Positions 1-64,000 of a DNA stretch of 64,000 nucleotides are shown here, one piece after another. The stretch is from positions 666,346 to 730,345 of the forward strand of contig NZ_LMJB01000001.1 in NCBI RefSeq assembly GCF_001429765.1, read 5' to 3'. Positions within the stretch are counted from its first letter, which is position 1. Each line of letters starts with the position of its first letter. Position numbers and translations under genes: made by a program. The notes under the pieces are model-generated. The model did no database searches and was not told the DNA's origin. It worked only from the letters and a program-made list of their open reading frames with translations. The stretch comes from Flavobacterium sp. Root901 (GTDB taxonomy: Bacteria > Bacteroidota > Bacteroidia > Flavobacteriales > Flavobacteriaceae).

Positions 1-53
1 TTGGAATTTGGAATTTAAAAATATTGAAATTTTAACAAAACGGTATAAACAAA

Positions 54-77
54 AAAAGTCCTCAAAAGAGGACTTTT
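54..77 (-). terminator. Terminator of rpsT
   Basis: A 12-bp perfect inverted repeat (AAAAGTCCTC / GAGGACTTTT core) ends in a T run on the minus strand, about 25 bases after the rpsT stop. It is symmetrical and could also act on plus-strand transcripts. Confidence 0.8.
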
Positions 78-101
78 ATATATTTCGTAAATTGTAGTTA
101 A

Positions 102-353
102 TTACAATTTAGCAACGTGTTTTGTTAATTTAGACTTCAAATTAGAAGCTTTGTTATCATGAATGATATTCTTTTTAGCTAACTTATCAATCATAGAGAT
201 TACAGTTGATAATTTTGCAGCCGCATCAGCTTTATCAGTAGCTATTCTTAATGCTTTAATAGCATTACGAGTAGTTTTATGCTGGTATCTGTTAAGAACT
301 CTTCTTTTTTCGTTACTTCTGATTCTTTTTAATGCTGACTTATGATTTGCCAT
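102..353 (-). CDS. rpsT: 30S ribosomal protein S20
   Basis: Small basic protein of 83 residues that binds 16S rRNA early in assembly of the 30S subunit body. The N-terminus MANHKSALKRIRSNEKRR is the S20 hallmark, followed by Lys/Arg-rich helices and a conserved NIIHDNKASNLKSKL stretch near the C-terminus. The length matches the family (about 83-88 aa). It is a single gene with its own terminator at 54-77, and two tRNA-Glu genes lie upstream on the same strand. A 60-residue plus-strand reading frame over it (163-345) is an antisense shadow. Confidence 0.97.
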   Translation of the reverse strand: MANHKSALKRIRSNEKRRVLNRYQHKTTRNAIKALRIATDKADAAAKLSTVISMIDKLAKKNIIHDNKASNLKSKLTKHVAKL

Positions 354-504
354 TTCTTTTAATTTTAGATGTAATAATTATTATAAATACTAGTTAAAAA
401 AGAAAAACCTCCCACAATTGTTAAAAAACACTCACTTTGGTTTTAACTAATAAAATAAAAACCGAGACACCAATTTTTATTTTATAAAACTTATTTACAA
501 CTTG

Positions 505-576
505 TAGTCCGTAGGGGAATCGAACCCCTGTTACCAGGATGAAAACCTGGCGTCCTAACCCCTAGACGAACGGACC
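505..576 (-). tRNA. tRNA-Glu (anticodon TTC), copy 1
   Basis: A 72-nt cloverleaf is readable on the minus strand. The acceptor stem is GGTCCGT/ACGGACT, the D-arm starts GTCTAGGGG, and the anticodon stem is CCAGG/CCTGG with loop TTTTCAT, giving TTC (Glu). The T-arm is AGGGG-TTCGATT-CCCCT. No CCA is encoded. A second, slightly different Glu gene lies 43 nt upstream. Confidence 0.95.
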
Positions 577-619
577 TAATTCTCCTAAGTTGGAAATTTT
601 CAATATGTAATATAACTTG

Positions 620-691
620 TAGTCCGTGGGGGAATCGAACCCCCCTTACCAGGATGAAAACCTGGCGTCCTAACCGATAGACGAACGGACC
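620..691 (-). tRNA. tRNA-Glu (anticodon TTC), copy 2
   Basis: A 72-nt cloverleaf with the same acceptor and anticodon arms as the copy at 505-576. The D-loop differs (ATCGGTTAGG rather than AGGGGTTAGG) and the T-stem is GGGGG/CCCCC rather than AGGGG/CCCCT. The anticodon is TTC. The two genes are probably cotranscribed, since only 43 nt separate them. Confidence 0.95.
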
Positions 692-769
692 GTGCTTCTC
701 TAATGCGGATGCAAAGATACATCTATTTTTTAGTTGCACAATAGTTGAGTCAAAAAAAAATTATTTTTT

Positions 770-2248
770 TTAATATGCCTTAGCAAAAAGCACTCTTTTA
801 GACGAAGGATTCCCAGTAAACACACAGGTTCCCGCTTCTTCAACAGCATCCAAAGGAATGCATCGAATTGTTGCTTTTGTCAAATCTTTTATCTTTTCTT
901 CGGTAGCTGCAGTGCCGTCCCAATGAGCCGAAATAAATCCGCCTTTGCCTTCTAAAACTTGTTTAAATTCCTCAAAATTATTTACTTCCGTAATATGAGT
1001 ATTTCGATAGTTTAATGCTTTATCAAATAAATCTGTCTGAATTTGTTCTAACAGATCATTTACATGTTCTACTATTTTTTCAGCCGAAACAACTTCTTTT
1101 GATAAATTATCACGTCTTGCAACCTCAAAAGTTCCGTTTTCTAAATCCTTTGGTCCAACTGCAATTCTAACAGGAACTCCTTTCAATTCCCATTCAGCAA
1201 ATTTGAATCCCGGTTTTTGAGTTGTTCTGTCATCATATTTAACTGAGATCTTAAGTTTTCTCAATTTAGCAGTAAGTTCGTTTACAGCTTCTGTAATCTG
1301 AGCCAGCTGTTCATCTGTTTTATGAATTGGTACAATTACCACTTGTATTGGAGCTAAATTTGGAGGCAGTACTAATCCCTGATCGTCAGAATGTGTCATA
1401 ATTAACGCTCCCATCAAACGGGTAGAAACTCCCCATGAAGTTCCCCAAACATGTTCTTGTTTTCCTTCTGCGTTAGCAAACTTTACATCAAAAGCTTTTG
1501 CAAAATTCTGGCCTAAAAAATGCGAAGTCCCTGCCTGTAATGCTTTTCCATCCTGCATCAGTGCTTCGATACAATAGGTTTCATCTGCTCCTGCAAAACG
1601 CTCACTTTCTGTTTTAAATCCTTTTACTACAGGGATTGCCATAAAATTTTCAGCAAAATCAGCATAGACATTCATCATTTTTTCAGACTCTTCAATCGCC
1701 TCTTCCTTCGTAGCATGAGCCGTATGCCCTTCCTGCCATAAAAATTCTGCTGTTCTCAAAAATAAACGCGTACGCATTTCCCAACGCACCACATTAGCCC
1801 ATTGATTAATAAGCAAAGGTAAATCTCTATAAGACTGCACCCATCCTTTATAAGTAGACCATATAATGGCCTCGCTAGTTGGACGAACAATCAGCTCCTC
1901 TTCTAATTTTGCATTTGGATCAACCATTAATTTTCCAGGTCTGTCCTCATCATTTTTTAACCTGTAATGCGTTACAACCGCACATTCTTTTGCAAATCCT
2001 TCTGCATTTTTCTCCTCAGCCTCAAACATGCTCTTAGGAACAAACAAAGGAAAATAAGCATTTTGATGTCCTGTTTCTTTAAACATTCTATCTAACTCTG
2101 CCTGCATTTTTTCCCAAATTGCATATCCGTACGGTTTGATTACCATACACCCTCTAACTCCTGAATTTTCAGCTAAATCTGCTTTGACAACCAGTTCATT
2201 ATACCATTTCGAATAATCTTCTGATCGTGTAGTAAGGTTCTTACTCAT
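770..2248 (-). CDS. proS: Prolyl-tRNA synthetase, short eukaryote/archaeal-type
   Basis: Class II aminoacyl-tRNA synthetase that charges tRNA-Pro in the cytoplasm. At 492 aa it matches the short ProS type without the editing INS domain. The class II core includes RPTSE at residues 122-126, the motif 2 segment around [20 protein letters not shown] (about 156-175) and a motif 3 segment containing [12 protein letters not shown] (about 285-297). A C-terminal anticodon-binding domain and the extra zinc-like tail ending KRVLFAKAY follow. It stands alone, with tRNA-Glu genes downstream on the same strand and a divergent lipoprotein gene upstream. Confidence 0.97.
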
Positions 2249-2311
2249 ATTATATAGTTTGGCACAAATTTTGTTTTAATAATTTTAACTAAATAGTTTG
2301 ACAAAACTAAC

Positions 2312-2319
2312 TATTTTTG
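2312..2319 (+). promoter_or_regulatory. Candidate -7 box (TATTTTTG)
   Basis: Matches the Bacteroidota -7 consensus TAnnTTTG and lies 31 bases before the ATG of the lipoprotein gene at 2350. A TTTG lies upstream at 2297-2300, but the 11-nt spacing is shorter than usual, so the -33 box is uncertain. Confidence 0.35.
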
Positions 2320-2349
2320 TAATGTGCAACAATAAAAAACACCACAGAT

Positions 2350-3330
2350 ATGAAAACTAATAATACTCTCCGCCAAAACTCAAGTCATTTTTACTTAATT
2401 GGATTACTGAGTTTTCTGTTAGCATCTTGTGGCTCTTACCAAAATACATCTTATCAGGATAATGATGGTGTATATGGTAACTCTACCAACAGATACGCGC
2501 AAACAAATACCACAAACACCAATAATCAATATAAAGATTACTTTAGATCACTTCAGGATGATAATCAGCCTACTGAAATTTTTACAGACGTAGACAATTA
2601 TGGCAATTATGCTGAATCTGACAGTACACAAACAGCAGCTGTAGCTTCTTACCCGGCTTGGGGAAGCAGCAATTCAGATGTTTCTGTAAATGTTTATTCT
2701 AATCCAGCCTGGTCATTCGGATTCGGATGGGGATATCCTTATTACGGATACGGATATGGATGGGGATATGGCGGATATTGGGGCGGCTACTGGGGTTATC
2801 CCGGATACGCTTGGGGATATCCTGCTTACTGGGGTCCAGGATGGGGATATCCCGGATATTGGGGAGGAAGTTACTATAGAAACTACTCTTACAGCTATGG
2901 AAGAAGAGGATCTGCTGCTTACTACGGAGGCAGAAATTATGCTTCTAACCGAAATTTCGTTAATAGCAGAAACTACTCTAACCGAGGAAGCTATACAACA
3001 AACAGAAACTATACTAACAGATCAAACGGCTATTCTGATTACAGAAGAAGCTCTTCTATAAATGGAAGAACTTACAATTCTAATCCAACTTTTAGCAACA
3101 GAAGAAGCTATTCTCAAGGTCAAAACAACAGCTACGATTATTCTAACAGAAGATCAAGCTCAACACCGACCAACAGAAGTTACAACAATAACAACAGCAG
3201 TTCATCACGAACTTACTCTCCTAGCCCATCCCGTTCATATAACAGCGGCGGCGGTGGAAGCATGAGATCGTCTGGCGGCGGTGGCGGTGGCGGAAGATCA
3301 TACGGAGGCGGTGGCGGCGGAAGAAGGTAA
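2350..3330 (+). CDS. Gly/Tyr/Asn-rich lipoprotein of unknown function
   Basis: I do not recognise a named domain. The protein has 326 residues and begins with a lipoprotein signal (LLASC, Cys27), so it is probably anchored in an envelope membrane. Residues about 28-110 are Asn/Thr/Ser-rich. Residues about 115-180 are an aromatic-glycine segment with repeated WGYP, YWGG and GYG units. The C-terminal half is Ser/Arg/Asn/Tyr-rich and ends in two polyglycine tracts with Arg. The composition suggests a disordered or self-associating surface protein. The beta-barrel gene at 3379 follows after 48 bases and may be cotranscribed. Long reading frames in other frames here (such as 2690-3061) come from the repetitive composition. 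Confidence 0.85.
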   Translation: MKTNNTLRQNSSHFYLIGLLSFLLASCGSYQNTSYQDNDGVYGNSTNRYAQTNTTNTNNQYKDYFRSLQDDNQPTEIFTDVDNYGNYAESDSTQTAAVASYPAWGSSNSDVSVNVYSNPAWSFGFGWGYPYYGYGYGWGYGGYWGGYWGYPGYAWGYPAYWGPGWGYPGYWGGSYYRNYSYSYGRRGSAAYYGGRNYASNRNFVNSRNYSNRGSYTTNRNYTNRSNGYSDYRRSSSINGRTYNSNPTFSNRRSYSQGQNNSYDYSNRRSSSTPTNRSYNNNNSSSSRTYSPSPSRSYNSGGGGSMRSSGGGGGGGRSYGGGGGGRR

Positions 3331-3378
3331 CAATTTCCTTCTTTTGCACATCTAATTACACATTAAAAACTTACCCAA

Positions 3379-4887
3379 ATGAAAAAAATACTTTTCCTTT
3401 TAATTACAGGACTGACTGTCAGCGTCTCACACTCTCAGGAAATTTCAGATGCTGTTCGTTATTCGCAAGACAACCTGACCGGAACTGCACGATTTAGAGC
3501 AATGAGCGGTGCATTTGGAGCTGTAGGCGGCGATTTATCTGCCATGTCTGTCAATCCGGCCGGATCTGCAATTTTTAACAATAATCAGGCTGGAATAACT
3601 TTGAGTAATCAAAACTTGGTTAATAGTTCAAAATATTTCAACAATAATCAAACTCAGGACAAAGACAATTCTTTTATCCTGAATCAGGCTGGCGGTGTTT
3701 TTGTTTTTAAAGACAGAAATCCAAATAATGGATGGAATAAAATTGCTATTGGAGCAAGCTATGAGAATACAAACAATTTTAATAACAATACTTTTTCAGC
3801 CGGATGGAATCCAACAAATTCTATAGCTAATTATTTCTTAGCATACGCTAATGGAATTGCTTTAGGAGACATTACCAACATTCCTTACAGAGATCAATTT
3901 TATGATGAGCAGCAAGCAAATTTTGGATATTACGGCTTCCTGATAAACCCGGTGAATCCTAACAACAATGATAATACTCAATACACCTCTAATGTACCGG
4001 CCGGAGGAAATTATTATCAGGAAAATAATGTTTACGAACGAGGCTACAACAGCAAAGTGAGTTTTAACATTGCAACATCATATAATGATCGCATTTACTT
4101 TGGAGCAAACTTAAATGTACATGTGACAGACTACAGAAGATCAAGCAGCTTTTACGAATACAATAATAATCCGTTAACTGGTACGCCAACTATTTCGGAT
4201 GCAACATTCAACAATGAATTATACACTTATGGAAATGGATTTTCTTTTCAATTAGGTGCTATAGCGAAAGTTACAGAAGAGCTTAGACTTGGTCTGGCTT
4301 ATGAATCAAATACATGGTATGAACTTTACGATGAAGTTTCACAAAGTCTTTCATCCACAAGACAAGCTATTGGCGGACCAGAACTTTACAAAACCGTAAA
4401 CTATAATCTGGTAAACGTCTATGATCCTTATACTTTACAAACTCCAGGAAAGTTTACTTTCAGCGGAGCTTATATATTTGGCAAATCAGGTTTAATTAGT
4501 ATCGATTATTCCATCAAAGATTACAGCAATACAAAATTCAAACCTACTAGTGATTCAGGCTTTAGAGGTGTAAACACCCGAATCAATGATCAATTAACAA
4601 AAAATGGAGAATTAAGAGTTGGTGCTGAATATAAAATAAAACAATTGAGCCTGCGCGGCGGATATCGTTTTGAAGGAAGTCCTTATAAAAATGGAACTAC
4701 TATTGGAGACACAAATAGTTTTTCAGGAGGTTTGGGATATAATTTTGGAGGAACAAAATTAGATTTGGCTTATTCTTATTTAGAAAGAAAATCAAACCAG
4801 CCATTTTTTAGTCAAGGTTTTACCGATGGAGCAAACATTACTTCAAAATTGAATAATGTTACTTTGTCTTTATTATTTGAATTGTAA
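3379..4887 (+). CDS. Outer membrane beta-barrel protein, OmpP1/FadL-like
   Basis: A 502-residue outer membrane protein with an N-terminal signal peptide (about residues 1-19, ending VSHSQ). The segment RFRAMSGAFGAVGGDLSAMS followed by VNPAGSA is typical of the FadL/TodX-like barrels of Bacteroidota, often labelled 'hemin receptor'. The rest is alternating aromatic and polar beta strands, ending in the strand NVTLSLLFEL with a hydrophobic C-terminal residue. FadL proteins take up hydrophobic compounds, but the substrate here cannot be read from sequence. It follows the Gly-rich lipoprotein gene and is closed by a weak hairpin at 4916-4944. Confidence 0.85.
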   Translation: MKKILFLLITGLTVSVSHSQEISDAVRYSQDNLTGTARFRAMSGAFGAVGGDLSAMSVNPAGSAIFNNNQAGITLSNQNLVNSSKYFNNNQTQDKDNSFILNQAGGVFVFKDRNPNNGWNKIAIGASYENTNNFNNNTFSAGWNPTNSIANYFLAYANGIALGDITNIPYRDQFYDEQQANFGYYGFLINPVNPNNNDNTQYTSNVPAGGNYYQENNVYERGYNSKVSFNIATSYNDRIYFGANLNVHVTDYRRSSSFYEYNNNPLTGTPTISDATFNNELYTYGNGFSFQLGAIAKVTEELRLGLAYESNTWYELYDEVSQSLSSTRQAIGGPELYKTVNYNLVNVYDPYTLQTPGKFTFSGAYIFGKSGLISIDYSIKDYSNTKFKPTSDSGFRGVNTRINDQLTKNGELRVGAEYKIKQLSLRGGYRFEGSPYKNGTTIGDTNSFSGGLGYNFGGTKLDLAYSYLERKSNQPFFSQGFTDGANITSKLNNVTLSLLFEL

Positions 4888-4915
4888 TTAAGAATAAATA
4901 GATGAATGGAAATTT

Positions 4916-4944
4916 CCGTCAGGTTTTACTTGGCGGATTTTTTT
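4916..4944 (+). terminator. Probable terminator after the FadL-like gene
   Basis: A 6-bp stem CCGTCA/TGGCGG (one G-U pair) with a 9-nt loop is followed at once by ATTTTTTTT. Confidence 0.6.
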
Positions 4945-5022
4945 TGATCTGAAATTGCCGGAAACTCTTCATAAAAAACAGCTAAAAGAAAAGGAAACAA
5001 GCGGTGTTTGAATAAAAAAGTG

Positions 5023-5030
5023 TAATTTTG
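5023..5030 (+). promoter_or_regulatory. Candidate -7 box of rimO (TAATTTTG)
   Basis: An exact match to TAnnTTTG, 19 bases before the rimO ATG. A TTTG at 5007-5010 lies closer than the usual -33 spacing, so only the -7 element is proposed. Confidence 0.4.
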
Positions 5031-5049
5031 CACTCCAATTTATAAAAGT

Positions 5050-6360
5050 ATGAGAACCAAGTCTTTAAAAAAGAACAAAATTAACGTAATCACTCTTGGG
5101 TGTTCAAAAAATGTATATGATAGTGAAGTACTTATGGGTCAGCTTCGTGCAAACGGAAAAGAAGTAACTCATGAAGCAACAAAGGACGAAGGAAACATTA
5201 TTGTAATTAACACTTGTGGATTTATTGATAATGCGAAAGCAGAATCTGTAAATATGATTTTGGAATATGCAGATAAAAAAGACAAAGGATTAGTTGACAA
5301 AGTTTTCGTAACCGGATGTTTATCTGAACGTTACAGACCTGATTTAGAAAAAGAAATACCAAACGTTGACCAATATTTTGGCACAACCGAATTACCTCAG
5401 CTTTTAAAAGCTCTTGGAGCCGATTATAAACATGAATTATTAGGTGAAAGACTAACTACTACTCCTAAAAATTATGCTTATTTAAAAATTGCTGAAGGAT
5501 GCGACAGACCTTGCAGTTTCTGTGCGATTCCGTTAATGCGTGGTTCTCACGTTTCGCAGCCAATTGAAAAGTTAGTTAAAGAAGCACAAGGCTTAGCTAA
5601 AAATGGCGTTAAGGAATTAATATTAATCGCTCAGGACTTAACGTATTACGGTTTAGATCTTTATAAAAAGAGAAATCTGGCAGAATTATTAGAAGCTTTA
5701 GCAGCAGTTGAAGGAATCGAATGGATTCGCCTTCATTATGCATATCCAACGGGTTTCCCAATGGATGTTCTGGAATTAATGAAACGCGAACCTAAAATTT
5801 GTAATTATATTGATATCCCGCTGCAGCATATTTCAGATTCTATTTTGAAATCAATGCGCCGTGGTACAACTCAGGCTAAAACAACACAGTTATTAAAGGA
5901 TTTTCGTGCTGCGGTTCCGGGAATGGCAATCAGAACTACTCTAATTGTTGGGTATCCTGGTGAGACACAGGAAGATTTTGAAATTTTGAAGGATTTTGTT
6001 CAGGAAATGAAATTTGACAGAATGGGATGTTTCGCCTATTCTCATGAAGAAAATACACATGCTTATTTACTTGAAGATAATGTTCCGGATGATGTTAAAC
6101 AAGCAAGAGCTAATGAAATCATGGAATTACAATCTCAGATTTCATGGGATTTGAATCAGGAAAAAATTGGAAAAGTATTCAGATGTATTATTGACAGAAA
6201 AGAAGGAGCACATTTTGTGGGAAGAACAGAGTTTGATAGTCCGGATGTTGATAATGAAGTTTTAATTGACGCTTCTAAACATTATGTAAAAACTGGTGAA
6301 TTTGTTAATATCAAGATAATTGAAGCTACAGAATTTGATTTATACGGAGAACCTGCTTAA
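5050..6360 (+). CDS. rimO: Ribosomal protein S12 methylthiotransferase
   Basis: Radical SAM enzyme that adds a methylthio group to the conserved aspartate of ribosomal protein S12, using two Fe-S clusters. The 436 residues show three domains. The N-terminal UPF0004 domain has Cys ligands in LGCSKN, NTCGF and TGCLS (about residues 18, 56 and 90). The radical SAM core has CDRPCSFC (about 151-158), then a TRAM-like C-terminal segment. The sequence LGCSKNVYDSEVLMG is the RimO rather than MiaB signature. The length is normal for the family. A putative envelope gene follows after 39 bases. Confidence 0.96.
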   Translation: MRTKSLKKNKINVITLGCSKNVYDSEVLMGQLRANGKEVTHEATKDEGNIIVINTCGFIDNAKAESVNMILEYADKKDKGLVDKVFVTGCLSERYRPDLEKEIPNVDQYFGTTELPQLLKALGADYKHELLGERLTTTPKNYAYLKIAEGCDRPCSFCAIPLMRGSHVSQPIEKLVKEAQGLAKNGVKELILIAQDLTYYGLDLYKKRNLAELLEALAAVEGIEWIRLHYAYPTGFPMDVLELMKREPKICNYIDIPLQHISDSILKSMRRGTTQAKTTQLLKDFRAAVPGMAIRTTLIVGYPGETQEDFEILKDFVQEMKFDRMGCFAYSHEENTHAYLLEDNVPDDVKQARANEIMELQSQISWDLNQEKIGKVFRCIIDRKEGAHFVGRTEFDSPDVDNEVLIDASKHYVKTGEFVNIKIIEATEFDLYGEPA

Positions 6361-6399
6361 ATTTACCGGGAACAATCGTTAACTTACACAAAACAACTT

Positions 6400-6951
6400 A
6401 TGAAAGCTACTCAAAACTTAATAATTTTAGTTTTTACGTTATTCTGTTTCAACTTTGCTTCGGCTCAGTACGGAAATGGATATGGTAATGGTTACGGCAA
6501 CGGGTATGGCGGAGGTTACGGAAGAGGCGGCGGAATGGGTATGGACAGAAGTATGATGAGCGGCCCGCAGCAAAATACCAGTAAACCTAAAGAAATTCCG
6601 GTTGAAGAAACGGCTGCAAAAATAGTTGAGCAAATGAAACCGGCAGTTAATCTTGATGAACTTCAGGCAATTGCTATAACAAATGTTTTTGCTGATGGTT
6701 TAAGAGAACAAGGAATCCTTATAAAAAATGAAAGCAGCAGTCAGGACGAAAAAATGGAGCAGTTAAAAGCTTTAAAAGAAAGCATGACAAAAAAAATCAC
6801 TGCTTTTTTAAATCCTGATCAGATAGAAAAGTATAATAACTTCATGGCTGATTTTAAAGAGATTAAAAAAACAAAGTCAAAAAAGAAAAAAGATAAAGAT
6901 TCAAAAGATACTAAAGAAGAAGAAAAAACAACTGAAAAAATTCAGGAATAA
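6400..6951 (+). CDS. Secreted Gly/Tyr-rich protein with Lys-rich tail
   Basis: No named family recognised. The 183 residues begin with a signal peptide (about 1-22, ending FASAQ). Next come a GNGY/GGGYG repeat tract (about 23-46), a helical central segment (about 65-150) and a strongly charged tail of Lys, Asp and Glu. The motif around ITAFLNPDQIEKYNNFMADF resembles the LTxxQ-like helices of Spy/CpxP-type periplasmic proteins in Bacteroidota, but this is only a resemblance. It sits between rimO and an amidase on the same strand, with gaps of 39 and 30 bases, so one transcript is possible. Confidence 0.8.
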   Translation: MKATQNLIILVFTLFCFNFASAQYGNGYGNGYGNGYGGGYGRGGGMGMDRSMMSGPQQNTSKPKEIPVEETAAKIVEQMKPAVNLDELQAIAITNVFADGLREQGILIKNESSSQDEKMEQLKALKESMTKKITAFLNPDQIEKYNNFMADFKEIKKTKSKKKKDKDSKDTKEEEKTTEKIQE

Positions 6952-6981
6952 TTGTTCTAATTCTCACAAATGTAATTAACC

Positions 6982-7887
6982 ATGGTAAAAAAACATTTTT
7001 GTTATTTGATTTTAGCAATTATTATTACTTCTTGCTCAACAAATCCTTATAAGCATACTGAAAAAGCTTATGACCAACAGTTGAAAACTTTAGAAAATCA
7101 AATTACAAGTAAGGAAGCACAGACAATTCCGCCTATAAGTCCTTTGATTATTGATACTACTTATGCTTCGCAGCTGGGAATCATAAAAGATACTTTATCA
7201 AAAACGGGTTCAACAGCTTTATTAAATGGTATTAGTACAGAATGGATTGGTACCGTAAATTTCAATTTAAGAAAACCTAGTTTTATTATTATTCATCATA
7301 CTGCTCAGGATTCTCTGCAGCAGACAATAAACACTTTTACTAAAACAAAAACTCAGGTAAGTTCACATTATATAATTTCTGAAAATGGGAAAGTTGTTCA
7401 AATGCTTAATGATTATTTAAGAGCATGGCACGCCGGAGCATCAACTTGGGGAAAAAATACCGATTTGAACTCGTCATCTATAGGAATTGAACTTGACAAT
7501 AATGGTTTTAAACCTTTTACAGAAGCTCAAATAAGCAGTTTAGTAGCTTTATTGACTAAACTAAAAAAGGATTACAATATTCCGACTCAGAACATTTTAG
7601 GCCATGCCGATATTGCTCCGGGAAGAAAACAGGATCCAAGTGCTTTGTTTCCGTGGAAAACTTTAGCTGAAAAAGGTTTCGGAATCTGGCCTGATGAAGT
7701 TTTAGAAGAAGCGCCGTTTGATTTTAAAATTGAACCTGCACTTCGGATTATTGGTTACAACACAAAAAATCTTTCAGCAGCAATTCAGGCCTTTAAATTA
7801 CATTATATTCAAACTGATGCCACTGCTACCTTGGACAGAAAAACAATTGATACTATTTATTCTATATACAAAAAACAACTTCAATAG
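6982..7887 (+). CDS. N-acetylmuramoyl-L-alanine amidase, lipoprotein (Amidase_2)
   Basis: Predicted zinc amidase that cuts the bond between N-acetylmuramic acid and L-alanine in peptidoglycan or its fragments. The 301 residues start with a lipoprotein signal (IITSC, Cys18). The catalytic domain is AmpD-like: FIIIHHTAQD supplies the first zinc His, AWHAGAS the substrate-side histidine, and GHADIAPGRKQDP the second zinc His plus the Lys and Asp typical of the family. The C-terminal helical part (about 230-301) is outside the catalytic core. A strong terminator follows at 7902-7942. Confidence 0.92.
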   Translation: MVKKHFCYLILAIIITSCSTNPYKHTEKAYDQQLKTLENQITSKEAQTIPPISPLIIDTTYASQLGIIKDTLSKTGSTALLNGISTEWIGTVNFNLRKPSFIIIHHTAQDSLQQTINTFTKTKTQVSSHYIISENGKVVQMLNDYLRAWHAGASTWGKNTDLNSSSIGIELDNNGFKPFTEAQISSLVALLTKLKKDYNIPTQNILGHADIAPGRKQDPSALFPWKTLAEKGFGIWPDEVLEEAPFDFKIEPALRIIGYNTKNLSAAIQAFKLHYIQTDATATLDRKTIDTIYSIYKKQLQ

Positions 7888-7901
7888 TATTTCACAAAAA
7901 C

Positions 7902-7942
7902 AAAAAACCGCATTTCTAATATATTTAGAAATGCGGTTTTTT
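7902..7942. terminator. Terminator after the amidase gene
   Basis: A long AT-flanked stem (AACCGCATTTCTAA with its complement TTTAGAAATGCGGTT) ends in a T run on plus and an A run on the other side. It can work in both directions. Confidence 0.85.
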
Positions 7943-7954
7943 TGTTTTTTGTAA

Positions 7955-8135
7955 GGTTATAAGTTATGAATTAAGAGTTATGAGTTGTTGCAAATGCTGT
8001 CTAACACACATCACTTATGCTTCTAAATTTTATATTAAACAATTTACTTAACTCCCAAAAACTCATAAACCATACATCATATTTCATCACTCACAATTGA
8101 TAATCCATAATCCATAACTCACAAATCATACTAAA
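7955..8135. repeat. Degenerate ATAACTCAT-type repeats between genes
   Basis: Most of the 317-base gap between 7887 and 8205 holds low-complexity copies of a motif near ATAACTCATAA. On the left (7957-7990) it reads as GAGTTATGAGTTG. On the right (about 8045-8130) it reads as AACTCATAA, CCATAATCCATAACTCAC and so on. The two arms are therefore partly inverted. No reading frame or promoter is evident in it. Confidence 0.5.
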
Positions 8136-8141
8136 TAAAAA

Positions 8142-8173
8142 AGCTGCCAAAACATTAGTATGTTTCGACAGCT
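8142..8173 (-). terminator. Terminator of the porin-like gene
   Basis: AGCTGCCAAAACA pairs with TGTTTCGACAGCT (two mismatches) around a short loop. On the minus strand the hairpin is followed by TTTTTTATTT. Confidence 0.75.
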
Positions 8174-8204
8174 CCAAAAAAAAAAAAAATATCAATCTTT
8201 ATCT

Positions 8205-9275
8205 CTAGAAAGAGTATGTTGTAGCAAGTAAAGCGAAGAATGAACCTCCTGTTGGAGCAGCATCGCTGTCTAAAAAGATATCCTCAGATGCAGCATCGTA
8301 TCTTAACTCTGGAATTATTGTAAGTTTTCCAACTTTATAGTTTAATGAAACTGTATTAGCAAATACACTAGATCCTGTTAATGTACCTAAACTTGGAGCA
8401 GCATCTTTAGCATCAAAATATTCAATTCTGTAAGCTAAAAGCAAAGAAGGACTGAATGAATAGTTAGCATATCCAACTAATGAAAACCACTCACCATCTA
8501 AAGTTGAATCAAAATCATTTTTAGTTTTAGCGTAAGTAGCATTTAATCCAAGACCAAAGCTGTCACTAATTGTTTTAGATGCAGTCAAATCAAATTGAGT
8601 TTTATTTTCATCAGATGCAGGATTGCTGCTTCCTGAAGTAAAATTCAAATAGGCACTTCCTGTATCTCCAATATACCCCACTTGTCCGATATATGTTTTT
8701 TGTGTCGAACCCGCATCCATAGCCGATTTAAAATCTGTTGGATTTGTTACACCAAACATAGCTGTGAATTTCCCTGAAGTATACTGAGCTTTAACTCCGG
8801 TATTAAAAAATGGCCCGTAAGAGAAAGCATAAGACATACTGTAGTTTTTATTATCTACGGCATCTAATACTTCATAGCCAATATGTGTACCAAAACTACC
8901 GGCAACAACTTTAAATTCGTCAGTAATCTGGTAAGTGAAAAATAATTGTTTAATTAAAAATTTAGCATTTATATCTTTATCTGTTGTTTCATTATATGAA
9001 AATTCTCCTGCTCTTTTTCCAAAGCCTAAGTCTACAAATACAGAAGCTTTCCCAAATGTATGACCTGCCTCGATCGAAGCCATTCCTAATTCAAACGAAT
9101 CCTGTGAGTTGGTAAAGCTCGTTAATCCGTTCATTTGTTTAGAAAAATCATATTTATAGTAAGCATCCGCCGACCCTCCCCAAGTAGTTGCTGGTGAAGC
9201 TGGTTTTTCATCCTCTTGTGCAAAAGCAAAAGAACTGGTTAACGTGGCAGCTAAAATGTAAAATACTTTTTTCAT
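8205..9275 (-). CDS. Putative outer membrane beta-barrel porin
   Basis: A 356-residue protein with signal peptide (about 1-19, ending SFAFAQ). Repeated amphipathic strands follow, with the mature N-terminus around TTWGGSADAYYKYDF and a final strand ending FFALLATTYSF, typical of an outer membrane barrel with a C-terminal aromatic residue. It resembles the 'putative beta-barrel porin-2' group (OmpL-like, PF07642) often found near transport genes in Bacteroidota. The solute is unknown. It is a single gene with its own terminator (8142-8173). Although it lies next to the polysaccharide locus, a 592-base gap separates them and I see no sign that it belongs to it. Confidence 0.8.
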   Translation of the reverse strand: MKKVFYILAATLTSSFAFAQEDEKPASPATTWGGSADAYYKYDFSKQMNGLTSFTNSQDSFELGMASIEAGHTFGKASVFVDLGFGKRAGEFSYNETTDKDINAKFLIKQLFFTYQITDEFKVVAGSFGTHIGYEVLDAVDNKNYSMSYAFSYGPFFNTGVKAQYTSGKFTAMFGVTNPTDFKSAMDAGSTQKTYIGQVGYIGDTGSAYLNFTSGSSNPASDENKTQFDLTASKTISDSFGLGLNATYAKTKNDFDSTLDGEWFSLVGYANYSFSPSLLLAYRIEYFDAKDAAPSLGTLTGSSVFANTVSLNYKVGKLTIIPELRYDAASEDIFLDSDAAPTGGSFFALLATTYSF

Positions 9276-9867
9276 GTGTTAATTGGTTTTTAGTTATTAA
9301 TTGATTTTGGTTAGTTAATCGTTTATATATCTATTTAATAGTATAAGTCATTTTTAAAACCCTGAATCTCCCCCTAAAACCTCCTCATTTTCATTAGCGA
9401 ATTTATTAACTTTTGTATGAGTAGAATAATCAGAAAGTAATTTTTTGACGTTTTAAGCGAAGAATTATGGATTACAAAAATAAAACTGGCAATAATCGTT
9501 ATTTGACATTTATAGCGTTTTGTTTTTGAAAATTCAATAACTAATTTTCACGAATTTAACTCAAAAAACAAGGGCAAGCGCGCAATAAACATCATTAAAA
9601 ACACCAAAAATAGTCATAAAACACATTTAATAAAGATACAGCCCTAATTTTTTAAGGGGTATATTTAAATTTAAAATATTTGAACAAAAAAAATTTCGGT
9701 CTCATAAATCAATATAAGCCTGACAAGCACATAATAAAAATTCCTACAAAAAAAACTTATTCAATTTAACCCATTGTGTTATGGAATGACAACTCCAAAT
9801 GGAATAATAAAAACAAAAAAAAGCCTGCTCAGATTTGAGCAGGCTTACTTATTTCTAACCGTGTATT
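9276..9867. other. Long AT-rich intergenic region
   Basis: Apart from the terminator at 9821-9846, I see no gene, RNA or clear repeat here. A TATTTTTG box on the minus strand (9475-9482) could be a distant -7 element for the porin-like gene, but no matching -33 box is visible. Confidence 0.5.
9821..9846 (-). terminator. Terminator of the SusC-to-GH5 operon
   Basis: AAGCCTGCTC and GAGCAGGCTT form a perfect stem of 10 bp or more around a 6-nt loop. On the minus strand it is followed by TTTTTTTTG. It closes the operon 21 bases after the stop codon of the GH5 gene. Confidence 0.85.
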
Positions 9868-10833
9868 TTATTCCTGATTATTGTACTTTCTTAAAAACTC
9901 CCGAACTTTTATTCCTGATTCTTTTAAATCTTCATCCTTCCATTTTCCATCTGATTTTGCAGATTTTTTCAAAATAGAGCAAGTTTCATCTTTATCAGAT
10001 ACTGACCATGTAACCCAGCTTAGTTTTTTTGATTCCATCCAGTCAATGTATTCCTGCCATGCTTTTATATTTAACGGTCCGTCTCCAGAAGCTTCCATTC
10101 CGGCCGATTCAGACACAAATATTGGCAAACCTCTTTTTAATGCCTGATCTGTACGGTCCCTTAATTCTTTGCCATGTGTTGCTGCATAAAAGTGCATAGT
10201 ATACATTATATTATTGAATCCTAAAATTGGATCTTCTGCCGGAAGATCGACATCCTGATCCCAATGCGGTGACCCTACCAATATAATATTATTAGGATCG
10301 TTTTCTCTAATGGCACTTATAACCTCTTCTGCATAGGTTTTTACTTCCCACCAGCTTTCATAATCAGGTTCATTTAATATCTCATATATTATATTAGGAT
10401 ATCTGGCGTATTTTTGAGACATTTCTGTAAAAAATTCTTTTGCTTCTTTTAGATTCACATTATGACTGTGCCAATCGATAATTACATATATATCAGCTTT
10501 AATAGCTCCGTTTATAACGGCTTCAATTTTTTCTTTTGAAAATTGCGGATCGTTGTTATAAGAGTAATCTCCAAGTTCAATTCCCATTGCAGCACGCACA
10601 ACGTTGCAGTTAAAATCTTTTTTGAGCCAGCTTACGGCCTTTTCATTATAAAATCGCGGCCACATACTATGCCACCCAAAACTTAAACCGCGCAATACTA
10701 CAGGTTCATTGTTTTTATCTACAAGCTGTGTTCCTTTAAGACTCAGCTGCCCGTGCTTTTTGACAAACTGGGCATTTAAAAATCCGCATAATAATAAAAA
10801 TACAATTGTAATTAACTTTTTAAATCTGATCAT
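9868..10833 (-). CDS. GH5 endo-beta-1,4-glucanase (GH5_2-like), secreted
   Basis: Predicted retaining endoglucanase that cuts beta-1,4-glucan links. I place the start at 10833 (MIRFKKLITIVFLLL...), giving 321 aa with a signal peptide ending FLNAQ. The in-frame ATG at 10872 would lie inside the upstream GH27 gene. Family signs are IDWHSHN, the acid/base Glu155 in YEILNEP, a His/Tyr-rich MHFYAATHG, and the nucleophile Glu242 in FVSESAG. The tail around SWVTWSVSDKDETC resembles GH5_2 cellulases such as Bacillus Cel5A. It is the last gene of the SusC operon, 11 bases after GH27. In a mannan locus an endoglucanase points to glucomannan, where it would cut between glucosyl units. Confidence 0.87.
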   Translation of the reverse strand: MIRFKKLITIVFLLLCGFLNAQFVKKHGQLSLKGTQLVDKNNEPVVLRGLSFGWHSMWPRFYNEKAVSWLKKDFNCNVVRAAMGIELGDYSYNNDPQFSKEKIEAVINGAIKADIYVIIDWHSHNVNLKEAKEFFTEMSQKYARYPNIIYEILNEPDYESWWEVKTYAEEVISAIRENDPNNIILVGSPHWDQDVDLPAEDPILGFNNIMYTMHFYAATHGKELRDRTDQALKRGLPIFVSESAGMEASGDGPLNIKAWQEYIDWMESKKLSWVTWSVSDKDETCSILKKSAKSDGKWKDEDLKESGIKVREFLRKYNNQE

Positions 10834-10844
10834 ACTATATAATT

Positions 10845-12077
10845 TTAAAGAGACAATTTCAATGTTATGCAATCATGTGAAGCTAATTCTGCTGTAAAAT
10901 TCTTTTTTGTATTGCCGGAATCTTTATTGGTCCAAAGATTTTTAAGTTTGAATGTTGTTTTTTGGAAATCAGCTTCATAGCCGAAATCTACATCTTTTAT
11001 TGGATTTTTCTTCCAGTCGAAATTAATTTTTTTCGCAGCTTCACTTCTGTTTAAAAAAGTAACCACCCAATTTCCATCTGACAAAGGTTTAACCCAGACT
11101 TCTAAGCCGTCTTCTGCAGCATGCTTAAAACCCTGAATCCCTAATTTATCCTGATTAATTGCAATTAATTCTTTATTGGTTAAAATTGCCAATGTTTCTT
11201 TTGACATTTTTCTGTAATCGTTTCCTGTAAATAATGGCGATGAAAGCATACACCACATTGCAAAATGCGATTTATCTTCGGTATTGTTCATTTCGTTTCC
11301 AACTTCCATCATATCAAAATCATTCCAATGATCCGGACCTGAATATTTGCGAATGTCTTTTCGCATTTCAGCAATTTTCATAAATCCCCAGGAAGACCAA
11401 TTTTCCGGATGTTTGAATTCGCAGTCAAAACAAGGATAAATATCACCTGAAATTCTCCAAAGATTTCCAACAGGTTTCCCCCATTCCCACGGCTGATTAT
11501 CTCCCCATTCGCAAAGACTGAAAACAATTGGTCTTCCAGCCGTTTTTAACGCATTGCTCATCGTAGTATACGCTTCAGGCGCTGTAATTCCTTTTGTATT
11601 ACACCAATCGTATTTTAAAAAATCAATTCCTAGTTTAGCATAAAAACGGGCATCCTGATATTCATAACCACGGGTTCCCGGATATCCTGCACAGGTTTGC
11701 GTTCCTGCACAATTGTATAAACCAAATTTTAAACCTTTATTGTGCACATAATCAATTACCCCTTTCATTCCGTTAGGAAATTTAACAGGATCAGGAATCA
11801 GGTCTCCATTTGCATCACGTTCTTTTGTCATCCAGCCGTCGTCTAATACTATATAGTTGTATCCTGCTGCTGCCAATCCGGATGAAACCATTATGTCGGC
11901 TGTTTCTTTTACTAGTTTTTCATCAATATTGGTTCCGAAAGTATTCCACGAATTCCATCCCATTGGCGGCGTCATAGCTAAGCCTTCAAATTTTCCCCCT
12001 GTCTGCGTATGTGTATTACCCTGACTAAAACCGAAAACAGACACACATAAAGCCAATCCTAAAATTATTTTCTTCAT
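10845..12077 (-). CDS. Alpha-galactosidase, GH27, secreted
   Basis: Removes alpha-1,6-galactosyl side chains, here most likely from galacto(gluco)mannan oligosaccharides. The 410 residues start with a signal peptide (about 1-19). Next come the GH27 marker TPPMGWNSWNTFG, the substrate loop VLDDGW, the nucleophile Asp157 in FLKYDWCN and the acid/base Asp212 in WRISGDI. CEWGDNQPW and WNDFDMMEVGN are also conserved. The C-terminal beta domain (about 310-410) is complete. It lies after the SusC-SusD-SGBP genes, separated by 91 bases that include a terminator-like hairpin (12108-12139), and is followed by GH5. Confidence 0.95.
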   Translation of the reverse strand: MKKIILGLALCVSVFGFSQGNTHTQTGGKFEGLAMTPPMGWNSWNTFGTNIDEKLVKETADIMVSSGLAAAGYNYIVLDDGWMTKERDANGDLIPDPVKFPNGMKGVIDYVHNKGLKFGLYNCAGTQTCAGYPGTRGYEYQDARFYAKLGIDFLKYDWCNTKGITAPEAYTTMSNALKTAGRPIVFSLCEWGDNQPWEWGKPVGNLWRISGDIYPCFDCEFKHPENWSSWGFMKIAEMRKDIRKYSGPDHWNDFDMMEVGNEMNNTEDKSHFAMWCMLSSPLFTGNDYRKMSKETLAILTNKELIAINQDKLGIQGFKHAAEDGLEVWVKPLSDGNWVVTFLNRSEAAKKINFDWKKNPIKDVDFGYEADFQKTTFKLKNLWTNKDSGNTKKNFTAELASHDCITLKLSL

Positions 12078-12107
12078 TTTATAAAATTTAAAAACATATT
12101 ATAAAAA

Positions 12108-12139
12108 GATATTCCCTAATCTTTCAATCAGGGAATATC
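12108..12139 (-). terminator. Internal terminator or attenuator between SGBP and GH27
   Basis: A perfect 10-bp stem, GATATTCCCT / AGGGAATATC, has a 12-nt loop. On the minus strand the second arm is followed by TTTTTAT. It lies inside the operon, after the surface-binding gene and before the GH27 gene. Confidence 0.65.
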
Positions 12140-12168
12140 TCAAACTAACTCAAAACAAGCAATTTAAA

Positions 12169-13227
12169 TTATTTCAATACAAATCCGATATCGTCAAATA
12201 ATACAGTATTACCTCCGTCATTATTTGATTCCTGGAATGTAAGCATTGTCACACTCGTTGGATCTCCTAATTTATTTAATGGAATTTCCATGTAAACCCA
12301 GGCAGCTGTAACCGGAATTACAAAATTTGGACCTCCGTTTACGCTAAAATTAACCTGCCCGTTTTTAGCTCCTTTAACAGCGATTCTGATTGCTTTATAA
12401 GGAGTCATATCAACATTGAAGCCCCAGTTTCCACCGTCCCATTGACCAAATTCCCATCTCCATGATTTTTCACCCTGATAAGAATCTCCGTCAAAATCAA
12501 AATTAACACCTTTACCAGCCCAAGGTCCTCCCCATTGCATGCCGTATAATTTATCATCGTACAATGCTGTTCCAATTGCTTCTTTAGAAACTGCTGTTCC
12601 GGAGATGTTTGTTACGGCAAGATATCTTTTATCTGCATTAGCAGGAACTTTGATGACTATTTGTTCTAATGTTGAAGAAACTACTGTAACCGGAACTTCA
12701 GGAAGTGTAGCTGTTTTAGCAAGAGTTACAACAGGATTTAAGAAATATTTCCCTTTAATAGTTACCAGATCTCCTTCGGCACAATTTATAAAGTTGAAAC
12801 CAGAAAATGTTGGAGCCGGCGGCGCAACAGTAAAATCATAAACAGCTGTTCCGCTTTTTGTTACAACTTTTAATTTATTTGATGCATTGGCATAAGGTGT
12901 ATTTTCATCAATCAATACAATGATATCGGTATCGGTTACAAAAGTCGGCCTGAAATAGGTATCAAAATCATTAAAATAGATTTTTGTAGTTGAAAGGAGT
13001 CCTTTACCATGAATTACATAATAGTTTTTTGGATCTCCAACGGTAACCGGAGTTAAGGGTTTCATGCTTCCATCTTCATTATATCCCGATGGAGAAACTG
13101 ATTCTATAACCGGAGGACCGCTGTACGCTTCGGCACTACTATCATCACTTGAGCATGAAGTAAAAAGCATTAAAGATAACATCCATGCCATACATGCTGC
13201 TAACGAAACAATTTTTATATTTTTCAT
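12169..13227 (-). CDS. Surface glycan-binding lipoprotein with IPT/TIG domains (SusE/F position)
   Basis: Probable outer-surface glycan-binding protein that helps SusC/SusD capture polysaccharide. The 352 residues have a lipoprotein signal (LMLFTSC). Two Ig-like IPT/TIG domains follow (about residues 35-130 and 133-215). The C-terminal domain (about 220-352) is rich in Trp and Gly (WRWEFGQWDGGNWGF) and resembles the glycan-binding domain of Bacteroides SGBP-B proteins. SusD lies 17 bases upstream in the same operon. Binding specificity cannot be read directly; mannan or glucomannan is inferred from the neighbours. Confidence 0.85.
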   Translation of the reverse strand: MKNIKIVSLAACMAWMLSLMLFTSCSSDDSSAEAYSGPPVIESVSPSGYNEDGSMKPLTPVTVGDPKNYYVIHGKGLLSTTKIYFNDFDTYFRPTFVTDTDIIVLIDENTPYANASNKLKVVTKSGTAVYDFTVAPPAPTFSGFNFINCAEGDLVTIKGKYFLNPVVTLAKTATLPEVPVTVVSSTLEQIVIKVPANADKRYLAVTNISGTAVSKEAIGTALYDDKLYGMQWGGPWAGKGVNFDFDGDSYQGEKSWRWEFGQWDGGNWGFNVDMTPYKAIRIAVKGAKNGQVNFSVNGGPNFVIPVTAAWVYMEIPLNKLGDPTSVTMLTFQESNNDGGNTVLFDDIGFVLK

Positions 13228-13244
13228 ATTTTATATTTTTAAAA

Positions 13245-14843
13245 TTATTTAAAAGTATACGGAGCTACTTCTGTTAATTTTGGATTTTTAATTAAATCAT
13301 CTGCAGGATATGGCAGTAAAAGATTTGATGCAGAAATTGTAATATGTTTTTCGTTCTGCTTATCTCCTCTGTTTTGTGCTTCTAAAATTGCTTTTGCCTG
13401 AGCAAACGGAAGACGGCCTAAATCAAAATAATAATCTCCTTCGCAAGCTAACTCAGCACGTCTTTCTCTAAAAATATCATCAAAAGTAATCGACGCTTTT
13501 GGTGCTAAACCTGCTCTTTTACGAACTGCATTATAGGATTTTAAGGCATTTGCATCTGTTGTGCTTCCTGTTTGTGAACCTAAGATTGCTTCAGCATGAA
13601 TTAATAATAATTCGGCATAGCGCATCATATAACTGTTCATACTGCTTTCTCCATTAAATGGTGCATTAAAAGGCCCGGTTATTGGTAAATTTTCTTTCCC
13701 GATTACATATTTCTTTAATCCTGCACCAGAATTCTGGGCTTCATTCACTAATTCAAATGTGTACCCCAAAAGTTTTGGAGAATCTACGGCCAGTGTTTGG
13801 GCATAAGTCATATTTGGATAATAATCTCCCGGAAGCATGAATGTTTCAACTCTTCTTTTATCTCCATTTTCAAAAACATTATGAATTAAATCCTGAGAAG
13901 GCGCAATTTGTCCTGAATAAGTAGTTTCTACCAATCTGTTTTCTGGTGCAAATAATGTATTTGAAAAGTTTCCTTCAAAATAAGTTCCGGCTCCAGTCCA
14001 CTGCCATGAAAAAATAGACTCTTCGTTATTATTATTTTTTTGAAGCCATAAGTCAGCAAAAGATTTAGACGGAAGCTCCTCTCCTCCTAGTAATTTAAAC
14101 TCTCCGCTATTGATCACTTCCTGAGCCATTGCTCTTGCCAATTCGTATTTCTTTTGATATAAATAAACTTTTGCTAAAAATGCTTTTGCAGAACCGCTTG
14201 ACACGTGTGCATTGGCAGCGTAGTTTGAACCTCTGCTTTTTGATCTTAAATTAGCTATTGCAAACTTTAAGTCATTTTCTATAAAAGTATAAACGTCTGC
14301 AGTTGGATTACTTGGAATAACATAATTTTTAGAATAATCTGCATTGTTCTCAATAATTGGTACATTTCCCCAAAGTCTTACCAGGAAGAAATAAGAAAAT
14401 GCTCTGATAAAATGCGCTTCTCCTAATGCATTATTTAAAGCTTCTTTACTAACAGCCGGCCCAACACTCTGAGGTAAATTGTTTATATAAGCATTTGAAT
14501 TAGCAATTGCTCCAAAACAAGATCTCCATGCATCTGAAATAAAGGACTGCGAATTTGTAAAACTCAAATCAGTAAATTTTCCAAAATCATTATATTGACT
14601 TGCATACATATTTCCGGAAATAACATCTGTAATTCCGTAAAATGCAGATTTGTTCATATTAAACCATACAATTCCGTACAATCCGTTAGAAGCATTATCA
14701 AGCTTTTCGTCTGAATCGTAATAATTACCAATTGTAGGAGTTCCTTCTGCCGGCACATCAATAAAGTCCTGCGAACAAGATGATGACATCAGCATTAAAA
14801 TTGTCAAAGCAAAAACGCTGCTTCTTTTTACTATATTTTTCAT
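13245..14843 (-). CDS. SusD/RagB-family nutrient-binding lipoprotein
   Basis: The lid and binding partner of the SusC transporter at the outer membrane. The 532 residues start with a lipoprotein signal (LMSSSCSQDF) and the typical opening FIDVPAEGTPT. TPR-like helical segments follow, including LGEAHFIRAFSYFFLVRLWG, GSAKAFLAKVYLY and MRYAELLLIHAEAI. The C-terminal region with FDDIFRERRAELACEGDYYFDLGR is a SusD hallmark. It lies 12 bases after SusC, the standard pairing. The substrate is inferred to be a mannan from the enzymes on either side. Confidence 0.95.
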   Translation of the reverse strand: MKNIVKRSSVFALTILMLMSSSCSQDFIDVPAEGTPTIGNYYDSDEKLDNASNGLYGIVWFNMNKSAFYGITDVISGNMYASQYNDFGKFTDLSFTNSQSFISDAWRSCFGAIANSNAYINNLPQSVGPAVSKEALNNALGEAHFIRAFSYFFLVRLWGNVPIIENNADYSKNYVIPSNPTADVYTFIENDLKFAIANLRSKSRGSNYAANAHVSSGSAKAFLAKVYLYQKKYELARAMAQEVINSGEFKLLGGEELPSKSFADLWLQKNNNNEESIFSWQWTGAGTYFEGNFSNTLFAPENRLVETTYSGQIAPSQDLIHNVFENGDKRRVETFMLPGDYYPNMTYAQTLAVDSPKLLGYTFELVNEAQNSGAGLKKYVIGKENLPITGPFNAPFNGESSMNSYMMRYAELLLIHAEAILGSQTGSTTDANALKSYNAVRKRAGLAPKASITFDDIFRERRAELACEGDYYFDLGRLPFAQAKAILEAQNRGDKQNEKHITISASNLLLPYPADDLIKNPKLTEVAPYTFK

Positions 14844-14855
14844 AATTATGTCGTA

Positions 14856-17800
14856 TTAAAATTCAACGTTAAAACCAAAAGTTATTTGTCTCGGAACCGG
14901 GTAGCGGCCATTGTCTACGCCAGAAAGCAAAGCATCTTGGTTATATGAACCTACTTCAGGATCGTATCCTTTATATTTTGTAAAAGTGAATAAATTTTGT
15001 CCAGAGGCATACAGTCTTAATCTTGATAATTTTATTTTGGAAATCATATCTAAAGGAAGAGAATATCCTAATGTTACGTTTTGAATTCTTAAGTAAGATC
15101 CATCTTCGATATGACGTGTTGAAATTGCATTATTAATATTGTCATAAGTTGAAGGTCTTGGCAAAGAAGCATCTGTGTTCGCTGCAGAATAAAAATCTGC
15201 CGCTTCAGTTAAATAGTTTGTTCCCATATAACTGTTCATTGTACCAGATAAACGCGTTAAGTTCATTAACTTATTTCCTGATGTTCCCTGAAGGAAAATA
15301 GACAAATCGACATTTTTATATTTGAAATTGTTGGTGAATCCGTAAGTGAATTTTGGATTTGGATTTCCAATAGGAACCAAGTCATTTAAATCGATAACAC
15401 CATCATTGTTCTGATCTTTATAAATTACATCTCCTTTTTGGAAATCTGGTTTTAAAGAGTTTGTTCCGTCTTTTAAAGGCACCTGAGTTCCTCCGGCACT
15501 ATGTCCGTAAGTCAGTAAATCCTGATCTGTTCTGTAAATCCCTACAGCTTCGTAACCTATAAACGAACCAATTGGAAGTCCTTCCTGAGTTCTTGAAACT
15601 GTTACTGTATTATAAGCCAGTGTGTTCATTGTTTTCACAATATTTAAACCAGCCATATCCGTAACTTTATTTACATATTTTGTAAAGTTTAAATTAGAGT
15701 TCCATGAAAAATTGTCTGAGAATTTCTCCGTATAACCCAATGTAATCTCAATACCTTTATTCTGCATACTTCCAAGATTAAAGTATGGAGGATTTACACC
15801 ACCTTCATAATCTCCTCCGCCTGAAAGATAATTAGGAAGCGGCACCTGGTATAAGAAGTTTTTAGATACTTTTTTGTACACATCTACAGTAGCTGTAAGT
15901 TTAGAATCAAACATTGTAAAATCTAATCCTAAGTTGGTCTGCTCCTGAGTTTCCCACTTTAAATCTTTATTTGGTGTATTGGATGGAAGATAAGAAGTTC
16001 CCATTGTGCTGTTAACCAGGTGAAGATTAGAATCGTATAAATTATTACCAATTTGGTTGTTACCGGTTTGTCCCCATCCTGCTCTAAGTTTAATGTTGTC
16101 TACATATTTCTTAGTACTTTCCATGAAAGATTCATTTGAAATTTTCCATGAACCGCTCACAGAACTAAAAACACCCCATTTATTTCCAACAAAGAATTTT
16201 GAAGATCCATCTGTTCTGACTGCACCTGTTAAACTATATCTGTCACCATAATCATACACTACCCTTCCTAAATAAGAAGATAAAGTCTGCGTTCCTGAAT
16301 AAACACCGTTTGTAACCGCTTTAGACAAATCTGAAGCCGAAAGTGATTTATCATTATTATCCTTATAACCATAACCTGTTATAGAATAACCTTCCCAGTG
16401 TGCTCTGTTTGACTCTTGTACTGCCAGAACTGTAAAATTGTGTTTACCAATAGTATTTTTATAAGTAAGCATGTTTTTTAAGTTCCAGGAATTTCCGGTT
16501 GATGGATTATAATATAAGTTAGCATAGCTTTTTACAGCATTTCCTAAAGAATACATTGGATCAAAACGCTGTCCCAAATTATCGTAAATGTATCCACCAG
16601 CTTCAAATCGGTAATCCAAACCTTTGAATAAATCTACCTGAGTATAAAAGTTTCCGGAATAGTTTTTTCTAACTAATTTATTTGAACCTAATAAAGAAAC
16701 TGCCACAGGGTTAACAAATGAAGTGTTTCCACCACTTGGAGGTCCGGCAAATGCACCAGATAATTCTCTAACCGCCACATCTGGTGTTGCTAATAATGAA
16801 GTAGCAACAACTCCGTTAAACTGTCCGTTTAAAGTTAATTTCTCATCGGTAACTGCACCGCTGATGTTTACTCCTACTCTAATGAAGCTGTTTACTTTAG
16901 CATCAATATTAGTTCTGAAATTATATCTTTTGAATCCAGATTCGATTACAATACCATCCTGTTTCAAAACTCCTCCGGAGATATAGTAATTAATTCCTTC
17001 TTTACCTCCTGAAAAAGACAATTGGTTAGAAGACATAAATCCTGTTTGGTAAATAGCATCCTGCCAGTCTGTTCCTTTTCCTAAAAGTTCAGGATGCGCA
17101 AATTCTGGACGGCGCGCTGTAGGATCATAAACATCTGCCAAAGCATTTTGGTGAACTGCATATTCCTGTAAATTCATAGAATGGAGTCTTTTAGGAAGAT
17201 TACTTACTGAATAAGAGTTTTCAAAAGATAACTTTCCAGTTCCTTTCTTACCAGATTTTGTAGTTACAATTACAACTCCGTTTGCACCACGAGAACCATA
17301 AATCGCGGTTGCAGAAGCATCTTTTAAAATATCGATCGATTCAATGTCACTTGGATTAATAAGCGCTAAAGGACTCTGAGTGATGTTTCCGTTATTAGAA
17401 AAGTTAGAATTTCCCTGAGCATTTCTTCCTGAAGTTGATGAATTTCTGGCATCACCTGAAATCGGCACACCATCAATTACATATAAAGGTTCGTTTGTTC
17501 CTGTTAAAGAAGAAACCCCTCTAATTTTTACCGAAACGTTACTTCCCGGTTCACCCGAGTTACTGTTTACAACAACCCCAGCTGCTTTACCCTGCATCAT
17601 TTGGTCAAATGAAGCAACTTTAAGGTTTTCAATATCTTTTGAGCTAATACTTGAAATAGCACTGTTTACATCTTTTCTCTTTTGAGTACCATAACCAATT
17701 ACAACTACGTCTTTTAAGTCTTCAGCACTCGATTTTAAAATTACATTTATCGTTTTTCTTCCATCAACAGCAATCTTTTGCGTATTAAATCCAATAAATG

Positions 17801-18047
17801 AATATACTAAAGTCCCATTTGAAGGAACATCAATAGAATATTTTCCATCAAAATCGGTTGAAGTAGTTGTTTTAGAACCTGCGATGGAGATATTCGCACC
17901 GGGAATAGATAATCCTTTTTCATCAGATACCGTTCCCGAAACTTTTACCTGAGCAGCGGCAAAATTACTCAGTAACAAAAATAATATCAAAGGAATTGCT
18001 CTGTGGTTAGCATTCCAATGAATAAAATTGGTCAGTAGTTTTTTCAT
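14856..18047 (-). CDS. SusC/RagA-family TonB-dependent outer membrane transporter
   Basis: Energy-dependent importer of oligosaccharides across the outer membrane. The 1063 residues begin with a signal peptide (about 1-32, ending FAAAQ), then a carboxypeptidase-regulatory-like domain (VSGTVSDEKGLSIPGANISI, about 35-110). A TonB-dependent plug follows, with the SusC signature DVVVIGYGTQKRKDVNSAIS (about 113-132), LYVIDGVPISG and SIDILKDASATAIYGSRGANGV. The barrel fills the rest and ends in FGFNVEF. It is first in the operon with SusD, SGBP, GH27 and GH5. The 310-base upstream gap presumably holds its promoter and operator. Confidence 0.96.
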   Translation of the reverse strand: MKKLLTNFIHWNANHRAIPLILFLLLSNFAAAQVKVSGTVSDEKGLSIPGANISIAGSKTTTSTDFDGKYSIDVPSNGTLVYSFIGFNTQKIAVDGRKTINVILKSSAEDLKDVVVIGYGTQKRKDVNSAISSISSKDIENLKVASFDQMMQGKAAGVVVNSNSGEPGSNVSVKIRGVSSLTGTNEPLYVIDGVPISGDARNSSTSGRNAQGNSNFSNNGNITQSPLALINPSDIESIDILKDASATAIYGSRGANGVVIVTTKSGKKGTGKLSFENSYSVSNLPKRLHSMNLQEYAVHQNALADVYDPTARRPEFAHPELLGKGTDWQDAIYQTGFMSSNQLSFSGGKEGINYYISGGVLKQDGIVIESGFKRYNFRTNIDAKVNSFIRVGVNISGAVTDEKLTLNGQFNGVVATSLLATPDVAVRELSGAFAGPPSGGNTSFVNPVAVSLLGSNKLVRKNYSGNFYTQVDLFKGLDYRFEAGGYIYDNLGQRFDPMYSLGNAVKSYANLYYNPSTGNSWNLKNMLTYKNTIGKHNFTVLAVQESNRAHWEGYSITGYGYKDNNDKSLSASDLSKAVTNGVYSGTQTLSSYLGRVVYDYGDRYSLTGAVRTDGSSKFFVGNKWGVFSSVSGSWKISNESFMESTKKYVDNIKLRAGWGQTGNNQIGNNLYDSNLHLVNSTMGTSYLPSNTPNKDLKWETQEQTNLGLDFTMFDSKLTATVDVYKKVSKNFLYQVPLPNYLSGGGDYEGGVNPPYFNLGSMQNKGIEITLGYTEKFSDNFSWNSNLNFTKYVNKVTDMAGLNIVKTMNTLAYNTVTVSRTQEGLPIGSFIGYEAVGIYRTDQDLLTYGHSAGGTQVPLKDGTNSLKPDFQKGDVIYKDQNNDGVIDLNDLVPIGNPNPKFTYGFTNNFKYKNVDLSIFLQGTSGNKLMNLTRLSGTMNSYMGTNYLTEAADFYSAANTDASLPRPSTYDNINNAISTRHIEDGSYLRIQNVTLGYSLPLDMISKIKLSRLRLYASGQNLFTFTKYKGYDPEVGSYNQDALLSGVDNGRYPVPRQITFGFNVEF

Positions 18048-18357
18048 AATAAGTGTTTGGTTAGTTTAAATTTGTCTTCTTTATAATTCAGCAATAAAGG
18101 GTAACTTTTACTTCGAAATTATTTAACAAATCTATAACAGAAGAGATTATCAAATCGATAGTATTCCATCATTTAATGATAATATTTTTACTTTATCTCC
18201 TTAAAAAAACACATATCAAAATAAAAGCAAAGAAAAATTATATTATTCGCAATGACAGAACCCTTAACCACCATAAACTATAAAGAAAAGTTAACGAAAT
18301 TGCAAAAATCAAACGTTTTCGTTAAAAATAATATTTATTCGTGCAAAAAAAGTATCA
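18048..18357. promoter_or_regulatory. SusC upstream region
   Basis: This AT-rich gap should hold the SusC operon promoter. No clear TAnnTTTG box is visible on the minus strand. A perfect 6-bp palindrome around a central T (ATCATT-T-AATGAT) lies at 18168-18180 and could be an operator. An inverted repeat at 18291-18325 is listed separately. Confidence 0.4.
18291..18325 (-). terminator. Inverted repeat after the AraC-type regulator gene
   Basis: TTAACGAAA and TTTCGTTAA form a perfect 9-bp stem around 17 nt, 33 bases after the regulator's stop. On the minus strand it is followed by CTTTTCTTTAT, which would make a weak terminator. The same symmetry could instead be a protein-binding site for the SusC operon. 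Confidence 0.45.
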
Positions 18358-19236
18358 CTACAAAATACGTTTTAATCCAGAAAAATCCTCACGATATTGA
18401 CTAGGAGTACAGTTTTTAATAGCTTTAAAGCTACGATTGAAGTTCGCAATATTATTAAAGCCGGATTTAAAAGCTACTTCAGAAACACTCATGTCTTTTT
18501 CAACAAGCCATCTTGCGGCATATCCAATTCGGATATCATTAATATAATTGACAAAAGTTTTTCCGGTGCGTTTTTTTATAAAACGATTAAAAGAAATTAT
18601 AGACATATTGGCCACATTGGCGACATCTTCTAAAGTAATTTTATCTGCAAAATGTTTTTGTACATATTCATATACTAATTTCATTTTATCATAGTCGTCA
18701 AATTTATCGTAGTCAACTGTATAGGTAGAAAGTAATCGCTGATTTCTCGAATTGGCAAGATCATATAATAAGGATGTAATTTCCAAAAAATAATCCATAC
18801 CGTCTAGTTTAGAAAGCCTTACCAATCTTGGCGTTAATTCTTCGGCCACTTTTTTTGAAAATAAAATCCCGTGAATCGAGCGGTTAAACATATCCCGAAT
18901 CGGATTCATGATACGTCTTGCAAGCAAAGATTCATGAAATAAATCATTATGAAACTGGATGGTAATTTCGTGTATTTTTTTATTCGTGCATTTATTAAGT
19001 TCCCATCCGTGATATAAATTTGGTCCAATCAAAACCAATTCAACATTATCAATTTCTTCAATATTATCACCCACAACGCGCCTTACTCCTTTTCCATTTA
19101 AAATAAAATTAATCTCAAATTCAGGATGATAATGAACCGGAAAATCAAAACTATCTTTAACTCTGTCAAAGACTAAAAAACTATCTCCGGCTGACAAGGG
19201 AGCGATTTCTCTATAAAAATTTTTCGTGGTACTCAT
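18358..19236 (-). CDS. AraC-family transcriptional regulator with N-terminal cupin
   Basis: Probable sugar-responsive activator of the locus. The 292 residues have an N-terminal cupin-like sensor (FPVHYHPEFEINFILNGKGV, about 33-52) and a C-terminal pair of AraC helix-turn-helix motifs (about 190-290). These include ITLEDVANVANMSIISFNRF, then MSVSEVAFKSGFNNIANFNR and FKAIKNCTPSQYRE. No membrane segment is seen, so it senses a cytoplasmic ligand, unlike the hybrid two-component regulators of many Bacteroides loci. It lies between the SusC operon (same strand) and the divergent GH26 operon, well placed to control both. The ligand may be mannobiose or mannosyl-glucose (inference). Confidence 0.93.
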   Translation of the reverse strand: MSTTKNFYREIAPLSAGDSFLVFDRVKDSFDFPVHYHPEFEINFILNGKGVRRVVGDNIEEIDNVELVLIGPNLYHGWELNKCTNKKIHEITIQFHNDLFHESLLARRIMNPIRDMFNRSIHGILFSKKVAEELTPRLVRLSKLDGMDYFLEITSLLYDLANSRNQRLLSTYTVDYDKFDDYDKMKLVYEYVQKHFADKITLEDVANVANMSIISFNRFIKKRTGKTFVNYINDIRIGYAARWLVEKDMSVSEVAFKSGFNNIANFNRSFKAIKNCTPSQYREDFSGLKRIL

Positions 19237-19541
19237 ATCTTAAAACTGTTTTTAGCTGATATCAATTGATTTTTTCCTGCAATAATATGATATATAATTG
19301 ATAAAATAATATTAATTACGCTATAAACATAAATTTATCTTTGAAAAATAGAATTATCAACTTTACAAAATCAGTATTAATAATAAACATTAATCATTTT
19401 TAATACTCAATCTTTTTATAGTTTTAATAATTTTATCAGGAAAACAATACCGAATTCCAATTAGACAAAACGAGCTTCAGCGGCAAATTGACGATTTAAA
19501 TTAAAAAGTTAAGAATGTACTGAAAAACAATATTTTTAAAA
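19237..19541. promoter_or_regulatory. Divergent control region between regulator and GH26 operon
   Basis: This 305-base AT-rich gap separates the divergent regulator and mannanase operon. A TATCTTTG box on the plus strand (19336-19343) matches the -7 consensus. If used, it would give a 5' leader of nearly 200 nt. No matching -33 TTTG is seen at normal spacing, and no riboswitch is recognised. Confidence 0.4.
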
Positions 19542-20669
19542 ATGAAAAAATACTTTTTTAAACTTTTATCTGCAGCATTATTAGGATCTTCCTGTTCTGC
19601 ACAACATAATAATAGTAATACGAATTTGTCACTTTCAGATAAAAAAGCAACATCTGAAACCGTTTTGCTGTACAAAAAACTAAATCATCTTACGGAGAAA
19701 GGATATCTTTTTGGACATCAGGACGACATGGCTTATGGCGTAAACTGGAAATATGAAAATGGAAGAAGTGACGTTAAAGATGTTGTGGGAGATTATCCTG
19801 CAGTTTACGGCTGGGATATTGCAGGTCTTGAAAAAGATAATGTCAATAATATAGACGGCGTTCCGTTCGAAAAAATGAAACAATATATTACTGATGCCAA
19901 TGAAAGAGGCGGAATCTCAACCATCAGCTGGCATTTTGACAATCCTGCAACGGGAGGAAGTGCCTGGGATAACAAACCAAATTCGCTAAAAACAATTTTG
20001 CCCGGTGGAGAAAATCATCAAAAATTTACTTCATGGCTGGACAAAGCTGCTGCTTTCTTTCTATCCTTAAAAGATAAAAAAGGTAAAAACATTCCTATTT
20101 TATTCAGGCCTTATCATGAACTTTCCGGCGGATGGTTTTGGTGGGGCAAAGGAAACTGCACGCCGGAAGAATTCAAAACAGCATGGAAATTTACTTTTGA
20201 ATACCTTCAGAAAAAAGGCGTTCATAATTTAATTTACATTTACAACACAGGCAGTTTCAATTCAAAAGAAGACTTTTTAATCAATTATCCCGGAGATAAT
20301 TATGCCGACATTTTAAGCTTTGATTCGTATCAAAATAACAATGACAAAGAAGGTACAAAATTTATTGAAGAAGTTCAAAATCAGTTAAAAATCCTAAACG
20401 AAACAGGTCTTGAAAAACATAAATTAATTGCCGTTGCCGAAGCAGGTTACGAAGCCGTTCCTGACCCAAAATGGTGGACCGGAACTTTCTCTAAAGCAAT
20501 TGGCGATTATAAAATATCCTATGTTTTATTGTGGAGAAATCACGGCTGGCAGGAAAAAGAACAAAAAATGCATTATTATGCGCCGTTTAAAGGCCAAACG
20601 AGCGAAAAAGATTTTATCGAATATTATAATATGAAAAACACACTGTTCGAAAAAGATATAAAAAAATAA
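19542..20669 (+). CDS. GH26 beta-mannanase, first copy
   Basis: Predicted endo-beta-1,4-mannanase or mannobiose-releasing enzyme of the (beta/alpha)8 clan A. It has 375 residues. The N-terminal signal ends near GSSCSAQ, so a lipoprotein is possible, though the lipobox is not ideal. GH26 signs are KGYLFGHQDD at the N-terminal side, STISWHFDNP, the acid/base Glu193 in FRPYHELSGGWFWWG, and the nucleophile Glu300 in VAEAGYE. It opens the plus-strand operon and is followed after 114 bases by the symporter. The B. fragilis mannan operon likewise groups GH26, transporter, phosphorylase and epimerase. Confidence 0.95.
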   Translation: MKKYFFKLLSAALLGSSCSAQHNNSNTNLSLSDKKATSETVLLYKKLNHLTEKGYLFGHQDDMAYGVNWKYENGRSDVKDVVGDYPAVYGWDIAGLEKDNVNNIDGVPFEKMKQYITDANERGGISTISWHFDNPATGGSAWDNKPNSLKTILPGGENHQKFTSWLDKAAAFFLSLKDKKGKNIPILFRPYHELSGGWFWWGKGNCTPEEFKTAWKFTFEYLQKKGVHNLIYIYNTGSFNSKEDFLINYPGDNYADILSFDSYQNNNDKEGTKFIEEVQNQLKILNETGLEKHKLIAVAEAGYEAVPDPKWWTGTFSKAIGDYKISYVLLWRNHGWQEKEQKMHYYAPFKGQTSEKDFIEYYNMKNTLFEKDIKK

Positions 20670-20670
20670 A

Positions 20671-20735
20671 TCCGCTTAATCTGCGTGATCAGCGTGCAAA
20701 AAAAATCAGCACATAGAAACACGCATAACGCATTA
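20671..20735. repeat. Short repeat-like spacer in the mannan operon
   Basis: TCCGCTTAATCTGCGTGATC and AGCGTGCAAA lie between the first GH26 gene and the symporter. The wording resembles a phrase common between Flavobacterium genes, and a related stretch (AATCCGTTCAATTAG, AATCAGCGGGAAA) occurs near 32977-33011. Only partial identity is visible within this window. Confidence 0.35.
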
Positions 20736-20783
20736 AAATAATTTACCCCAAAAACAAACTTTACAACCTTTAAAAAATAACCA

Positions 20784-22175
20784 ATGCACGACAAAATTAG
20801 TTTAAAAGAAAAAATCGGTTACGGACTTGGCGACGCAGCTTCATCTATGTTCTGGAAAATCTTTAGTATGTATCTTTTGTTTTTCTATACCGATGTTTTC
20901 GGATTGGCACCTGCTGTTGTAGGAACCATGTTCCTGATTACCAGAATCTGGGATTCCTGCTTTGATCCAATTGTTGGAATCATCGCAGACAGGACAAAAA
21001 CTAAATGGGGAAAATTCAGGCCTTATTTATTATGGGTTGCCATTCCTTTTGCTGTAATTGGGGTTTTAACTTTTTACACACCGGATTTTGACGAAAAGGG
21101 AAAAATAATTTATGCTTACGTAACTTATTCCTTAATGATGATGATTTATTCGTTAATCAATGTTCCGTACGCTTCACTTTTAGGTGTAATGTCGTCCGAC
21201 AGAAAAGACAGGAATACTTTATCATCCTACAGAATGGTTTTTGCATTTGGCGGAAGTCTTTTGGCCCTTTGGCTGATTGAACCGCTTGTCAATTATTTTG
21301 GAGGAAACCTAAATTCTAAAACTGGCTGGCTGGCTGCAATAATTATTTTCGGAATTATAACAACCGTGTTTTTCTGGGCTTGCTTTTTCTTTACCAAAGA
21401 AAGGGTAAAACCTATTGAAAATGAACAATCAAACTTAAAAGAAGACTTAAAAGATCTTCTAAAAAATAAACCGTGGTGGATTTTATTAGGAGCCGGAATC
21501 GGAACTTTGGTTTTCAATTCTATCAGAGACGGTGCAGCGGTTTATTATTTCAAATATTATGTAAGCAGTACTGTAAACTTTGATTTTTCTCTTTTTGGAA
21601 CCGATTTTCATATGACACCAACATCCATTTATTTGGTTTTGGGGCAGGCAGCAAATATTATCGGAGTGATTATTGCAACTCCAATTGCCAACAAAATTGG
21701 CAAAAAGAAAACCTTTTTTGGTGCAATGGCGATCGCTTCAATTCTGAGTTTAATTTTCTATTTCTTCGGAAAAGAAGATGTTTTCCTAATTATGGGCTTT
21801 CAGGTTTTAATCAGCATTTGTGCAGGCTGCATTTTTCCTTTAATCTGGTCAATGTATGCAGACAGCGCCGATTATTCGGAATGGAAACAAGGCCGAAGAG
21901 CAACCGGATTAGTTTTCTCTGCATCTTCCATGTCACAAAAATTCGGCTGGACCATTGGCGGCGCCGGAACCGGATGGCTTTTGGCATTTTACGGTTTTCA
22001 GGCCAATGTCGAGCAGACTGCCGTAACCCAAAACGGGATTCAATTAATGCTAAGTATACTTCCTGCAATCGCAGCAGCAATATCAGTCGCTTTTATATTA
22101 TTCTATCCTTTGTCCGAAGAAAAACTGCAGACGATAGAACAAGATTTAAACGAAAAAAGAGACCAAAACAATTAA
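20784..22175 (+). CDS. GPH-type sugar:cation symporter (MFS)
   Basis: Inner-membrane importer for the oligosaccharides made in the periplasm. The 463 residues carry about 12 hydrophobic segments. The MelB/GPH signature is DPIVGIIADRTKTKWGKFRP (about 53-72), preceded by IGYGLGDAASSMFWK at the N-terminus, and a second conserved segment is MYADSADYSEWKQGRRATGL. It is followed after 28 bases by the GH130 phosphorylase, and then the epimerase. In B. fragilis and similar loci a symporter in this position is linked to mannobiose uptake, so mannobiose is the likely cargo (inference). Confidence 0.93.
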   Translation: MHDKISLKEKIGYGLGDAASSMFWKIFSMYLLFFYTDVFGLAPAVVGTMFLITRIWDSCFDPIVGIIADRTKTKWGKFRPYLLWVAIPFAVIGVLTFYTPDFDEKGKIIYAYVTYSLMMMIYSLINVPYASLLGVMSSDRKDRNTLSSYRMVFAFGGSLLALWLIEPLVNYFGGNLNSKTGWLAAIIIFGIITTVFFWACFFFTKERVKPIENEQSNLKEDLKDLLKNKPWWILLGAGIGTLVFNSIRDGAAVYYFKYYVSSTVNFDFSLFGTDFHMTPTSIYLVLGQAANIIGVIIATPIANKIGKKKTFFGAMAIASILSLIFYFFGKEDVFLIMGFQVLISICAGCIFPLIWSMYADSADYSEWKQGRRATGLVFSASSMSQKFGWTIGGAGTGWLLAFYGFQANVEQTAVTQNGIQLMLSILPAIAAAISVAFILFYPLSEEKLQTIEQDLNEKRDQNN

Positions 22176-22203
22176 ATACAAATCAGATACCGAAATCAAA
22201 AAT

Positions 22204-23394
22204 ATGACAACAATAACCTCTTCGACTACTTTTCAGGATCGAAAAGCAGCATTAGAAAAAGAACATAAAGCGTTAATCGAACAAAAAAACACACCGGAAG
22301 AAAATGCCGGAAACGGGATTTATAAACGTTATAAAAATCCTGTTGTTACCGCATCTCACGTTCCGTTGAACTGGCGTTTTGATTTAAACGAAAAAACAAA
22401 TCCGTTTTTACTGGAACGAATTGGTGTAAATGCGGCTTTTAACGCAGGTGCAATGAAATGGAACGGAAAATATCTTCTTGCAGTTCGTGTAGAAGGAATT
22501 GACAGAAAGTCATTTTTTGCTATTGCCGAAAGTCCAAATGGGTTAGATAATTTTAAATTTTGGGAAAAACCCTGCGTGATTCCGCAAACAGAAGAACCGG
22601 ATACCAATGTGTATGATATGCGCTTAGTAAATCATGAAGACGGGTGGGTTTACGGCATTTTTTGTACCGAACGAAAAGATCCTAAAGCCCCAAAAGGCGA
22701 TACAAGTTCGGCTGTAGCCAATGCTGGAATCGTACGTTCAAAAGATTTAATAAACTGGGAAAGACTTCCTGATTTAATTTCGAATACCGGACAACAGCGA
22801 AATGTTGTACTGCATCCGGAATTTGTAAATGGAAAATATGCATTATATACGCGTCCGCAAGATGGTTTTATTGACGTTGGAAACGGAGGCGGAATTGGCT
22901 TAGGATATGTTGATGATATGACAAATCCTGTTGTAAAAGATGAGAAAATCATTTTCGGAAAACAATATCATACTATTTATGAATTAAAAAACGGATTGGG
23001 CCCTGCTCCTATTAAAACAGAAAAAGGCTGGCTGCATCTCGCACACGGTGTCCGCAATACCGCTGCAGGATTACGATATACGCTGTATATGTTCATGACC
23101 GATTTAAACGATATTTCAAAAGTAACACACGTTCCGGCAGGACATTTTATGGGTCCGGAAGGAATTGAAAGAGTTGGCGACGTATCGAACGTATTATTCT
23201 CCAACGGATGGATTGAAGATACTGACGGAACAATATATGTATATTATGCTTCTTCAGACACCAGGATGCATGTAGCCGTTTCATCTGTAGAAAAACTTGT
23301 TGATTATGTTACCAATACTCCGGCTGATACTTTTATTTCGGCAGGTTCCGTAGAAACTATTATCAATCAAATTGAAAAAAATAACGCAATTTAA
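22204..23394 (+). CDS. 4-O-beta-D-mannosyl-D-glucose phosphorylase, GH130 (subfamily 1-like)
   Basis: Cytoplasmic enzyme that uses phosphate to split mannosyl-glucose into alpha-mannose-1-phosphate and glucose. The 396 residues have no signal peptide. GH130_1 features are GNGIYKRYKNPVVTA, ERIGVNAAFNAGA, EGIDRKSFFAIAESPNG, the proton-donor Asp138 in PDTNVYDMRL, the phosphate-binding RNVVLHPEF, and THVPAGHFMGPEGIERVGDV. The close agreement with the characterised B. fragilis and Ruminococcus albus enzymes (from memory) supports the precise function. It is tightly packed between the symporter (28 bases) and the epimerase (5 bases), completing a phosphorolytic route for mannobiose. Confidence 0.95.
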   Translation: MTTITSSTTFQDRKAALEKEHKALIEQKNTPEENAGNGIYKRYKNPVVTASHVPLNWRFDLNEKTNPFLLERIGVNAAFNAGAMKWNGKYLLAVRVEGIDRKSFFAIAESPNGLDNFKFWEKPCVIPQTEEPDTNVYDMRLVNHEDGWVYGIFCTERKDPKAPKGDTSSAVANAGIVRSKDLINWERLPDLISNTGQQRNVVLHPEFVNGKYALYTRPQDGFIDVGNGGGIGLGYVDDMTNPVVKDEKIIFGKQYHTIYELKNGLGPAPIKTEKGWLHLAHGVRNTAAGLRYTLYMFMTDLNDISKVTHVPAGHFMGPEGIERVGDVSNVLFSNGWIEDTDGTIYVYYASSDTRMHVAVSSVEKLVDYVTNTPADTFISAGSVETIINQIEKNNAI

Positions 23395-23399
23395 TCATC

Positions 23400-24590
23400 G
23401 TGCCAGTACAATTAAAGCAGCTTAAATCTGAATTAAAAACAGAACTCGATTCTATTTTAAATTATTGGGCAAAGCATACACTCGATGATCAAAATGGAGG
23501 TTTTATTGGTCAGATTGATTGTAACGAGCATGTTATTGCCGATGCCGAAAAAGGTTCTGTATTAAATTCCAGAATTCTTTGGACATTTTCATCAGGTTAT
23601 CAAATCACAAAAAATGAAAATCATAAAATAATTGCTCAAAGAGCTTTTGAATATCTTTCAAAATATTTTTATGACGCTGAATGTGGAGGTTTATTTTGGA
23701 GTATTAATGCTGATAAAACACCAAAAGACACTAAAAATCAAATCTATGCTTTAGCTTTTGCCATTTATGGCTTAACCGAATATTATGCATTTTCAAAAGA
23801 GGAAAAAGCTTTAGAAACTGCCAAAAATTTGTATTTCAAAATTCAGGAACACAGTTACGATCCTGTAAACAAAGGTTATCTCGAAGCGTTTACACGAGAT
23901 TGGCAGCCAATTGAAGATTTACGTTTAAGTGACAAAGATGCAAATGAGAAAAAGACAATGAACACGCATTTGCATATTATTGAAGCCTATGCAAATTTAT
24001 TTAAAGTCTGGAAAGATGAAACGCTTAGAAAAAACAGCATCGAGTTATTAGAAACGATCGAAAAACATTTTATCAATACTAAAACCGGACACCTTCGTTT
24101 ATTTTTTGATGAAAACTGGATCGAAAAACCAGATGTGATTTCATACGGTCACGACATCGAAGCAGCCTGGCTTTTATTGCAGTGTGCCGAAGTTTTAGAA
24201 GATGGAAATTTAATTGCCAGCTATAAAAAACACGCTATTCAGATTGCCGAAGTAACAAAAGAAGGTTTAGATTCTGATGGCGGCTTATGGTACGAATTTG
24301 ACCCTGAAAAAAATGAATTAATTGCCGAAAAACACTGGTGGGTTCAGGCAGAAGCCTTAATTGGTTTTTACAACGCTTATCAGCTGACAGGAAATGAAGA
24401 CTATCTGGAAATCGTTTTTAAAAACTGGGCATTTATACAAAAGCATATTCTTGATCTTAAAAACGGAGAATGGTTTTGGGGAGTTTACCGGGATTATTCT
24501 CGTATTGAAAAAGACAAAGCGGGATTTTGGAAATGCCCTTATCATAACAGCCGCGCCTGTTTAGAACTTATTAACCGCATTAAAACCTAA
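23400..24590 (+). CDS. Cellobiose/mannobiose 2-epimerase (AGE family)
   Basis: Converts the reducing-end mannose of beta-1,4-mannobiose to glucose, making the mannosyl-glucose used by the GH130 neighbour. The 396 residues form an (alpha/alpha)6 barrel and no signal peptide is present. Conserved histidines appear in MNTHLHIIEAY (about 187-197), YGHDIEAAWLL and KHWWVQAEAL. The end PYHNSRACLELI is also typical. The start is GTG at 23400: the first ATG in frame lies far inside, and GTG gives the usual N-terminus. Gaps of 5 and 4 bases to its neighbours imply one transcript. Confidence 0.94.
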   Translation: MPVQLKQLKSELKTELDSILNYWAKHTLDDQNGGFIGQIDCNEHVIADAEKGSVLNSRILWTFSSGYQITKNENHKIIAQRAFEYLSKYFYDAECGGLFWSINADKTPKDTKNQIYALAFAIYGLTEYYAFSKEEKALETAKNLYFKIQEHSYDPVNKGYLEAFTRDWQPIEDLRLSDKDANEKKTMNTHLHIIEAYANLFKVWKDETLRKNSIELLETIEKHFINTKTGHLRLFFDENWIEKPDVISYGHDIEAAWLLLQCAEVLEDGNLIASYKKHAIQIAEVTKEGLDSDGGLWYEFDPEKNELIAEKHWWVQAEALIGFYNAYQLTGNEDYLEIVFKNWAFIQKHILDLKNGEWFWGVYRDYSRIEKDKAGFWKCPYHNSRACLELINRIKT

Positions 24591-24594
24591 AAAA

Positions 24595-25827
24595 ATGAAA
24601 ACCAGTTTTTTGAAAACAGCCTTTTACAGTTTATCACTTCTGGCAATTGTAAGCTGTTCTTCTGATAAAGAATCAGATGATGGAGAAGTTGTCATAAACC
24701 CGCCTGTACAAAGTGATCCGCTTACGACTCAAAATGCGCCATCATATATGGTGGATGCCAACGCCACAAAAGAAACCACAGCTTTATTCTATAATTTAAA
24801 AAAACTGGCTCAAACTAAAATTGCTATTGGCCAGCAAGATGCTTTTAACGGTTTTTATCAGGATGCCGGAGGACATGCTGATATTAAAAAAAATACAGGT
24901 TTTGATCCTGCGGTTTTAGGCTCCGATTTTATGTTTATAACAGATAAAAACAATAACAATCAGGCTGATAACTGGTTTTACCAGCAAGAACAAAAAATTA
25001 CAAGCGATGTAAAGGCTGCTTACGCAAAAGGTATAATCAATACTTTCAGCTGGCACATCAGAGAACCTTTTAAAGACGAATCTTTTTACGCTTCAGATAT
25101 GTCTGCTCAGGAAAAAGCAACGGCTTTTAAAAGCATTCTGCCCGGCGGAACAAATCATGAATGGTACAAGAAAAAACTGGACAAGGTTGCCAGCGTAGTT
25201 TTAAACTTAAAAGGCGCAAATAATGAATTAATTCCGATAATTTTCAGGCCTTTTCATGAATTTGACGGCAGCTGGTTCTGGTGGGGAGCAAATTTCTGCA
25301 CTGCTGATGAATACAAAAAAGCGTATCAGTTTACTGTTGACTATTTAAAAAACACAAAAGGTGTTCACAATATTTTATATGCGTTTTCTCCGGACAACTC
25401 TTACACTACAGAAACCAATTATTTAAGCCGGTATCCGGGCGATAAATACGTAGATATTCTCGGAATGGACAATTACGGAGATTTTAATAATCAAGGCACA
25501 GCAGGTTCCGGCAAAGCCAATGCTAAATTGAAAATGATATCTGACATTGCTAAAACTAAAGTAAAAATTGCAGCCTTAACAGAAACAGGCTATCGGGTTA
25601 CAAGTTCAACGCCGCCAGTTGCAAATTGGTTTTCAACCTATTTATATGATGCATTAACAGTAAATCAAATTGAAGTGAGTTATGTAATGTTTTGGAATAA
25701 TAACAGCGATGGCTATTATGTCCCGAATGGTTCCGTTTCGAATGCTTTAGATTTTAAAACTTTCAGTACAAAAACAAAATCAGCTTTAGCAAACGGATTA
25801 CCAAAAATGTATGAAATGCCGAAATAA
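24595..25827 (+). CDS. GH26 beta-mannanase, lipoprotein, second copy
   Basis: A second GH26 enzyme, 410 residues, with a clear lipoprotein signal (LAIVSCSSD), so membrane anchored and perhaps surface exposed. The catalytic residues are the acid/base Glu222 in FRPFHEFDGSWFWWG and the nucleophile Glu330 in ALTETGYRV. The family motif KIAIGQQDAFNG replaces the FGHQDD of the first copy, and a longer N-terminal linker follows the Cys. The two copies differ in several loops, suggesting different roles (polymer endo-attack versus oligosaccharide processing). It lies 4 bases after the epimerase. A hairpin repeat separates it from the GH5_7 gene. Confidence 0.94.
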   Translation: MKTSFLKTAFYSLSLLAIVSCSSDKESDDGEVVINPPVQSDPLTTQNAPSYMVDANATKETTALFYNLKKLAQTKIAIGQQDAFNGFYQDAGGHADIKKNTGFDPAVLGSDFMFITDKNNNNQADNWFYQQEQKITSDVKAAYAKGIINTFSWHIREPFKDESFYASDMSAQEKATAFKSILPGGTNHEWYKKKLDKVASVVLNLKGANNELIPIIFRPFHEFDGSWFWWGANFCTADEYKKAYQFTVDYLKNTKGVHNILYAFSPDNSYTTETNYLSRYPGDKYVDILGMDNYGDFNNQGTAGSGKANAKLKMISDIAKTKVKIAALTETGYRVTSSTPPVANWFSTYLYDALTVNQIEVSYVMFWNNNSDGYYVPNGSVSNALDFKTFSTKTKSALANGLPKMYEMPK

Positions 25828-25855
25828 AAAAAAGCCAAAGGCTCTGCCAAACATT

Positions 25856-25883
25856 GTAGGGCTGGACTTCAGTCCAGCTCTAC
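25856..25883. repeat. Hairpin repeat between GH26 and GH5_7 genes
   Basis: A 13-bp stem with a 2-nt loop: GTAGGGCTGGACT, TC, AGTCCAGCTCTAC, with one G/A difference. It is preceded by AAGCCAAAGGCT. No T run follows, so it looks like an intergenic palindromic element rather than a terminator. It lies inside an operon. Confidence 0.6.
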
Positions 25884-25906
25884 CTTAAGTTCTAACAAAA
25901 TATCAT

Positions 25907-27190
25907 ATGAAAAACATATTTCTAAAAACCTTCAGCTTTGCTTTAATTTTCTCTTTAATCGCTTGTCAGGCGCAGGAAAGAATTACTGTAAAAGGGAATC
26001 AATTTTATAAAGGCAGCATACCGTACGCTTATATTGGAACTAATTATTGGTACGGAAGTTTACTGGCTTCGAAAAAAGCAGGCGATCGAAAAAGATTGAT
26101 TCGTGAACTGGATTTAATGCAGAAAAACGGAATCGATAATTTGCGGATTTTAGTTGGCGGCGATGGCGGAAAATACGATTTTACAGTTCGTCCGGCATTA
26201 CAATACGAACAGGGAAAATACGATGAAGATTTGCTGGACGGATTGGATTTTTTGATCAGCGAAATGAGTAAACGCAAAATGTATGCAGTTTTATATCTGA
26301 CCAATAACTGGGAATGGTCCGGCGGAATGTCACAATATTTAGAATGGAATGGAAAAGGACCAATTCCGGTTCCGGCAATTCCACCAAATACATGGCCTCA
26401 GTTTATGTCGTATACCGCCCAGTTTCACAGCTGTGAACCTTGTATGAAAGCTTTAGAAAATCATGTAAAATTTATTATTGGAAGAACAAATTCATATTCT
26501 AAAAAGAAATATACTGAAGACAATACCATTATGGCGTGGCAGGTTGGGAACGAGCCCCGAACTTTTACGCCGGAAAACGAGGCAAAATTCACAGTTTGGC
26601 TAAATAACATTGTCGATTTGATCGATAGTCTTGACAAAAACCACTTAATCTCCACAGGTTCTGAAGGTAAAAACAGTTCAAATGACAGCATGGAAATTTT
26701 TGAACGTACACACCAGAATCCCAATATTGATTATCTCACAATGCATATTTGGCCAAAAAACTGGAATTGGTTTAAAGCAGAAAATGCCGAAAAAACACTG
26801 ACTTCAACTTTAGAAAATGCAGGAAAATATATTGACGACCATATTAAAGTGGCCAACAATTTAAAACGCCCAATTATTATTGAAGAATTTGGTCTGCCAA
26901 GAGAAAACGAAAATTTAACTGCCGGATCTTCTGTTGTTAACCGTGATATTTTTTATAATTATATTTTTAAAAGAGTTGCCGAAAGTGTCAAAAATAAAGG
27001 CCCTTTGCAGGCGGCAAATTTCTGGGGATTTGGCGGAGAAGGAAAAGCAGTTACTGCTGAAGGAAAATGGAATCCGGGCGATCCATTAACTACAGATCCG
27101 CCGCAGGAACCCCAAGGTTTAAATTCTGTTTTTTCCGGAGATAAATCGACTTTGGAAATTGTAAAAAAATACAATTCAGAACTAAAATAA
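25907..27190 (+). CDS. GH5 endo-beta-1,4-mannanase (GH5_7-like), lipoprotein
   Basis: Predicted retaining mannanase. The 427 residues begin with a lipoprotein signal (FSLIACQAQ). The start of the mature part, PYAYIGTNYWYGSLLA, and the segment DNLRILVGGDG are typical of GH5_7 (plant and bacterial mannanases). The acid/base is Glu216 in WQVGNEPRTF and the nucleophile Glu327 in IIIEEFGLPRE. Conserved HIWPKNW supports mannanase over cellulase. It lies 79 bases after the second GH26 gene, with a hairpin repeat between, and 34 bases before GH97. Three predicted mannanases from two families in one operon suggest a mixed-structure mannan substrate. Confidence 0.93.
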   Translation: MKNIFLKTFSFALIFSLIACQAQERITVKGNQFYKGSIPYAYIGTNYWYGSLLASKKAGDRKRLIRELDLMQKNGIDNLRILVGGDGGKYDFTVRPALQYEQGKYDEDLLDGLDFLISEMSKRKMYAVLYLTNNWEWSGGMSQYLEWNGKGPIPVPAIPPNTWPQFMSYTAQFHSCEPCMKALENHVKFIIGRTNSYSKKKYTEDNTIMAWQVGNEPRTFTPENEAKFTVWLNNIVDLIDSLDKNHLISTGSEGKNSSNDSMEIFERTHQNPNIDYLTMHIWPKNWNWFKAENAEKTLTSTLENAGKYIDDHIKVANNLKRPIIIEEFGLPRENENLTAGSSVVNRDIFYNYIFKRVAESVKNKGPLQAANFWGFGGEGKAVTAEGKWNPGDPLTTDPPQEPQGLNSVFSGDKSTLEIVKKYNSELK

Positions 27191-27224
27191 TTTTCCTCCA
27201 ATAAGCAGTTCAATAAATACTCAC

Positions 27225-29204
27225 ATGAAAAATATCATTATTCTTTTTTGCCTTATATTCTCTGGTATTATATCTGCACAGAAAAAGCATGATTTTACAT
27301 TGATTTCTCCGAATGGAAAAATTAAAGTCTCAATTATTATAAATGATAAAATTTCGTGGTCAATTCTGCATGAGAAAGATTTGATTCTTGCGCCGTCTGA
27401 AATGTCTTTGACTTTAGACGAAAATATAATTTTAGGAAAAAATCCGGTTGTTTTAAATTCTGCAAAAGAAAGTGTAAATAAAGAATTTGAAGCTGCTTTC
27501 TATAAAAAGAAAACGGTTCAGAATAAGTATAATAGACTAACTATCAATTTTAAAAATGAATTTAGTCTTGAATTTCGGGTTTTTGATGACGGTGCTGCGT
27601 ATCGATTTAGCACTAAAAAGAAAAAAGATATTACTGTTAAATCAGAAGAAGTAGTTTTAAACTTCGACAAAGATTACAATACTTTAATACCGTATGTACG
27701 AGATTTAAGAAACCCTGAAGATCCTTTTATTTCTTCGTTTGAATCGCATTATGAAAACAAGAAAATAAGTGAATTTGCAAAAGACACTCTTGCTTTTTTA
27801 CCTTTTTTAATTGACTTTAAAAACCATAAAAAAGCAGTTTTTCTGGAGGCTGACCTGAACGATTATCCCGGATTGTTTGTTACAAATAATGAAAAGAAAA
27901 CAGGTTTTGAATCTCGTTTTTCTAAATATCCGCTGCAGGAAATAAACGGCGGCTTTAATTACCTCAACAAATTAATTACCGAAAGGGCCGATTATTTGGT
28001 TAAAACCAAAGGAAGCCGCACTTTTCCCTGGAGAGCGATCGTGATTTCTGAAAATGATTCGGCTTTAGCCAATAATGATATGGTTCAGAAATTAGCAGAA
28101 CCTTCAGTAATTAAAGATATTTCATGGATAAAACCCGGAAAAGTTGCCTGGGACTGGTGGAATGACTGGAATATTTACAATATTGATTTCAAAGCCGGAA
28201 TCAATACACAGACCTATAAATATTACATTGATTTTGCTTCTAAAAACAACGTTGAATATGTGGTTTTGGATGAAGGCTGGAGCGTAGAAACCGACATTAT
28301 GAAACACAACCCTGATGTTGATTTAGAAGCTTTAATTGCTTACGCAAAAGAACGAAATGTTGGAATTATTTTATGGGCTTCATGGATGGCATTAACCAAA
28401 AATACAGAAGGCGTTTTTGAAAATTATGCTAAACTTGGCATAAAAGGTTTTAAAGTTGATTTCTTAGATCGTGACGATGCTAAAATGGTCAATTCGGTTT
28501 ATGATATTGCCCAAAAAGCTGCTAATCATAAATTGCTTTTGGATTTCCACGGCATGTACAAACCAACCGGAATTCAGCGTACTTTTCCAAATATTTTAAA
28601 TTTTGAAGGTGTAAAAGGTTTAGAAAATAATAAATGGACACCAAATGATGATGTGCCGCTGTACGATTGTACCATTCCGTTTATCAGAATGATGGCCGGC
28701 CCAATGGATTATACGCCCGGCGCAATGCGAAATGCTGCTAAAAGCGAATTCAAACCAAGTCATTCAAATCCAATGAGTCAGGGAACAAGATGTCATCAAT
28801 TGGCACTTTATACGATTTTTGAAGCGCCTTTGCAAATGATGGCCGACAGCCCAACCTCCTACATGAAAGAACAGGAAAGCACTGATTTTATTGCTAAAGT
28901 TCCAACTACTTTTGATGAAAGTATTTCTTTAGATGGTGAAGTTGGAAAGTTTGTTTCGATTGCCCGTAAAAAATCGGATGTTTGGTATTTGGGAGCAATA
29001 ACAAACTGGGATTCCAGAGATATTATAATTGATTTTTCTTTCCTTGAAAAAGGTAAAAAATTTCAGGCTGAAATTTTCTCAGATGGTCTAAATGCTGATA
29101 AAGCGGCGGTTGATTATAAAAGGGAAATTATAACGGTTGATTCAAATTCTAAATTAAAATACAGATTAGCAAACGGCGGAGGTTTAGCGATGATAATCAA
29201 ATAA
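27225..29204 (+). CDS. GH97 glycoside hydrolase, probable alpha-galactosidase
   Basis: A 659-residue periplasmic enzyme (signal peptide about 1-18, ending IISAQ) with the three GH97 parts: an N-terminal beta-sandwich, a (beta/alpha)8 barrel (about 270-540) and a C-terminal beta domain. GH97 enzymes are either inverting alpha-glucosidases (SusB) or retaining alpha-galactosidases. Here Asp412 in FKVDFLDRDD and Glu467 in GVKGLENN have the same 55-residue spacing that I recall for the nucleophile and acid/base pair of the retaining alpha-galactosidase BT1871. Together with the mannan context, this favours galactose removal. It ends the operon at a strong terminator. Confidence 0.87.
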   Translation: MKNIIILFCLIFSGIISAQKKHDFTLISPNGKIKVSIIINDKISWSILHEKDLILAPSEMSLTLDENIILGKNPVVLNSAKESVNKEFEAAFYKKKTVQNKYNRLTINFKNEFSLEFRVFDDGAAYRFSTKKKKDITVKSEEVVLNFDKDYNTLIPYVRDLRNPEDPFISSFESHYENKKISEFAKDTLAFLPFLIDFKNHKKAVFLEADLNDYPGLFVTNNEKKTGFESRFSKYPLQEINGGFNYLNKLITERADYLVKTKGSRTFPWRAIVISENDSALANNDMVQKLAEPSVIKDISWIKPGKVAWDWWNDWNIYNIDFKAGINTQTYKYYIDFASKNNVEYVVLDEGWSVETDIMKHNPDVDLEALIAYAKERNVGIILWASWMALTKNTEGVFENYAKLGIKGFKVDFLDRDDAKMVNSVYDIAQKAANHKLLLDFHGMYKPTGIQRTFPNILNFEGVKGLENNKWTPNDDVPLYDCTIPFIRMMAGPMDYTPGAMRNAAKSEFKPSHSNPMSQGTRCHQLALYTIFEAPLQMMADSPTSYMKEQESTDFIAKVPTTFDESISLDGEVGKFVSIARKKSDVWYLGAITNWDSRDIIIDFSFLEKGKKFQAEIFSDGLNADKAAVDYKREIITVDSNSKLKYRLANGGGLAMIIK

Positions 29205-29233
29205 AAAAGGAGAACAAAATGTTCTCCTTTTTT
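29203..29233. terminator. Shared terminator of GH97 and the aldo/keto reductase gene
   Basis: AAAAAAGGAGAAC and GTTCTCCTTTTTTT form a stem with a 6-nt loop between two convergent genes. It works in both directions. Confidence 0.85.
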
Positions 29234-29256
29234 TATTGTTTTGTATTTCTGTAATA

Positions 29257-30213
29257 TTATTTTAAAATTTTTTCAATTGTATTCAATTCATCGTGCGTAA
29301 AACTCGTATTCTCTAAACAATCAATATTATTACATAATTGTTTTACCGAACTCGCCCCAATTAAAACCGATGTAATTCGTTTGTCTTTCTGCAGCCAGGC
29401 CAAAGCCATTTGTGCCAAAGACTGGTTTCTGTTTTGAGCAATTTCATTCAGTTGAATTAATTTCTGAATACGTTCTTCTGTCACCTCATCTTCTTTCAAA
29501 TGTCCATTCGGATTATGCGCTCTCGAATTCTCCGGTATTCCGTTTAAATATTTATCCGTTAAAAGTCCTTGTGCCAAAGGCGAAAAGGCAATACACCCTA
29601 CACCTTTTTCTTCTAAAACATCCAATAAACCATTTTCTACCCAGCGCTCCAGCATCGAATATTTTGCCTGATGAATCAAACATGGCGTTCCCAATTGTTT
29701 TAAAACGTCGACAGCAACTCTGGTCTGTTCTGCAGAATAATTACTGATTCCAACATACAACGCTTTTCCGCTTCTTACAGCGTGGTCCAAAGCCATCATA
29801 GTTTCTTCAATAGGAGTTTCCGGATCCGGGCGGTGTGAATAAAAAATATCTACATAATCAATATTCATTCTCTTTAAACTCTGGTCCAGACTTGATAATA
29901 AATATTTTCTTGAGCCCCAGTCTCCGTATGGACCTTTCCACATGGTGTAACCTGCTTTAGTAGAAATCACGATTTCATCACGCAGATTTCCCTGAAAATT
30001 ATGCCATAGTATTTTCCCGAAATTCTCTTCTGCAGAACCCGGAACAGGACCATAATTATTGGCTAAATCAAAATGTGTAATACCTTTATCAAAAGCTTCA
30101 ATGGCGATACTTTCTGCATTTTCAAAATTATCTACTGAACCGAAATTATGCCATAATCCCAAGGAAATTTCAGGCAGTAATAAACCGCTTCGTCCGCATC
30201 TGTTATATTTCAT
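29257..30213 (-). CDS. Aldo/keto reductase, YghZ-like (L-glyceraldehyde-3-phosphate reductase type)
   Basis: NADPH-dependent oxidoreductase of the AKR superfamily (TIM barrel). The 318 residues start MKYNRCGRSGLLLPEISLG. The catalytic set is visible: Asp in GITHFDLANNYGPVPGSAEE (with Tyr), Lys in EIVISTKAGYTMW and His in DIFYSHRPDPETPIEET. The cofactor region near TSVLIGASSVKQL is also present. It resembles E. coli YghZ, though it is shorter. It lies between the mannan operon and GH3 and may act on a sugar or sugar-derived aldehyde, but no specific link to mannan is known to me. Confidence 0.88.
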   Translation of the reverse strand: MKYNRCGRSGLLLPEISLGLWHNFGSVDNFENAESIAIEAFDKGITHFDLANNYGPVPGSAEENFGKILWHNFQGNLRDEIVISTKAGYTMWKGPYGDWGSRKYLLSSLDQSLKRMNIDYVDIFYSHRPDPETPIEETMMALDHAVRSGKALYVGISNYSAEQTRVAVDVLKQLGTPCLIHQAKYSMLERWVENGLLDVLEEKGVGCIAFSPLAQGLLTDKYLNGIPENSRAHNPNGHLKEDEVTEERIQKLIQLNEIAQNRNQSLAQMALAWLQKDKRITSVLIGASSVKQLCNNIDCLENTSFTHDELNTIEKILK

Positions 30214-30304
30214 TATTTTAGTTTAATGGTTGGAGTTTTAATAGAATTTAAAGGTAAAAAAATATCGAAAACTATTAATTTAAAAAGTTGTGTTTTTTAA
30301 TCTC

Positions 30305-30520
30305 CCAAAGACGCAAAGTTGCAAAGTTTAATTTTAACATTAAGATTCAATTGCGTCCAGCTTAGCTGGATGTAAAAATAACAAACATAAAAAAAGGCTT
30401 TAGCCAAACTAAAAACAGTTTGGCTAAAGCCTTTAAAACTTAAATTTTTCCCCTAGCTAAAGCTAGGGGCTATTTAAAAAGACTTCGCGAGATCAAAAAA
30501 ACTTTAAAACTTTATCACTT
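30305..30520. repeat. Cluster of intergenic hairpin repeats
   Basis: Most of the 313-base gap between 30213 and 30527 is made of short palindromic units. They are TCCAGC-TTA-GCTGGA (30356-30370), the long stem at 30393-30434 and CCCCTAGC/GCTAGGGG (about 30450-30469). They are flanked by AAGACGCAAAGTTGCAAAGTT (30308-30328) and TTCGCGAGATC near 30483, which resemble the phrase GCGTCTTTGCGAGATT at 32898-32913. No gene is seen. Confidence 0.6.
30393..30434. repeat. Perfect 18-bp hairpin
   Basis: AAAGGCTTTAGCCAAACT and its exact complement flank a 6-nt loop. A short A/T run is on both sides. It could end transcription from either side, but it belongs to the repeat cluster. Confidence 0.7.
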
Positions 30521-30526
30521 TGAAAC

Positions 30527-32821
30527 TTAAAGAATCTCAAAACCACTTTGCAAACCTTTATCAGAACTTCCGCCAACCATAATTTTAAAAGTCCCCGGTT
30601 CTACTAAATAAGTTCCTTCATTATTGTAAAACCCAAGTTCTTTATCTGTCAAAGTAAAAGTTACGGTTTTGGTTTCTCCTTTTTTCAGGTTTACTAATTC
30701 AAAACCTTTCAGTTCTTTTATTGGGCGAATGATACTCGCAAATTCATCGTGAATATACAATTGCACGACTTCCTTTCCATCATAATTTCCTGAATTGCTC
30801 ACTTCAACAGAAACAGTAACTTTTTCACCTTTTGCAAAAGAAGTTTTATTCAGTTTCAAATTTTTATAATCAAAAGTTGTATAACTCAATCCAAAACCAA
30901 ATGGGAATTGAGGCGTTTTTTCCACATCCATATAATGCGACCAGAAAACATTTTTATCGCTGTCAGTTGGTCTTCCTGTGCTGTATTTGTTGTAATAAAT
31001 TGGAACCTGGCCCACATTTCTCGGAAACGACATTGGCAGTTTACCACTCGGATTATAATCTCCGTATAAAACCTGTGCAACGGCATTTCCGGTCTGTGTT
31101 CCTAAATGCCAGGCTTCTACAATTGCCGGAACATGTTCTGCTGCCCAAGGAATACTCAACGGACGGCCATTATTTAAAACCAAAACAATATTTGGATTTA
31201 CTTTGTAAATTTCTTCTAATAATTCCTGCTGTAATCCAGGTAAATTTAAATCGGTTCTGCTTCTTCCCTCACCACTTTGAAAACCGTATTCTCCTAAAAC
31301 CATTACCACAACATCGGCATTTTTCGCTGCTGTTTTTGCGGCTTCAAATCCGCTTTTATCAGTTGTATTGAAAACAGTTTCTGTTAAAAATGTGGCTTTT
31401 TGTTTTAATAAATCAGCACCTTTTTCAAAAACCAATTGATTGTCTTTGTATTGCTGCATTCCTTCCAAAACCGAAACGGCTGTATTATCATCTGCGGCAA
31501 TTCTCCAGCTTCCCAGCGGACTATTTTTATCATTTGCCAAAGCGCCTATCAAAGCAATTTTCTGTCCGGATTTTTTTAACGGCAATAAATTCTTTTCATT
31601 TTTCAAAAGGACGATTGATTTTTTAGCCATATTCAAAACGCCATCGTTATTGGCTTTGCTCCCAACGACTTCTTTCTCGCGTTTTTCATCACAATATCGG
31701 TACGGATCATCAAATAATCCTAATTCAAATTTCACGCGAAGAATTCTGCGTACGGCATCATCAACCAATGTTTCTTTTACTTTTCCTGATTTTACCAGAT
31801 CAACCAATTTTGCAACGTATAAATACGATTCCATATCCATATCAGAACCTGCGATTACAGCTTTTGCTGTTGCATCAGCTTCATCTTTGGCATAACCGTG
31901 CGCAATCATTTCACGAATTGAAGCATAATCCGAAATTACAAATCCGTCAAACTTCCATTTTCCTTTCAAAATATCTCTTTGCAAAAAAGCATTTCCCGTT
32001 GCCGGAACGCCATTTAAGGTATTAAACGAATTCATAAACGTACGAACTCCCGCCTGAACTGTCGCTTCAAACGGAGGCAAAACCGAATTGTACAATTTAG
32101 AATTACTGATATCTACGATATTATATTCCAATCCAGCTTCGACATAACCGTAAGCCGCAAAGTGTTTCGCACAAGCTGCAATCGTATTTACTTTTGCTAA
32201 ATCGGCAGTTGTTTCTCCCTGAAAACCTTTTACTCTGGCATATCCCACTTTACTTCCCAAATACGGATCTTCTCCCGCACCTTCCATAACACGTCCCCAG
32301 CGCGCGTCGTTTGCCACGTCTACGTTTGGTCCGAAAGTCCAGTTAATTCCGGATGCCGAAGCTTCATCTGCTGCAATCGCTGCCGATTTTCTAATCGCTT
32401 CCAAATCCCAGCTTGCCGCTTCTGCCAGCGGAATCGGGCTTAACGTTTTATAACCGTGTATTACATCAAAACCAATAATTAAGGGAATTCCCAAACGGGT
32501 TTCTTCAACGGCAATTTTCTGCACGGCCCTTACTTCTTTTACACCGCGAACTGTAAGCATCGAGCCAACTAATCCTTTTCGCAAATGTTCGTATTTCAAT
32601 TCGGCTGTACCGCCTTTTGGCGCTGGTCCCGTAACATCCCAAAAACCATTATATTGATTCATCTGCCCTACTTTTTCCTCCAAAGTCATCAAGGGTAAAA
32701 GCAAATCGATACGCTGTTCAATAGTTTTATTTTTATCCAGATATGGCTTTTTTTGTGCATTCATATTTCCAACGGTAAACAAGGACAAAGCCCCGATAAT
32801 TATTATTTTTTTATTTTTCAT
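30527..32821 (-). CDS. bglX: Beta-glucosidase, GH3 (BglX-like), periplasmic
   Basis: Releases beta-linked glucose from short oligosaccharides, probably the cello- and glucomanno-oligomers made by the GH5 and GH26 enzymes. The 764 residues have a signal peptide (about 1-22, ending NMNAQ) and three domains: the (beta/alpha)8 barrel with RLGIPLIIGFDVIHGYKTLSP, the nucleophile Asp298 in GFVISDYAS, the alpha/beta sandwich (GEYGFQSGEGRSRTDL, AWHLGTQTGNAVAQVLYG) and a C-terminal fibronectin III-like domain. BglX-type GH3 enzymes have broad beta-glucosidase activity, so the exact bond is not certain. A repeat lies directly upstream of its ATG (32837-32874). Confidence 0.92.
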   Translation of the reverse strand: MKNKKIIIIGALSLFTVGNMNAQKKPYLDKNKTIEQRIDLLLPLMTLEEKVGQMNQYNGFWDVTGPAPKGGTAELKYEHLRKGLVGSMLTVRGVKEVRAVQKIAVEETRLGIPLIIGFDVIHGYKTLSPIPLAEAASWDLEAIRKSAAIAADEASASGINWTFGPNVDVANDARWGRVMEGAGEDPYLGSKVGYARVKGFQGETTADLAKVNTIAACAKHFAAYGYVEAGLEYNIVDISNSKLYNSVLPPFEATVQAGVRTFMNSFNTLNGVPATGNAFLQRDILKGKWKFDGFVISDYASIREMIAHGYAKDEADATAKAVIAGSDMDMESYLYVAKLVDLVKSGKVKETLVDDAVRRILRVKFELGLFDDPYRYCDEKREKEVVGSKANNDGVLNMAKKSIVLLKNEKNLLPLKKSGQKIALIGALANDKNSPLGSWRIAADDNTAVSVLEGMQQYKDNQLVFEKGADLLKQKATFLTETVFNTTDKSGFEAAKTAAKNADVVVMVLGEYGFQSGEGRSRTDLNLPGLQQELLEEIYKVNPNIVLVLNNGRPLSIPWAAEHVPAIVEAWHLGTQTGNAVAQVLYGDYNPSGKLPMSFPRNVGQVPIYYNKYSTGRPTDSDKNVFWSHYMDVEKTPQFPFGFGLSYTTFDYKNLKLNKTSFAKGEKVTVSVEVSNSGNYDGKEVVQLYIHDEFASIIRPIKELKGFELVNLKKGETKTVTFTLTDKELGFYNNEGTYLVEPGTFKIMVGGSSDKGLQSGFEIL

Positions 32822-32836
32822 GATTAGTTTTTTTTA

Positions 32837-32874
32837 AAGGTGCTGAGATGCTAAGATTCTGAGGTACTAAGATT
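32837..32874. repeat. CTAAGATTCTGAG-type repeat before the GH3 start
   Basis: AAAGGTGCTGAGATGCTAAG followed by ATTCTGAGGTACTAAGATTT lies 13 bases from the GH3 ATG. Nearly the same phrase (AAAGGTACTGAGATTCTGAG) lies 8 bases from the ATG of the FAH-family gene at 61304. Confidence 0.6.
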
Positions 32875-32929
32875 TTTTCCAATACTTTACGATTTAGCGT
32901 CTTTGCGAGATTAAAATTATGCATTGCGG

Positions 32930-32954
32930 GGCTTCGACTTCGCTCAGCCTGACA
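32930..32954. repeat. Short hairpin repeat, intergenic copy (GGCT/AGCC stem)
   Basis: GGCT, the 12-nt loop TCGACTTCGCTC, AGCC, then TGACA. The loop and the TGACA flank are identical to a copy inside the radical SAM gene (40993-41018), but the stem there is CTTC/GAAG. The phrase GCGTCTTTGCGAGATT lies just before it (32898-32913). Confidence 0.65.
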
Positions 32955-33029
32955 AGAGTGAACAAAAAAAATCAGTTTTAATCCGTTCAATTAGTAAAAT
33001 CAGCGGGAAAAAAATCCACAATCTAAACT

Positions 33030-34409
33030 CTAAAGCTCTGTCGCAAAACACGAAGCCGGCAAATTTACTTTATTGAATAAATCAGACTGCGTTGTATTTC
33101 CCCAGGCAAATCTCACTTTTACCGGTTTCATTACTTTTTTACTTGTCAAAATCACCTGATTGTTTTTTATTGAAGCATCAGCAGGAAAGAAAATGCCATC
33201 TTCTCCGGAGACCTCAAACTGATTGGATGTTTTATTTTTAAAATACAATCCGTCAGCATAATCAAAAGAGACCATAACTTTGTTTTTCTCTATTTTAATT
33301 TCTTTAAAAAGCGGACCATTTACCAAATTAGAATTTGTTTTATAAACTTCTGCTAAAGCCAGATTTGCTAAACGAATTCCGACTGATTTTTTATTCTTAG
33401 GATGAATATCAATCGTGTCTGAAATATCAGAAGTTAAAACCATGCCTGTTTTTGGGACTTCTTTTAAAATCTTTCGTTGAGAATTTCTCACCGTTACGTT
33501 CGAGAAATTATTGGTTCCTGTTTTATAGGGTGCAATCTGAACGAAATAAAAAGGAAATTCATCGTTCCAGCTTTTTCTCCACGAAGTAATTAAAGCCGAA
33601 AGCGTTTTATCATAAACCAAAGATCCAACATTAGATTCGCCCTGATACCAGATTGTTCCGGCAATTTTAAATCCTGCAATTGGGGCAATCATAGCATTAT
33701 AAGCGCGGCCGGGTTGGTGTGGTCCATATTCCTGTTCATTTAGCTTTTTGGCGTTTTCTAATACAACCGGATCATTTTGAACTACTTCTTCCGGCATCCA
33801 GATTTCGGCTGGAGTTCCGCCCCAGTTTGAAGATATTAATCCTATTGGGACATTTTTTAAATCTTCACGAAGACGTTTGGCAAAAAAATAGCCGACAGCA
33901 CTAAAATATTTCATGGTTTCCGGAGTCGATTCAGTCCAGTTTCCCAATACATTATTCTGCGGATTTGACGCTGTTGATTTTAAAACCGTAAAAAATCGAA
34001 TGTTCGGGTTTGCTGCATTTTTTACTTCTTCCCCGCCGTTGTCAATTCCCCAGCTTGCCGACATTTCCATATTAGATTGTCCGGAACAAATCCAGACTTC
34101 GCCAATCAAAATATTCTTTAGCAAAACTTCGTTATAGCCTTTTATGGAAATCGAGTACGGTCCGCCCGCTTCAGGAGTTTTGATGGTAAGTTCCCATTTT
34201 GCCTGATTATTGGTAACGGCTTTATACTCCTGATTGTTCCATCCAGAAACTAATTTGATTTCCTCTTTTGGATTTGCCCAGCCCCAGATTTTGACTTCAG
34301 AATTACGCTGTAAAACCATATTATCCCCAAAAATATTTGGAAGCGTAACATTCGCTAAAGCTGAACTGCAAATCATCAAAAATAAAACGAATAGTAAATT
34401 ATTTTTCAT
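33030..34409 (-). CDS. Sialate O-acetylesterase-family carbohydrate esterase (SASA), secreted
   Basis: SGNH-type esterase that removes O-acetyl groups from sugars. The 459 residues have a signal peptide (about 1-19). The N-terminal part has FGDNMVLQR typical of this family. The catalytic serine is Ser112 in VWICSGQSNMEM, and IWYQGESNVG is the second conserved block. It overlaps the upstream CE2 gene by 11 bases and is surely cotranscribed. Despite the family name, sialic acid is unlikely: in a mannan locus the substrate is more plausibly acetylated mannan or glucomannan (inference). Confidence 0.9.
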   Translation of the reverse strand: MKNNLLFVLFLMICSSALANVTLPNIFGDNMVLQRNSEVKIWGWANPKEEIKLVSGWNNQEYKAVTNNQAKWELTIKTPEAGGPYSISIKGYNEVLLKNILIGEVWICSGQSNMEMSASWGIDNGGEEVKNAANPNIRFFTVLKSTASNPQNNVLGNWTESTPETMKYFSAVGYFFAKRLREDLKNVPIGLISSNWGGTPAEIWMPEEVVQNDPVVLENAKKLNEQEYGPHQPGRAYNAMIAPIAGFKIAGTIWYQGESNVGSLVYDKTLSALITSWRKSWNDEFPFYFVQIAPYKTGTNNFSNVTVRNSQRKILKEVPKTGMVLTSDISDTIDIHPKNKKSVGIRLANLALAEVYKTNSNLVNGPLFKEIKIEKNKVMVSFDYADGLYFKNKTSNQFEVSGEDGIFFPADASIKNNQVILTSKKVMKPVKVRFAWGNTTQSDLFNKVNLPASCFATEL

Positions 34410-35490
34410 TTAACAGCTTTTTTAAAAATGGAGCATATTCGTATGCCAAAACTTTATGATCTGCCACATCAGGATGTCCGCTGCAGCCTTTTGGAGTCAT
34501 CGGTTTAAATTTGAAAATCAGAATTGCTTTATGTTGCTTATCTTCTGCGAAAGCATTTTTTATTTTATTGAGACAATCTTCAAAAACAACTGCTCTTTCT
34601 CCATTTACCATCGGGCTGTTAGTAATTACAATCTGCGCATCAGGATTATGTTCGTAAAGCATTTTTATAAAACTGATGTAATTCGAAATATATTTTTCCG
34701 GATTAAAAGGCAGACGTTCTTTTTTTCCGTCGCCGCCTGAAAAATCATTTGTTCCTAAAGCTATACTTATAATATCTGGCTGAAAAGCGAAATTATATTT
34801 AGGTTTGGAAGCATCTTTGGTCAGATACAGATTTGGATAAACATCCGGCATTATGGCTTCGTCTTTGTTCTCGTCATTCCAGTTTCTGTAAATTCCAATT
34901 CCGGAAACACAGCTCATTAAATAATCAGTTCCAATTTGTCTTGCAATTCTTGGACCGTAAGCGTAATAACTATTATGGTGATCCATATATTCTCCTTTGT
35001 TGCAGGGAATATCGGAAGGATCACTCGCAGCCCCGCAGGTTATGGAATCGCCTATAAATTCAATTTTCTTTTTCTTTTTAGAAGAAATTGAAGTCAGTTT
35101 TGCTGTTGTTCCTGCAAACAAAATATTGCCACTTTGTGCTTCGGTATTTTTATAAACTTCAATACGATGTTCTTTTTTACCGGAAGTGATTTTTATTGGA
35201 AAAGACTGAACCGGACCTTTTTCTACTCGTATTTTTCCAATATATTTTCCATCTAAAACTATAGAAACATAATTGTGATGCTCATAAGAATCGACACTCT
35301 GAAGCGAAATGGAACATTCATTTCCTTTAAAATTAAATGAAACCGAAGAAGCTGACCCAATCAAAATAACCTGATTGTTTTGTAGTTTATCAACTCTTCC
35401 GGCGTAAAGAAATTTATTTTGGTTTTGCGACTTCGAAATAACTGAAATCAGCAAAAACAGAATTAAAAGTGCGTTTTTTTTGAGAAACAT
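34399..35490 (-). CDS. Acetyl esterase, CE2-like SGNH hydrolase
   Basis: Predicted carbohydrate O-acetylesterase. The 363 residues have a signal peptide (about 1-22), an N-terminal jelly-roll (about 25-130) and an SGNH/GDSL domain. Catalytic Ser149 lies in EFIGDSITCGAAS, the Asn block is IALGTNDFSGG, and the His is in SGHPDVADHKVLA. The two-domain layout is typical of CE2, whose members deacetylate xylan and mannan; a CE2 in Roseburia intestinalis acts on acetylated mannan. It is first in a two-gene operon with the SASA-type esterase. Confidence 0.88.
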   Translation of the reverse strand: MFLKKNALLILFLLISVISKSQNQNKFLYAGRVDKLQNNQVILIGSASSVSFNFKGNECSISLQSVDSYEHHNYVSIVLDGKYIGKIRVEKGPVQSFPIKITSGKKEHRIEVYKNTEAQSGNILFAGTTAKLTSISSKKKKKIEFIGDSITCGAASDPSDIPCNKGEYMDHHNSYYAYGPRIARQIGTDYLMSCVSGIGIYRNWNDENKDEAIMPDVYPNLYLTKDASKPKYNFAFQPDIISIALGTNDFSGGDGKKERLPFNPEKYISNYISFIKMLYEHNPDAQIVITNSPMVNGERAVVFEDCLNKIKNAFAEDKQHKAILIFKFKPMTPKGCSGHPDVADHKVLAYEYAPFLKKLLNEK

Positions 35491-35698
35491 AATTTATTTG
35501 TTAAAATATAAATAAGATTCACAAATATATTTGAAATGTATTAGACAAAAAGATACTAAAACATCAAAAAGTAATAAAAAAACACCACACAAACACATCA
35601 ATTAAGGAGTAATTCTTACAAACTATAACATCACATTCTTTTGATTCTCGAAATTACAGCCTATCTTTAGCCAATAAACATTTTCTTACAGATTAAAA

Positions 35699-36199
35699 AT
35701 GAAATCATATCTATATATTTTCACCGCTTGTATAATTTTATTTTCATCTTTTACGGTAAAAGAGAAAAATGAAATTATAATTCGAAAAGAAGAAGCTGCA
35801 ATTAATCGTGATTCTCTGGTTGTTTTTGCTAAAAAATATTTGGGAACCCCTTATTTATATGCAAGTAATAATCCTAAAAAAGGATTTGATTGTTCCGGTT
35901 TTGTGAGTTATGTTTTTAGCAATTTCGGAATGACGCTGCCAAGAAGTTCCGGCGAGTATAAAAATTTGGGGAAACCGCTAAAACCAGAGGATTTTAAAGT
36001 TGGAGATATTTTGGTTTTTTATGGATATAAAGACAAAACAATTATTGGGCATCTGGGTATCATTTGCGAAGCCAACGGAATGCGGTCTAAATTCATTCAC
36101 GCTTCATCCGGAAAAGCGCAGCAGGTTACGATAACTTCTCTTGATACAGAACATTATACAAATCGTTTTTATAAATGTATTGATGTAATTTCTAAATAA
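35699..36199 (+). CDS. NlpC/P60-family peptidase, secreted
   Basis: Probable cysteine peptidase that cuts peptidoglycan stem peptides. The 166 residues begin with an N-terminal hydrophobic signal (about 1-19). The catalytic Cys lies in GFDCSGFVSYVF, and the His in TIIGHLGIICEANG. The third polar residue falls in the FIHASSGKAQ stretch. It is a small stand-alone domain without SH3 domains. It has no link to the preceding esterases, which are on the other strand. Confidence 0.92.
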   Translation: MKSYLYIFTACIILFSSFTVKEKNEIIIRKEEAAINRDSLVVFAKKYLGTPYLYASNNPKKGFDCSGFVSYVFSNFGMTLPRSSGEYKNLGKPLKPEDFKVGDILVFYGYKDKTIIGHLGIICEANGMRSKFIHASSGKAQQVTITSLDTEHYTNRFYKCIDVISK

Positions 36200-36205
36200 A
36201 AAAAA

Positions 36206-36232
36206 GCTCCGAATACATTACATATCCGAAGC
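36206..36232 (-). terminator. Terminator of the DUF1573 gene
   Basis: On the minus strand GCTTCGGAT pairs with ATTCGGAGC (two G-U pairs) around a 9-nt loop, then TTTTTTTTATTT follows. Confidence 0.7.
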
Positions 36233-36259
36233 CGCCACTTTATAACTAACCTTTTTTTT

Positions 36260-36673
36260 TTAAATAACTGTTCCTTTTAAAGTAAGTATTTTTGGAGCAG
36301 TTTCAGCACTTGTAGTTACCGTAACTGTTTTGGTAAAAGCACCTTTATTTGCGGCATTGTAAGTTGCAGTAACTTTTGCAGATTTACCCGGAGCAATTGG
36401 TTCTTTAGTATAATCTGTTGCTGTACACCCGCATGAACCCTGAACCTGAGTAATAACTACTGCCGTTTTTCCTGTATTTTTAAATTCGTAAACAATAGCT
36501 TTTGGAGTTCCCTGAGGAATTTGTCCAACATCAATAGTTTCAGCTTTCCAAACAATTGTTGAAGCTGTTTCGGTAATTTTTGTTTCAGAAACCAACGATT
36601 TTACCGGAGCGATTGCTGAAAATGACATTAGCCCTAAAGCTAAAACCAACAAAGAAATTTTAATGATTTTCAT
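36260..36673 (-). CDS. DUF1573 domain protein, secreted
   Basis: A 137-residue exported protein (signal about 1-22) with one Ig-like DUF1573 domain. The hallmark is QVQGSCGCTATDYTKEPIAPG, with a CGC pair in the middle, preceded by VYEFKNTGKTAVVIT and followed by TYNAANKGAFTKTVTV. Members are common in Bacteroidota, but their role is not known. It is a single gene with its own terminator. The divergent histidine kinase gene starts 163 bases upstream. Confidence 0.9.
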   Translation of the reverse strand: MKIIKISLLVLALGLMSFSAIAPVKSLVSETKITETASTIVWKAETIDVGQIPQGTPKAIVYEFKNTGKTAVVITQVQGSCGCTATDYTKEPIAPGKSAKVTATYNAANKGAFTKTVTVTTSAETAPKILTLKGTVI

Positions 36674-36836
36674 AGTTAAATATATTAAATGGTTATAGTT
36701 CGAATTTCATATTTCAAAAGTAATCCAGACTAAAACAAATCGCTGTTAACCGCTTTCAAATGTTTGTTAATGACTTGTTAATCGCTCTTTTTAACTATAT
36801 TTTTGATTAATATTACACTCTCAAAAGTCTGTTTTC

Positions 36837-38102
36837 TTGAAAATAAATAAACTCAATAGTATCATTGTTTTAGGTTTGGTTGCCATAATTAGTATTTTGG
36901 TGGCACAACTGCTTTGGACAAAAGAAGCTTTTACAATTGAACAAAAAAAGCTCAGCCAAAAAGCTCATATTGCGCTTCTTGAAGTGGCTAAAAAACTCTA
37001 TGAAGGAACCAGTCATGAGCTTCCTGCGCAAAATCCTGTGCAGAAAATTTCAAATGATTATTATATAGTAAATGTTGACAATGATTTTGAACCTGATATT
37101 TTAGAATTTTATCTGAAAACAGAATTCAAAAAAATGAACATTACAACAGATTTTGAATATGCGATGTACAATTGCCAGAGTGATGAAATGATTTACGGCG
37201 ATTATATTTCTTTGTCGAAAAAAAAATCTGAATGCAAAAAAACAGTTTACTTTCCAAAACATAAAAATTTAGTTTATTATTTTGCGGTTCGTTTTCCTAA
37301 TGAAACGACTTATTTATTCAGCTCGATGCGTTTTTGGTTTGTACTCTCCATTATGCTGATTTTGATTCTGCTGATTTATGTGTATTCAATTTTTACGCTT
37401 TTGCAGCAAAAAAAATACTCTGAATTACAGCGTGATTTTATTAATAATATGACTCATGAATTTAAAACCCCTTTATCTTCAATTTTAATTGCGTCGAAAT
37501 ATTTAAGCGAACAAAATCCTATAAAAAACGATAAAAAACTGCATACATATACCGAGATTATTATCAATCAAAGCAATAAACTGAATCATCACATCGAAAA
37601 GATTTTAAATATCGCAAAATCTGATTATGCTCCTTTAGAACTAAAAAAAGAAACGGTTTTGATTTTTCCGGTTATTGAAGAAGCGATTGAAAATATTCAG
37701 TTAAAATATCCCGAAGCGGTTATTAAAATTGAAAGTTCTTCTAAGGAATATTTATTAGAAACTGATGTTTTTCATTTTGGTAATCTGGTTTATAATCTTT
37801 TGGACAATGCAGTAAAATATTGCAATAAAAAACCGGAAATTACGATTAGGATTATAGAAGAGAATTCGATTTTGAAATTAGAATTTATTGATAACGGAAT
37901 TGGAATTTCTACTAAAAAATTATCTTTTATATTTGATAAGTTTTACCGCATTCAAAACGAAAAAAGCAATGAAGTAAATGGTTTTGGACTTGGTTTATAT
38001 TACGTTAAAGAAATCTGCAGTTTGCAAAACTGGAAAATAAAAGCCGAAAATAATATTGAAAACGGAGTTACGATAACTTTATCTATTCCTTATAAAAAAT
38101 GA
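36837..38102 (+). CDS. Sensor histidine kinase
   Basis: Membrane sensor of a two-component system, 421 residues. Two transmembrane segments (about 9-27 and 164-186) enclose a periplasmic sensor with no recognised domain. It contains two Cys residues in YNCQSDEM and SECKKT that could pair. The kinase core has His207 in NNMTHEFKTPLSS, the N-box in YNLLDNAVKYC and the G boxes in DNGIGIS and GFGLGLYYVKEI. The start is TTG at 36837, chosen because no ATG gives the first membrane segment. Its stop overlaps the regulator start (ATGA), so they are translationally coupled. Confidence 0.93.
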   Translation: MKINKLNSIIVLGLVAIISILVAQLLWTKEAFTIEQKKLSQKAHIALLEVAKKLYEGTSHELPAQNPVQKISNDYYIVNVDNDFEPDILEFYLKTEFKKMNITTDFEYAMYNCQSDEMIYGDYISLSKKKSECKKTVYFPKHKNLVYYFAVRFPNETTYLFSSMRFWFVLSIMLILILLIYVYSIFTLLQQKKYSELQRDFINNMTHEFKTPLSSILIASKYLSEQNPIKNDKKLHTYTEIIINQSNKLNHHIEKILNIAKSDYAPLELKKETVLIFPVIEEAIENIQLKYPEAVIKIESSSKEYLLETDVFHFGNLVYNLLDNAVKYCNKKPEITIRIIEENSILKLEFIDNGIGISTKKLSFIFDKFYRIQNEKSNEVNGFGLGLYYVKEICSLQNWKIKAENNIENGVTITLSIPYKK

Positions 38103-38785
38103 AAAATTTCAAGATACTTTACACAGAAGATGATGAAACGCTCGCATTTTTGACCAAAGATAATTTGGAACAGAATAATTATGAAGTGATTCATTGCAAG
38201 GATGGAAAATCTGGTTTGGAAACTTTTAAAAATGAAGATTTTGACATTTGTATTTTTGATATTATGATGCCCAAAATGGATGGTTTTGAACTTGCAGAAG
38301 AAGTACGAAAAATTGATGTTGATGTACCTATTATTTTTCTTTCGGCCAAAACTTTAAAAGAAGACCGAATAAAAGGGCTTCGCCTTGGGGCCGATGATTA
38401 TTTGGTAAAACCTTTCAGTATTGAAGAATTGATTCTAAAAATTGAAGTTTTCCTGAAACGTTCTCAGAAAAACAATAAAATTGAAAAATCGGTTTATGAA
38501 ATTGGTAAATATCAATTTGATACTAAAAATTTTATTCTTTTTAATGAAGATGAAAAAGTTGGTCTCACACAGCGCGAAGCCGAACTTTTGAAACTTTTTC
38601 TTGACAATAAAAATTTAGTTTTAAAAAGAGAACAAATTTTAACTGCACTCTGGGGAACAGATGATTATTTTATGGGAAGAAGTCTTGATGTTTTTATATC
38701 CAGGCTTCGTAAAATTTTGTCTAATGAAAAAGGCATTTCAATTGAAAATCTCCACGGAATTGGATTTAGATTTTCTATAGCGTAA
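38099..38785 (+). CDS. Response regulator, OmpR/PhoB type
   Basis: DNA-binding partner of the upstream kinase, 228 residues. The receiver domain (about 1-120) has acidic residues in YTEDDET, the phospho-accepting Asp54 in FDIMMPKMDG, Thr/Ser in FLSAKT and the Lys in YLVKPFS. The C-terminal winged-helix domain includes LTQREAELLKLFL, REQILTALWG and SLDVFISRLRKIL. It overlaps the kinase by 4 bases. The target genes are not evident; the MBL-fold gene 107 bases downstream has its own upstream gap. Confidence 0.95.
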   Translation: MKNFKILYTEDDETLAFLTKDNLEQNNYEVIHCKDGKSGLETFKNEDFDICIFDIMMPKMDGFELAEEVRKIDVDVPIIFLSAKTLKEDRIKGLRLGADDYLVKPFSIEELILKIEVFLKRSQKNNKIEKSVYEIGKYQFDTKNFILFNEDEKVGLTQREAELLKLFLDNKNLVLKREQILTALWGTDDYFMGRSLDVFISRLRKILSNEKGISIENLHGIGFRFSIA

Positions 38786-38892
38786 TTGTTAGGTGCTTCT
38801 TTGAAATAATAACAATTCTGTTAAAAATAAAGAAAAATCTGTAAACGGTTTTTGAAAAATCTTTGTATTTTTAAGTTCTAATTTTCTCAGAT

Positions 38893-39657
38893 ATGAAAAT
38901 ACATCATTTGCGAAATGCCACATTGGTAATTGAGACAGAAGAGCATGTTATTCTAGTCGATCCGATGTTAGGAAAAAGAAAAACAATTGCGCCATTTACT
39001 ATTTTCCGTTATAAGCCAAAACGAAATCCTCTTGTGGCTCTGCCTAAAAACAGCAGAGAAATTCTGAGTAACGTAACGCATTGTTTAATTACGCATTTAC
39101 ACCCAGACCATATCGATAAAGCCGGTGAAGTTTTTTTGAGACGAAAAAGTATTCCTGTTATCTGCAGCACAAAAGACGAGAAAGTTTTACAGCAAAGAGG
39201 TCTTAATATTGTACAGACTTTAGACTATTGGGAACCTCAACCATTTTTAGGCGGAAGGATTATTGGAATTCCTGCTCGTCATGGTTACGGATTTATTGCC
39301 AAATTGATGGGAAATGTGATGGGTTTTCATATCGAACTTCCTAATCAGAAATCAATTTACATCAGTTCTGATACCATTTTTACAGATGATGTTCAAAAAG
39401 CTTTGATTGAACTTAAACCGGATATTGCAACTGTTGCCTGCGGAACTGCCAGATTAGATATTGGCCAGCCTTTGCTCATGCGAATGAATGATATTTTGAA
39501 ATTTACTGCCCTTGCTCCCGGAAAAGTTTTTGCGAATCATCTGGAAGCTTTAAATCACTGCCCTACAACTCGCGAAGAATTAAGAAAAGCTTTGACTGAA
39601 AATAATCTTTTATCAAAAGTTGCTATTCCTAGTGATGGAACTAGTGTAGATTATTGA
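38893..39657 (+). CDS. MBL-fold metallo-hydrolase (UlaG-like)
   Basis: Zinc-dependent hydrolase of 254 residues with no signal peptide. The metal motif HxHxDH is in CLITHLHPDHIDKAG (about residue 73), with later ligands around PARHGYG, YISSDTIFTDD and FANHLEALNH. It resembles the UlaG/RomA group whose substrates range from ascorbate-6-phosphate lactone to phospholipids, so the reaction is unknown. Its stop codon (TGA, 39655-39657) directly abuts the stop codon of the convergent radical SAM gene (39658-39660). Confidence 0.87.
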   Translation: MKIHHLRNATLVIETEEHVILVDPMLGKRKTIAPFTIFRYKPKRNPLVALPKNSREILSNVTHCLITHLHPDHIDKAGEVFLRRKSIPVICSTKDEKVLQQRGLNIVQTLDYWEPQPFLGGRIIGIPARHGYGFIAKLMGNVMGFHIELPNQKSIYISSDTIFTDDVQKALIELKPDIATVACGTARLDIGQPLLMRMNDILKFTALAPGKVFANHLEALNHCPTTREELRKALTENNLLSKVAIPSDGTSVDY

Positions 39658-41931
39658 TTATAAAACCAACAGTCCAAATTCCCGCAGCGTATTAATTGGT
39701 TTTGAATACCAAAATAATTCAAAATCTTCTAGTGAAGTTTCAAAATCATTCTTTACTTCCTGAAAAGTATAATTTTTAGGATTTGAAACTGATATTTTGT
39801 TTAGAATTTCGATTAACCAATTTCCTTCTTCCTGATTCGTCTGAATAGAAAAACTTTCTTTTTTATCGTGAAAAGTCAGGGACATCATTTCCCAGTTTCT
39901 TCCTTTTTTTGATTTTGTAAAGATTTCTGCCGAAGGTTTTCCGCCAATCCAGACTACTTTTGCATTTGGTTTTGTATTGAAATCGTTTTGTTCTTCGAGT
40001 GCATTAAAAATAAAATCGGGATGAATTTTTGTTTTCGGAATTTTAAAATCGAACCAATCCTGAAGTTCATAATCAAAACAAATTCCGTGCATAAAATTAA
40101 AGAGTGATTTCTTTAATCCGAAACTGAATTTATCGTGATTGATTCCTGTTGAATCTGTGTATTCAATATCGTTATTGGCGAAAGTTCCAATTAATTCTGT
40201 TTTCTTAGTCACACCAAATTGCTCCGGATATAATCCAACCGGACTATGAGCCGTTAATGCAAACTGATGCCAAAATCCTGATTGTAAAACTCCTGCTTCA
40301 AATAACTGGCGAACCATTTCAAGACTGTCAATCGTTTCCTGAATGGTCTGCGTTGGGTATCCGTACATTAAATACGCATGAACCATAATTCCTGCTTCGG
40401 TAAAATTGCGGGTTACTTTTGCAACTTGTTCTACGGTTACACCTTTATCAATTAACTTCAATAATCGGTCTGAAGCAACTTCTAAACCGCCAGAAACGGC
40501 AATACATCCTGAGGCTTTTAGTAATAAACATAAATCTTTAGAAAAACTTTTTTCAAAACGAATGTTTGTCCACCAGGTTACGGATAGTTTTCTTTTTAAA
40601 ATTTCGAGAGCCAATGCACGCATTAAAGCCGGCGGTGCAGCTTCATCTACAAAGTGAAAACCGTTTTGACCTGTCTGCAGCATCAATTCTTCTATTCGGT
40701 CGCAAAGCAGGCTGGCCGCAACAGGCTCATAAACTTTAATATAATCGAGCGAAATATCGCAGAAAGTACATTTCCCCCAATAACAGCCATGCGCCATTGT
40801 GAGTTTGTTCCATCGTCCGTCACTCCACATTCTGTGCATCGGATTGACGATTTCAATAACCGAAATGTATTTATCCAAAGGCAAATCAGAATAATCCGGC
40901 GTTCCTACATAAGCTTGTTTATAATCGTGTTTTAGAGAATTGTTTTTATAGACAACTTCTCCGTTTTCTAATATAAATGTTCTTTTAAAACGCTTCTCGA
41001 CTTCGCTCGAAGTGACAGAATCTGGATTTTCTAAATTGAAAATTAATTCTTCAATTGGAACTTCTCCATCATCTAATGTTATAAAATCAAAAAACTCAAA
41101 AACACGTTTATCAGAAAGAGAACGTAGTTCAGTATTAGGAAAACCACCTCCCATTGAAATTTTAATTTCGGGATGATTTTGTTTTACCCATTGTGCGCAT
41201 CGAAAAGCGCTGTATAAATTTCCAGGAAACGGAACAGAAATTAAAAATAATGTAGGCTTTACAGTTTCAATTTTAGCTTTTAAAAGTGAAATTAAAATCG
41301 AATCAATATAAGTTGGTTCTTGCTGTAAAGCGCTGTATAATTCATCAAAAGAATTGGCGCTTCGGCCTAAACGTTCAGCATATCTGCTAAAGCCAAAATT
41401 TTCGTCAACACATTCAACAATAAAATCCGATATGTCTTCTAGATATAAAGTTGCCAAATGTTTTGCTTTGTCCTGGGTTCCCATGGTTCCAAAAGCCCAG
41501 TCGAGTTCTTCCAGCTGTGCAAAACGAGAAGCTTCCGGCAGGAAATCTTCCTGACAAATCTGTAAAGCCAATGTTGGATTTTTTCCCTGCAAAAACTGAA
41601 TTACAGCATCAATCGTTTTGATGTATTCATCCTGCAGAGCAAAAATACGTTTGGAATTATCTGAAATTTCGTTTCCAACATCCTGAAACCTGAAACCTGA
41701 CCCGAGGCTAGAAGCCGAATTGGCGGAGCAAACCTGAAACAAATCTTGTAATCCTTTCTTTGAAAACAGTTCTAGAATCACATCAATACCCAAATCTGCC
41801 TGAACGGATTCTATATTTTTCGTATTCAGAAAACCTTTTATATACGCCGTTGCCGGATACGGTGTATTCAGTTGGGTAAATGGCGGTGTTATGATAAAAA
41901 GTTTTGTTTTCAAAAGAAATATTTTTTGCAA
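39658..41931 (-). CDS. B12-binding radical SAM protein
   Basis: A 757-residue cytoplasmic enzyme. The N-terminal half resembles a cobalamin-binding fold (LFLISVPFPGNLYSAFRCAQ, ISMGGGFPNTELR, and FITLDDGEVPIEELI). The radical SAM core begins at MAHGCYWGKCTFCDI (about 380-392), with a C-x4-C-x2-C spacing, one residue longer than the usual first gap. A later block, GCIAVSGGLEVASDRLLKLI, is also typical. The reaction is unknown. Two repeat-like stretches appear to be inserted in frame: residues about 65-84 (CSANSASSLGSGFRFQ) and 305-314 (SVTSSEVEKR). The gene still reads through with no stop or frameshift. Confidence 0.88.
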   Translation of the reverse strand: MQKIFLLKTKLFIITPPFTQLNTPYPATAYIKGFLNTKNIESVQADLGIDVILELFSKKGLQDLFQVCSANSASSLGSGFRFQDVGNEISDNSKRIFALQDEYIKTIDAVIQFLQGKNPTLALQICQEDFLPEASRFAQLEELDWAFGTMGTQDKAKHLATLYLEDISDFIVECVDENFGFSRYAERLGRSANSFDELYSALQQEPTYIDSILISLLKAKIETVKPTLFLISVPFPGNLYSAFRCAQWVKQNHPEIKISMGGGFPNTELRSLSDKRVFEFFDFITLDDGEVPIEELIFNLENPDSVTSSEVEKRFKRTFILENGEVVYKNNSLKHDYKQAYVGTPDYSDLPLDKYISVIEIVNPMHRMWSDGRWNKLTMAHGCYWGKCTFCDISLDYIKVYEPVAASLLCDRIEELMLQTGQNGFHFVDEAAPPALMRALALEILKRKLSVTWWTNIRFEKSFSKDLCLLLKASGCIAVSGGLEVASDRLLKLIDKGVTVEQVAKVTRNFTEAGIMVHAYLMYGYPTQTIQETIDSLEMVRQLFEAGVLQSGFWHQFALTAHSPVGLYPEQFGVTKKTELIGTFANNDIEYTDSTGINHDKFSFGLKKSLFNFMHGICFDYELQDWFDFKIPKTKIHPDFIFNALEEQNDFNTKPNAKVVWIGGKPSAEIFTKSKKGRNWEMMSLTFHDKKESFSIQTNQEEGNWLIEILNKISVSNPKNYTFQEVKNDFETSLEDFELFWYSKPINTLREFGLLVL
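40993..41018. repeat. Hairpin repeat inside the radical SAM gene (CTTC/GAAG stem)
   Basis: CTTC, the loop TCGACTTCGCTC, GAAG, then TGACAG. It shares loop and right flank with the intergenic copy at 32930-32954, while the stem bases differ but remain paired. Read on the minus strand it codes for residues about 305-313 of the protein, in frame. Confidence 0.6.
41681..41739. repeat. CCTGAAAC-bounded insert in the radical SAM gene
   Basis: Three copies of CCTGAAAC-like units (TCCTGAAACCTGAAACCTGA) on the left and AACCTGAAAC on the right flank CCCGAGGCTAGAAGCCGAAT followed by TGGCGGAGCA. On the minus strand it encodes about 20 residues rich in Ser, Ala and Gly, quite unlike its surroundings. It keeps the frame. 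Confidence 0.5.
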
Positions 41932-42017
41932 AAATACGGGATATTTTAAGACTTTTCAGTAAAAGATTTTCTTGATTATCGCTTTGAGTTTTTAATTTTA
42001 TTTAGTAGATATTTAAC

Positions 42018-42025
42018 TACATTTG
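42018..42025 (+). promoter_or_regulatory. Candidate -7 box (TACATTTG) of the adhesin gene
   Basis: An exact TAnnTTTG match 20 bases before the ATG at 42046. No TTTG is seen at the expected -33 distance. Confidence 0.4.
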
Positions 42026-42045
42026 TTTACTCTTAAATCAATCGC

Positions 42046-45000
42046 ATGAAGAAAACTTTACTTTTTTTATTTTTATTTATTTCAATATTTAGTTACTCTC
42101 AGGAAAAATGTAATAACGGTATCGACGATGATGGTGATGGAAAAATAGATTTAAACGACAGTGATTGTATCTGCAATAAAACAGCTTCGATTTTAGCTAA
42201 TCCTTCTTTTGAAGAAAAAATAAACTGTCCATATTATAGAAACGACTTAAGTGCAGTAAATTCATGGGTAAAGGGAACCCAGCCTTCACCTGATTATATG
42301 AATTGTGAAAAGTTAAATGCTATTTACAACAAACAGCTTCAAAATTTTCCTGATGGTGATGGAATAATCAGGGCTTCATATAAAAACGGAAGAAAAGAAT
42401 ATCTCGCTGCTAAATTGCAAACGCCTTTAATTGCCGGAACAAAATATCAGTTAAAATTAAACATTGCCACATTAACCAGTATTTACATCGATGAAAGTAC
42501 TATTAAAGAATTTGATTTTGATTACCTTGAACCGGTTAATGTTACTCTTTTTGGATGCAGTAACAAAGATAATCTGCCATTGTATACGAATTCAAGCCCA
42601 GATAGTTTTGATCCCAGCTGGATTGAAATTGGGCATGTAACATATCAGCCGCAATCTGTATGGGGAGAAATCACAATGACTTTTACCCCAAGTGTGAATA
42701 TAAATGCAATAATGCTTGGGCCGCCTTCAGGAAAACTGCCTCCATTATTTGATACGTTAGAAACCTTGTCTTTTCTTTATGACAATTTAATTTTGAATAC
42801 TCCGGAAAATTTTGGCGTAACTATTTCTCAAACAGGAAGTTTTTGCGGAGGAAATTTAGTATTAACTGCTAACATTACCAATAACTTAAACTCAAATACT
42901 ACTTATCAGTGGTATAAAGAGGGTGTTGCAATAGCTGGTGCTGTAAGCAAAACATACCCAATATCATCGATACCATCAAAAGTTGGTACTTATTCCGTTA
43001 AAATAACAAATGGAAATGTATGTTATGTAAGTTCAAATATTACTATAAACAATTCCCTTTCAAGTCCTGAAACAATTGTAGTTCAACCTAGCTGTAATGA
43101 CACGAAAGGAAGCATAACTGTTAAAGAAGCAGGTTTAAATTACAGTTTTGACAATGGTAAATCATGGCAGACCAATCCGGTTTTTCTCCCAACTGGTCCC
43201 GGAAAATATTATGTTAAAATTAAATCTGCTTCCGGATGTATTTCATCTCCTTCTATTATAACAATTATTGATCCGATACTGCTGGACAGACCTTCATTTT
43301 CAATTGTACAGCCAACATGTAATATTAATGGCAGTATCACAATTACAACTCCCGGGTCACAATATAGTTTTGATAATGGATTAACCTGGAGTACAAATCC
43401 TACTAAAGGGAATTTACCTGCAGGAGAGTATAATATTAAAGTTAAAAACAATTCGGGATGTGAATCTTATTCTCAAAATGTATTGCTTTTTATTTCGCAT
43501 TTAGATTATCCTAAATATACCTTTACAGCTCCGGGCTGCAATTCTGGAGGAAGTATTACTATTACAACGCCAGCCGCTGAATATAGTTTTGACAATGGAG
43601 TCACATGGACAACAAATCCAACTGCGGCAAACCTTCCTTCAGGTTATTACTCCATAAAAATCAAGGATCAAAATGGCTGTGAATCCAATACTCCCCATGA
43701 ATATATTTATCTTAAAAAGTTTTACGCTCCTTTTCCAAAAATAAGATCGGTTTACCCTTCTTGTGCCAACTTAGGCTCTATAACTATTTTAACTTCTGCA
43801 GATCAGTATAGCTTTGACAATGGCGTAACATGGACCACAAACCCTAAAGCTGTAAATCTGGAATCCGGAACTTATGCAATAAAAACAAAAAATGAGTTTG
43901 GCTGTGAAACTGAGCCGTTATATATTTACCTTAAACCTTACTTTCTTCCTAATCCTACCTACACAACTGTACAATCTACCTGTACTACCAATGGAAGTAT
44001 TACAATTACAACGCCAGCAGCTGCATATAGTTTTGATCGCGGATTAACCTGGACTACAAACCCAACAGTGACAGTCCCTACTGTTTCTTCACAATATTTT
44101 ATTTCCATAAAAAATGAATTTGGCTGTACATCAGACCCTCAATATGTATATATGGACCCTGTAACTTATACTGGAGATACTAAATATATAATAAATAAAC
44201 AAGTAACATGTGACTCGGGCGCCAGTATAACCATCACATCAGCAGGTGAAGAATATAGTTTTGATGATGGTCAGACCTGGTCGACAAACCCAACTGCTGT
44301 AAATTTAAAAGCTAATGATTATTATTTAAAAACGAGAAATAGTAACGGATGTGTGACTTATGAGACAAGGGTTTCTATTTATGATAATTATTTAAGTTTC
44401 CCAACTTGTTTAGTTATCCAGCCTGAATGTAATACCAAAGGGAGTATTACAATTACTACACCGGCACCATTTTACAGTTTTGATGGTGGAGTAACCTGGG
44501 GAACAAACCCAGTTAAATCTAATTTAGAAGAGGGTAATTATTTTATTGTCATAAAAAATGCAGAGGGTTGTACTAGTCTGCCGTTTTATATCCATCTTTT
44601 TCCGTTTTATCTTCCAATGCCATTAATCGATTTTACTCAGCCTGCTGTTTGTGGCGAAAATGCTACAGGGAGTATAACTATAAGAACGATAGCTGATTTT
44701 TACAGCTTTAATGATGGGGCAACATGGAGCACAAATCCTACGGCTGAAAATCTGCCTGTTGATTCTGAATATCGATTAAAAATCAAAAATAATAATGGTT
44801 GTGTATCAGAAACTTTTTATTTTAATTTCAGCCCATTTGTATTAAAAAATGCAGAGTACACTTACACAGATCCAACCTGCAATAAGGGAGGAAGCATTAC
44901 GATTACTACTCCAGCCCCATTTTACAGCTTTGATGCCGGACAAACCTGGGGAACGAATCCTAACGCTGTAAATTTACCACCGGGTTATTATACCCCAAAA

Positions 45001-47862
45001 ATAAAAAATGAATATGGCTGTACTTCTCCAACCTATTATAGTATCCGTTTTACTGAACCAAAACTAACCTATCCTGATATAAGAGTAACACAGCCTAAAT
45101 GCGGATCACCGGGAAGTATCATAGTGGATACTCCTGCTGCACAATATAGTTTTGATGGCGGAAGAACATGGGGCAGCTCCAACAAAGTTTTGAATATCCC
45201 GGCATCAATTTATGCTGAAAATTACTATATCATGCTAAAAGACGAAACGGGCTGCGAATCTTATCAGGTAGTTATTGGTATTCCCGCTATATTCATAGAA
45301 ACGCCTGAATATACAACAACAAAACCAACATGCGAAAAAGGCGGAAGTATTTCTATTGATCCGATTGGGGATGAATATAGTTTTGACAATGGAATGACGT
45401 GGACTAAAAACCCCGTTTCTACTGATTTAGATGAAGGTACTTATTATATAATATTAAAAAACAAATTCGGATGTCAATCTTATCCGCAGCCTGTCAATAT
45501 ATCCAGATTTTATCTTGATGAACCTTCTATTATATTAACCCAGCCTAATTGCGAATCTTTAGGAAGTATTGAGTTTACTTCACCAGCGGCTGAATACAGT
45601 ATTGATAATGGTGAAAACTGGAGTTCAAATCCTGTCTTTTCAAATCTAAAAGCCGGTGATTATCATTTAATAATCAAATCAGCATTGGGATGTGAATCGA
45701 GCGCTAAATTTCTTGCGCTAAATGACCCAGACCCAGCCGCTGATCCACCCGGCATTTTGATTCAGCAGCCAAGCAGCTGTACTTCTCCAAAAGGGACTAT
45801 TACATTGGTATCAGCAACTGCTTATCAATACAGTTTTGATAATGGAGCAGCCTGGACAACAAATAATAAAATAACGGGCTTAAATGCTGGGAATTATTTT
45901 GTCAGGGTAAGAAATAGTGCTTCAGGATGTCCTTCTGTTGCTATTAAGGTAATTATCAATCCTCTGTTGGACGATATAACAAATCCTGTTTACACCTCTG
46001 TTCAGCCTACAAGCTGTACTAATCCCTTTGGAATTATTACAATTACGACCCCTGCTTCAAAATATAGTTTTGATAACGGAATAAGCTGGAAAACAAGTGC
46101 AGTTTCAGAAAATTTAGCCATTGGAACCTATAATATTAAAATTCAGAACTCAGCTGGCTGTATATCAGATCCTGTTACTGTTCAGATAAATCCTCCTGCA
46201 GATTATCCTTTTCCCCCTTCCTACAACAGCACTCAGCCAGACTGTAAGAATAGTAAAGGAAAAATAAATATTCTTTCGAGTGCAGCAGAATATAGTTTTG
46301 ATAATGGAATAACGTGGAGTAATAATCCAGTGTCCGGATTTTTAGAACCGGGAGAATATTATATAAAAACCAAAAATTCCAGCGGCTGTATTTCTGAAGC
46401 TGTAAAGGTGATCATAATAAAATATGTTAATTTGATTCCGCTTCCTCAAACTTTGAGTTTACAAACCTTCTGCGTTCAGCAAAATGCTACATTAAACGAC
46501 ATTCAAATTACCGGCCAAAACATAAAATGGTACAGTAATTTAACAGGAGGAACACTTGCAACACCAACAACTGTCGCTCAGGATAAAGCAACTTATTACG
46601 CTTCACAAACTATAAACGGATGTGAGAGCGAAAGAGTTGCCGTTAAAATCAATATTCAGGTTACATTTCCTCCAACAGGAAATGCAAATCAATCATTCTG
46701 CACCGGACAAAATCCAACCATTGCAGATCTTCAAGTGAGCGGAACATCCATAAAATGGTATGATGCAGTAAGTAATGGCTCTTTATTAGCAGAAACTACA
46801 AATCTTGTTGACGGAAAAACTTATTATGCTTCGCAGACCGAAAATAATTGTGAAAGCCAAAGGTTAGCCATAACAACTGTGATTGTAAATACACCTTCTG
46901 CCCCAACTGGAAATGGAAGTCAATCTTTCTGTAAAAAGGAAAATGCAACTTTAAGCAGCATTCAAATTTCCGGACAAAATATAAAATGGTACGATACTAA
47001 TTTCTCTGCAGCCAGTTTGCCGAATTCAACTCTATTAGAAGATAATAGAACTTACTATGCTTCGCAGACAATTGGATGTGAAGGTGAAAGAACACCAATT
47101 TTAGTCCGAATTTATAATACTCCATTGCCTACTGGAAACAATAACCAGCAATTTTGTATTGATCAAATTGCAATGATTGAAGATCTTTCTATAACCGGAA
47201 CAAGCATAAAATGGTATGATGAAGCTGTAAACGGAAACATTTTATCTGATACAGATTTATTACAAACTGGAACTTACTATGCTTCGCAGACATTAAATAA
47301 TTGTGAAAGTGATAGATTGGCTGTTATGGTAAAAGTACAGGATACACAAATTCCAATTGCTGATTCACCACAGGTATTTTGTATTCAAAAAAATGCTGCA
47401 ATTAAGGATATTAATATTATTGGCCAGAATATAAAATGGTACAAAAGCGTTTCTTTAAATACAACTTTATCAGAAACCGAGAAGCTGGAAAATGGAATTA
47501 CTTATTATGCCTCTCAAACTATTAACAATTGTGAAAGTGACAGAATTCCAGTTTCGATAAATATTCTTGAAGCCACAATTGGCGATTGTATTAATTTTGT
47601 AGATGAATTGCCGTTTCCAAAATTCTTCACTCCAAATAATGACAATTACAACGATTATTGGACAATTGATCCTGCATATTTGGCTCCAAATACAACTATA
47701 AGAATATTTGACCGATATGGAAAATTGATAAAAGCTTTATCATTGAATACTTCCTGGGACGGGACGTATCTTGGACATCAGGAACCTGCTTCAGATTATT
47801 GGTTTATTGTAACTCGTTTAAACGGAACAGAATTTAGGGGACACTTTAGTCTTAAAAGATAA
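42046..47862 (+). CDS. Giant secreted repeat protein with T9SS type B C-terminal domain (SprB-like adhesin)
   Basis: A 1938-residue cell-surface or released protein. After the signal peptide (about 1-18) comes CNNGIDDDGDGKIDLNDSDC, a calcium-binding-like opening common in flavobacterial surface proteins. A beta-sandwich-like region (about 50-250) and one Ig-like unit follow. Residues about 354-1465 hold 15 repeats of roughly 74 aa built around GSITITTP...YSFDNGxTW, a SprB-type repeat. Residues about 1461-1845 hold five further repeats of about 77 aa (FC...GQNIKWY...TYYASQT). The final 85 or so residues (FFTPNNDNYNDYW, IRIFDRYGKLI, GHFSLKR) are the gliding-motility-associated C-terminal domain that directs type IX secretion. 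A role in adhesion or gliding is inferred. Confidence 0.93.
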   Translation: MKKTLLFLFLFISIFSYSQEKCNNGIDDDGDGKIDLNDSDCICNKTASILANPSFEEKINCPYYRNDLSAVNSWVKGTQPSPDYMNCEKLNAIYNKQLQNFPDGDGIIRASYKNGRKEYLAAKLQTPLIAGTKYQLKLNIATLTSIYIDESTIKEFDFDYLEPVNVTLFGCSNKDNLPLYTNSSPDSFDPSWIEIGHVTYQPQSVWGEITMTFTPSVNINAIMLGPPSGKLPPLFDTLETLSFLYDNLILNTPENFGVTISQTGSFCGGNLVLTANITNNLNSNTTYQWYKEGVAIAGAVSKTYPISSIPSKVGTYSVKITNGNVCYVSSNITINNSLSSPETIVVQPSCNDTKGSITVKEAGLNYSFDNGKSWQTNPVFLPTGPGKYYVKIKSASGCISSPSIITIIDPILLDRPSFSIVQPTCNINGSITITTPGSQYSFDNGLTWSTNPTKGNLPAGEYNIKVKNNSGCESYSQNVLLFISHLDYPKYTFTAPGCNSGGSITITTPAAEYSFDNGVTWTTNPTAANLPSGYYSIKIKDQNGCESNTPHEYIYLKKFYAPFPKIRSVYPSCANLGSITILTSADQYSFDNGVTWTTNPKAVNLESGTYAIKTKNEFGCETEPLYIYLKPYFLPNPTYTTVQSTCTTNGSITITTPAAAYSFDRGLTWTTNPTVTVPTVSSQYFISIKNEFGCTSDPQYVYMDPVTYTGDTKYIINKQVTCDSGASITITSAGEEYSFDDGQTWSTNPTAVNLKANDYYLKTRNSNGCVTYETRVSIYDNYLSFPTCLVIQPECNTKGSITITTPAPFYSFDGGVTWGTNPVKSNLEEGNYFIVIKNAEGCTSLPFYIHLFPFYLPMPLIDFTQPAVCGENATGSITIRTIADFYSFNDGATWSTNPTAENLPVDSEYRLKIKNNNGCVSETFYFNFSPFVLKNAEYTYTDPTCNKGGSITITTPAPFYSFDAGQTWGTNPNAVNLPPGYYTPKIKNEYGCTSPTYYSIRFTEPKLTYPDIRVTQPKCGSPGSIIVDTPAAQYSFDGGRTWGSSNKVLNIPASIYAENYYIMLKDETGCESYQVVIGIPAIFIETPEYTTTKPTCEKGGSISIDPIGDEYSFDNGMTWTKNPVSTDLDEGTYYIILKNKFGCQSYPQPVNISRFYLDEPSIILTQPNCESLGSIEFTSPAAEYSIDNGENWSSNPVFSNLKAGDYHLIIKSALGCESSAKFLALNDPDPAADPPGILIQQPSSCTSPKGTITLVSATAYQYSFDNGAAWTTNNKITGLNAGNYFVRVRNSASGCPSVAIKVIINPLLDDITNPVYTSVQPTSCTNPFGIITITTPASKYSFDNGISWKTSAVSENLAIGTYNIKIQNSAGCISDPVTVQINPPADYPFPPSYNSTQPDCKNSKGKINILSSAAEYSFDNGITWSNNPVSGFLEPGEYYIKTKNSSGCISEAVKVIIIKYVNLIPLPQTLSLQTFCVQQNATLNDIQITGQNIKWYSNLTGGTLATPTTVAQDKATYYASQTINGCESERVAVKINIQVTFPPTGNANQSFCTGQNPTIADLQVSGTSIKWYDAVSNGSLLAETTNLVDGKTYYASQTENNCESQRLAITTVIVNTPSAPTGNGSQSFCKKENATLSSIQISGQNIKWYDTNFSAASLPNSTLLEDNRTYYASQTIGCEGERTPILVRIYNTPLPTGNNNQQFCIDQIAMIEDLSITGTSIKWYDEAVNGNILSDTDLLQTGTYYASQTLNNCESDRLAVMVKVQDTQIPIADSPQVFCIQKNAAIKDINIIGQNIKWYKSVSLNTTLSETEKLENGITYYASQTINNCESDRIPVSINILEATIGDCINFVDELPFPKFFTPNNDNYNDYWTIDPAYLAPNTTIRIFDRYGKLIKALSLNTSWDGTYLGHQEPASDYWFIVTRLNGTEFRGHFSLKR

Positions 47863-47870
47863 TTTAATTA

Positions 47871-47903
47871 AAAAGGCTCAGATTAATTACCTGAGCCTTT
47901 TTT
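47871..47903. terminator. Shared terminator of adhesin and MHS transporter genes
   Basis: AAAAAGGCTCAG and CTGAGCCTTTTTT form a 12-bp stem with a 9-nt loop between two convergent genes. Confidence 0.85.
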
Positions 47904-47922
47904 ATATAAAATTAGATTGTAT

Positions 47923-49200
47923 TTAAAATTTATGCTCGTCTTTGCTTATTACGAAAAAAGAAATTAAGGAAATAAGTGCCGCTGCTGTTAAGTACAAACC
48001 AACATAGCTTACATCATAAGTTTTGGCTAACCAAATGGCAATCATAGGAGCAAAAGCCGCACCCAAAATTCCGGCCAGATTAAAAGTTAAAGATGCACCG
48101 GAATAACGAACATTTGTTGGAAACAACTCCGATAAAAAAGTTCCTAAAGGTCCGTAAGTAAATCCCATTAAAACCATACCGATGCAGGCAAAAGTGGTTA
48201 GTAAAACAATATTTCCGGTACTTAAGAAATAAGAAAAGAAAAATCCGAAAACAGCAATAGCCGCTGTTGCTATAATAAGCATTTTACGGCGTCCTATTTT
48301 ATCTGCTACAACAGCTGAAACTGGAATGAAAATGGCAAAAAACAGTACCGAAAACAACTGTATTAATAAGCCGTTTCTTTTAACAATTCCCAGATCAGAA
48401 GTTACCCAGCTCAATGTAAAAACTGTCATTAAGTAAAAAACCAAAAATGTTGTAATAGCGGCAAACGTACCAAAAATCAATTGATTTTTATATGATTTCA
48501 CAATCGTGAAAAAAGGTACTTTAACCTCTTCTTTTTCTTTTTTAGAATTTTCGAAAGAAGGGGTTTCAGTAATTTTTGTTCGGATATAAAACCCAACTAT
48601 AACTAAAAGAGAACTGGCTATAAACGGAATTCTCCAGCCATAATCCATAAAATCTTCATTGCTCATGGAATCGGTCAGCAATAGAAAAGTTCCTCCGGAA
48701 AGTAACAATCCAATTGGAGCACCCAATTGCGGAAACATTCCGTACCAGGCGCGCTTATTTGGCGGAGCATTTTCTATAGCCAGCAAAACAGCTCCTCCCC
48801 ACTCACCTCCTAAACCAACTCCTTGTCCAAATCGACAAAGCATTAATAATAATGGAGCCGCAACACCAATACTGGCATAACCTGGCAAAAATCCTATTGT
48901 AACAGTAGAAATTCCCATTGTCAGTAAAGCTGCAACTAAGGTAAATTTACGTCCGATTTTATCTCCGTAATGACCAAAAAAAGCAGAACCTAACGGTCGT
49001 GATAAAAATGCAATTGAAAAAGTAGCCAGCGACTCCAGAGTGGCTACAGTCGAATTAGAACCCGGAAAAAATAACTGAGGAAAAACCAATACCGCAGCAT
49101 TGGCATAAATATAAAAATCAAAAAATTCAATTGTTGTGCCAATCAGGCTTCCAAAAAGAACGTGTTTTAATGAGTTCTTCTTATTCAGGTTAGTTTCCAT
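47923..49200 (-). CDS. MFS transporter, metabolite:H+ symporter (MHS) family
   Basis: Inner-membrane transporter of 425 residues with about 12 hydrophobic segments. The family signs are FGSLIGTTIEFFDFYIYANAA at the N-terminus, the first-loop motif GHYGDKIGRKFTLV, the repeat of that motif VVADKIGRRKML in the second half, and RFGQGVGLGGEWGGAVLLAIE. Known relatives import proline/betaine, citrate, ketoglutarate or shikimate, so the substrate is open. It is a single gene. The bshC gene starts 272 bases upstream on the other strand. Confidence 0.92.
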   Translation of the reverse strand: METNLNKKNSLKHVLFGSLIGTTIEFFDFYIYANAAVLVFPQLFFPGSNSTVATLESLATFSIAFLSRPLGSAFFGHYGDKIGRKFTLVAALLTMGISTVTIGFLPGYASIGVAAPLLLMLCRFGQGVGLGGEWGGAVLLAIENAPPNKRAWYGMFPQLGAPIGLLLSGGTFLLLTDSMSNEDFMDYGWRIPFIASSLLVIVGFYIRTKITETPSFENSKKEKEEVKVPFFTIVKSYKNQLIFGTFAAITTFLVFYLMTVFTLSWVTSDLGIVKRNGLLIQLFSVLFFAIFIPVSAVVADKIGRRKMLIIATAAIAVFGFFFSYFLSTGNIVLLTTFACIGMVLMGFTYGPLGTFLSELFPTNVRYSGASLTFNLAGILGAAFAPMIAIWLAKTYDVSYVGLYLTAAALISLISFFVISKDEHKF

Positions 49201-49472
49201 GCAAAATAGATATATCTTTTTTTTGATTACAAAAATATAGTTTCATTATTAATATTTTACATTTACAACAAATACTTTCAAAACATCATAGCACTTTTAA
49301 CAAATTTCATACTTTTTATATTTTAAAAATCAATTCATTATTCAAAATTAAAAACCTGATTACAGGAACTTTAAATCCAAAAAATAAAAATCAAATCTTA
49401 AGCAATAGTTAAAACCATTTTTAACTCCATATTTTCATTAAATTTACAGCTGTCAAAAATAAATTTAAAATT

Positions 49473-51062
49473 ATGCCTACCGACTGTATCAGCTATCAAA
49501 CTTCTGGATATTTTTCTAAATTGATACAAGATTATTTAGATCAGAAAACAGAATTGAAACCGCTGTACAACAATTTTCCGACTTTAGAAAATTTCGAAAA
49601 ACAAATTACTGAAAAAGCCGCAAACTTTGACCACAGTAACCGAATTACCTTGATTTCATCTTTAAAAAAGCAATACCAAAATATCGAAATTTCTGATTTA
49701 ACGAAACAGAATATTGAGCTTTTGGCACTCGAAAATACTTTTACCATCACAACCGGACATCAGTTAAATTTATTTAGCGGACCGTTGTATTTCTTGTATA
49801 AAATCATTTCGACAATTAATTTAACGAAAGAGTTAAAGTCAAAATATCCTTCGTACAATTTTGTCCCAATTTATTGGATGGCGACTGAAGATCATGATTT
49901 TGAAGAAATTAATTATTTTAATTTTAAAGGAAAAAAATTCAGATGGAATAAAGAAAGTACTGGGCCTGTAGGAAGACTTTCGACCGATGGCTTAGCAGAA
50001 TTTCTCGAAATTTACTCTTTAGAATTGGGCTCAAGTACAAACGCCAACACTTTAAAAAAGCTTTTTGAAGATTCTTATTTAAAACATGATAATCTGGCAG
50101 ATGCAACCCGGTTTTTAGCTGACAGCCTGTTTGCCAATTATGGTTTAGTAATTTTAGATGCAGATGATGCTCATTTAAAACGTGCTTTTATTCCCTTTGC
50201 AAAAGAAGAATTAGAAAAACAGACTTCATACCAGGCCGTTCAAAAAACAATTGAAAAACTAAATGATTATACTGTTCAGGTAAATCCACGCGAAATCAAT
50301 TTATTTTATATTGAAGATAATCTGCGTGAGAGAATCATTTTTGAAGAAAACAAATACTTCGTTAACCATACAAAAATATCATTTTCAAAAGAAGAAATCT
50401 TTTCTGAATTAGAAAATCATCCTGAAAAATTCAGTCCAAATGTAATTATGCGTCCGCTTTATCAGGAAATTATTCTGCCAAATTTATGTTATATTGGCGG
50501 AGGCGGAGAAATTGCTTACTGGCTGGAACTTAAATCTTTTTTTGATGCCGTAAAAATAACTTTTCCAATTCTTCTGGTTCGTAATTCTGTCCTTCTGGCA
50601 ACCGAAAAACAGGTTAAAAAAGCAGATCAACTGAATTTAAGCTGGCGTGATCTTTTTAATAAACAGGAAAATTTACTAAATGCGATTACACATAAAATTT
50701 CTGCATTTCCAATTGACTTAACACCTCAAAAAGAAATATTGAAAACCCAATTTAAATATCTTTATGAACTGGCAGATCAAACCGATAAATCTTTTTCCGG
50801 AGCAGTAAAGGCACAGGAAGTCAAACAAACAAAAGGTCTTGAAAATTTAGAAAAACGTTTATTAAAAGCTCAAAAAAGAAAACTAAGCGATCAGTTACAG
50901 CGCGTGACCGATTTACAATGCGAATTGTTCCCAAATAACAGTCTGCAGGAACGTCAGGCAAATTTTTCAGAATTTTACCTTGAAAAAGGCGAACAGCTGA
51001 TTCCATTATTAACCCAAAAATTAAAACCTTTAGAAACTAATTTTTCAATTATCACAATATAA
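49473..51062 (+). CDS. bshC: Bacillithiol biosynthesis cysteine-adding enzyme
   Basis: Final enzyme of bacillithiol synthesis, joining cysteine to glucosaminyl-malate. The 529 residues match the family length. Signs include FTITTGHQLNLFSGPLYFLYKI, FVPIYWMATEDHDFEEINYF (with the HxxE-like TEDHDFEE core) and LPNLCYIGGGGEIAYWLELK. The C-terminal half is a long coiled coil (about 430-480, EVKQTKGLENLEKRLLKAQ). BshC is a marker of low-GC Firmicutes and many Bacteroidota. No bshA or bshB is seen in the window. The gene is followed by a membrane acyltransferase after 114 bases. Confidence 0.95.
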   Translation: MPTDCISYQTSGYFSKLIQDYLDQKTELKPLYNNFPTLENFEKQITEKAANFDHSNRITLISSLKKQYQNIEISDLTKQNIELLALENTFTITTGHQLNLFSGPLYFLYKIISTINLTKELKSKYPSYNFVPIYWMATEDHDFEEINYFNFKGKKFRWNKESTGPVGRLSTDGLAEFLEIYSLELGSSTNANTLKKLFEDSYLKHDNLADATRFLADSLFANYGLVILDADDAHLKRAFIPFAKEELEKQTSYQAVQKTIEKLNDYTVQVNPREINLFYIEDNLRERIIFEENKYFVNHTKISFSKEEIFSELENHPEKFSPNVIMRPLYQEIILPNLCYIGGGGEIAYWLELKSFFDAVKITFPILLVRNSVLLATEKQVKKADQLNLSWRDLFNKQENLLNAITHKISAFPIDLTPQKEILKTQFKYLYELADQTDKSFSGAVKAQEVKQTKGLENLEKRLLKAQKRKLSDQLQRVTDLQCELFPNNSLQERQANFSEFYLEKGEQLIPLLTQKLKPLETNFSIITI

Positions 51063-51176
51063 TGATATCTTACCACAATAATTTCAGGATGAAATAACCG
51101 CCCGATTCTGAAATTATTGTTTTTAAACCAAATAGCGACTTTTAAAATTTATTAACTAACCAATTTACCCAGACAA

Positions 51177-52448
51177 ATGGTAAAAGAACGCTTAATTTCG
51201 CTAGACGTCTTTCGTGGACTCACAATTCTATTAATGACAATTGTCAACAATCCAGGAGACTGGGGCAATGTTTACCCGCCACTATTACACGCCGAATGGA
51301 ACGGCTGCACGCCAACCGACTTAGTATTTCCATTTTTCGTTTTTATAATGGGAGTTGCAGTACCGCTTGCAATGCCGGACAAATTTTATGACGGCACAAC
51401 TTTCAACAAAATATTAATTCGTTCTTTACGAATGTTATGTTTGGGGATTTTCTTTAACTTTTTTGGAAAAATTCAATTATTCGGGCTTGACGGAATTCCG
51501 CTTTTAATTGGCCGATTAGCTATTACAATTGGTGTTGGGTATGCTTTAATGGGCAATTTTAGTTCTAAAATCAAAAATATTTTAGCTTTTGCAATTCTGT
51601 TTATTTACTTATTTCTGGCATACAGCGGTATCGAAGCTTACAGTGACGTACGACTTCCGGGAGTATTGCAGCGAATTGCGATTGTTTATTTTGTAGTTTC
51701 TCTTTTATATTTAAAAACATCCAGAAAAACTCAAATCTTAACCGGAATCGTTTTATTATTAGGATATTGGGCAGTCATGACTTTAATTCCTGTTCCGGGA
51801 GTTGGCGAAGCAAATCTGGATAAAGGAACCAATCTTGCCGCGTGGCTTGACAATCTTTTACTAAAAGGTCACATGTATCGCGGAACTGTAACCTGGGATC
51901 CTGAAGGAATTTTAAGCACACTTCCTTCAATAGTAAACGGAATAATTGGTTTATTAATTGGTCAGGTTTTGCAGCAGAATTTCCCAAAAACCAAAAAAGC
52001 GCAAATAATGGGAGCTGCAGGAGCTGCACTAATTGTTGGAGGTCTAATCTGGAATATTGTTTTTCCAATAAACAAATCACTCTGGACAAGCAGTTATGTT
52101 TTATATACGACAGGATTAGCCACAACATTTTTAGCAATATTATATTATGTTATTGATATCGCCGATTATAAAAAAGGATTTAAGCCATTTTTAATCTGGG
52201 GCGTAAATCCTATGATTGTTTTCTTTACTTCGCAGATTATTCCGCAGGCATTGGTGATGATTGAATTTCAAAATCCGCATAATACTTCAGAAAAGATCAA
52301 TCTATTAAGCTATCTGTATAGTTTCTGGATTAAACCATTTTTCAGCAATCCAATGACAGCTTCATTAGCCGGCGCATTGGTATATGTCTGCATCTGGACA
52401 TTTATTTTATGGATATTCTACAGAAACAAATTAATTTTTAAAGTGTAA
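51177..52448 (+). CDS. Membrane acyltransferase, heparan-alpha-glucosaminide N-acetyltransferase-like (DUF5009)
   Basis: A 423-residue inner-membrane protein with about 10-11 hydrophobic segments. The N-terminus RLISLDVFRGLTILLMTIVN, the block WGNVYPPLLHAEWNGCTPTD (with the His and Cys-containing loop) and FPFFVFIMGVAVPLAM match the HGSNAT/NagX family. The segment DPEGILSTLPSIVNGIIGLL is also conserved. Members are thought to transfer acetyl groups across the membrane to amino sugars. The actual substrate is unknown. Followed by a hairpin at 52471-52488. Confidence 0.9.
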   Translation: MVKERLISLDVFRGLTILLMTIVNNPGDWGNVYPPLLHAEWNGCTPTDLVFPFFVFIMGVAVPLAMPDKFYDGTTFNKILIRSLRMLCLGIFFNFFGKIQLFGLDGIPLLIGRLAITIGVGYALMGNFSSKIKNILAFAILFIYLFLAYSGIEAYSDVRLPGVLQRIAIVYFVVSLLYLKTSRKTQILTGIVLLLGYWAVMTLIPVPGVGEANLDKGTNLAAWLDNLLLKGHMYRGTVTWDPEGILSTLPSIVNGIIGLLIGQVLQQNFPKTKKAQIMGAAGAALIVGGLIWNIVFPINKSLWTSSYVLYTTGLATTFLAILYYVIDIADYKKGFKPFLIWGVNPMIVFFTSQIIPQALVMIEFQNPHNTSEKINLLSYLYSFWIKPFFSNPMTASLAGALVYVCIWTFILWIFYRNKLIFKV

Positions 52449-52470
52449 TTTTTTATCACAATATTGTACA

Positions 52471-52488
52471 GACGCACAGCAGTGCGTC
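52471..52488 (+). terminator. Terminator after the acyltransferase gene
   Basis: GACGCAC-AGCA-GTGCGTC is a perfect 7-bp stem followed by TTTTTAAATTT. The ACAGACGCAC phrase is also of a kind often repeated between flavobacterial genes. Confidence 0.7.
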
Positions 52489-52593
52489 TTTTTAAATTTA
52501 TAATATCAAATAATTAATTACAAAACATTGCTAAAACATCGATTCACAATGTTTTTATTATGAATTTATTAAAATCAATTCGCAAAAAAAGTC

Positions 52594-52601
52594 TACTTTT
52601 G
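52594..52601 (+). promoter_or_regulatory. Candidate -7 box of ndk (TACTTTTG)
   Basis: An exact TAnnTTTG match 23 bases before the ndk ATG, with GCAC just after it as a plausible start site. No clear TTTG at -33. Confidence 0.45.
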
Positions 52602-52624
52602 CACAAAATTTAATAAAATATAAA

Positions 52625-53044
52625 ATGGCAACAAATAGAACTTTTACAATGATTAAACCAGATGCTGTTGCAAACGGACACATCGGTAATATCTTAGCAA
52701 TGATCACAAATGGTGGTTTCAAAATCGTTTCATTAAAATTAACTCAATTAACTGTAGCTGATGCTAAAGCATTTTATGCAGTGCACGCAGAAAGACCTTT
52801 CTACGGAGAATTAGTTGAATTTATGTCACGCGGACCAATTGTTGCTGCAATTTTAGAAAAAGATAACGCAGTAGAAGATTTCAGAACTTTAATTGGAGCT
52901 ACAAATCCTGCTGAAGCTGCTGAAGGAACTATTCGTAAAGCATACGCAACTTCTATTGGAGAAAATGCAGTTCACGGATCAGACAGCGACGAAAATGCTG
53001 CTATCGAAAGTGCTTTTCACTTTGCAGGAAGAGAGCAATTCTAA
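52625..53044 (+). CDS. ndk: Nucleoside diphosphate kinase
   Basis: Transfers the gamma phosphate of ATP to nucleoside diphosphates in the cytoplasm. The 139 residues match the usual length. Signs are [16 protein letters not shown] at the N-terminus, [41 protein letters not shown] and the phospho-histidine site [13 protein letters not shown] near residue 115. It is a single gene with a -7 box at 52594-52601 and a strong terminator at 53081-53118. Confidence 0.97.
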
Positions 53045-53080
53045 TTTTAGATTTACGAATTTAGATTTAGGTTTAGATAA
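53044..53080. repeat. TTTAGATT-type direct repeat
   Basis: Four loose copies of a TTTAGATT unit (AATTTTAGATTTACG, AATTTAGATTTAGG, TTTAGATAA) lie between the ndk stop and the terminator. The repeat is short and of low complexity. Confidence 0.4.
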
Positions 53081-53118
53081 AAAAAAATCCCGTTTCAAAT
53101 GAAACGGGATTTTTTTTT
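53081..53118. terminator. Shared terminator of ndk and the convergent secreted-protein gene
   Basis: ATCCCGTTTC-AAAT-GAAACGGGAT is a perfect 10-bp stem flanked by A and T runs. Confidence 0.9.
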
Positions 53119-53132
53119 ATAGCAGATATTGA

Positions 53133-53849
53133 TTAAAGCTTGTCTGACTTTTTAACGATCTTTTCTAATTTATCATCAAGATCTTTTAAAAGCTCTTCTA
53201 ATGCACTTTCGCACATAGGTAATACTTTATCAAGACTTAAAACAGGAACACCACCTACGATTGTTCCGGTTTTCTTAGAGTTTGCCCCTTCAGAAACAGC
53301 AAATACTTTTTTTCCTGTTTTATCATACAAAGCGATTCTGGCGTAAGCTCTCATCTTAACTGTTCCAGTTCCACCAACAGCGAATCCTTTTACTACAGCA
53401 AAATGAATTTCTGTAAATAAAACACCATCAGCTGATTCTTTAAACATTTGAGCAGTTGCTTCTTCATTTGCAGAACCATTGATTCCTTCGTAAATATATT
53501 TATATCCAGGATAGTTAATAATAGTACCGCTTTCTCCGCCTTCTCTTGCAAATTTAGGAGTAAAAGCAATGTATTCCGGTTTTTGAGTCACTTCAGTTTC
53601 AGGAAGTAAATCAAATGGAAATTTTTTAGCATAATCATTAAAAAATGCATTGTGATATTTCTCTAAAATTGGAGAAAGGTTAAAATTTGGATTATTCCCT
53701 AAATCTGCTATCGCAGCCAGTCCGTTTAAACCCAATTCAGAAAGACCGATTGTTTTATCTGTGTAGAAAGATACAACGGCAACTTTTTTCTTTTGAGAAT
53801 AACTGTTTAAGGCAAATAATACGGTTAAAATAAGTAATACTTTTTTCAT
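53133..53849 (-). CDS. Secreted protein of unknown function
   Basis: I do not recognise the family. The 238 residues start with a signal peptide (about 1-18, ending LNSYSQ). The mature part opens with KKKVAVVSFYTDKTIGLSELG. Later parts include PFDLLPETEVTQKPEYIAF, GVLFTEIHFAVVKGFAVGGTG and TVKMRAYARIALYDKTGKKVF, and the protein ends in a charged helix. The alternating strands and the segment order look like a small alpha/beta envelope protein of the kind with GNA1162 or CsgG-like folds, but this is a guess. It is a single gene with a shared terminator. Confidence 0.75.
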   Translation of the reverse strand: MKKVLLILTVLFALNSYSQKKKVAVVSFYTDKTIGLSELGLNGLAAIADLGNNPNFNLSPILEKYHNAFFNDYAKKFPFDLLPETEVTQKPEYIAFTPKFAREGGESGTIINYPGYKYIYEGINGSANEEATAQMFKESADGVLFTEIHFAVVKGFAVGGTGTVKMRAYARIALYDKTGKKVFAVSEGANSKKTGTIVGGVPVLSLDKVLPMCESALEELLKDLDDKLEKIVKKSDKL

Positions 53850-53984
53850 GTCTTGGATTTGATTTGTTTGTTAATTATTAAGCTGTTATTTAAAAAAATA
53901 CTTCGCGCCCAAATGTATCAAAAAAAAACACTCCTAAAATAGAAGTGTAATATTTATTTTATTAATTAAATTAACAATTAAAAA

Positions 53985-54281
53985 TTATCGCAAAACAACA
54001 TCTTTTACAACCTCACGTCCAAGTTCTTCATTAATCATTTTAACTATTTTAGATTTGCCGTGGCTTAATTCTTCCCTTAAAACTGCCGATCCAAGTTCAA
54101 CATACAGTGTACTCCCTTTCAAAACCACGTTTCTTGTATATGTCTTTACACCATTTCCCATTAAATTTCCCCAGGCTTCTTTTACATCAATCTGATCCAT
54201 TCCGGGCTGTAATTTATTTACCTGAATGATCTGTTGCAAAACAGCACCAATTGTACTTTCGTTATTTAGTCTTTTTGCCAT
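53985..54281 (-). CDS. DUF721 (DciA-like) protein
   Basis: A 98-residue protein with the DUF721 core: IGAVLQQIIQVNKLQPGMDQ, VKEAWGNLMGNGVKTYTRN, LKGSTLYVELGSAVLREELSHGK and KIVKMINEEL. The domain is related to DciA, a loader of the replicative helicase in many bacteria without DnaC, and also occurs in other nucleic-acid-binding proteins. Its start overlaps the end of the lipoprotein gene upstream by 20 bases, indicating joint translation. Confidence 0.88.
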   Translation of the reverse strand: MAKRLNNESTIGAVLQQIIQVNKLQPGMDQIDVKEAWGNLMGNGVKTYTRNVVLKGSTLYVELGSAVLREELSHGKSKIVKMINEELGREVVKDVVLR

Positions 54282-54702
54282 CGTTTAAGATATTTATTGG
54301 TCCTGTTTTTTTATAATGATATTCTTTATTCTGGTCATTTTTTACCACAAATTCCTCATCAGAAATTGAAATTAATTCTTCACTCCATTTAGCATAATCT
54401 GTATTATAATCTAAAAAAGCACCTTTATCAGTAAATCTAACCGAAACCTTTTCAAAAGTATTTGTTGTTAAAAAAGTTCCGTCCAGCTGTGCCATAACTT
54501 TCGTTCGGGTTCCAGTAGTTCCTTTAATTTTAAAAAAATCAAAATTCTCATTCATTCCGTAAATCTTGTCTTCGCCTTTGTCAAAAACCACTTTTTCAAT
54601 TTCCCAATAGCCATTTAATTTTGCAATATCTGCTGGCTTTATTTCTTGTTTACAGCTTATCATCAAAAGCGATAAGACCAAAATCATAAAAGTTTTTTTC
54701 AT
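54262..54702 (-). CDS. Lipocalin-like small lipoprotein
   Basis: A 146-residue protein with a lipoprotein signal (LLMISCKQE). The mature part (LNGYWEIEKVVFDKGEDKIYG, FFKIKGTTGTRTKVMAQLDG, VSVRFTDKGAFLDYNTDYAKW, EEFVVKNDQNKEYHYKK) has the beta-strand rhythm of lipocalin-like domains common in Bacteroidota. Its function is unknown. The DUF721 gene overlaps its 3' end by 20 bases. Upstream is a 316-base gap with a repeat element. Confidence 0.82.
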   Translation of the reverse strand: MKKTFMILVLSLLMISCKQEIKPADIAKLNGYWEIEKVVFDKGEDKIYGMNENFDFFKIKGTTGTRTKVMAQLDGTFLTTNTFEKVSVRFTDKGAFLDYNTDYAKWSEELISISDEEFVVKNDQNKEYHYKKTGPINILNDGKKTK

Positions 54703-54718
54703 AATTATAATATTAATA

Positions 54719-54815
54719 AGAAGCTATTCCTGCTGTCCGCTGTATCTTTTCCTTGCTAAAGAAGCAAGAAAAAGGATGCCGCTTCCATCAGGGCTAGGGA
54801 TCCATTTTCAAAAGA
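54719..54815. repeat. Structured repeat element upstream of a divergent lipoprotein pair
   Basis: The phrase GCTATTCCTGCTGTCCGCTG leads into an imperfect hairpin (TCTTTTCCTTGCT, AAAGA, AGCAAGAAAAAGGA). GATGCCGCTTCCATCAGGGC follows and then CTAGGGAT. Its mix of conserved-looking ends and a variable stem-loop resembles a known kind of interspersed element of Flavobacteriia (from memory). It fills about a third of the 316-base gap. The rest is AT-rich, without a visible gene. Confidence 0.55.
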
Positions 54816-55018
54816 AATTTAGTGGTTACAAAGGTAAGTTATAAAGTACAAAAGAAATGTTTTTTACTTCCATTTATCAATCACTTCTCAAAAAAAAATC
54901 ATTTCAGAAAAAAAACTTATTCTAACAGCATTAAACCATATGGAGGCCAAAACTCAACAAAATCCATGAGACTTTTGTAAACAACTACCAATTTTAATTT
55001 TATCATATTTAAAAAGTA

Positions 55019-55552
55019 ATGAATAAATCTTTTATTATATTTCCGGGCTTACTATTATTAATTACAGCCTGCACACAATCAAATTCGGAAAAAATAAGAG
55101 GTTCAAAACCTTTGCAAATTGAAACCAACAACAATTATAATGTATTAGAAAATAAAGACAGTTCAAATTCTGTAAAAGGAAATTTTTCAAACAAATCGCT
55201 TCAAGAAAATTCGTCAATAAAAATTATTGAATCTAAATTGATAAAAAATCAATATTCAGATCATCGGGATATTAAAATTGTCTTTAAAAATTCCGGAAAA
55301 AAAGATATCCAGGCCATTAAATTTGAGTGGTATTGCGAAAATTCATTTAACGAACCAGCAAATGGAAGATATTTTTACGGCGAAGGAAGATTTACAGGAG
55401 AAATTACATGTTTACTAAAAGCCGGTAAAAGTGTAACTAAAGTCTGGGAAGATTTCTCTACAGATGCAAATCGCATTATGAATGCAAGAGCCTATTATGT
55501 AGTGTTTACTGACGGCACTAAGTGGAAACTCAATAAAAGCACAAATCATTAA
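55019..55552 (+). CDS. Small lipoprotein of unknown function
   Basis: No family recognised. The 177 residues have a lipoprotein signal (LITACTQSN). The first part after Cys is polar and probably disordered (about 20-70). The rest, from SSIKIIESKLIKNQYSDHRD through IKIVFKNSGKKDIQAIKFEW to GTKWKLN, is a single beta-rich domain. It has the pattern of an FxLRTY- or Ig-like domain dealing with transport or binding (KNSGKKDIQAIKF is a typical DUF-type strand pair). It is 71 bases ahead of the serine hydrolase, with a separate -7 box between, so it is likely a separate transcript. Confidence 0.75.
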   Translation: MNKSFIIFPGLLLLITACTQSNSEKIRGSKPLQIETNNNYNVLENKDSSNSVKGNFSNKSLQENSSIKIIESKLIKNQYSDHRDIKIVFKNSGKKDIQAIKFEWYCENSFNEPANGRYFYGEGRFTGEITCLLKAGKSVTKVWEDFSTDANRIMNARAYYVVFTDGTKWKLNKSTNH

Positions 55553-55586
55553 AAATAAGTTTTATTATGCATTAAACTATTTTGCA

Positions 55587-55594
55587 TATTTTTG
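55587..55594 (+). promoter_or_regulatory. Candidate -7 box of the serine hydrolase gene (TATTTTTG)
   Basis: An exact TAnnTTTG match 29 bases before the ATG at 55624. The -33 box is unclear. Confidence 0.4.
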
Positions 55595-55623
55595 ATCAAA
55601 CCCCAAACTAAAACTAAAAAACC

Positions 55624-56694
55624 ATGATCAAAACTATTTGCACAATCCTGACTGCATTATTGCTTATTAGCTGCAGCAAAGACTCATCAGAACCTGATCC
55701 GGTTCCAACTTCATCAGAAAACATGTATTTTCCTCCACTATCAGGAACAACATGGGAAACAAAATCTATTGCCGATTTAAAATGGAATCAAAATGCTGTT
55801 CAGCCGCTTTTAGATTATCTCGAATTAAAACACTCTAAGTCCTTTATTATTTTAGTTAATGGGCGAATTGTGATGGAAAATTATTTTAACGGTCATACTG
55901 CAGCAACAAATTGGTATTGGGCAAGTGCCGGAAAAACATTAACTTCAACTGTAACCGGAATTGCACAACAAGAAGGTTTATTAAATATCAACAATAAAGT
56001 TTCACAATACATTGGAACGGGCTGGACAAGTGAAACATTAGCTCAGGAAAACCAAATTACCTGCAAACATTTGTTAACTATGACATCCGGACTTAATGAT
56101 TCAACAGATGATGTAGATCCGGCAAGTTTAATTTACAAAGCCGATGCAGGATCCAGATGGGCATATCATAATGTGTATGTAAAACTACAGGACGTTGTGG
56201 CGAGTGCAAGCGGACAGACCTGGGAAAATTATTTCAATACCAAATTAAGAGATAAAATAGGAATGAACGGATCCTGGGTGCAGCTAGGCGTTAACAGCGT
56301 TTATACCAGTACATCCAGAAGTATGGCACGTTTTGGATTGCTAATGCTTAACAAAGGAAAATGGGAAAACAACGTAGTTTTAAACGAAACTTATTTTAAT
56401 GAAGCAACTAATACCTCTCAAAATATCAATTTAGGATATGGTTATTTATGGTGGTTAAATGGCAAAAGTTCGTATCATTTACCACAATCGCAGCTTACTT
56501 TTCAGGGAAGCGTAATTCCAACCGGACCAAGTGATATGTTTATGGCTTTAGGAAAAAACGATCAGAAAATCTATGTTGTTCCGAGCAAAAAAATGGTTAT
56601 AATCAGAATGGGAGACGCAGCGGATAACGTAAATCTTGCCTTATCTGATTTTGACAAAGTTTTATGGCAAAAAATCAGCGCTTTATATCAATAA
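55624..56694 (+). CDS. Serine hydrolase, beta-lactamase class C-like, lipoprotein
   Basis: A 356-residue envelope lipoprotein (LLISCSKDS). The catalytic Ser-x-x-Lys is in WYWASAGKTLTSTV (SAGK), followed by the Tyr motif in WAYHNVYVKL (YHN rather than the usual YxN). The third site is near MFMALGKNDQKIYVV, where Gly-Lys-Asn replaces the usual Lys-Thr-Gly. The family includes esterases, D-aminopeptidases and carboxypeptidases, and actual beta-lactamase activity is unlikely. The gene ends in a terminator at 56701-56736. Confidence 0.9.
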   Translation: MIKTICTILTALLLISCSKDSSEPDPVPTSSENMYFPPLSGTTWETKSIADLKWNQNAVQPLLDYLELKHSKSFIILVNGRIVMENYFNGHTAATNWYWASAGKTLTSTVTGIAQQEGLLNINNKVSQYIGTGWTSETLAQENQITCKHLLTMTSGLNDSTDDVDPASLIYKADAGSRWAYHNVYVKLQDVVASASGQTWENYFNTKLRDKIGMNGSWVQLGVNSVYTSTSRSMARFGLLMLNKGKWENNVVLNETYFNEATNTSQNINLGYGYLWWLNGKSSYHLPQSQLTFQGSVIPTGPSDMFMALGKNDQKIYVVPSKKMVIIRMGDAADNVNLALSDFDKVLWQKISALYQ

Positions 56695-56700
56695 TAAGAT

Positions 56701-56736
56701 AAAACACCGGCATTTAAAATAAATCCCGGTGTTTTT
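56701..56736. terminator. Shared terminator of serine hydrolase and ftsY operon
   Basis: AAAACACCGG and CCGGTGTTTTT form a 10-bp stem with T runs on both strands. It lies between convergent transcripts. Confidence 0.8.
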
Positions 56737-56755
56737 ACTAAATATGATATTTTTA

Positions 56756-56935
56756 TTATCTCTTAGTACGCAATCTTTTTAAAATTCCCATAAAAAAGAA
56801 ACCTAATCCAAGAACTAATAAAACGTAGTAAAATGAAAGACTGTTATCTCTTGTAAGATTCGCCAAAACAAAACAAACAACACTCGCAAAGTAAAACGTA
56901 AGCGGTGTAATATTTTTAAAAGAAGAAAAACTCAT
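56756..56935 (-). CDS. Small membrane protein downstream of ftsY (59 aa)
   Basis: A short reading frame of 59 residues starting MSFSSFKNITPLTFYF, with two hydrophobic stretches (about residues 12-26 and 35-50) joined by NLTRDNSL, and a basic end GILKRLRTKR. The start lies 7 bases after the ftsY stop, and a terminator follows 20 bases past its end, so an operon with ftsY is likely. The positive C-terminus and two helices suggest an inner-membrane hairpin. The function is unknown. Real status rests on spacing and composition. Confidence 0.75.
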   Translation of the reverse strand: MSFSSFKNITPLTFYFASVVCFVLANLTRDNSLSFYYVLLVLGLGFFFMGILKRLRTKR

Positions 56936-56942
56936 TAATTCA

Positions 56943-57896
56943 TTATTTAAAGAAACTGTCTACGAATTCATATTTATTAAAGACTTGTAAATCTTCTATT
57001 CCTTCGCCAACACCAATATATTTTACAGGAATTTGAAATTGGTCTGAAATACCAATTACAACGCCTCCTTTTGCTGTTCCGTCTAGTTTTGTAACCGCTA
57101 ATGAAGTTACTTCTGTAGCTGCTGTAAATTGTTTTGCCTGCTCAAAAGCATTTTGACCTGTAGAACCATCCAAAACCAAAAGAACATCATGAGGTGCATC
57201 CGCTACAACTTTTTGCATTACACGTTTTACTTTTGAAAGTTCGTTCATCAAATTAATTTTATTATGCAAACGTCCTGCAGTATCAATAATTACAATATCT
57301 GCATTTTGTGCCACAGCCGACTGAAGGGTATCAAAAGCTACCGAAGCAGGATCACTTCCCATATTTTGTTTCACAATCGGAACATTTACTCTGTCAGCCC
57401 AAACCTGTAATTGATCGATCGCAGCAGCACGGAAAGTATCTGCAGCACCTAAAACTACTTTATAACCCGATTTTTTAAACTGATAAGCCAATTTTCCAAT
57501 TGTTGTAGTTTTTCCAACACCATTTACTCCAACAACCATTAAAACGTATGGTTTTTTATCTTTTGGAATTTCAAATTCAGTTGCTTCTCCAGTATTTGTT
57601 TCAGATAAAAGTCCTCCTATTTCATCACGAAGAATCTGGTTTAATTCATCTGTTCCTAAATATCTATCTGCCGCTACACGCTTTTCAATTCTTTCAATGA
57701 TTTTTAACGTTGTGTTTACCCCAACGTCTGAACCTACCAAAACTTCTTCCAGATTATCTAAAACATCGTCATCGACTTTAGATTTTCCGGCTACGGCTTT
57801 ACTTAATTTTGAGAAAAAAGTAGTTTTTGTTTTTTCAAGACCTTTATCTAAAGTCTCTTTTTTTTCGGTAGAAAATAATTTTTTAAAAAAACTCAT
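56943..57896 (-). CDS. ftsY: Signal recognition particle receptor FtsY
   Basis: GTPase that docks the ribosome-SRP complex at the inner membrane. The 317 residues have an N domain (SFFKKLFSTEKKETLDKGLE, about 2-70) and an NG GTPase core: P-loop GVNGVGKTTTIGKLA, VVLGAADTFRAAAIDQLQVWA, DIVIIDTAGRLHN, SLAVTKLDGTAKGG. The short N-terminus lacks the long acidic A domain of E. coli FtsY, as in many Bacteroidota. Upstream is the rpmB-rpmG-DUF4295 operon, separated by its own terminator; a small membrane protein follows. Confidence 0.97.
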   Translation of the reverse strand: MSFFKKLFSTEKKETLDKGLEKTKTTFFSKLSKAVAGKSKVDDDVLDNLEEVLVGSDVGVNTTLKIIERIEKRVAADRYLGTDELNQILRDEIGGLLSETNTGEATEFEIPKDKKPYVLMVVGVNGVGKTTTIGKLAYQFKKSGYKVVLGAADTFRAAAIDQLQVWADRVNVPIVKQNMGSDPASVAFDTLQSAVAQNADIVIIDTAGRLHNKINLMNELSKVKRVMQKVVADAPHDVLLVLDGSTGQNAFEQAKQFTAATEVTSLAVTKLDGTAKGGVVIGISDQFQIPVKYIGVGEGIEDLQVFNKYEFVDSFFK

Positions 57897-58105
57897 TTTA
57901 AATTTATTGTTAGTTGTAGATTGTTTTTAAAATCTCAAACAATCCTTTGTTTACAGAATACCGTTTTCAATTTTAATTCAACAGGAAAATTCTTTCATTT
58001 ACTATTTTTATTCAAGTAAAGATAAAGAGTATAACCGGAACTAATATTTAAAAAAAACACAAATTGACTGGTTTCTATAAAATTTTAAACAAATATAAAA
58101 AATAA

Positions 58106-58135
58106 AAAAGCTACTTCCGAATGAAAGTAGCTTTT
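58106..58135 (-). terminator. Terminator of the rpmB-rpmG-DUF4295 operon
   Basis: AAAAGCTACTT and AAGTAGCTTTT form an 11-bp stem. On the minus strand it is followed by TTTATTTTTTA. Confidence 0.8.
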
Positions 58136-58154
58136 CTATATATTGTAATTGTAA

Positions 58155-58307
58155 TTATTTCTTTTTCAAGAATTCATCAACTTCTTCAGGAGCCATAATA
58201 GATTCTACGAATGTATATGCGCCAGTTTTAGGAGATTTTACCATTTTGATGGCTTTTGATAATCTCTTAGAAGATGTTTGTAACGATGCTACGGTTTTCT
58301 TTGCCAT
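58155..58307 (-). CDS. DUF4295 small protein (50 aa)
   Basis: A 50-residue basic protein (MAKKTVASLQTSSKRLSKAI..., ending EEVDEFLKKK). The size, the Lys-rich start and its place after rpmB and rpmG match the DUF4295 family that is conserved next to ribosomal protein genes in Bacteroidota. It is probably ribosome-associated, but no role has been shown that I know of. It lies 77 bases after rpmG and is closed by the terminator at 58106-58135. The length is close to that of small ribosomal proteins. Confidence 0.88.
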   Translation of the reverse strand: MAKKTVASLQTSSKRLSKAIKMVKSPKTGAYTFVESIMAPEEVDEFLKKK

Positions 58308-58384
58308 GATTCAAATGTTATTTGAAGTTTTTTATAAAACTCTAAATGGCAAAACCATTTGAGATTTACAAAAATCTCTAATTA

Positions 58385-58567
58385 TTACTTAATTTCTTTG
58401 TGAACAGTTACACGTTTCAAGATTGGATTAAATTTTTTAATCTCTAATCTGTCTGGAGTATTTTTTTTGTTCTTAGTTGTAATATATCTAGAAGTTCCCG
58501 GAACACCAGAAGTCTTGTGCTCAGTACATTCTAAAATTACCTGGATTCTATTACCTTTCTTTGCCAT
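58385..58567 (-). CDS. rpmG: 50S ribosomal protein L33
   Basis: Small ribosomal protein of 60 residues, [21 protein letters not shown]..., with [19 protein letters not shown] and the end [11 protein letters not shown]. The fold is L33. The usual CxxC zinc motifs are reduced to a single Cys (ECTEH), so this is the zinc-free (C-minus) type. It lies 27 bases after rpmB. Confidence 0.97.
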
Positions 58568-58594
58568 CTTGCTATATATTTATTTAGGAAAAGA

Positions 58595-58831
58595 TTATTT
58601 GATAAATCCTTCTGACTGTGCTTTTTTCAAAACAGCAGTGATTCCATTTTTATTAATTGTTTTTATCGTAGATGCTGCTACTCTAAGAGTAATCCATCTA
58701 TCTTCTTCTGGAAGATAAAAACGCTTTTTAACTAAGTTTACAGAAAACTTTCTCTTAGTTTTGTTCATAGCGTGAGAAACGTTATTTCCTACCATCGCTC
58801 TTTTACCTGTAAGGTCACAAACTCTTGACAT
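58595..58831 (-). CDS. rpmB: 50S ribosomal protein L28
   Basis: Large-subunit protein of 78 residues, [27 protein letters not shown]..., with [11 protein letters not shown]-like ([17 protein letters not shown]) and the end [12 protein letters not shown]. It has only the first Cys of the usual CxxC pairs, so it is also a zinc-free type, matching the L33 neighbour. It opens the rpmB-rpmG-DUF4295 operon. CinA follows upstream after 71 bases on the same strand. Confidence 0.97.
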
Positions 58832-58902
58832 TATACTTATCTTTTATCGTTATTCAAAATCAGGGTGCAAAGAAAAGAAAAATAAACCATTGTAGCAAAA
58901 AA

Positions 58903-60174
<1,272 letters not shown>

Positions 60175-60340
60175 TTATAATTTTATAAGTGTAATTATGG
60201 AATAAGATTGCAGAAATAATTTGGGGCAGGAAAACAAAAGAGAATTTCTTTTTATTATGTGAAGGAAGTTTTAAAAGTGCGGGTTAAAAAAACAAAAATT
60301 TATTCCGCTTTTTCAGAATCAAAAGCGGAATTATTTTGAG

Positions 60341-60685
60341 TTATATTTCAAAGTCTTTTTTAATCTCTTTAATCGCGTCTTTTACCTGTACTTTTATACT
60401 TTTAAAAGTTTCGATAATATCTTTTTTCTTTCCTTCTGCTTTTGTCCAGGCTTCGACTTGCAGAATTTCTTCAAAAGCAACATTCAGTCCCATTAAATCC
60501 AGTGTAGGTTTTATTTTATGCGCGTATGAATATGCATATTTATGATCTTTTTTCTTGATTCCTTCTTTGATTTGTTTCAAGTCTTCAGGAACTTCCGTAA
60601 CAAATAGTTTTAGAATTTCGTTTACAAATTCCGGGTCATTGTCTGAAAGCGCATACACTTTCGAAAGGTTATACTTTAAAGCCAT
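60341..60685 (-). CDS. Histidine-containing phosphotransfer (Hpt) protein
   Basis: A 114-residue all-helical protein with the Hpt pattern: YALSDNDPEFVNEILKLFV, DLKQIKEGIKKKDHKYAYSY, and the phospho-accepting His56 in YAHKIKPTLDLMGLN. It would carry a phosphate between a hybrid kinase and a response regulator, but neither is next to it. Its ATG shares one base with the stop of the upstream FAH-family gene (TAATG), so it is translated together with it. The partner kinase must be elsewhere. Confidence 0.88.
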   Translation of the reverse strand: MALKYNLSKVYALSDNDPEFVNEILKLFVTEVPEDLKQIKEGIKKKDHKYAYSYAHKIKPTLDLMGLNVAFEEILQVEAWTKAEGKKKDIIETFKSIKVQVKDAIKEIKKDFEI

Positions 60686-61296
60686 TATTTTACTTGTATT
60701 CTGAATAATTTTTTATCTTCTAAAAAGCCTTCTAAAACATCATTAGGTTTTACCGGCGCTACACCGGCAGGCGTTCCCGTAAAAATAATATCTCCAATTT
60801 TTAACGTAAAAAACTGCGAAACATACGAAACCAATTCATCAATTTTCCAAAGCATAAAGCTTGTATTTCCCTTTTGAACTGTTTCAGAATTATTTTTGAG
60901 TTCAAACGTAAGATTTTCTAATGAAACAAAATCATTTTTTGGTAAAAAATCTCCAATAACGGCAGAACCGTCAAAAGCTTTTGCTTTTTCCCAAGGCAGT
61001 CCTTTTGCTTTTAATTTATCCTGTAAATCTCTGGCAGTAAAATCGATACCTACACTAATCTCATCATAATATTTGTGCGCAAACTTAGGTTCAATATACT
61101 TTCCAACTTTGTTAATTTTCACAATTATTTCTAATTCGTGATGAACTTCCTCAGAAAATTCCGGGATTACAAACGGATGCTGTTTCAATAAAACCGCAGA
61201 ATCGGGCTTCATAAAAACAACAGGCTCATCCGGACGTTCGTTTTTTAATTCTTCAATATGATTGGTATAATTTCTACCGATACAGATGATTTTCAT
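60685..61296 (-). CDS. Fumarylacetoacetate hydrolase (FAH)-family protein
   Basis: A 203-residue metal-dependent hydrolase or decarboxylase. Signs are MKIICIGRNYTNHIEELKNE, VFMKPDSAVL, VHHELEIIVKI (metal Glu residues), SVGIDFTARDLQDKLKAKGL, PWEKAKAFDGSAVIGDF and DIIFTGTPAGVAPVKPNDVL. The short form resembles YcgM/FAHD1-type acylpyruvases and oxaloacetate decarboxylases. The start directly follows a repeat (61303-61386) on its upstream side. It overlaps the Hpt gene by one base at its end. Confidence 0.92.
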   Translation of the reverse strand: MKIICIGRNYTNHIEELKNERPDEPVVFMKPDSAVLLKQHPFVIPEFSEEVHHELEIIVKINKVGKYIEPKFAHKYYDEISVGIDFTARDLQDKLKAKGLPWEKAKAFDGSAVIGDFLPKNDFVSLENLTFELKNNSETVQKGNTSFMLWKIDELVSYVSQFFTLKIGDIIFTGTPAGVAPVKPNDVLEGFLEDKKLFRIQVK

Positions 61297-61302
61297 TCTT
61301 TT

Positions 61303-61386
61303 TAAAGGTACTGAGATTCTGAGATCCTAAGGTTCTAAGAAATTGAGAAAAACTCAGGAACTTAGAATCTTAGGAGCTTAGAGCCT
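61303..61386. repeat. CTTAGAATCTTAG-type inverted repeat
   Basis: The element fills the gap between the exonuclease stop and the FAH-family start. Left arm: AAGGTACTGAGATTCTGAG, ATCCTAAGGTTCTAAG. Right arm: CTTAGAATCTTAGGAGCTTA, GAGCCTT. The arms are imperfect inverted copies of each other. The left arm matches the repeat at 32837-32874, which also lies next to a start codon. Confidence 0.65.
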
Positions 61387-62156
61387 TATTTCGTATTTAA
61401 TTTTCTTAATTTAATTCCTGTCAAAACTTTTTTGGTATACAAAGGAAAATCTGCGTTTTGAATCCAGCTGAAATATCCAGGCTCTGTTTCCAGAACTTTT
61501 TCAACTTTTGCTCCTTTGTGTTTTCCAAAAGTAAAGATTTCTTCATCGTCTTTATCAAAAGCAATCATTCCTGCAAAATCGGCTATTCTTTTACGGGTTG
61601 TAAATTCAGACAATGCTTTCATATCGTTTTCTAATTCCGGATAACGATCTAATTGCGCTTTCAGAATTTCATAAGTTGCCATGGTATCCGCCTCTGCAGA
61701 ATGGGCGTTTTCAAGGCTCTTTCCACAATAAAATTTAAAAGCCGCACTTAATGTACGTTCTTCCATTTTATGAAAAATAGTCTGTACATCGACCGAAACT
61801 TTATTTTTCATATCAAAGTCTACTCCTGCCCGAAGCAATTCTTCTGCTAATAACGGAATATCAAAACGATCTGAATTAAAACCTCCCAAATCACTGTCCT
61901 TAATCATATTATGAACATGATGAGCCAGTTCTGCAAAGGTTGGTTCATTGGCTACTTTTTCATCCGTAATACCATGAACAGCTGTAGTTTGTGGAGGAAT
62001 TGGAATTGTTGGATTAACCAGCCAGGTTTTACTTTCTTTATTTCCGTTTGGAAAAACTTTAAATATCGAAATTTCTACAATCCGATCTTTACCAATGTCT
62101 ATTCCAGTTGTTTCAAGATCAAAAAAGCAGATTGGTTTGTTAAGTTTTAATTCCAT
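61386..62156 (-). CDS. 3'-5' exonuclease (DnaQ-like) with DUF3820 domain
   Basis: A 256-residue DEDDh exonuclease. Exo I is FFDLETTGIDIG (Asp13, Glu15), Exo II lies in LGGFNSDRFDIPLL, and Exo III is HSAEADTMATYEI with the catalytic His. A conserved VHGITDEKV follows the first motif. The C-terminal 70 residues (FGKHKGAKVEKVLETEPGYF, SWIQNADFPLY) form a DUF3820 domain, a common partner in Bacteroidota. The relation to the DNA polymerase III epsilon subunit is by fold only; a proofreading role is not implied. It ends at the edge of a repeat. Confidence 0.92.
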   Translation of the reverse strand: MELKLNKPICFFDLETTGIDIGKDRIVEISIFKVFPNGNKESKTWLVNPTIPIPPQTTAVHGITDEKVANEPTFAELAHHVHNMIKDSDLGGFNSDRFDIPLLAEELLRAGVDFDMKNKVSVDVQTIFHKMEERTLSAAFKFYCGKSLENAHSAEADTMATYEILKAQLDRYPELENDMKALSEFTTRKRIADFAGMIAFDKDDEEIFTFGKHKGAKVEKVLETEPGYFSWIQNADFPLYTKKVLTGIKLRKLNTK

Positions 62157-62308
62157 TTTTAATTTTTATAAGATTACAAATGTAAATTTTTAAAGCCAAA
62201 GTTCCCGCCCTAAATTCTATTTTTTTGAGCAAAATTGGCATTTTTTAGTGATTTTTATTTTAAAATTACAGCAAATTTACCCTGAATTCCAAATTCTGCG
62301 CAAACAAA

Positions 62309-62342
62309 AAAACCCGAAAAAGTTTTTAATTTTTCGGGTTTT
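62309..62342 (-). terminator. Terminator of the E2 gene
   Basis: AAAACCCGAAAAA and TTTTTCGGGTTTT form a 13-bp stem with an 8-nt loop. On the minus strand it is followed by TTTGTTTG. Confidence 0.8.
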
Positions 62343-62363
62343 AAAATTTATTTGGTAAGTCAA

Positions 62364-63710
62364 TTAGAAATCTCTGTCTACATCAAAAGCTTCTAAATAT
62401 TCTGCTACTCTTTTTACAAAACTTCCTCCTAATGCACCATCAACCACTCTGTGATCGTAAGAGTGTGATAAGAACATTTTTTGACGAATTCCGATGAAAT
62501 CACCTTCCGGAGTTTCGATAACCGCCGGCACTTTGCGAATCGCCCCAAGAGCTAAAATACCAACTTGCGGCTGATTGATAATCGGCGTTCCAAAAACGCT
62601 TCCAAAAGTTCCTACGTTTGTCACTGTATAAGTTCCGCCTTGTGTATCGTCTGGTTTTAGTTTTCCTGCTTTTGCACGGTTTCCTAAATCGTTAACTGCT
62701 TTTGCCATTCCAACAAGATTTAACTGATCTGCATTTTTAATTACAGGCACAATTAAATTTCCATTTGGCAATGCCGCTGCCATTCCTAAATTGATGTTTT
62801 TCTTTTTGATGATATAATCGCCATCCACAGAAATGTTCATTCCAGGAAAATCTTTTAAGGCTTTCGCAACGGCTTCCATCATAATTGGTGTAAAAGTCAG
62901 CTTCTCGCCTTCTCTCTTTTCAAAAGCCGTTTTAACTTTATCTCTCCATTTTACAATGTTGGTTACGTCAACTTCAATAAAAGACTGAACGTGAGCCGAA
63001 GTCTGTACAGAAGCAACCATGTAACCTGAAATCAGCTTACGCATTCTGTCCATTTCTATAATTTCGTCACCACCGTTTACAGAAACCGGAACTGCCTGCT
63101 GACTTTTCTGAACGGCAGGTTGTGGTGTTTGAACTGTTTTTGGAGTTTCAACTACAGTTTTTGGAGCTTCTTCAGCCACTTTCGGAGCTTGTACAGCACC
63201 CGACTTGCGGTCTTCTATATATTTTAAAATATCGTCTTTTGTTACTCTGCCATCTTTTCCTGAACCCTGAATATTATCCAGTTCAGCAACAGAAACACCT
63301 TCTTCTTTTGCAATATTTTTTACCAAAGGAGAAAAGAATTTATCTGATCCTGCGAAATCCTGCGGCACAGAGGAAGCCTCTTTTACTGCCTCAATTGTTT
63401 TTTCAATTTCTATAGCTTCTGCAGGAGCAGCCGTTTCTACAGTCGATTGTGCTGCAGGTGCATCACCCCCTTCAGTTTCGATAATTGCAATAGTCTGCCC
63501 TACCTGAACTAAATCATCTTTGCCAAATAATTGTTCAACTAAAATTCCTGACACTTCACTTGGTACTTCACTGTCAACTTTATCTGTTGCGATTTCAAGT
63601 ACTGCTTCATCAGCTTCAATTTTGTCTCCCACTTCTTTCAACCAGTTTGTAATGGTTGCTTCAGCGACGCTCTCTCCCATTTTAGGAAGCTTTAATTCAA
63701 ATCTTGCCAT
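62364..63710 (-). CDS. 2-oxo acid dehydrogenase E2, dihydrolipoamide acyltransferase
   Basis: Core enzyme of a 2-oxo acid dehydrogenase complex that passes acyl groups from lipoate to CoA. The 448 residues have a lipoyl domain (about 1-76, Lys44 in EIATDKVDSEVP), an Ala/Pro-rich linker, a peripheral-subunit-binding domain (FFSPLVKNIAKEEGVSVAEL, about 126-165), a second linker, and the catalytic domain (about 215-448) with the active His420 in SYDHRVVDG. The domain order fits branched-chain or pyruvate E2 proteins of this phylum; OdhB-type cannot be excluded. No E1 or E3 gene is in the window. Confidence 0.94.
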   Translation of the reverse strand: MARFELKLPKMGESVAEATITNWLKEVGDKIEADEAVLEIATDKVDSEVPSEVSGILVEQLFGKDDLVQVGQTIAIIETEGGDAPAAQSTVETAAPAEAIEIEKTIEAVKEASSVPQDFAGSDKFFSPLVKNIAKEEGVSVAELDNIQGSGKDGRVTKDDILKYIEDRKSGAVQAPKVAEEAPKTVVETPKTVQTPQPAVQKSQQAVPVSVNGGDEIIEMDRMRKLISGYMVASVQTSAHVQSFIEVDVTNIVKWRDKVKTAFEKREGEKLTFTPIMMEAVAKALKDFPGMNISVDGDYIIKKKNINLGMAAALPNGNLIVPVIKNADQLNLVGMAKAVNDLGNRAKAGKLKPDDTQGGTYTVTNVGTFGSVFGTPIINQPQVGILALGAIRKVPAVIETPEGDFIGIRQKMFLSHSYDHRVVDGALGGSFVKRVAEYLEAFDVDRDF

Positions 63711-63793
63711 ATTGTTATTCTAAAGGGTGATTTTAATTTTCTGATTGCGAAATTACTGAAATTTTCAAATATAAATTACACTTAATATAATTT

Positions 63794-64000
63794 TTACTTA
63801 ATTTTTCTGATTTGCCCCCTGTCATTTCTCGAATTACTTCCTATTATAAAACTTGTCTTTTTAGGGAAAATCTTAAAAGTAATGTTCTTATCTTTAAGAG
63901 TTTCTATGATATTGATACATTTTTTGAATGAAACATAGTGATTATCCAAAATGATCTCTGTCTTTTTACCCTTTAAAATCAGCGACGAATTTACCATTTT
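63794..64000 (-). CDS. C-terminal fragment of a gene running off the window, possibly a Bacteroidota GT2 glycosyltransferase
   Basis: Only the last 67 or so residues are in the window; the 5' end lies beyond base 64000. The end reads IIETLKDKNITFKIFPKKTS then FIIGSNSRNDRGQIRKIK. The pattern resembles the tail of long glycosyltransferase family 2 proteins of Bacteroidota that carry an extra C-terminal domain ending in an I[IV]GS.S...G motif, as I remember it. No catalytic region is visible, so the identity is uncertain. The methionine at 63997 is probably internal, not the true start. Confidence 0.45.
   Translation of the reverse strand, partial: KMVNSSLILKGKKTEIILDNHYVSFKKCINIIETLKDKNITFKIFPKKTSFIIGSNSRNDRGQIRKIK

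Follow-up and report, generated by a model that had tools for sequence, protein, structure and literature searches.

How does a hairpin repeat that also lies between genes come to sit, in frame, within the coding sequence of an enzyme? This question is raised by a 64,000-nt stretch of the Flavobacterium sp. Root901 genome (hereafter the window), for which an earlier note had pointed to two units of one design, one inside a radical SAM gene and the other intergenic. On the forward strand the in-gene unit reads CTTC-TCGACTTCGCTC-GAAG-TGACA, exactly as claimed, and ends at 41017, the end given previously (41018) lying one base too far; the intergenic unit is present as written, GGCT-TCGACTTCGCTC-AGCC-TGACA at 32930-32954. 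The two stems carry different bases at each of their four positions, yet each is complementary, as the same note had it. The layout comprises 25 nt, i.e., a TGTCA tag, a 4-bp stem and a 12-nt loop, and this loop occurs twice in the window versus 0.07 times expected from shuffles. The features under discussion are the following:

39658..41931, minus strand: radical SAM protein gene carrying the unit, 757 aa as listed (Pfam Radical_SAM, residues 380-539)
40987..41046, minus strand: residues about 296-315 of the radical SAM protein, a linker prone to insertions, with palindromic elements in 32 of 98 and 32 of 80 orthologs
40993..41017, minus strand: in-gene REP unit TGTCA-CTTC-GAGCGAAGTCGA-GAAG (coding strand), which codes for VTSSEVEK in the radical SAM frame
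40993..40996, minus strand: GAAG, the 3' stem arm (coding strand), complementary to 41009-41012; the stem covaries over 69 copies
40997..41008, minus strand: conserved 12-nt loop GAGCGAAGTCGA, with 42 exact copies in the genome and none of the control
41009..41012, minus strand: CTTC, the 5' stem arm (coding strand), pairing with 40993-40996
41013..41017, minus strand: unpaired tag TGTCA, a flank in the family pattern, outward in 21 of 23 close neighbouring pairs
32930..32954, minus strand: intergenic REP unit with a GGCT/AGCC stem, between the minus-strand frames 30527-32821 and 33030-34409

The protein that carries the unit matches several B12-type radical SAM families of NCBIfam, none of these matches reaching its cut-off. 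The repeat encodes residues 306-313 without a stop codon, in line with the unbroken frame claimed for residues of about 305-313, and the ortholog alignment that had been proposed reveals a 7-codon insertion relative to most orthologs in both of the sets described below, so that the segment is missing from most relatives rather than conserved in all of them. In the AlphaFold2 model, residues 306-316 lie between a helix and a strand with pLDDT below 50; since this model is poor (mean pLDDT 56), the status of the linker as a tolerant loop rests on sequence variation and not on structure, and it is on this basis that the linker appears to tolerate insertions. Some radical SAM orthologs have a stop codon inside the matched stretch, which in L200 lies upstream of the point where its translation was started; the TTG start at 41931 may therefore be too far upstream.

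The repeat is abundant in the host genome. The exact loop is found 42 times in its 4.99 Mb (22 forward, 20 reverse) and the reversed control not once, whereas a search for the loop plus the TGACA flank with at most 3 mismatches retrieves 86 places versus 6 for the control, 84 of the 86 having been examined with their flanks; the combination of tag (TGTCA/TGACA) and loop yields 30 exact matches and 57 with at most one mismatch. The two units of the window are thus far from being the sole matches. A chance likeness of the coding segment to an intergenic repeat could draw on the stem word CTTC/GAAG of the in-gene copy, which occurs once only among 69 host-genome copies, but the lack of control matches to the loop genome-wide, the insertion relative to orthologs and the recurrence at the same site leave this explanation with next to no probability. 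The uniqueness of the word suggests that the in-gene copy was probably inserted long ago and does not stem from a recent local jump. Beyond the host, TGTCANNNNGAGCGNAGTCGA is found in 54 of 296 Bacteroidota genomes and 30 of 139 genera, with no control match among the matches listed, and a search of 40700-41300 against Rfam gave no match at E up to 1.

The 69 host-genome copies with at most 2 mismatches formed the sample for the stem, and because the four bases flanking the loop were not used in selecting them, they provide a fair test of pairing. Full pairing at all four positions is seen in 46 of the 69, versus a mean of 11.5 and a maximum of 23 when the 3' arms were re-dealt (5000 shuffles). 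Eight stem words occur (GGCT, TCCT, CCCT, GTCT, TTCT, CATT, CTTC and CTCT), the first two base pairs being variable, and the flanks beyond the arm opposite the tag also vary among copies. Moreover, units tend to be arranged in pairs: among 71 units (two with 3 mismatches were added because each had a clear partner), 45 have a neighbour within 120 nt and 42 belong to inverted pairs with the tags outward, the 23 close neighbouring pairs comprising 21 of this kind, one inverted the opposite way and one direct. Of the 21 inverted pairs, nine consist of two self-complementary units with different words, four of two such units with the same word, and eight include at least one imperfect unit. Positions at which the partners carry different words do not pair between the units, yet each unit still pairs with itself, which indicates that the conserved entity is the single-unit hairpin. 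The covarying stem that had been proposed from two units is therefore upheld both across the 69 copies and inside the units of word-mismatched pairs. The further claim, of selection on a folded RNA or single-stranded DNA, fares less evenly, as it agrees with the stem covariation but not with the folding of the two window units taken singly, which on either strand are no stabler than shuffled DNA; five hand-picked inverted pairs out of the 21 fold strongly (z -5.6 to -15.7).

Several observations concern the surroundings of the units. The stretch adjoining the intergenic unit (32830-32930) contains the short repeated words CTAAGATT.CTGAGGTACTAAGATT and CTTTGCGAG, and words similar to CTTTGCGGAG are found between the units of several inverted pairs. 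Loops of class A (that of the window) and class B (see below) also occur in local arrays with a partly regular spacing of ~95-97 nt (G029:C1:254098-255832, G007:C21:268155-268479, G017:C15:193463-193667), a spacing which suggests that the repeats may also grow as tandem arrays. Additionally, 11 of 76 units overlap an open frame of at least 100 aa, some of these frames being surely spurious; this set was obtained by dropping from the 84 places the 8 that combine 3 mismatches with an imperfect stem.

The radical SAM linker was followed through two sets of orthologs. The genus draw comprised 101 Flavobacterium genomes, host included, 100 of which have a radical SAM match; with G031 (no match), G084 (a distant relative only) and G074 (a partial match) left out, 98 orthologs remained. 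The second set consists of the 80 best of at least 581 named orthologs, and its species overlap with the genus draw. Occupancy was called by fixed score thresholds for six palindrome classes, namely class A (GAGCGNAGTCGA, the unit first noted in the window), class B (GAGCYTGTCGA), class C (TTCTGAACTTGTTTCAGAA), class D (TTTCGACGAAGGAGAAATCTC), class E (CCCTCCGAAGGAGGG) and class F (TCCCGAAATTTCGGGA, its own reverse complement). By these thresholds the linker is occupied in 32 orthologs of each set, and the rest of the radical SAM genes, amounting to 382 kb on both strands, contains 50 matches (A 19, B 17, C 9, F 4, E 1). On the reverse strand, classes A-E have no match in the 9.6 kb of linker. 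The occupants use three reading frames, class B shows different stem words, and decayed copies are present among the orthologs. By eye, repeats are also found nested within repeats: class A in class A in L269, L275, L281 and L282, class F in class A in L312 and L328, and another insert in class D in L326. Among 20 orthologs from other Flavobacteriaceae genera, likewise judged by eye, L383 has class A and L378 a decayed class A. Collectively, the sequences indicate that the linker is a recurrent insertion site.

A separate observation is that relatives can differ by paired stem changes within coding sequence, as seen between L349 and L348 for the epimerase-like gene treated below and in L251 and L104 for the radical SAM linker (CCCT/AGGG vs TCCT/AGGA; TCCC/GGGA vs TCTC/GAGA; CTTC/GAAG vs CATC/GATG). 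Such changes would reflect either replacement by another copy or selection on pairing.

The class that occupies the linker matches the repeat stock of the genome in which it is found. In the 16 genomes with a class A linker, the median class A loop count less one is 26, versus 3.5 in the 82 others (p 3.5e-4, relatedness uncorrected), and for the nine genomes with a class B linker the median is 14, versus 2 in 89 others (p 1.1e-4, relatedness likewise uncorrected). How often the linker changed state was estimated on a tree of 178 genes (165 different) from which the linker columns had been removed, a quick tree without bootstrap and with some long branches. For this count, L094, L229 and L277 were relabelled by eye from empty to decayed, and the class labels of L216, L278, L312 and L328 were also changed by eye. 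The linker states need 52 changes on this tree, and even if only branches with support of at least 95 are considered, 29 or more switches between empty and filled are required.

Few insertions and many transfers could be behind such a distribution, each class having entered once or a few times and homologous recombination having then swapped filled and empty linker alleles among species. This explanation accounts well for the near-identical complex alleles of the SSRAESRDEK type, which share the same rewritten left flank and turn up in scattered parts of the tree, 14 changes being needed for the 18 rows of their group. However, six classes, three frames, the class B stem words and nesting need separate insertions whatever the transfers, the occupant class follows the genome's own repeat stock, and three other genes behave in a similar way. 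We therefore regard it as a serious contender whose chances are somewhat short of even. The scatter of similar filled alleles over the tree argues that both insertion and recombination took part, recombination between species being a probable contributor to the patchy distribution of filled alleles.

It could also be that the hairpin is kept in the mRNA or in the protein for regulating or improving the enzyme. In favor of such a role, the stem is fully paired in 12 of 16 distinct simple class A linker copies; yet the element is absent from most orthologs, unrelated repeats fill the site in three frames, a single unit is no stabler than shuffles, and decayed copies exist, all of which makes a function of this kind very improbable. 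Nor did the comparisons yield any sign that the peptide encoded by the insert benefits the enzyme.

The radical SAM gene is not an isolated example. Three further in-gene copies of the host genome were compared, i.e., those in an epimerase-like gene (weak NCBIfam matches, below cut-off), in PurL (NCBIfam match above cut-off) and in a diphosphomevalonate decarboxylase-like gene (MvaD-like; 155 bits versus a cut-off of 171), using for each gene the best 30 orthologs from the 59, 39 and 41 genomes with a match, respectively. All three genes carry the unit in frame, and most of the 30 orthologs lack it; by the radical SAM thresholds the site is occupied in 4/30, 4/30 and 7/30, in near as well as distant relatives. 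Outside the site, matches of any class number 10 in the epimerase-like gene (22.8 kb), 22 in PurL (27.2 kb) and 7 in MvaD-like (31.0 kb). The site is thus clearly enriched in MvaD-like and less markedly so in the other two, and all three fall short of the radical SAM gene in this respect; 16 class C matches counted in the PurL total probably reflect a loose threshold on conserved sequence. Within MvaD-like, class F was called in L438 and L443, where flanking outer class A arms are seen by eye, and L440 presents a similar case, again by eye. A fourth in-gene copy was located in a frame that runs off the stretch and whose gene resembles fused isobutyryl-CoA mutase (1491 bits versus a cut-off of 1500). 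With the three genes compared above, the radical SAM linker is one of at least four sites in the host genome that are filled in several species.

Three possible rules of insertion were considered across these genes and none of them is general. An addition of always 21 nt fits class A in the radical SAM gene of the window's clade, the A-in-A case and the epimerase-like gene, whereas the PurL and MvaD-like copies add 18 nt and other classes differ. A fixed orientation fails in that the unit is TGTCA-first on the coding strand of the radical SAM and epimerase-like genes and reversed in PurL and MvaD-like. Finally, the TGTC tag itself may mark the insertion target, as the PurL empty alleles of L412, L415 and L420 have GACA (TGTC on the other strand) where filled alleles have the tag; as a general rule this fits some PurL alleles only, GACA/TGTC being absent from that position in the radical SAM and epimerase-like empty alleles.

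Which gene could mobilize the repeat? An obvious candidate is the canonical REP/RAYT system, in which the repeats would be moved by the Y1 (HuH) transposases of these genomes. The host has three strong Y1_Tnp genes and one weak match, and in the genus, where 68 of 101 Flavobacterium genomes have Y1 matches, repeats are more numerous in genomes with strong non-IS200 Y1 genes (median 17, n=43) than in the remainder (median 2, n=58), seven IS200-like matches of at least 116 bits having been left out of this comparison. However, the tag is TGTC and not GT[AG]G, no class A or B unit was found in the 1.5-kb flanks of 33 Y1 loci taken from the genus, and the units nearest to one host Y1 gene are ~4.4 kb away. 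Furthermore, controlling for genome size lowers the correlation between transposase and repeat numbers from 0.51 to 0.25, and 11 genomes with at least 20 copies have no strong non-IS200 Y1 gene, some of them having weak or IS200-like matches. With 0/33 loci flanked and a correlation that largely follows genome size, no mobilizing gene can be named, and we consider movement by these Y1 transposases improbable. The host Y1 genes themselves adjoin other palindromes, seen by eye on both sides in L045, where the repeated sequence is ACTGGACTGAAGTCCAG, and on one side in L044 and L046; these palindromes, which also speak against the REP/RAYT explanation, may be the true partner repeats of the Y1-transposase-like genes.

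Our preferred reading, to which we assign a rough probability of 0.85, is that the unit is a variant TGTC-tagged REP that has repeatedly lodged in tolerant protein loops. According to this reading, the single-unit hairpin, exposed as single-stranded DNA, would be recognized by an enzyme acting in trans, which would copy or move the 20-25-nt unit. Insertions into genes, for which the sequence comparisons argue, would persist only if they left the frame intact and fell where the protein can accommodate a few more residues, and a filled loop would then be a tolerated target for the next repeat, which would explain the repeat-in-repeat cases; recombination between species would probably spread some of the filled alleles. 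In its widest form, the proposal would be that certain Flavobacterium enzyme loops are standing docking sites to which a hairpin-recognizing single-strand process, encoded by a putative gene, adds ~6-7 codons again and again, also into repeats already present. We put this extension forward only tentatively and think it rather doubtful.

In-frame REP insertions have so far been described gene by gene, and for the CGTC/TGTC repeats no dedicated transposase was found by Di Nocera et al. (2013; PMC3733652), as far as the portion of that paper drawn on here goes. The 178 radical SAM orthologs, together with 30 of each of the three other genes, offer the same loops in filled, empty, decayed and nested states, natural alleles from which insertion target, orientation and mechanism could be read. 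They also point to a concrete route by which short dispersed repeats could lengthen conserved proteins, in-frame repeats at the same enzyme loops in many species amounting to a natural experiment on protein lengthening by short mobile DNA.

Among known systems, a literature search for the sequence of the unit retrieved no paper, and none was found to report that different repeat classes occupy a single linker in the members of a genus, subscription papers being mostly outside the coverage of this search. Two Flavobacterium genomes are among those scanned for palindromes in another study (PMC12306157, consulted in part). Partial precedents exist. The earlier note had likened the in-gene unit to the Rickettsia palindromic elements (RPEs), and this comparison is apt: as with RPE-4, RPE-6 and RPE-1, palindromes lie in frame within protein genes, here four genes, and RPE-4 and RPE-6 are placed among the CGTC/TGTC-tagged REPs, with a CGTC tag, in the part of Di Nocera et al. 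(2013) used here, the unit of the window bearing TGTC; the likeness is one of description. The RPEs reviewed as in-frame elements are about 150 bp in size (PMC10969869, in the section consulted), whereas the units here measure 25 nt and class A adds 6-7 codons, and in the present case the class that occupies a given loop differs between species, the classes being unrelated.

The REP-RAYT system (REPtron) differs in its tag, GT[AG]G instead of TGTC(A), and in the association with Y1 genes, none of 33 being flanked by class A/B units here; the REPIN, two short hairpin units inverted to form one long hairpin, has its counterpart in the 21 tag-outward pairs within 120 nt. Frequent in-frame REP insertions are also known within tnpA_REP genes, predominantly in subclass 2.4 and of the GT[AG]G kind, and atypical structures adjoin a Bacteroidetes subclass of tnpA_REP (PMC6006769, in the part available to us). 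There the insertions are in transposase genes, whereas here they occupy four unrelated enzyme genes in one genus, with several classes and nesting. A closer parallel to the recurrence at one site is provided by Xanthomonas, where different REPs are described at about the same place of recB in two species (PMC3733652, same part).

Overall, the repeat family most resembles the CGTC-tagged REPs, which often have TGTC (or CCTC) instead and are described by the same authors, in the portion cited, from five phyla including Bacteroidetes, with no linked transposases, predominantly as HH dimers and with in-frame copies inside genes (PMC3733652). Class A shares the TGTC tag, the palindrome and the in-frame gene copies; its units form inverted dimers, and no Y1 transposase is linked to it at 33 Y1_Tnp loci. 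Stem and loop differ: the REPs of that super-family have stems of 8-9 bp with A-T residues at the first two positions, loops mostly of 4-5 nt and a short unpaired tail, mostly CCA (PMC3733652, same portion), whereas class A has a covarying 4-bp stem and a 12-nt loop. By inspection, class C, which fills the same linker in L313 and has a 5-nt loop, fits the stem and loop description of the super-family itself.
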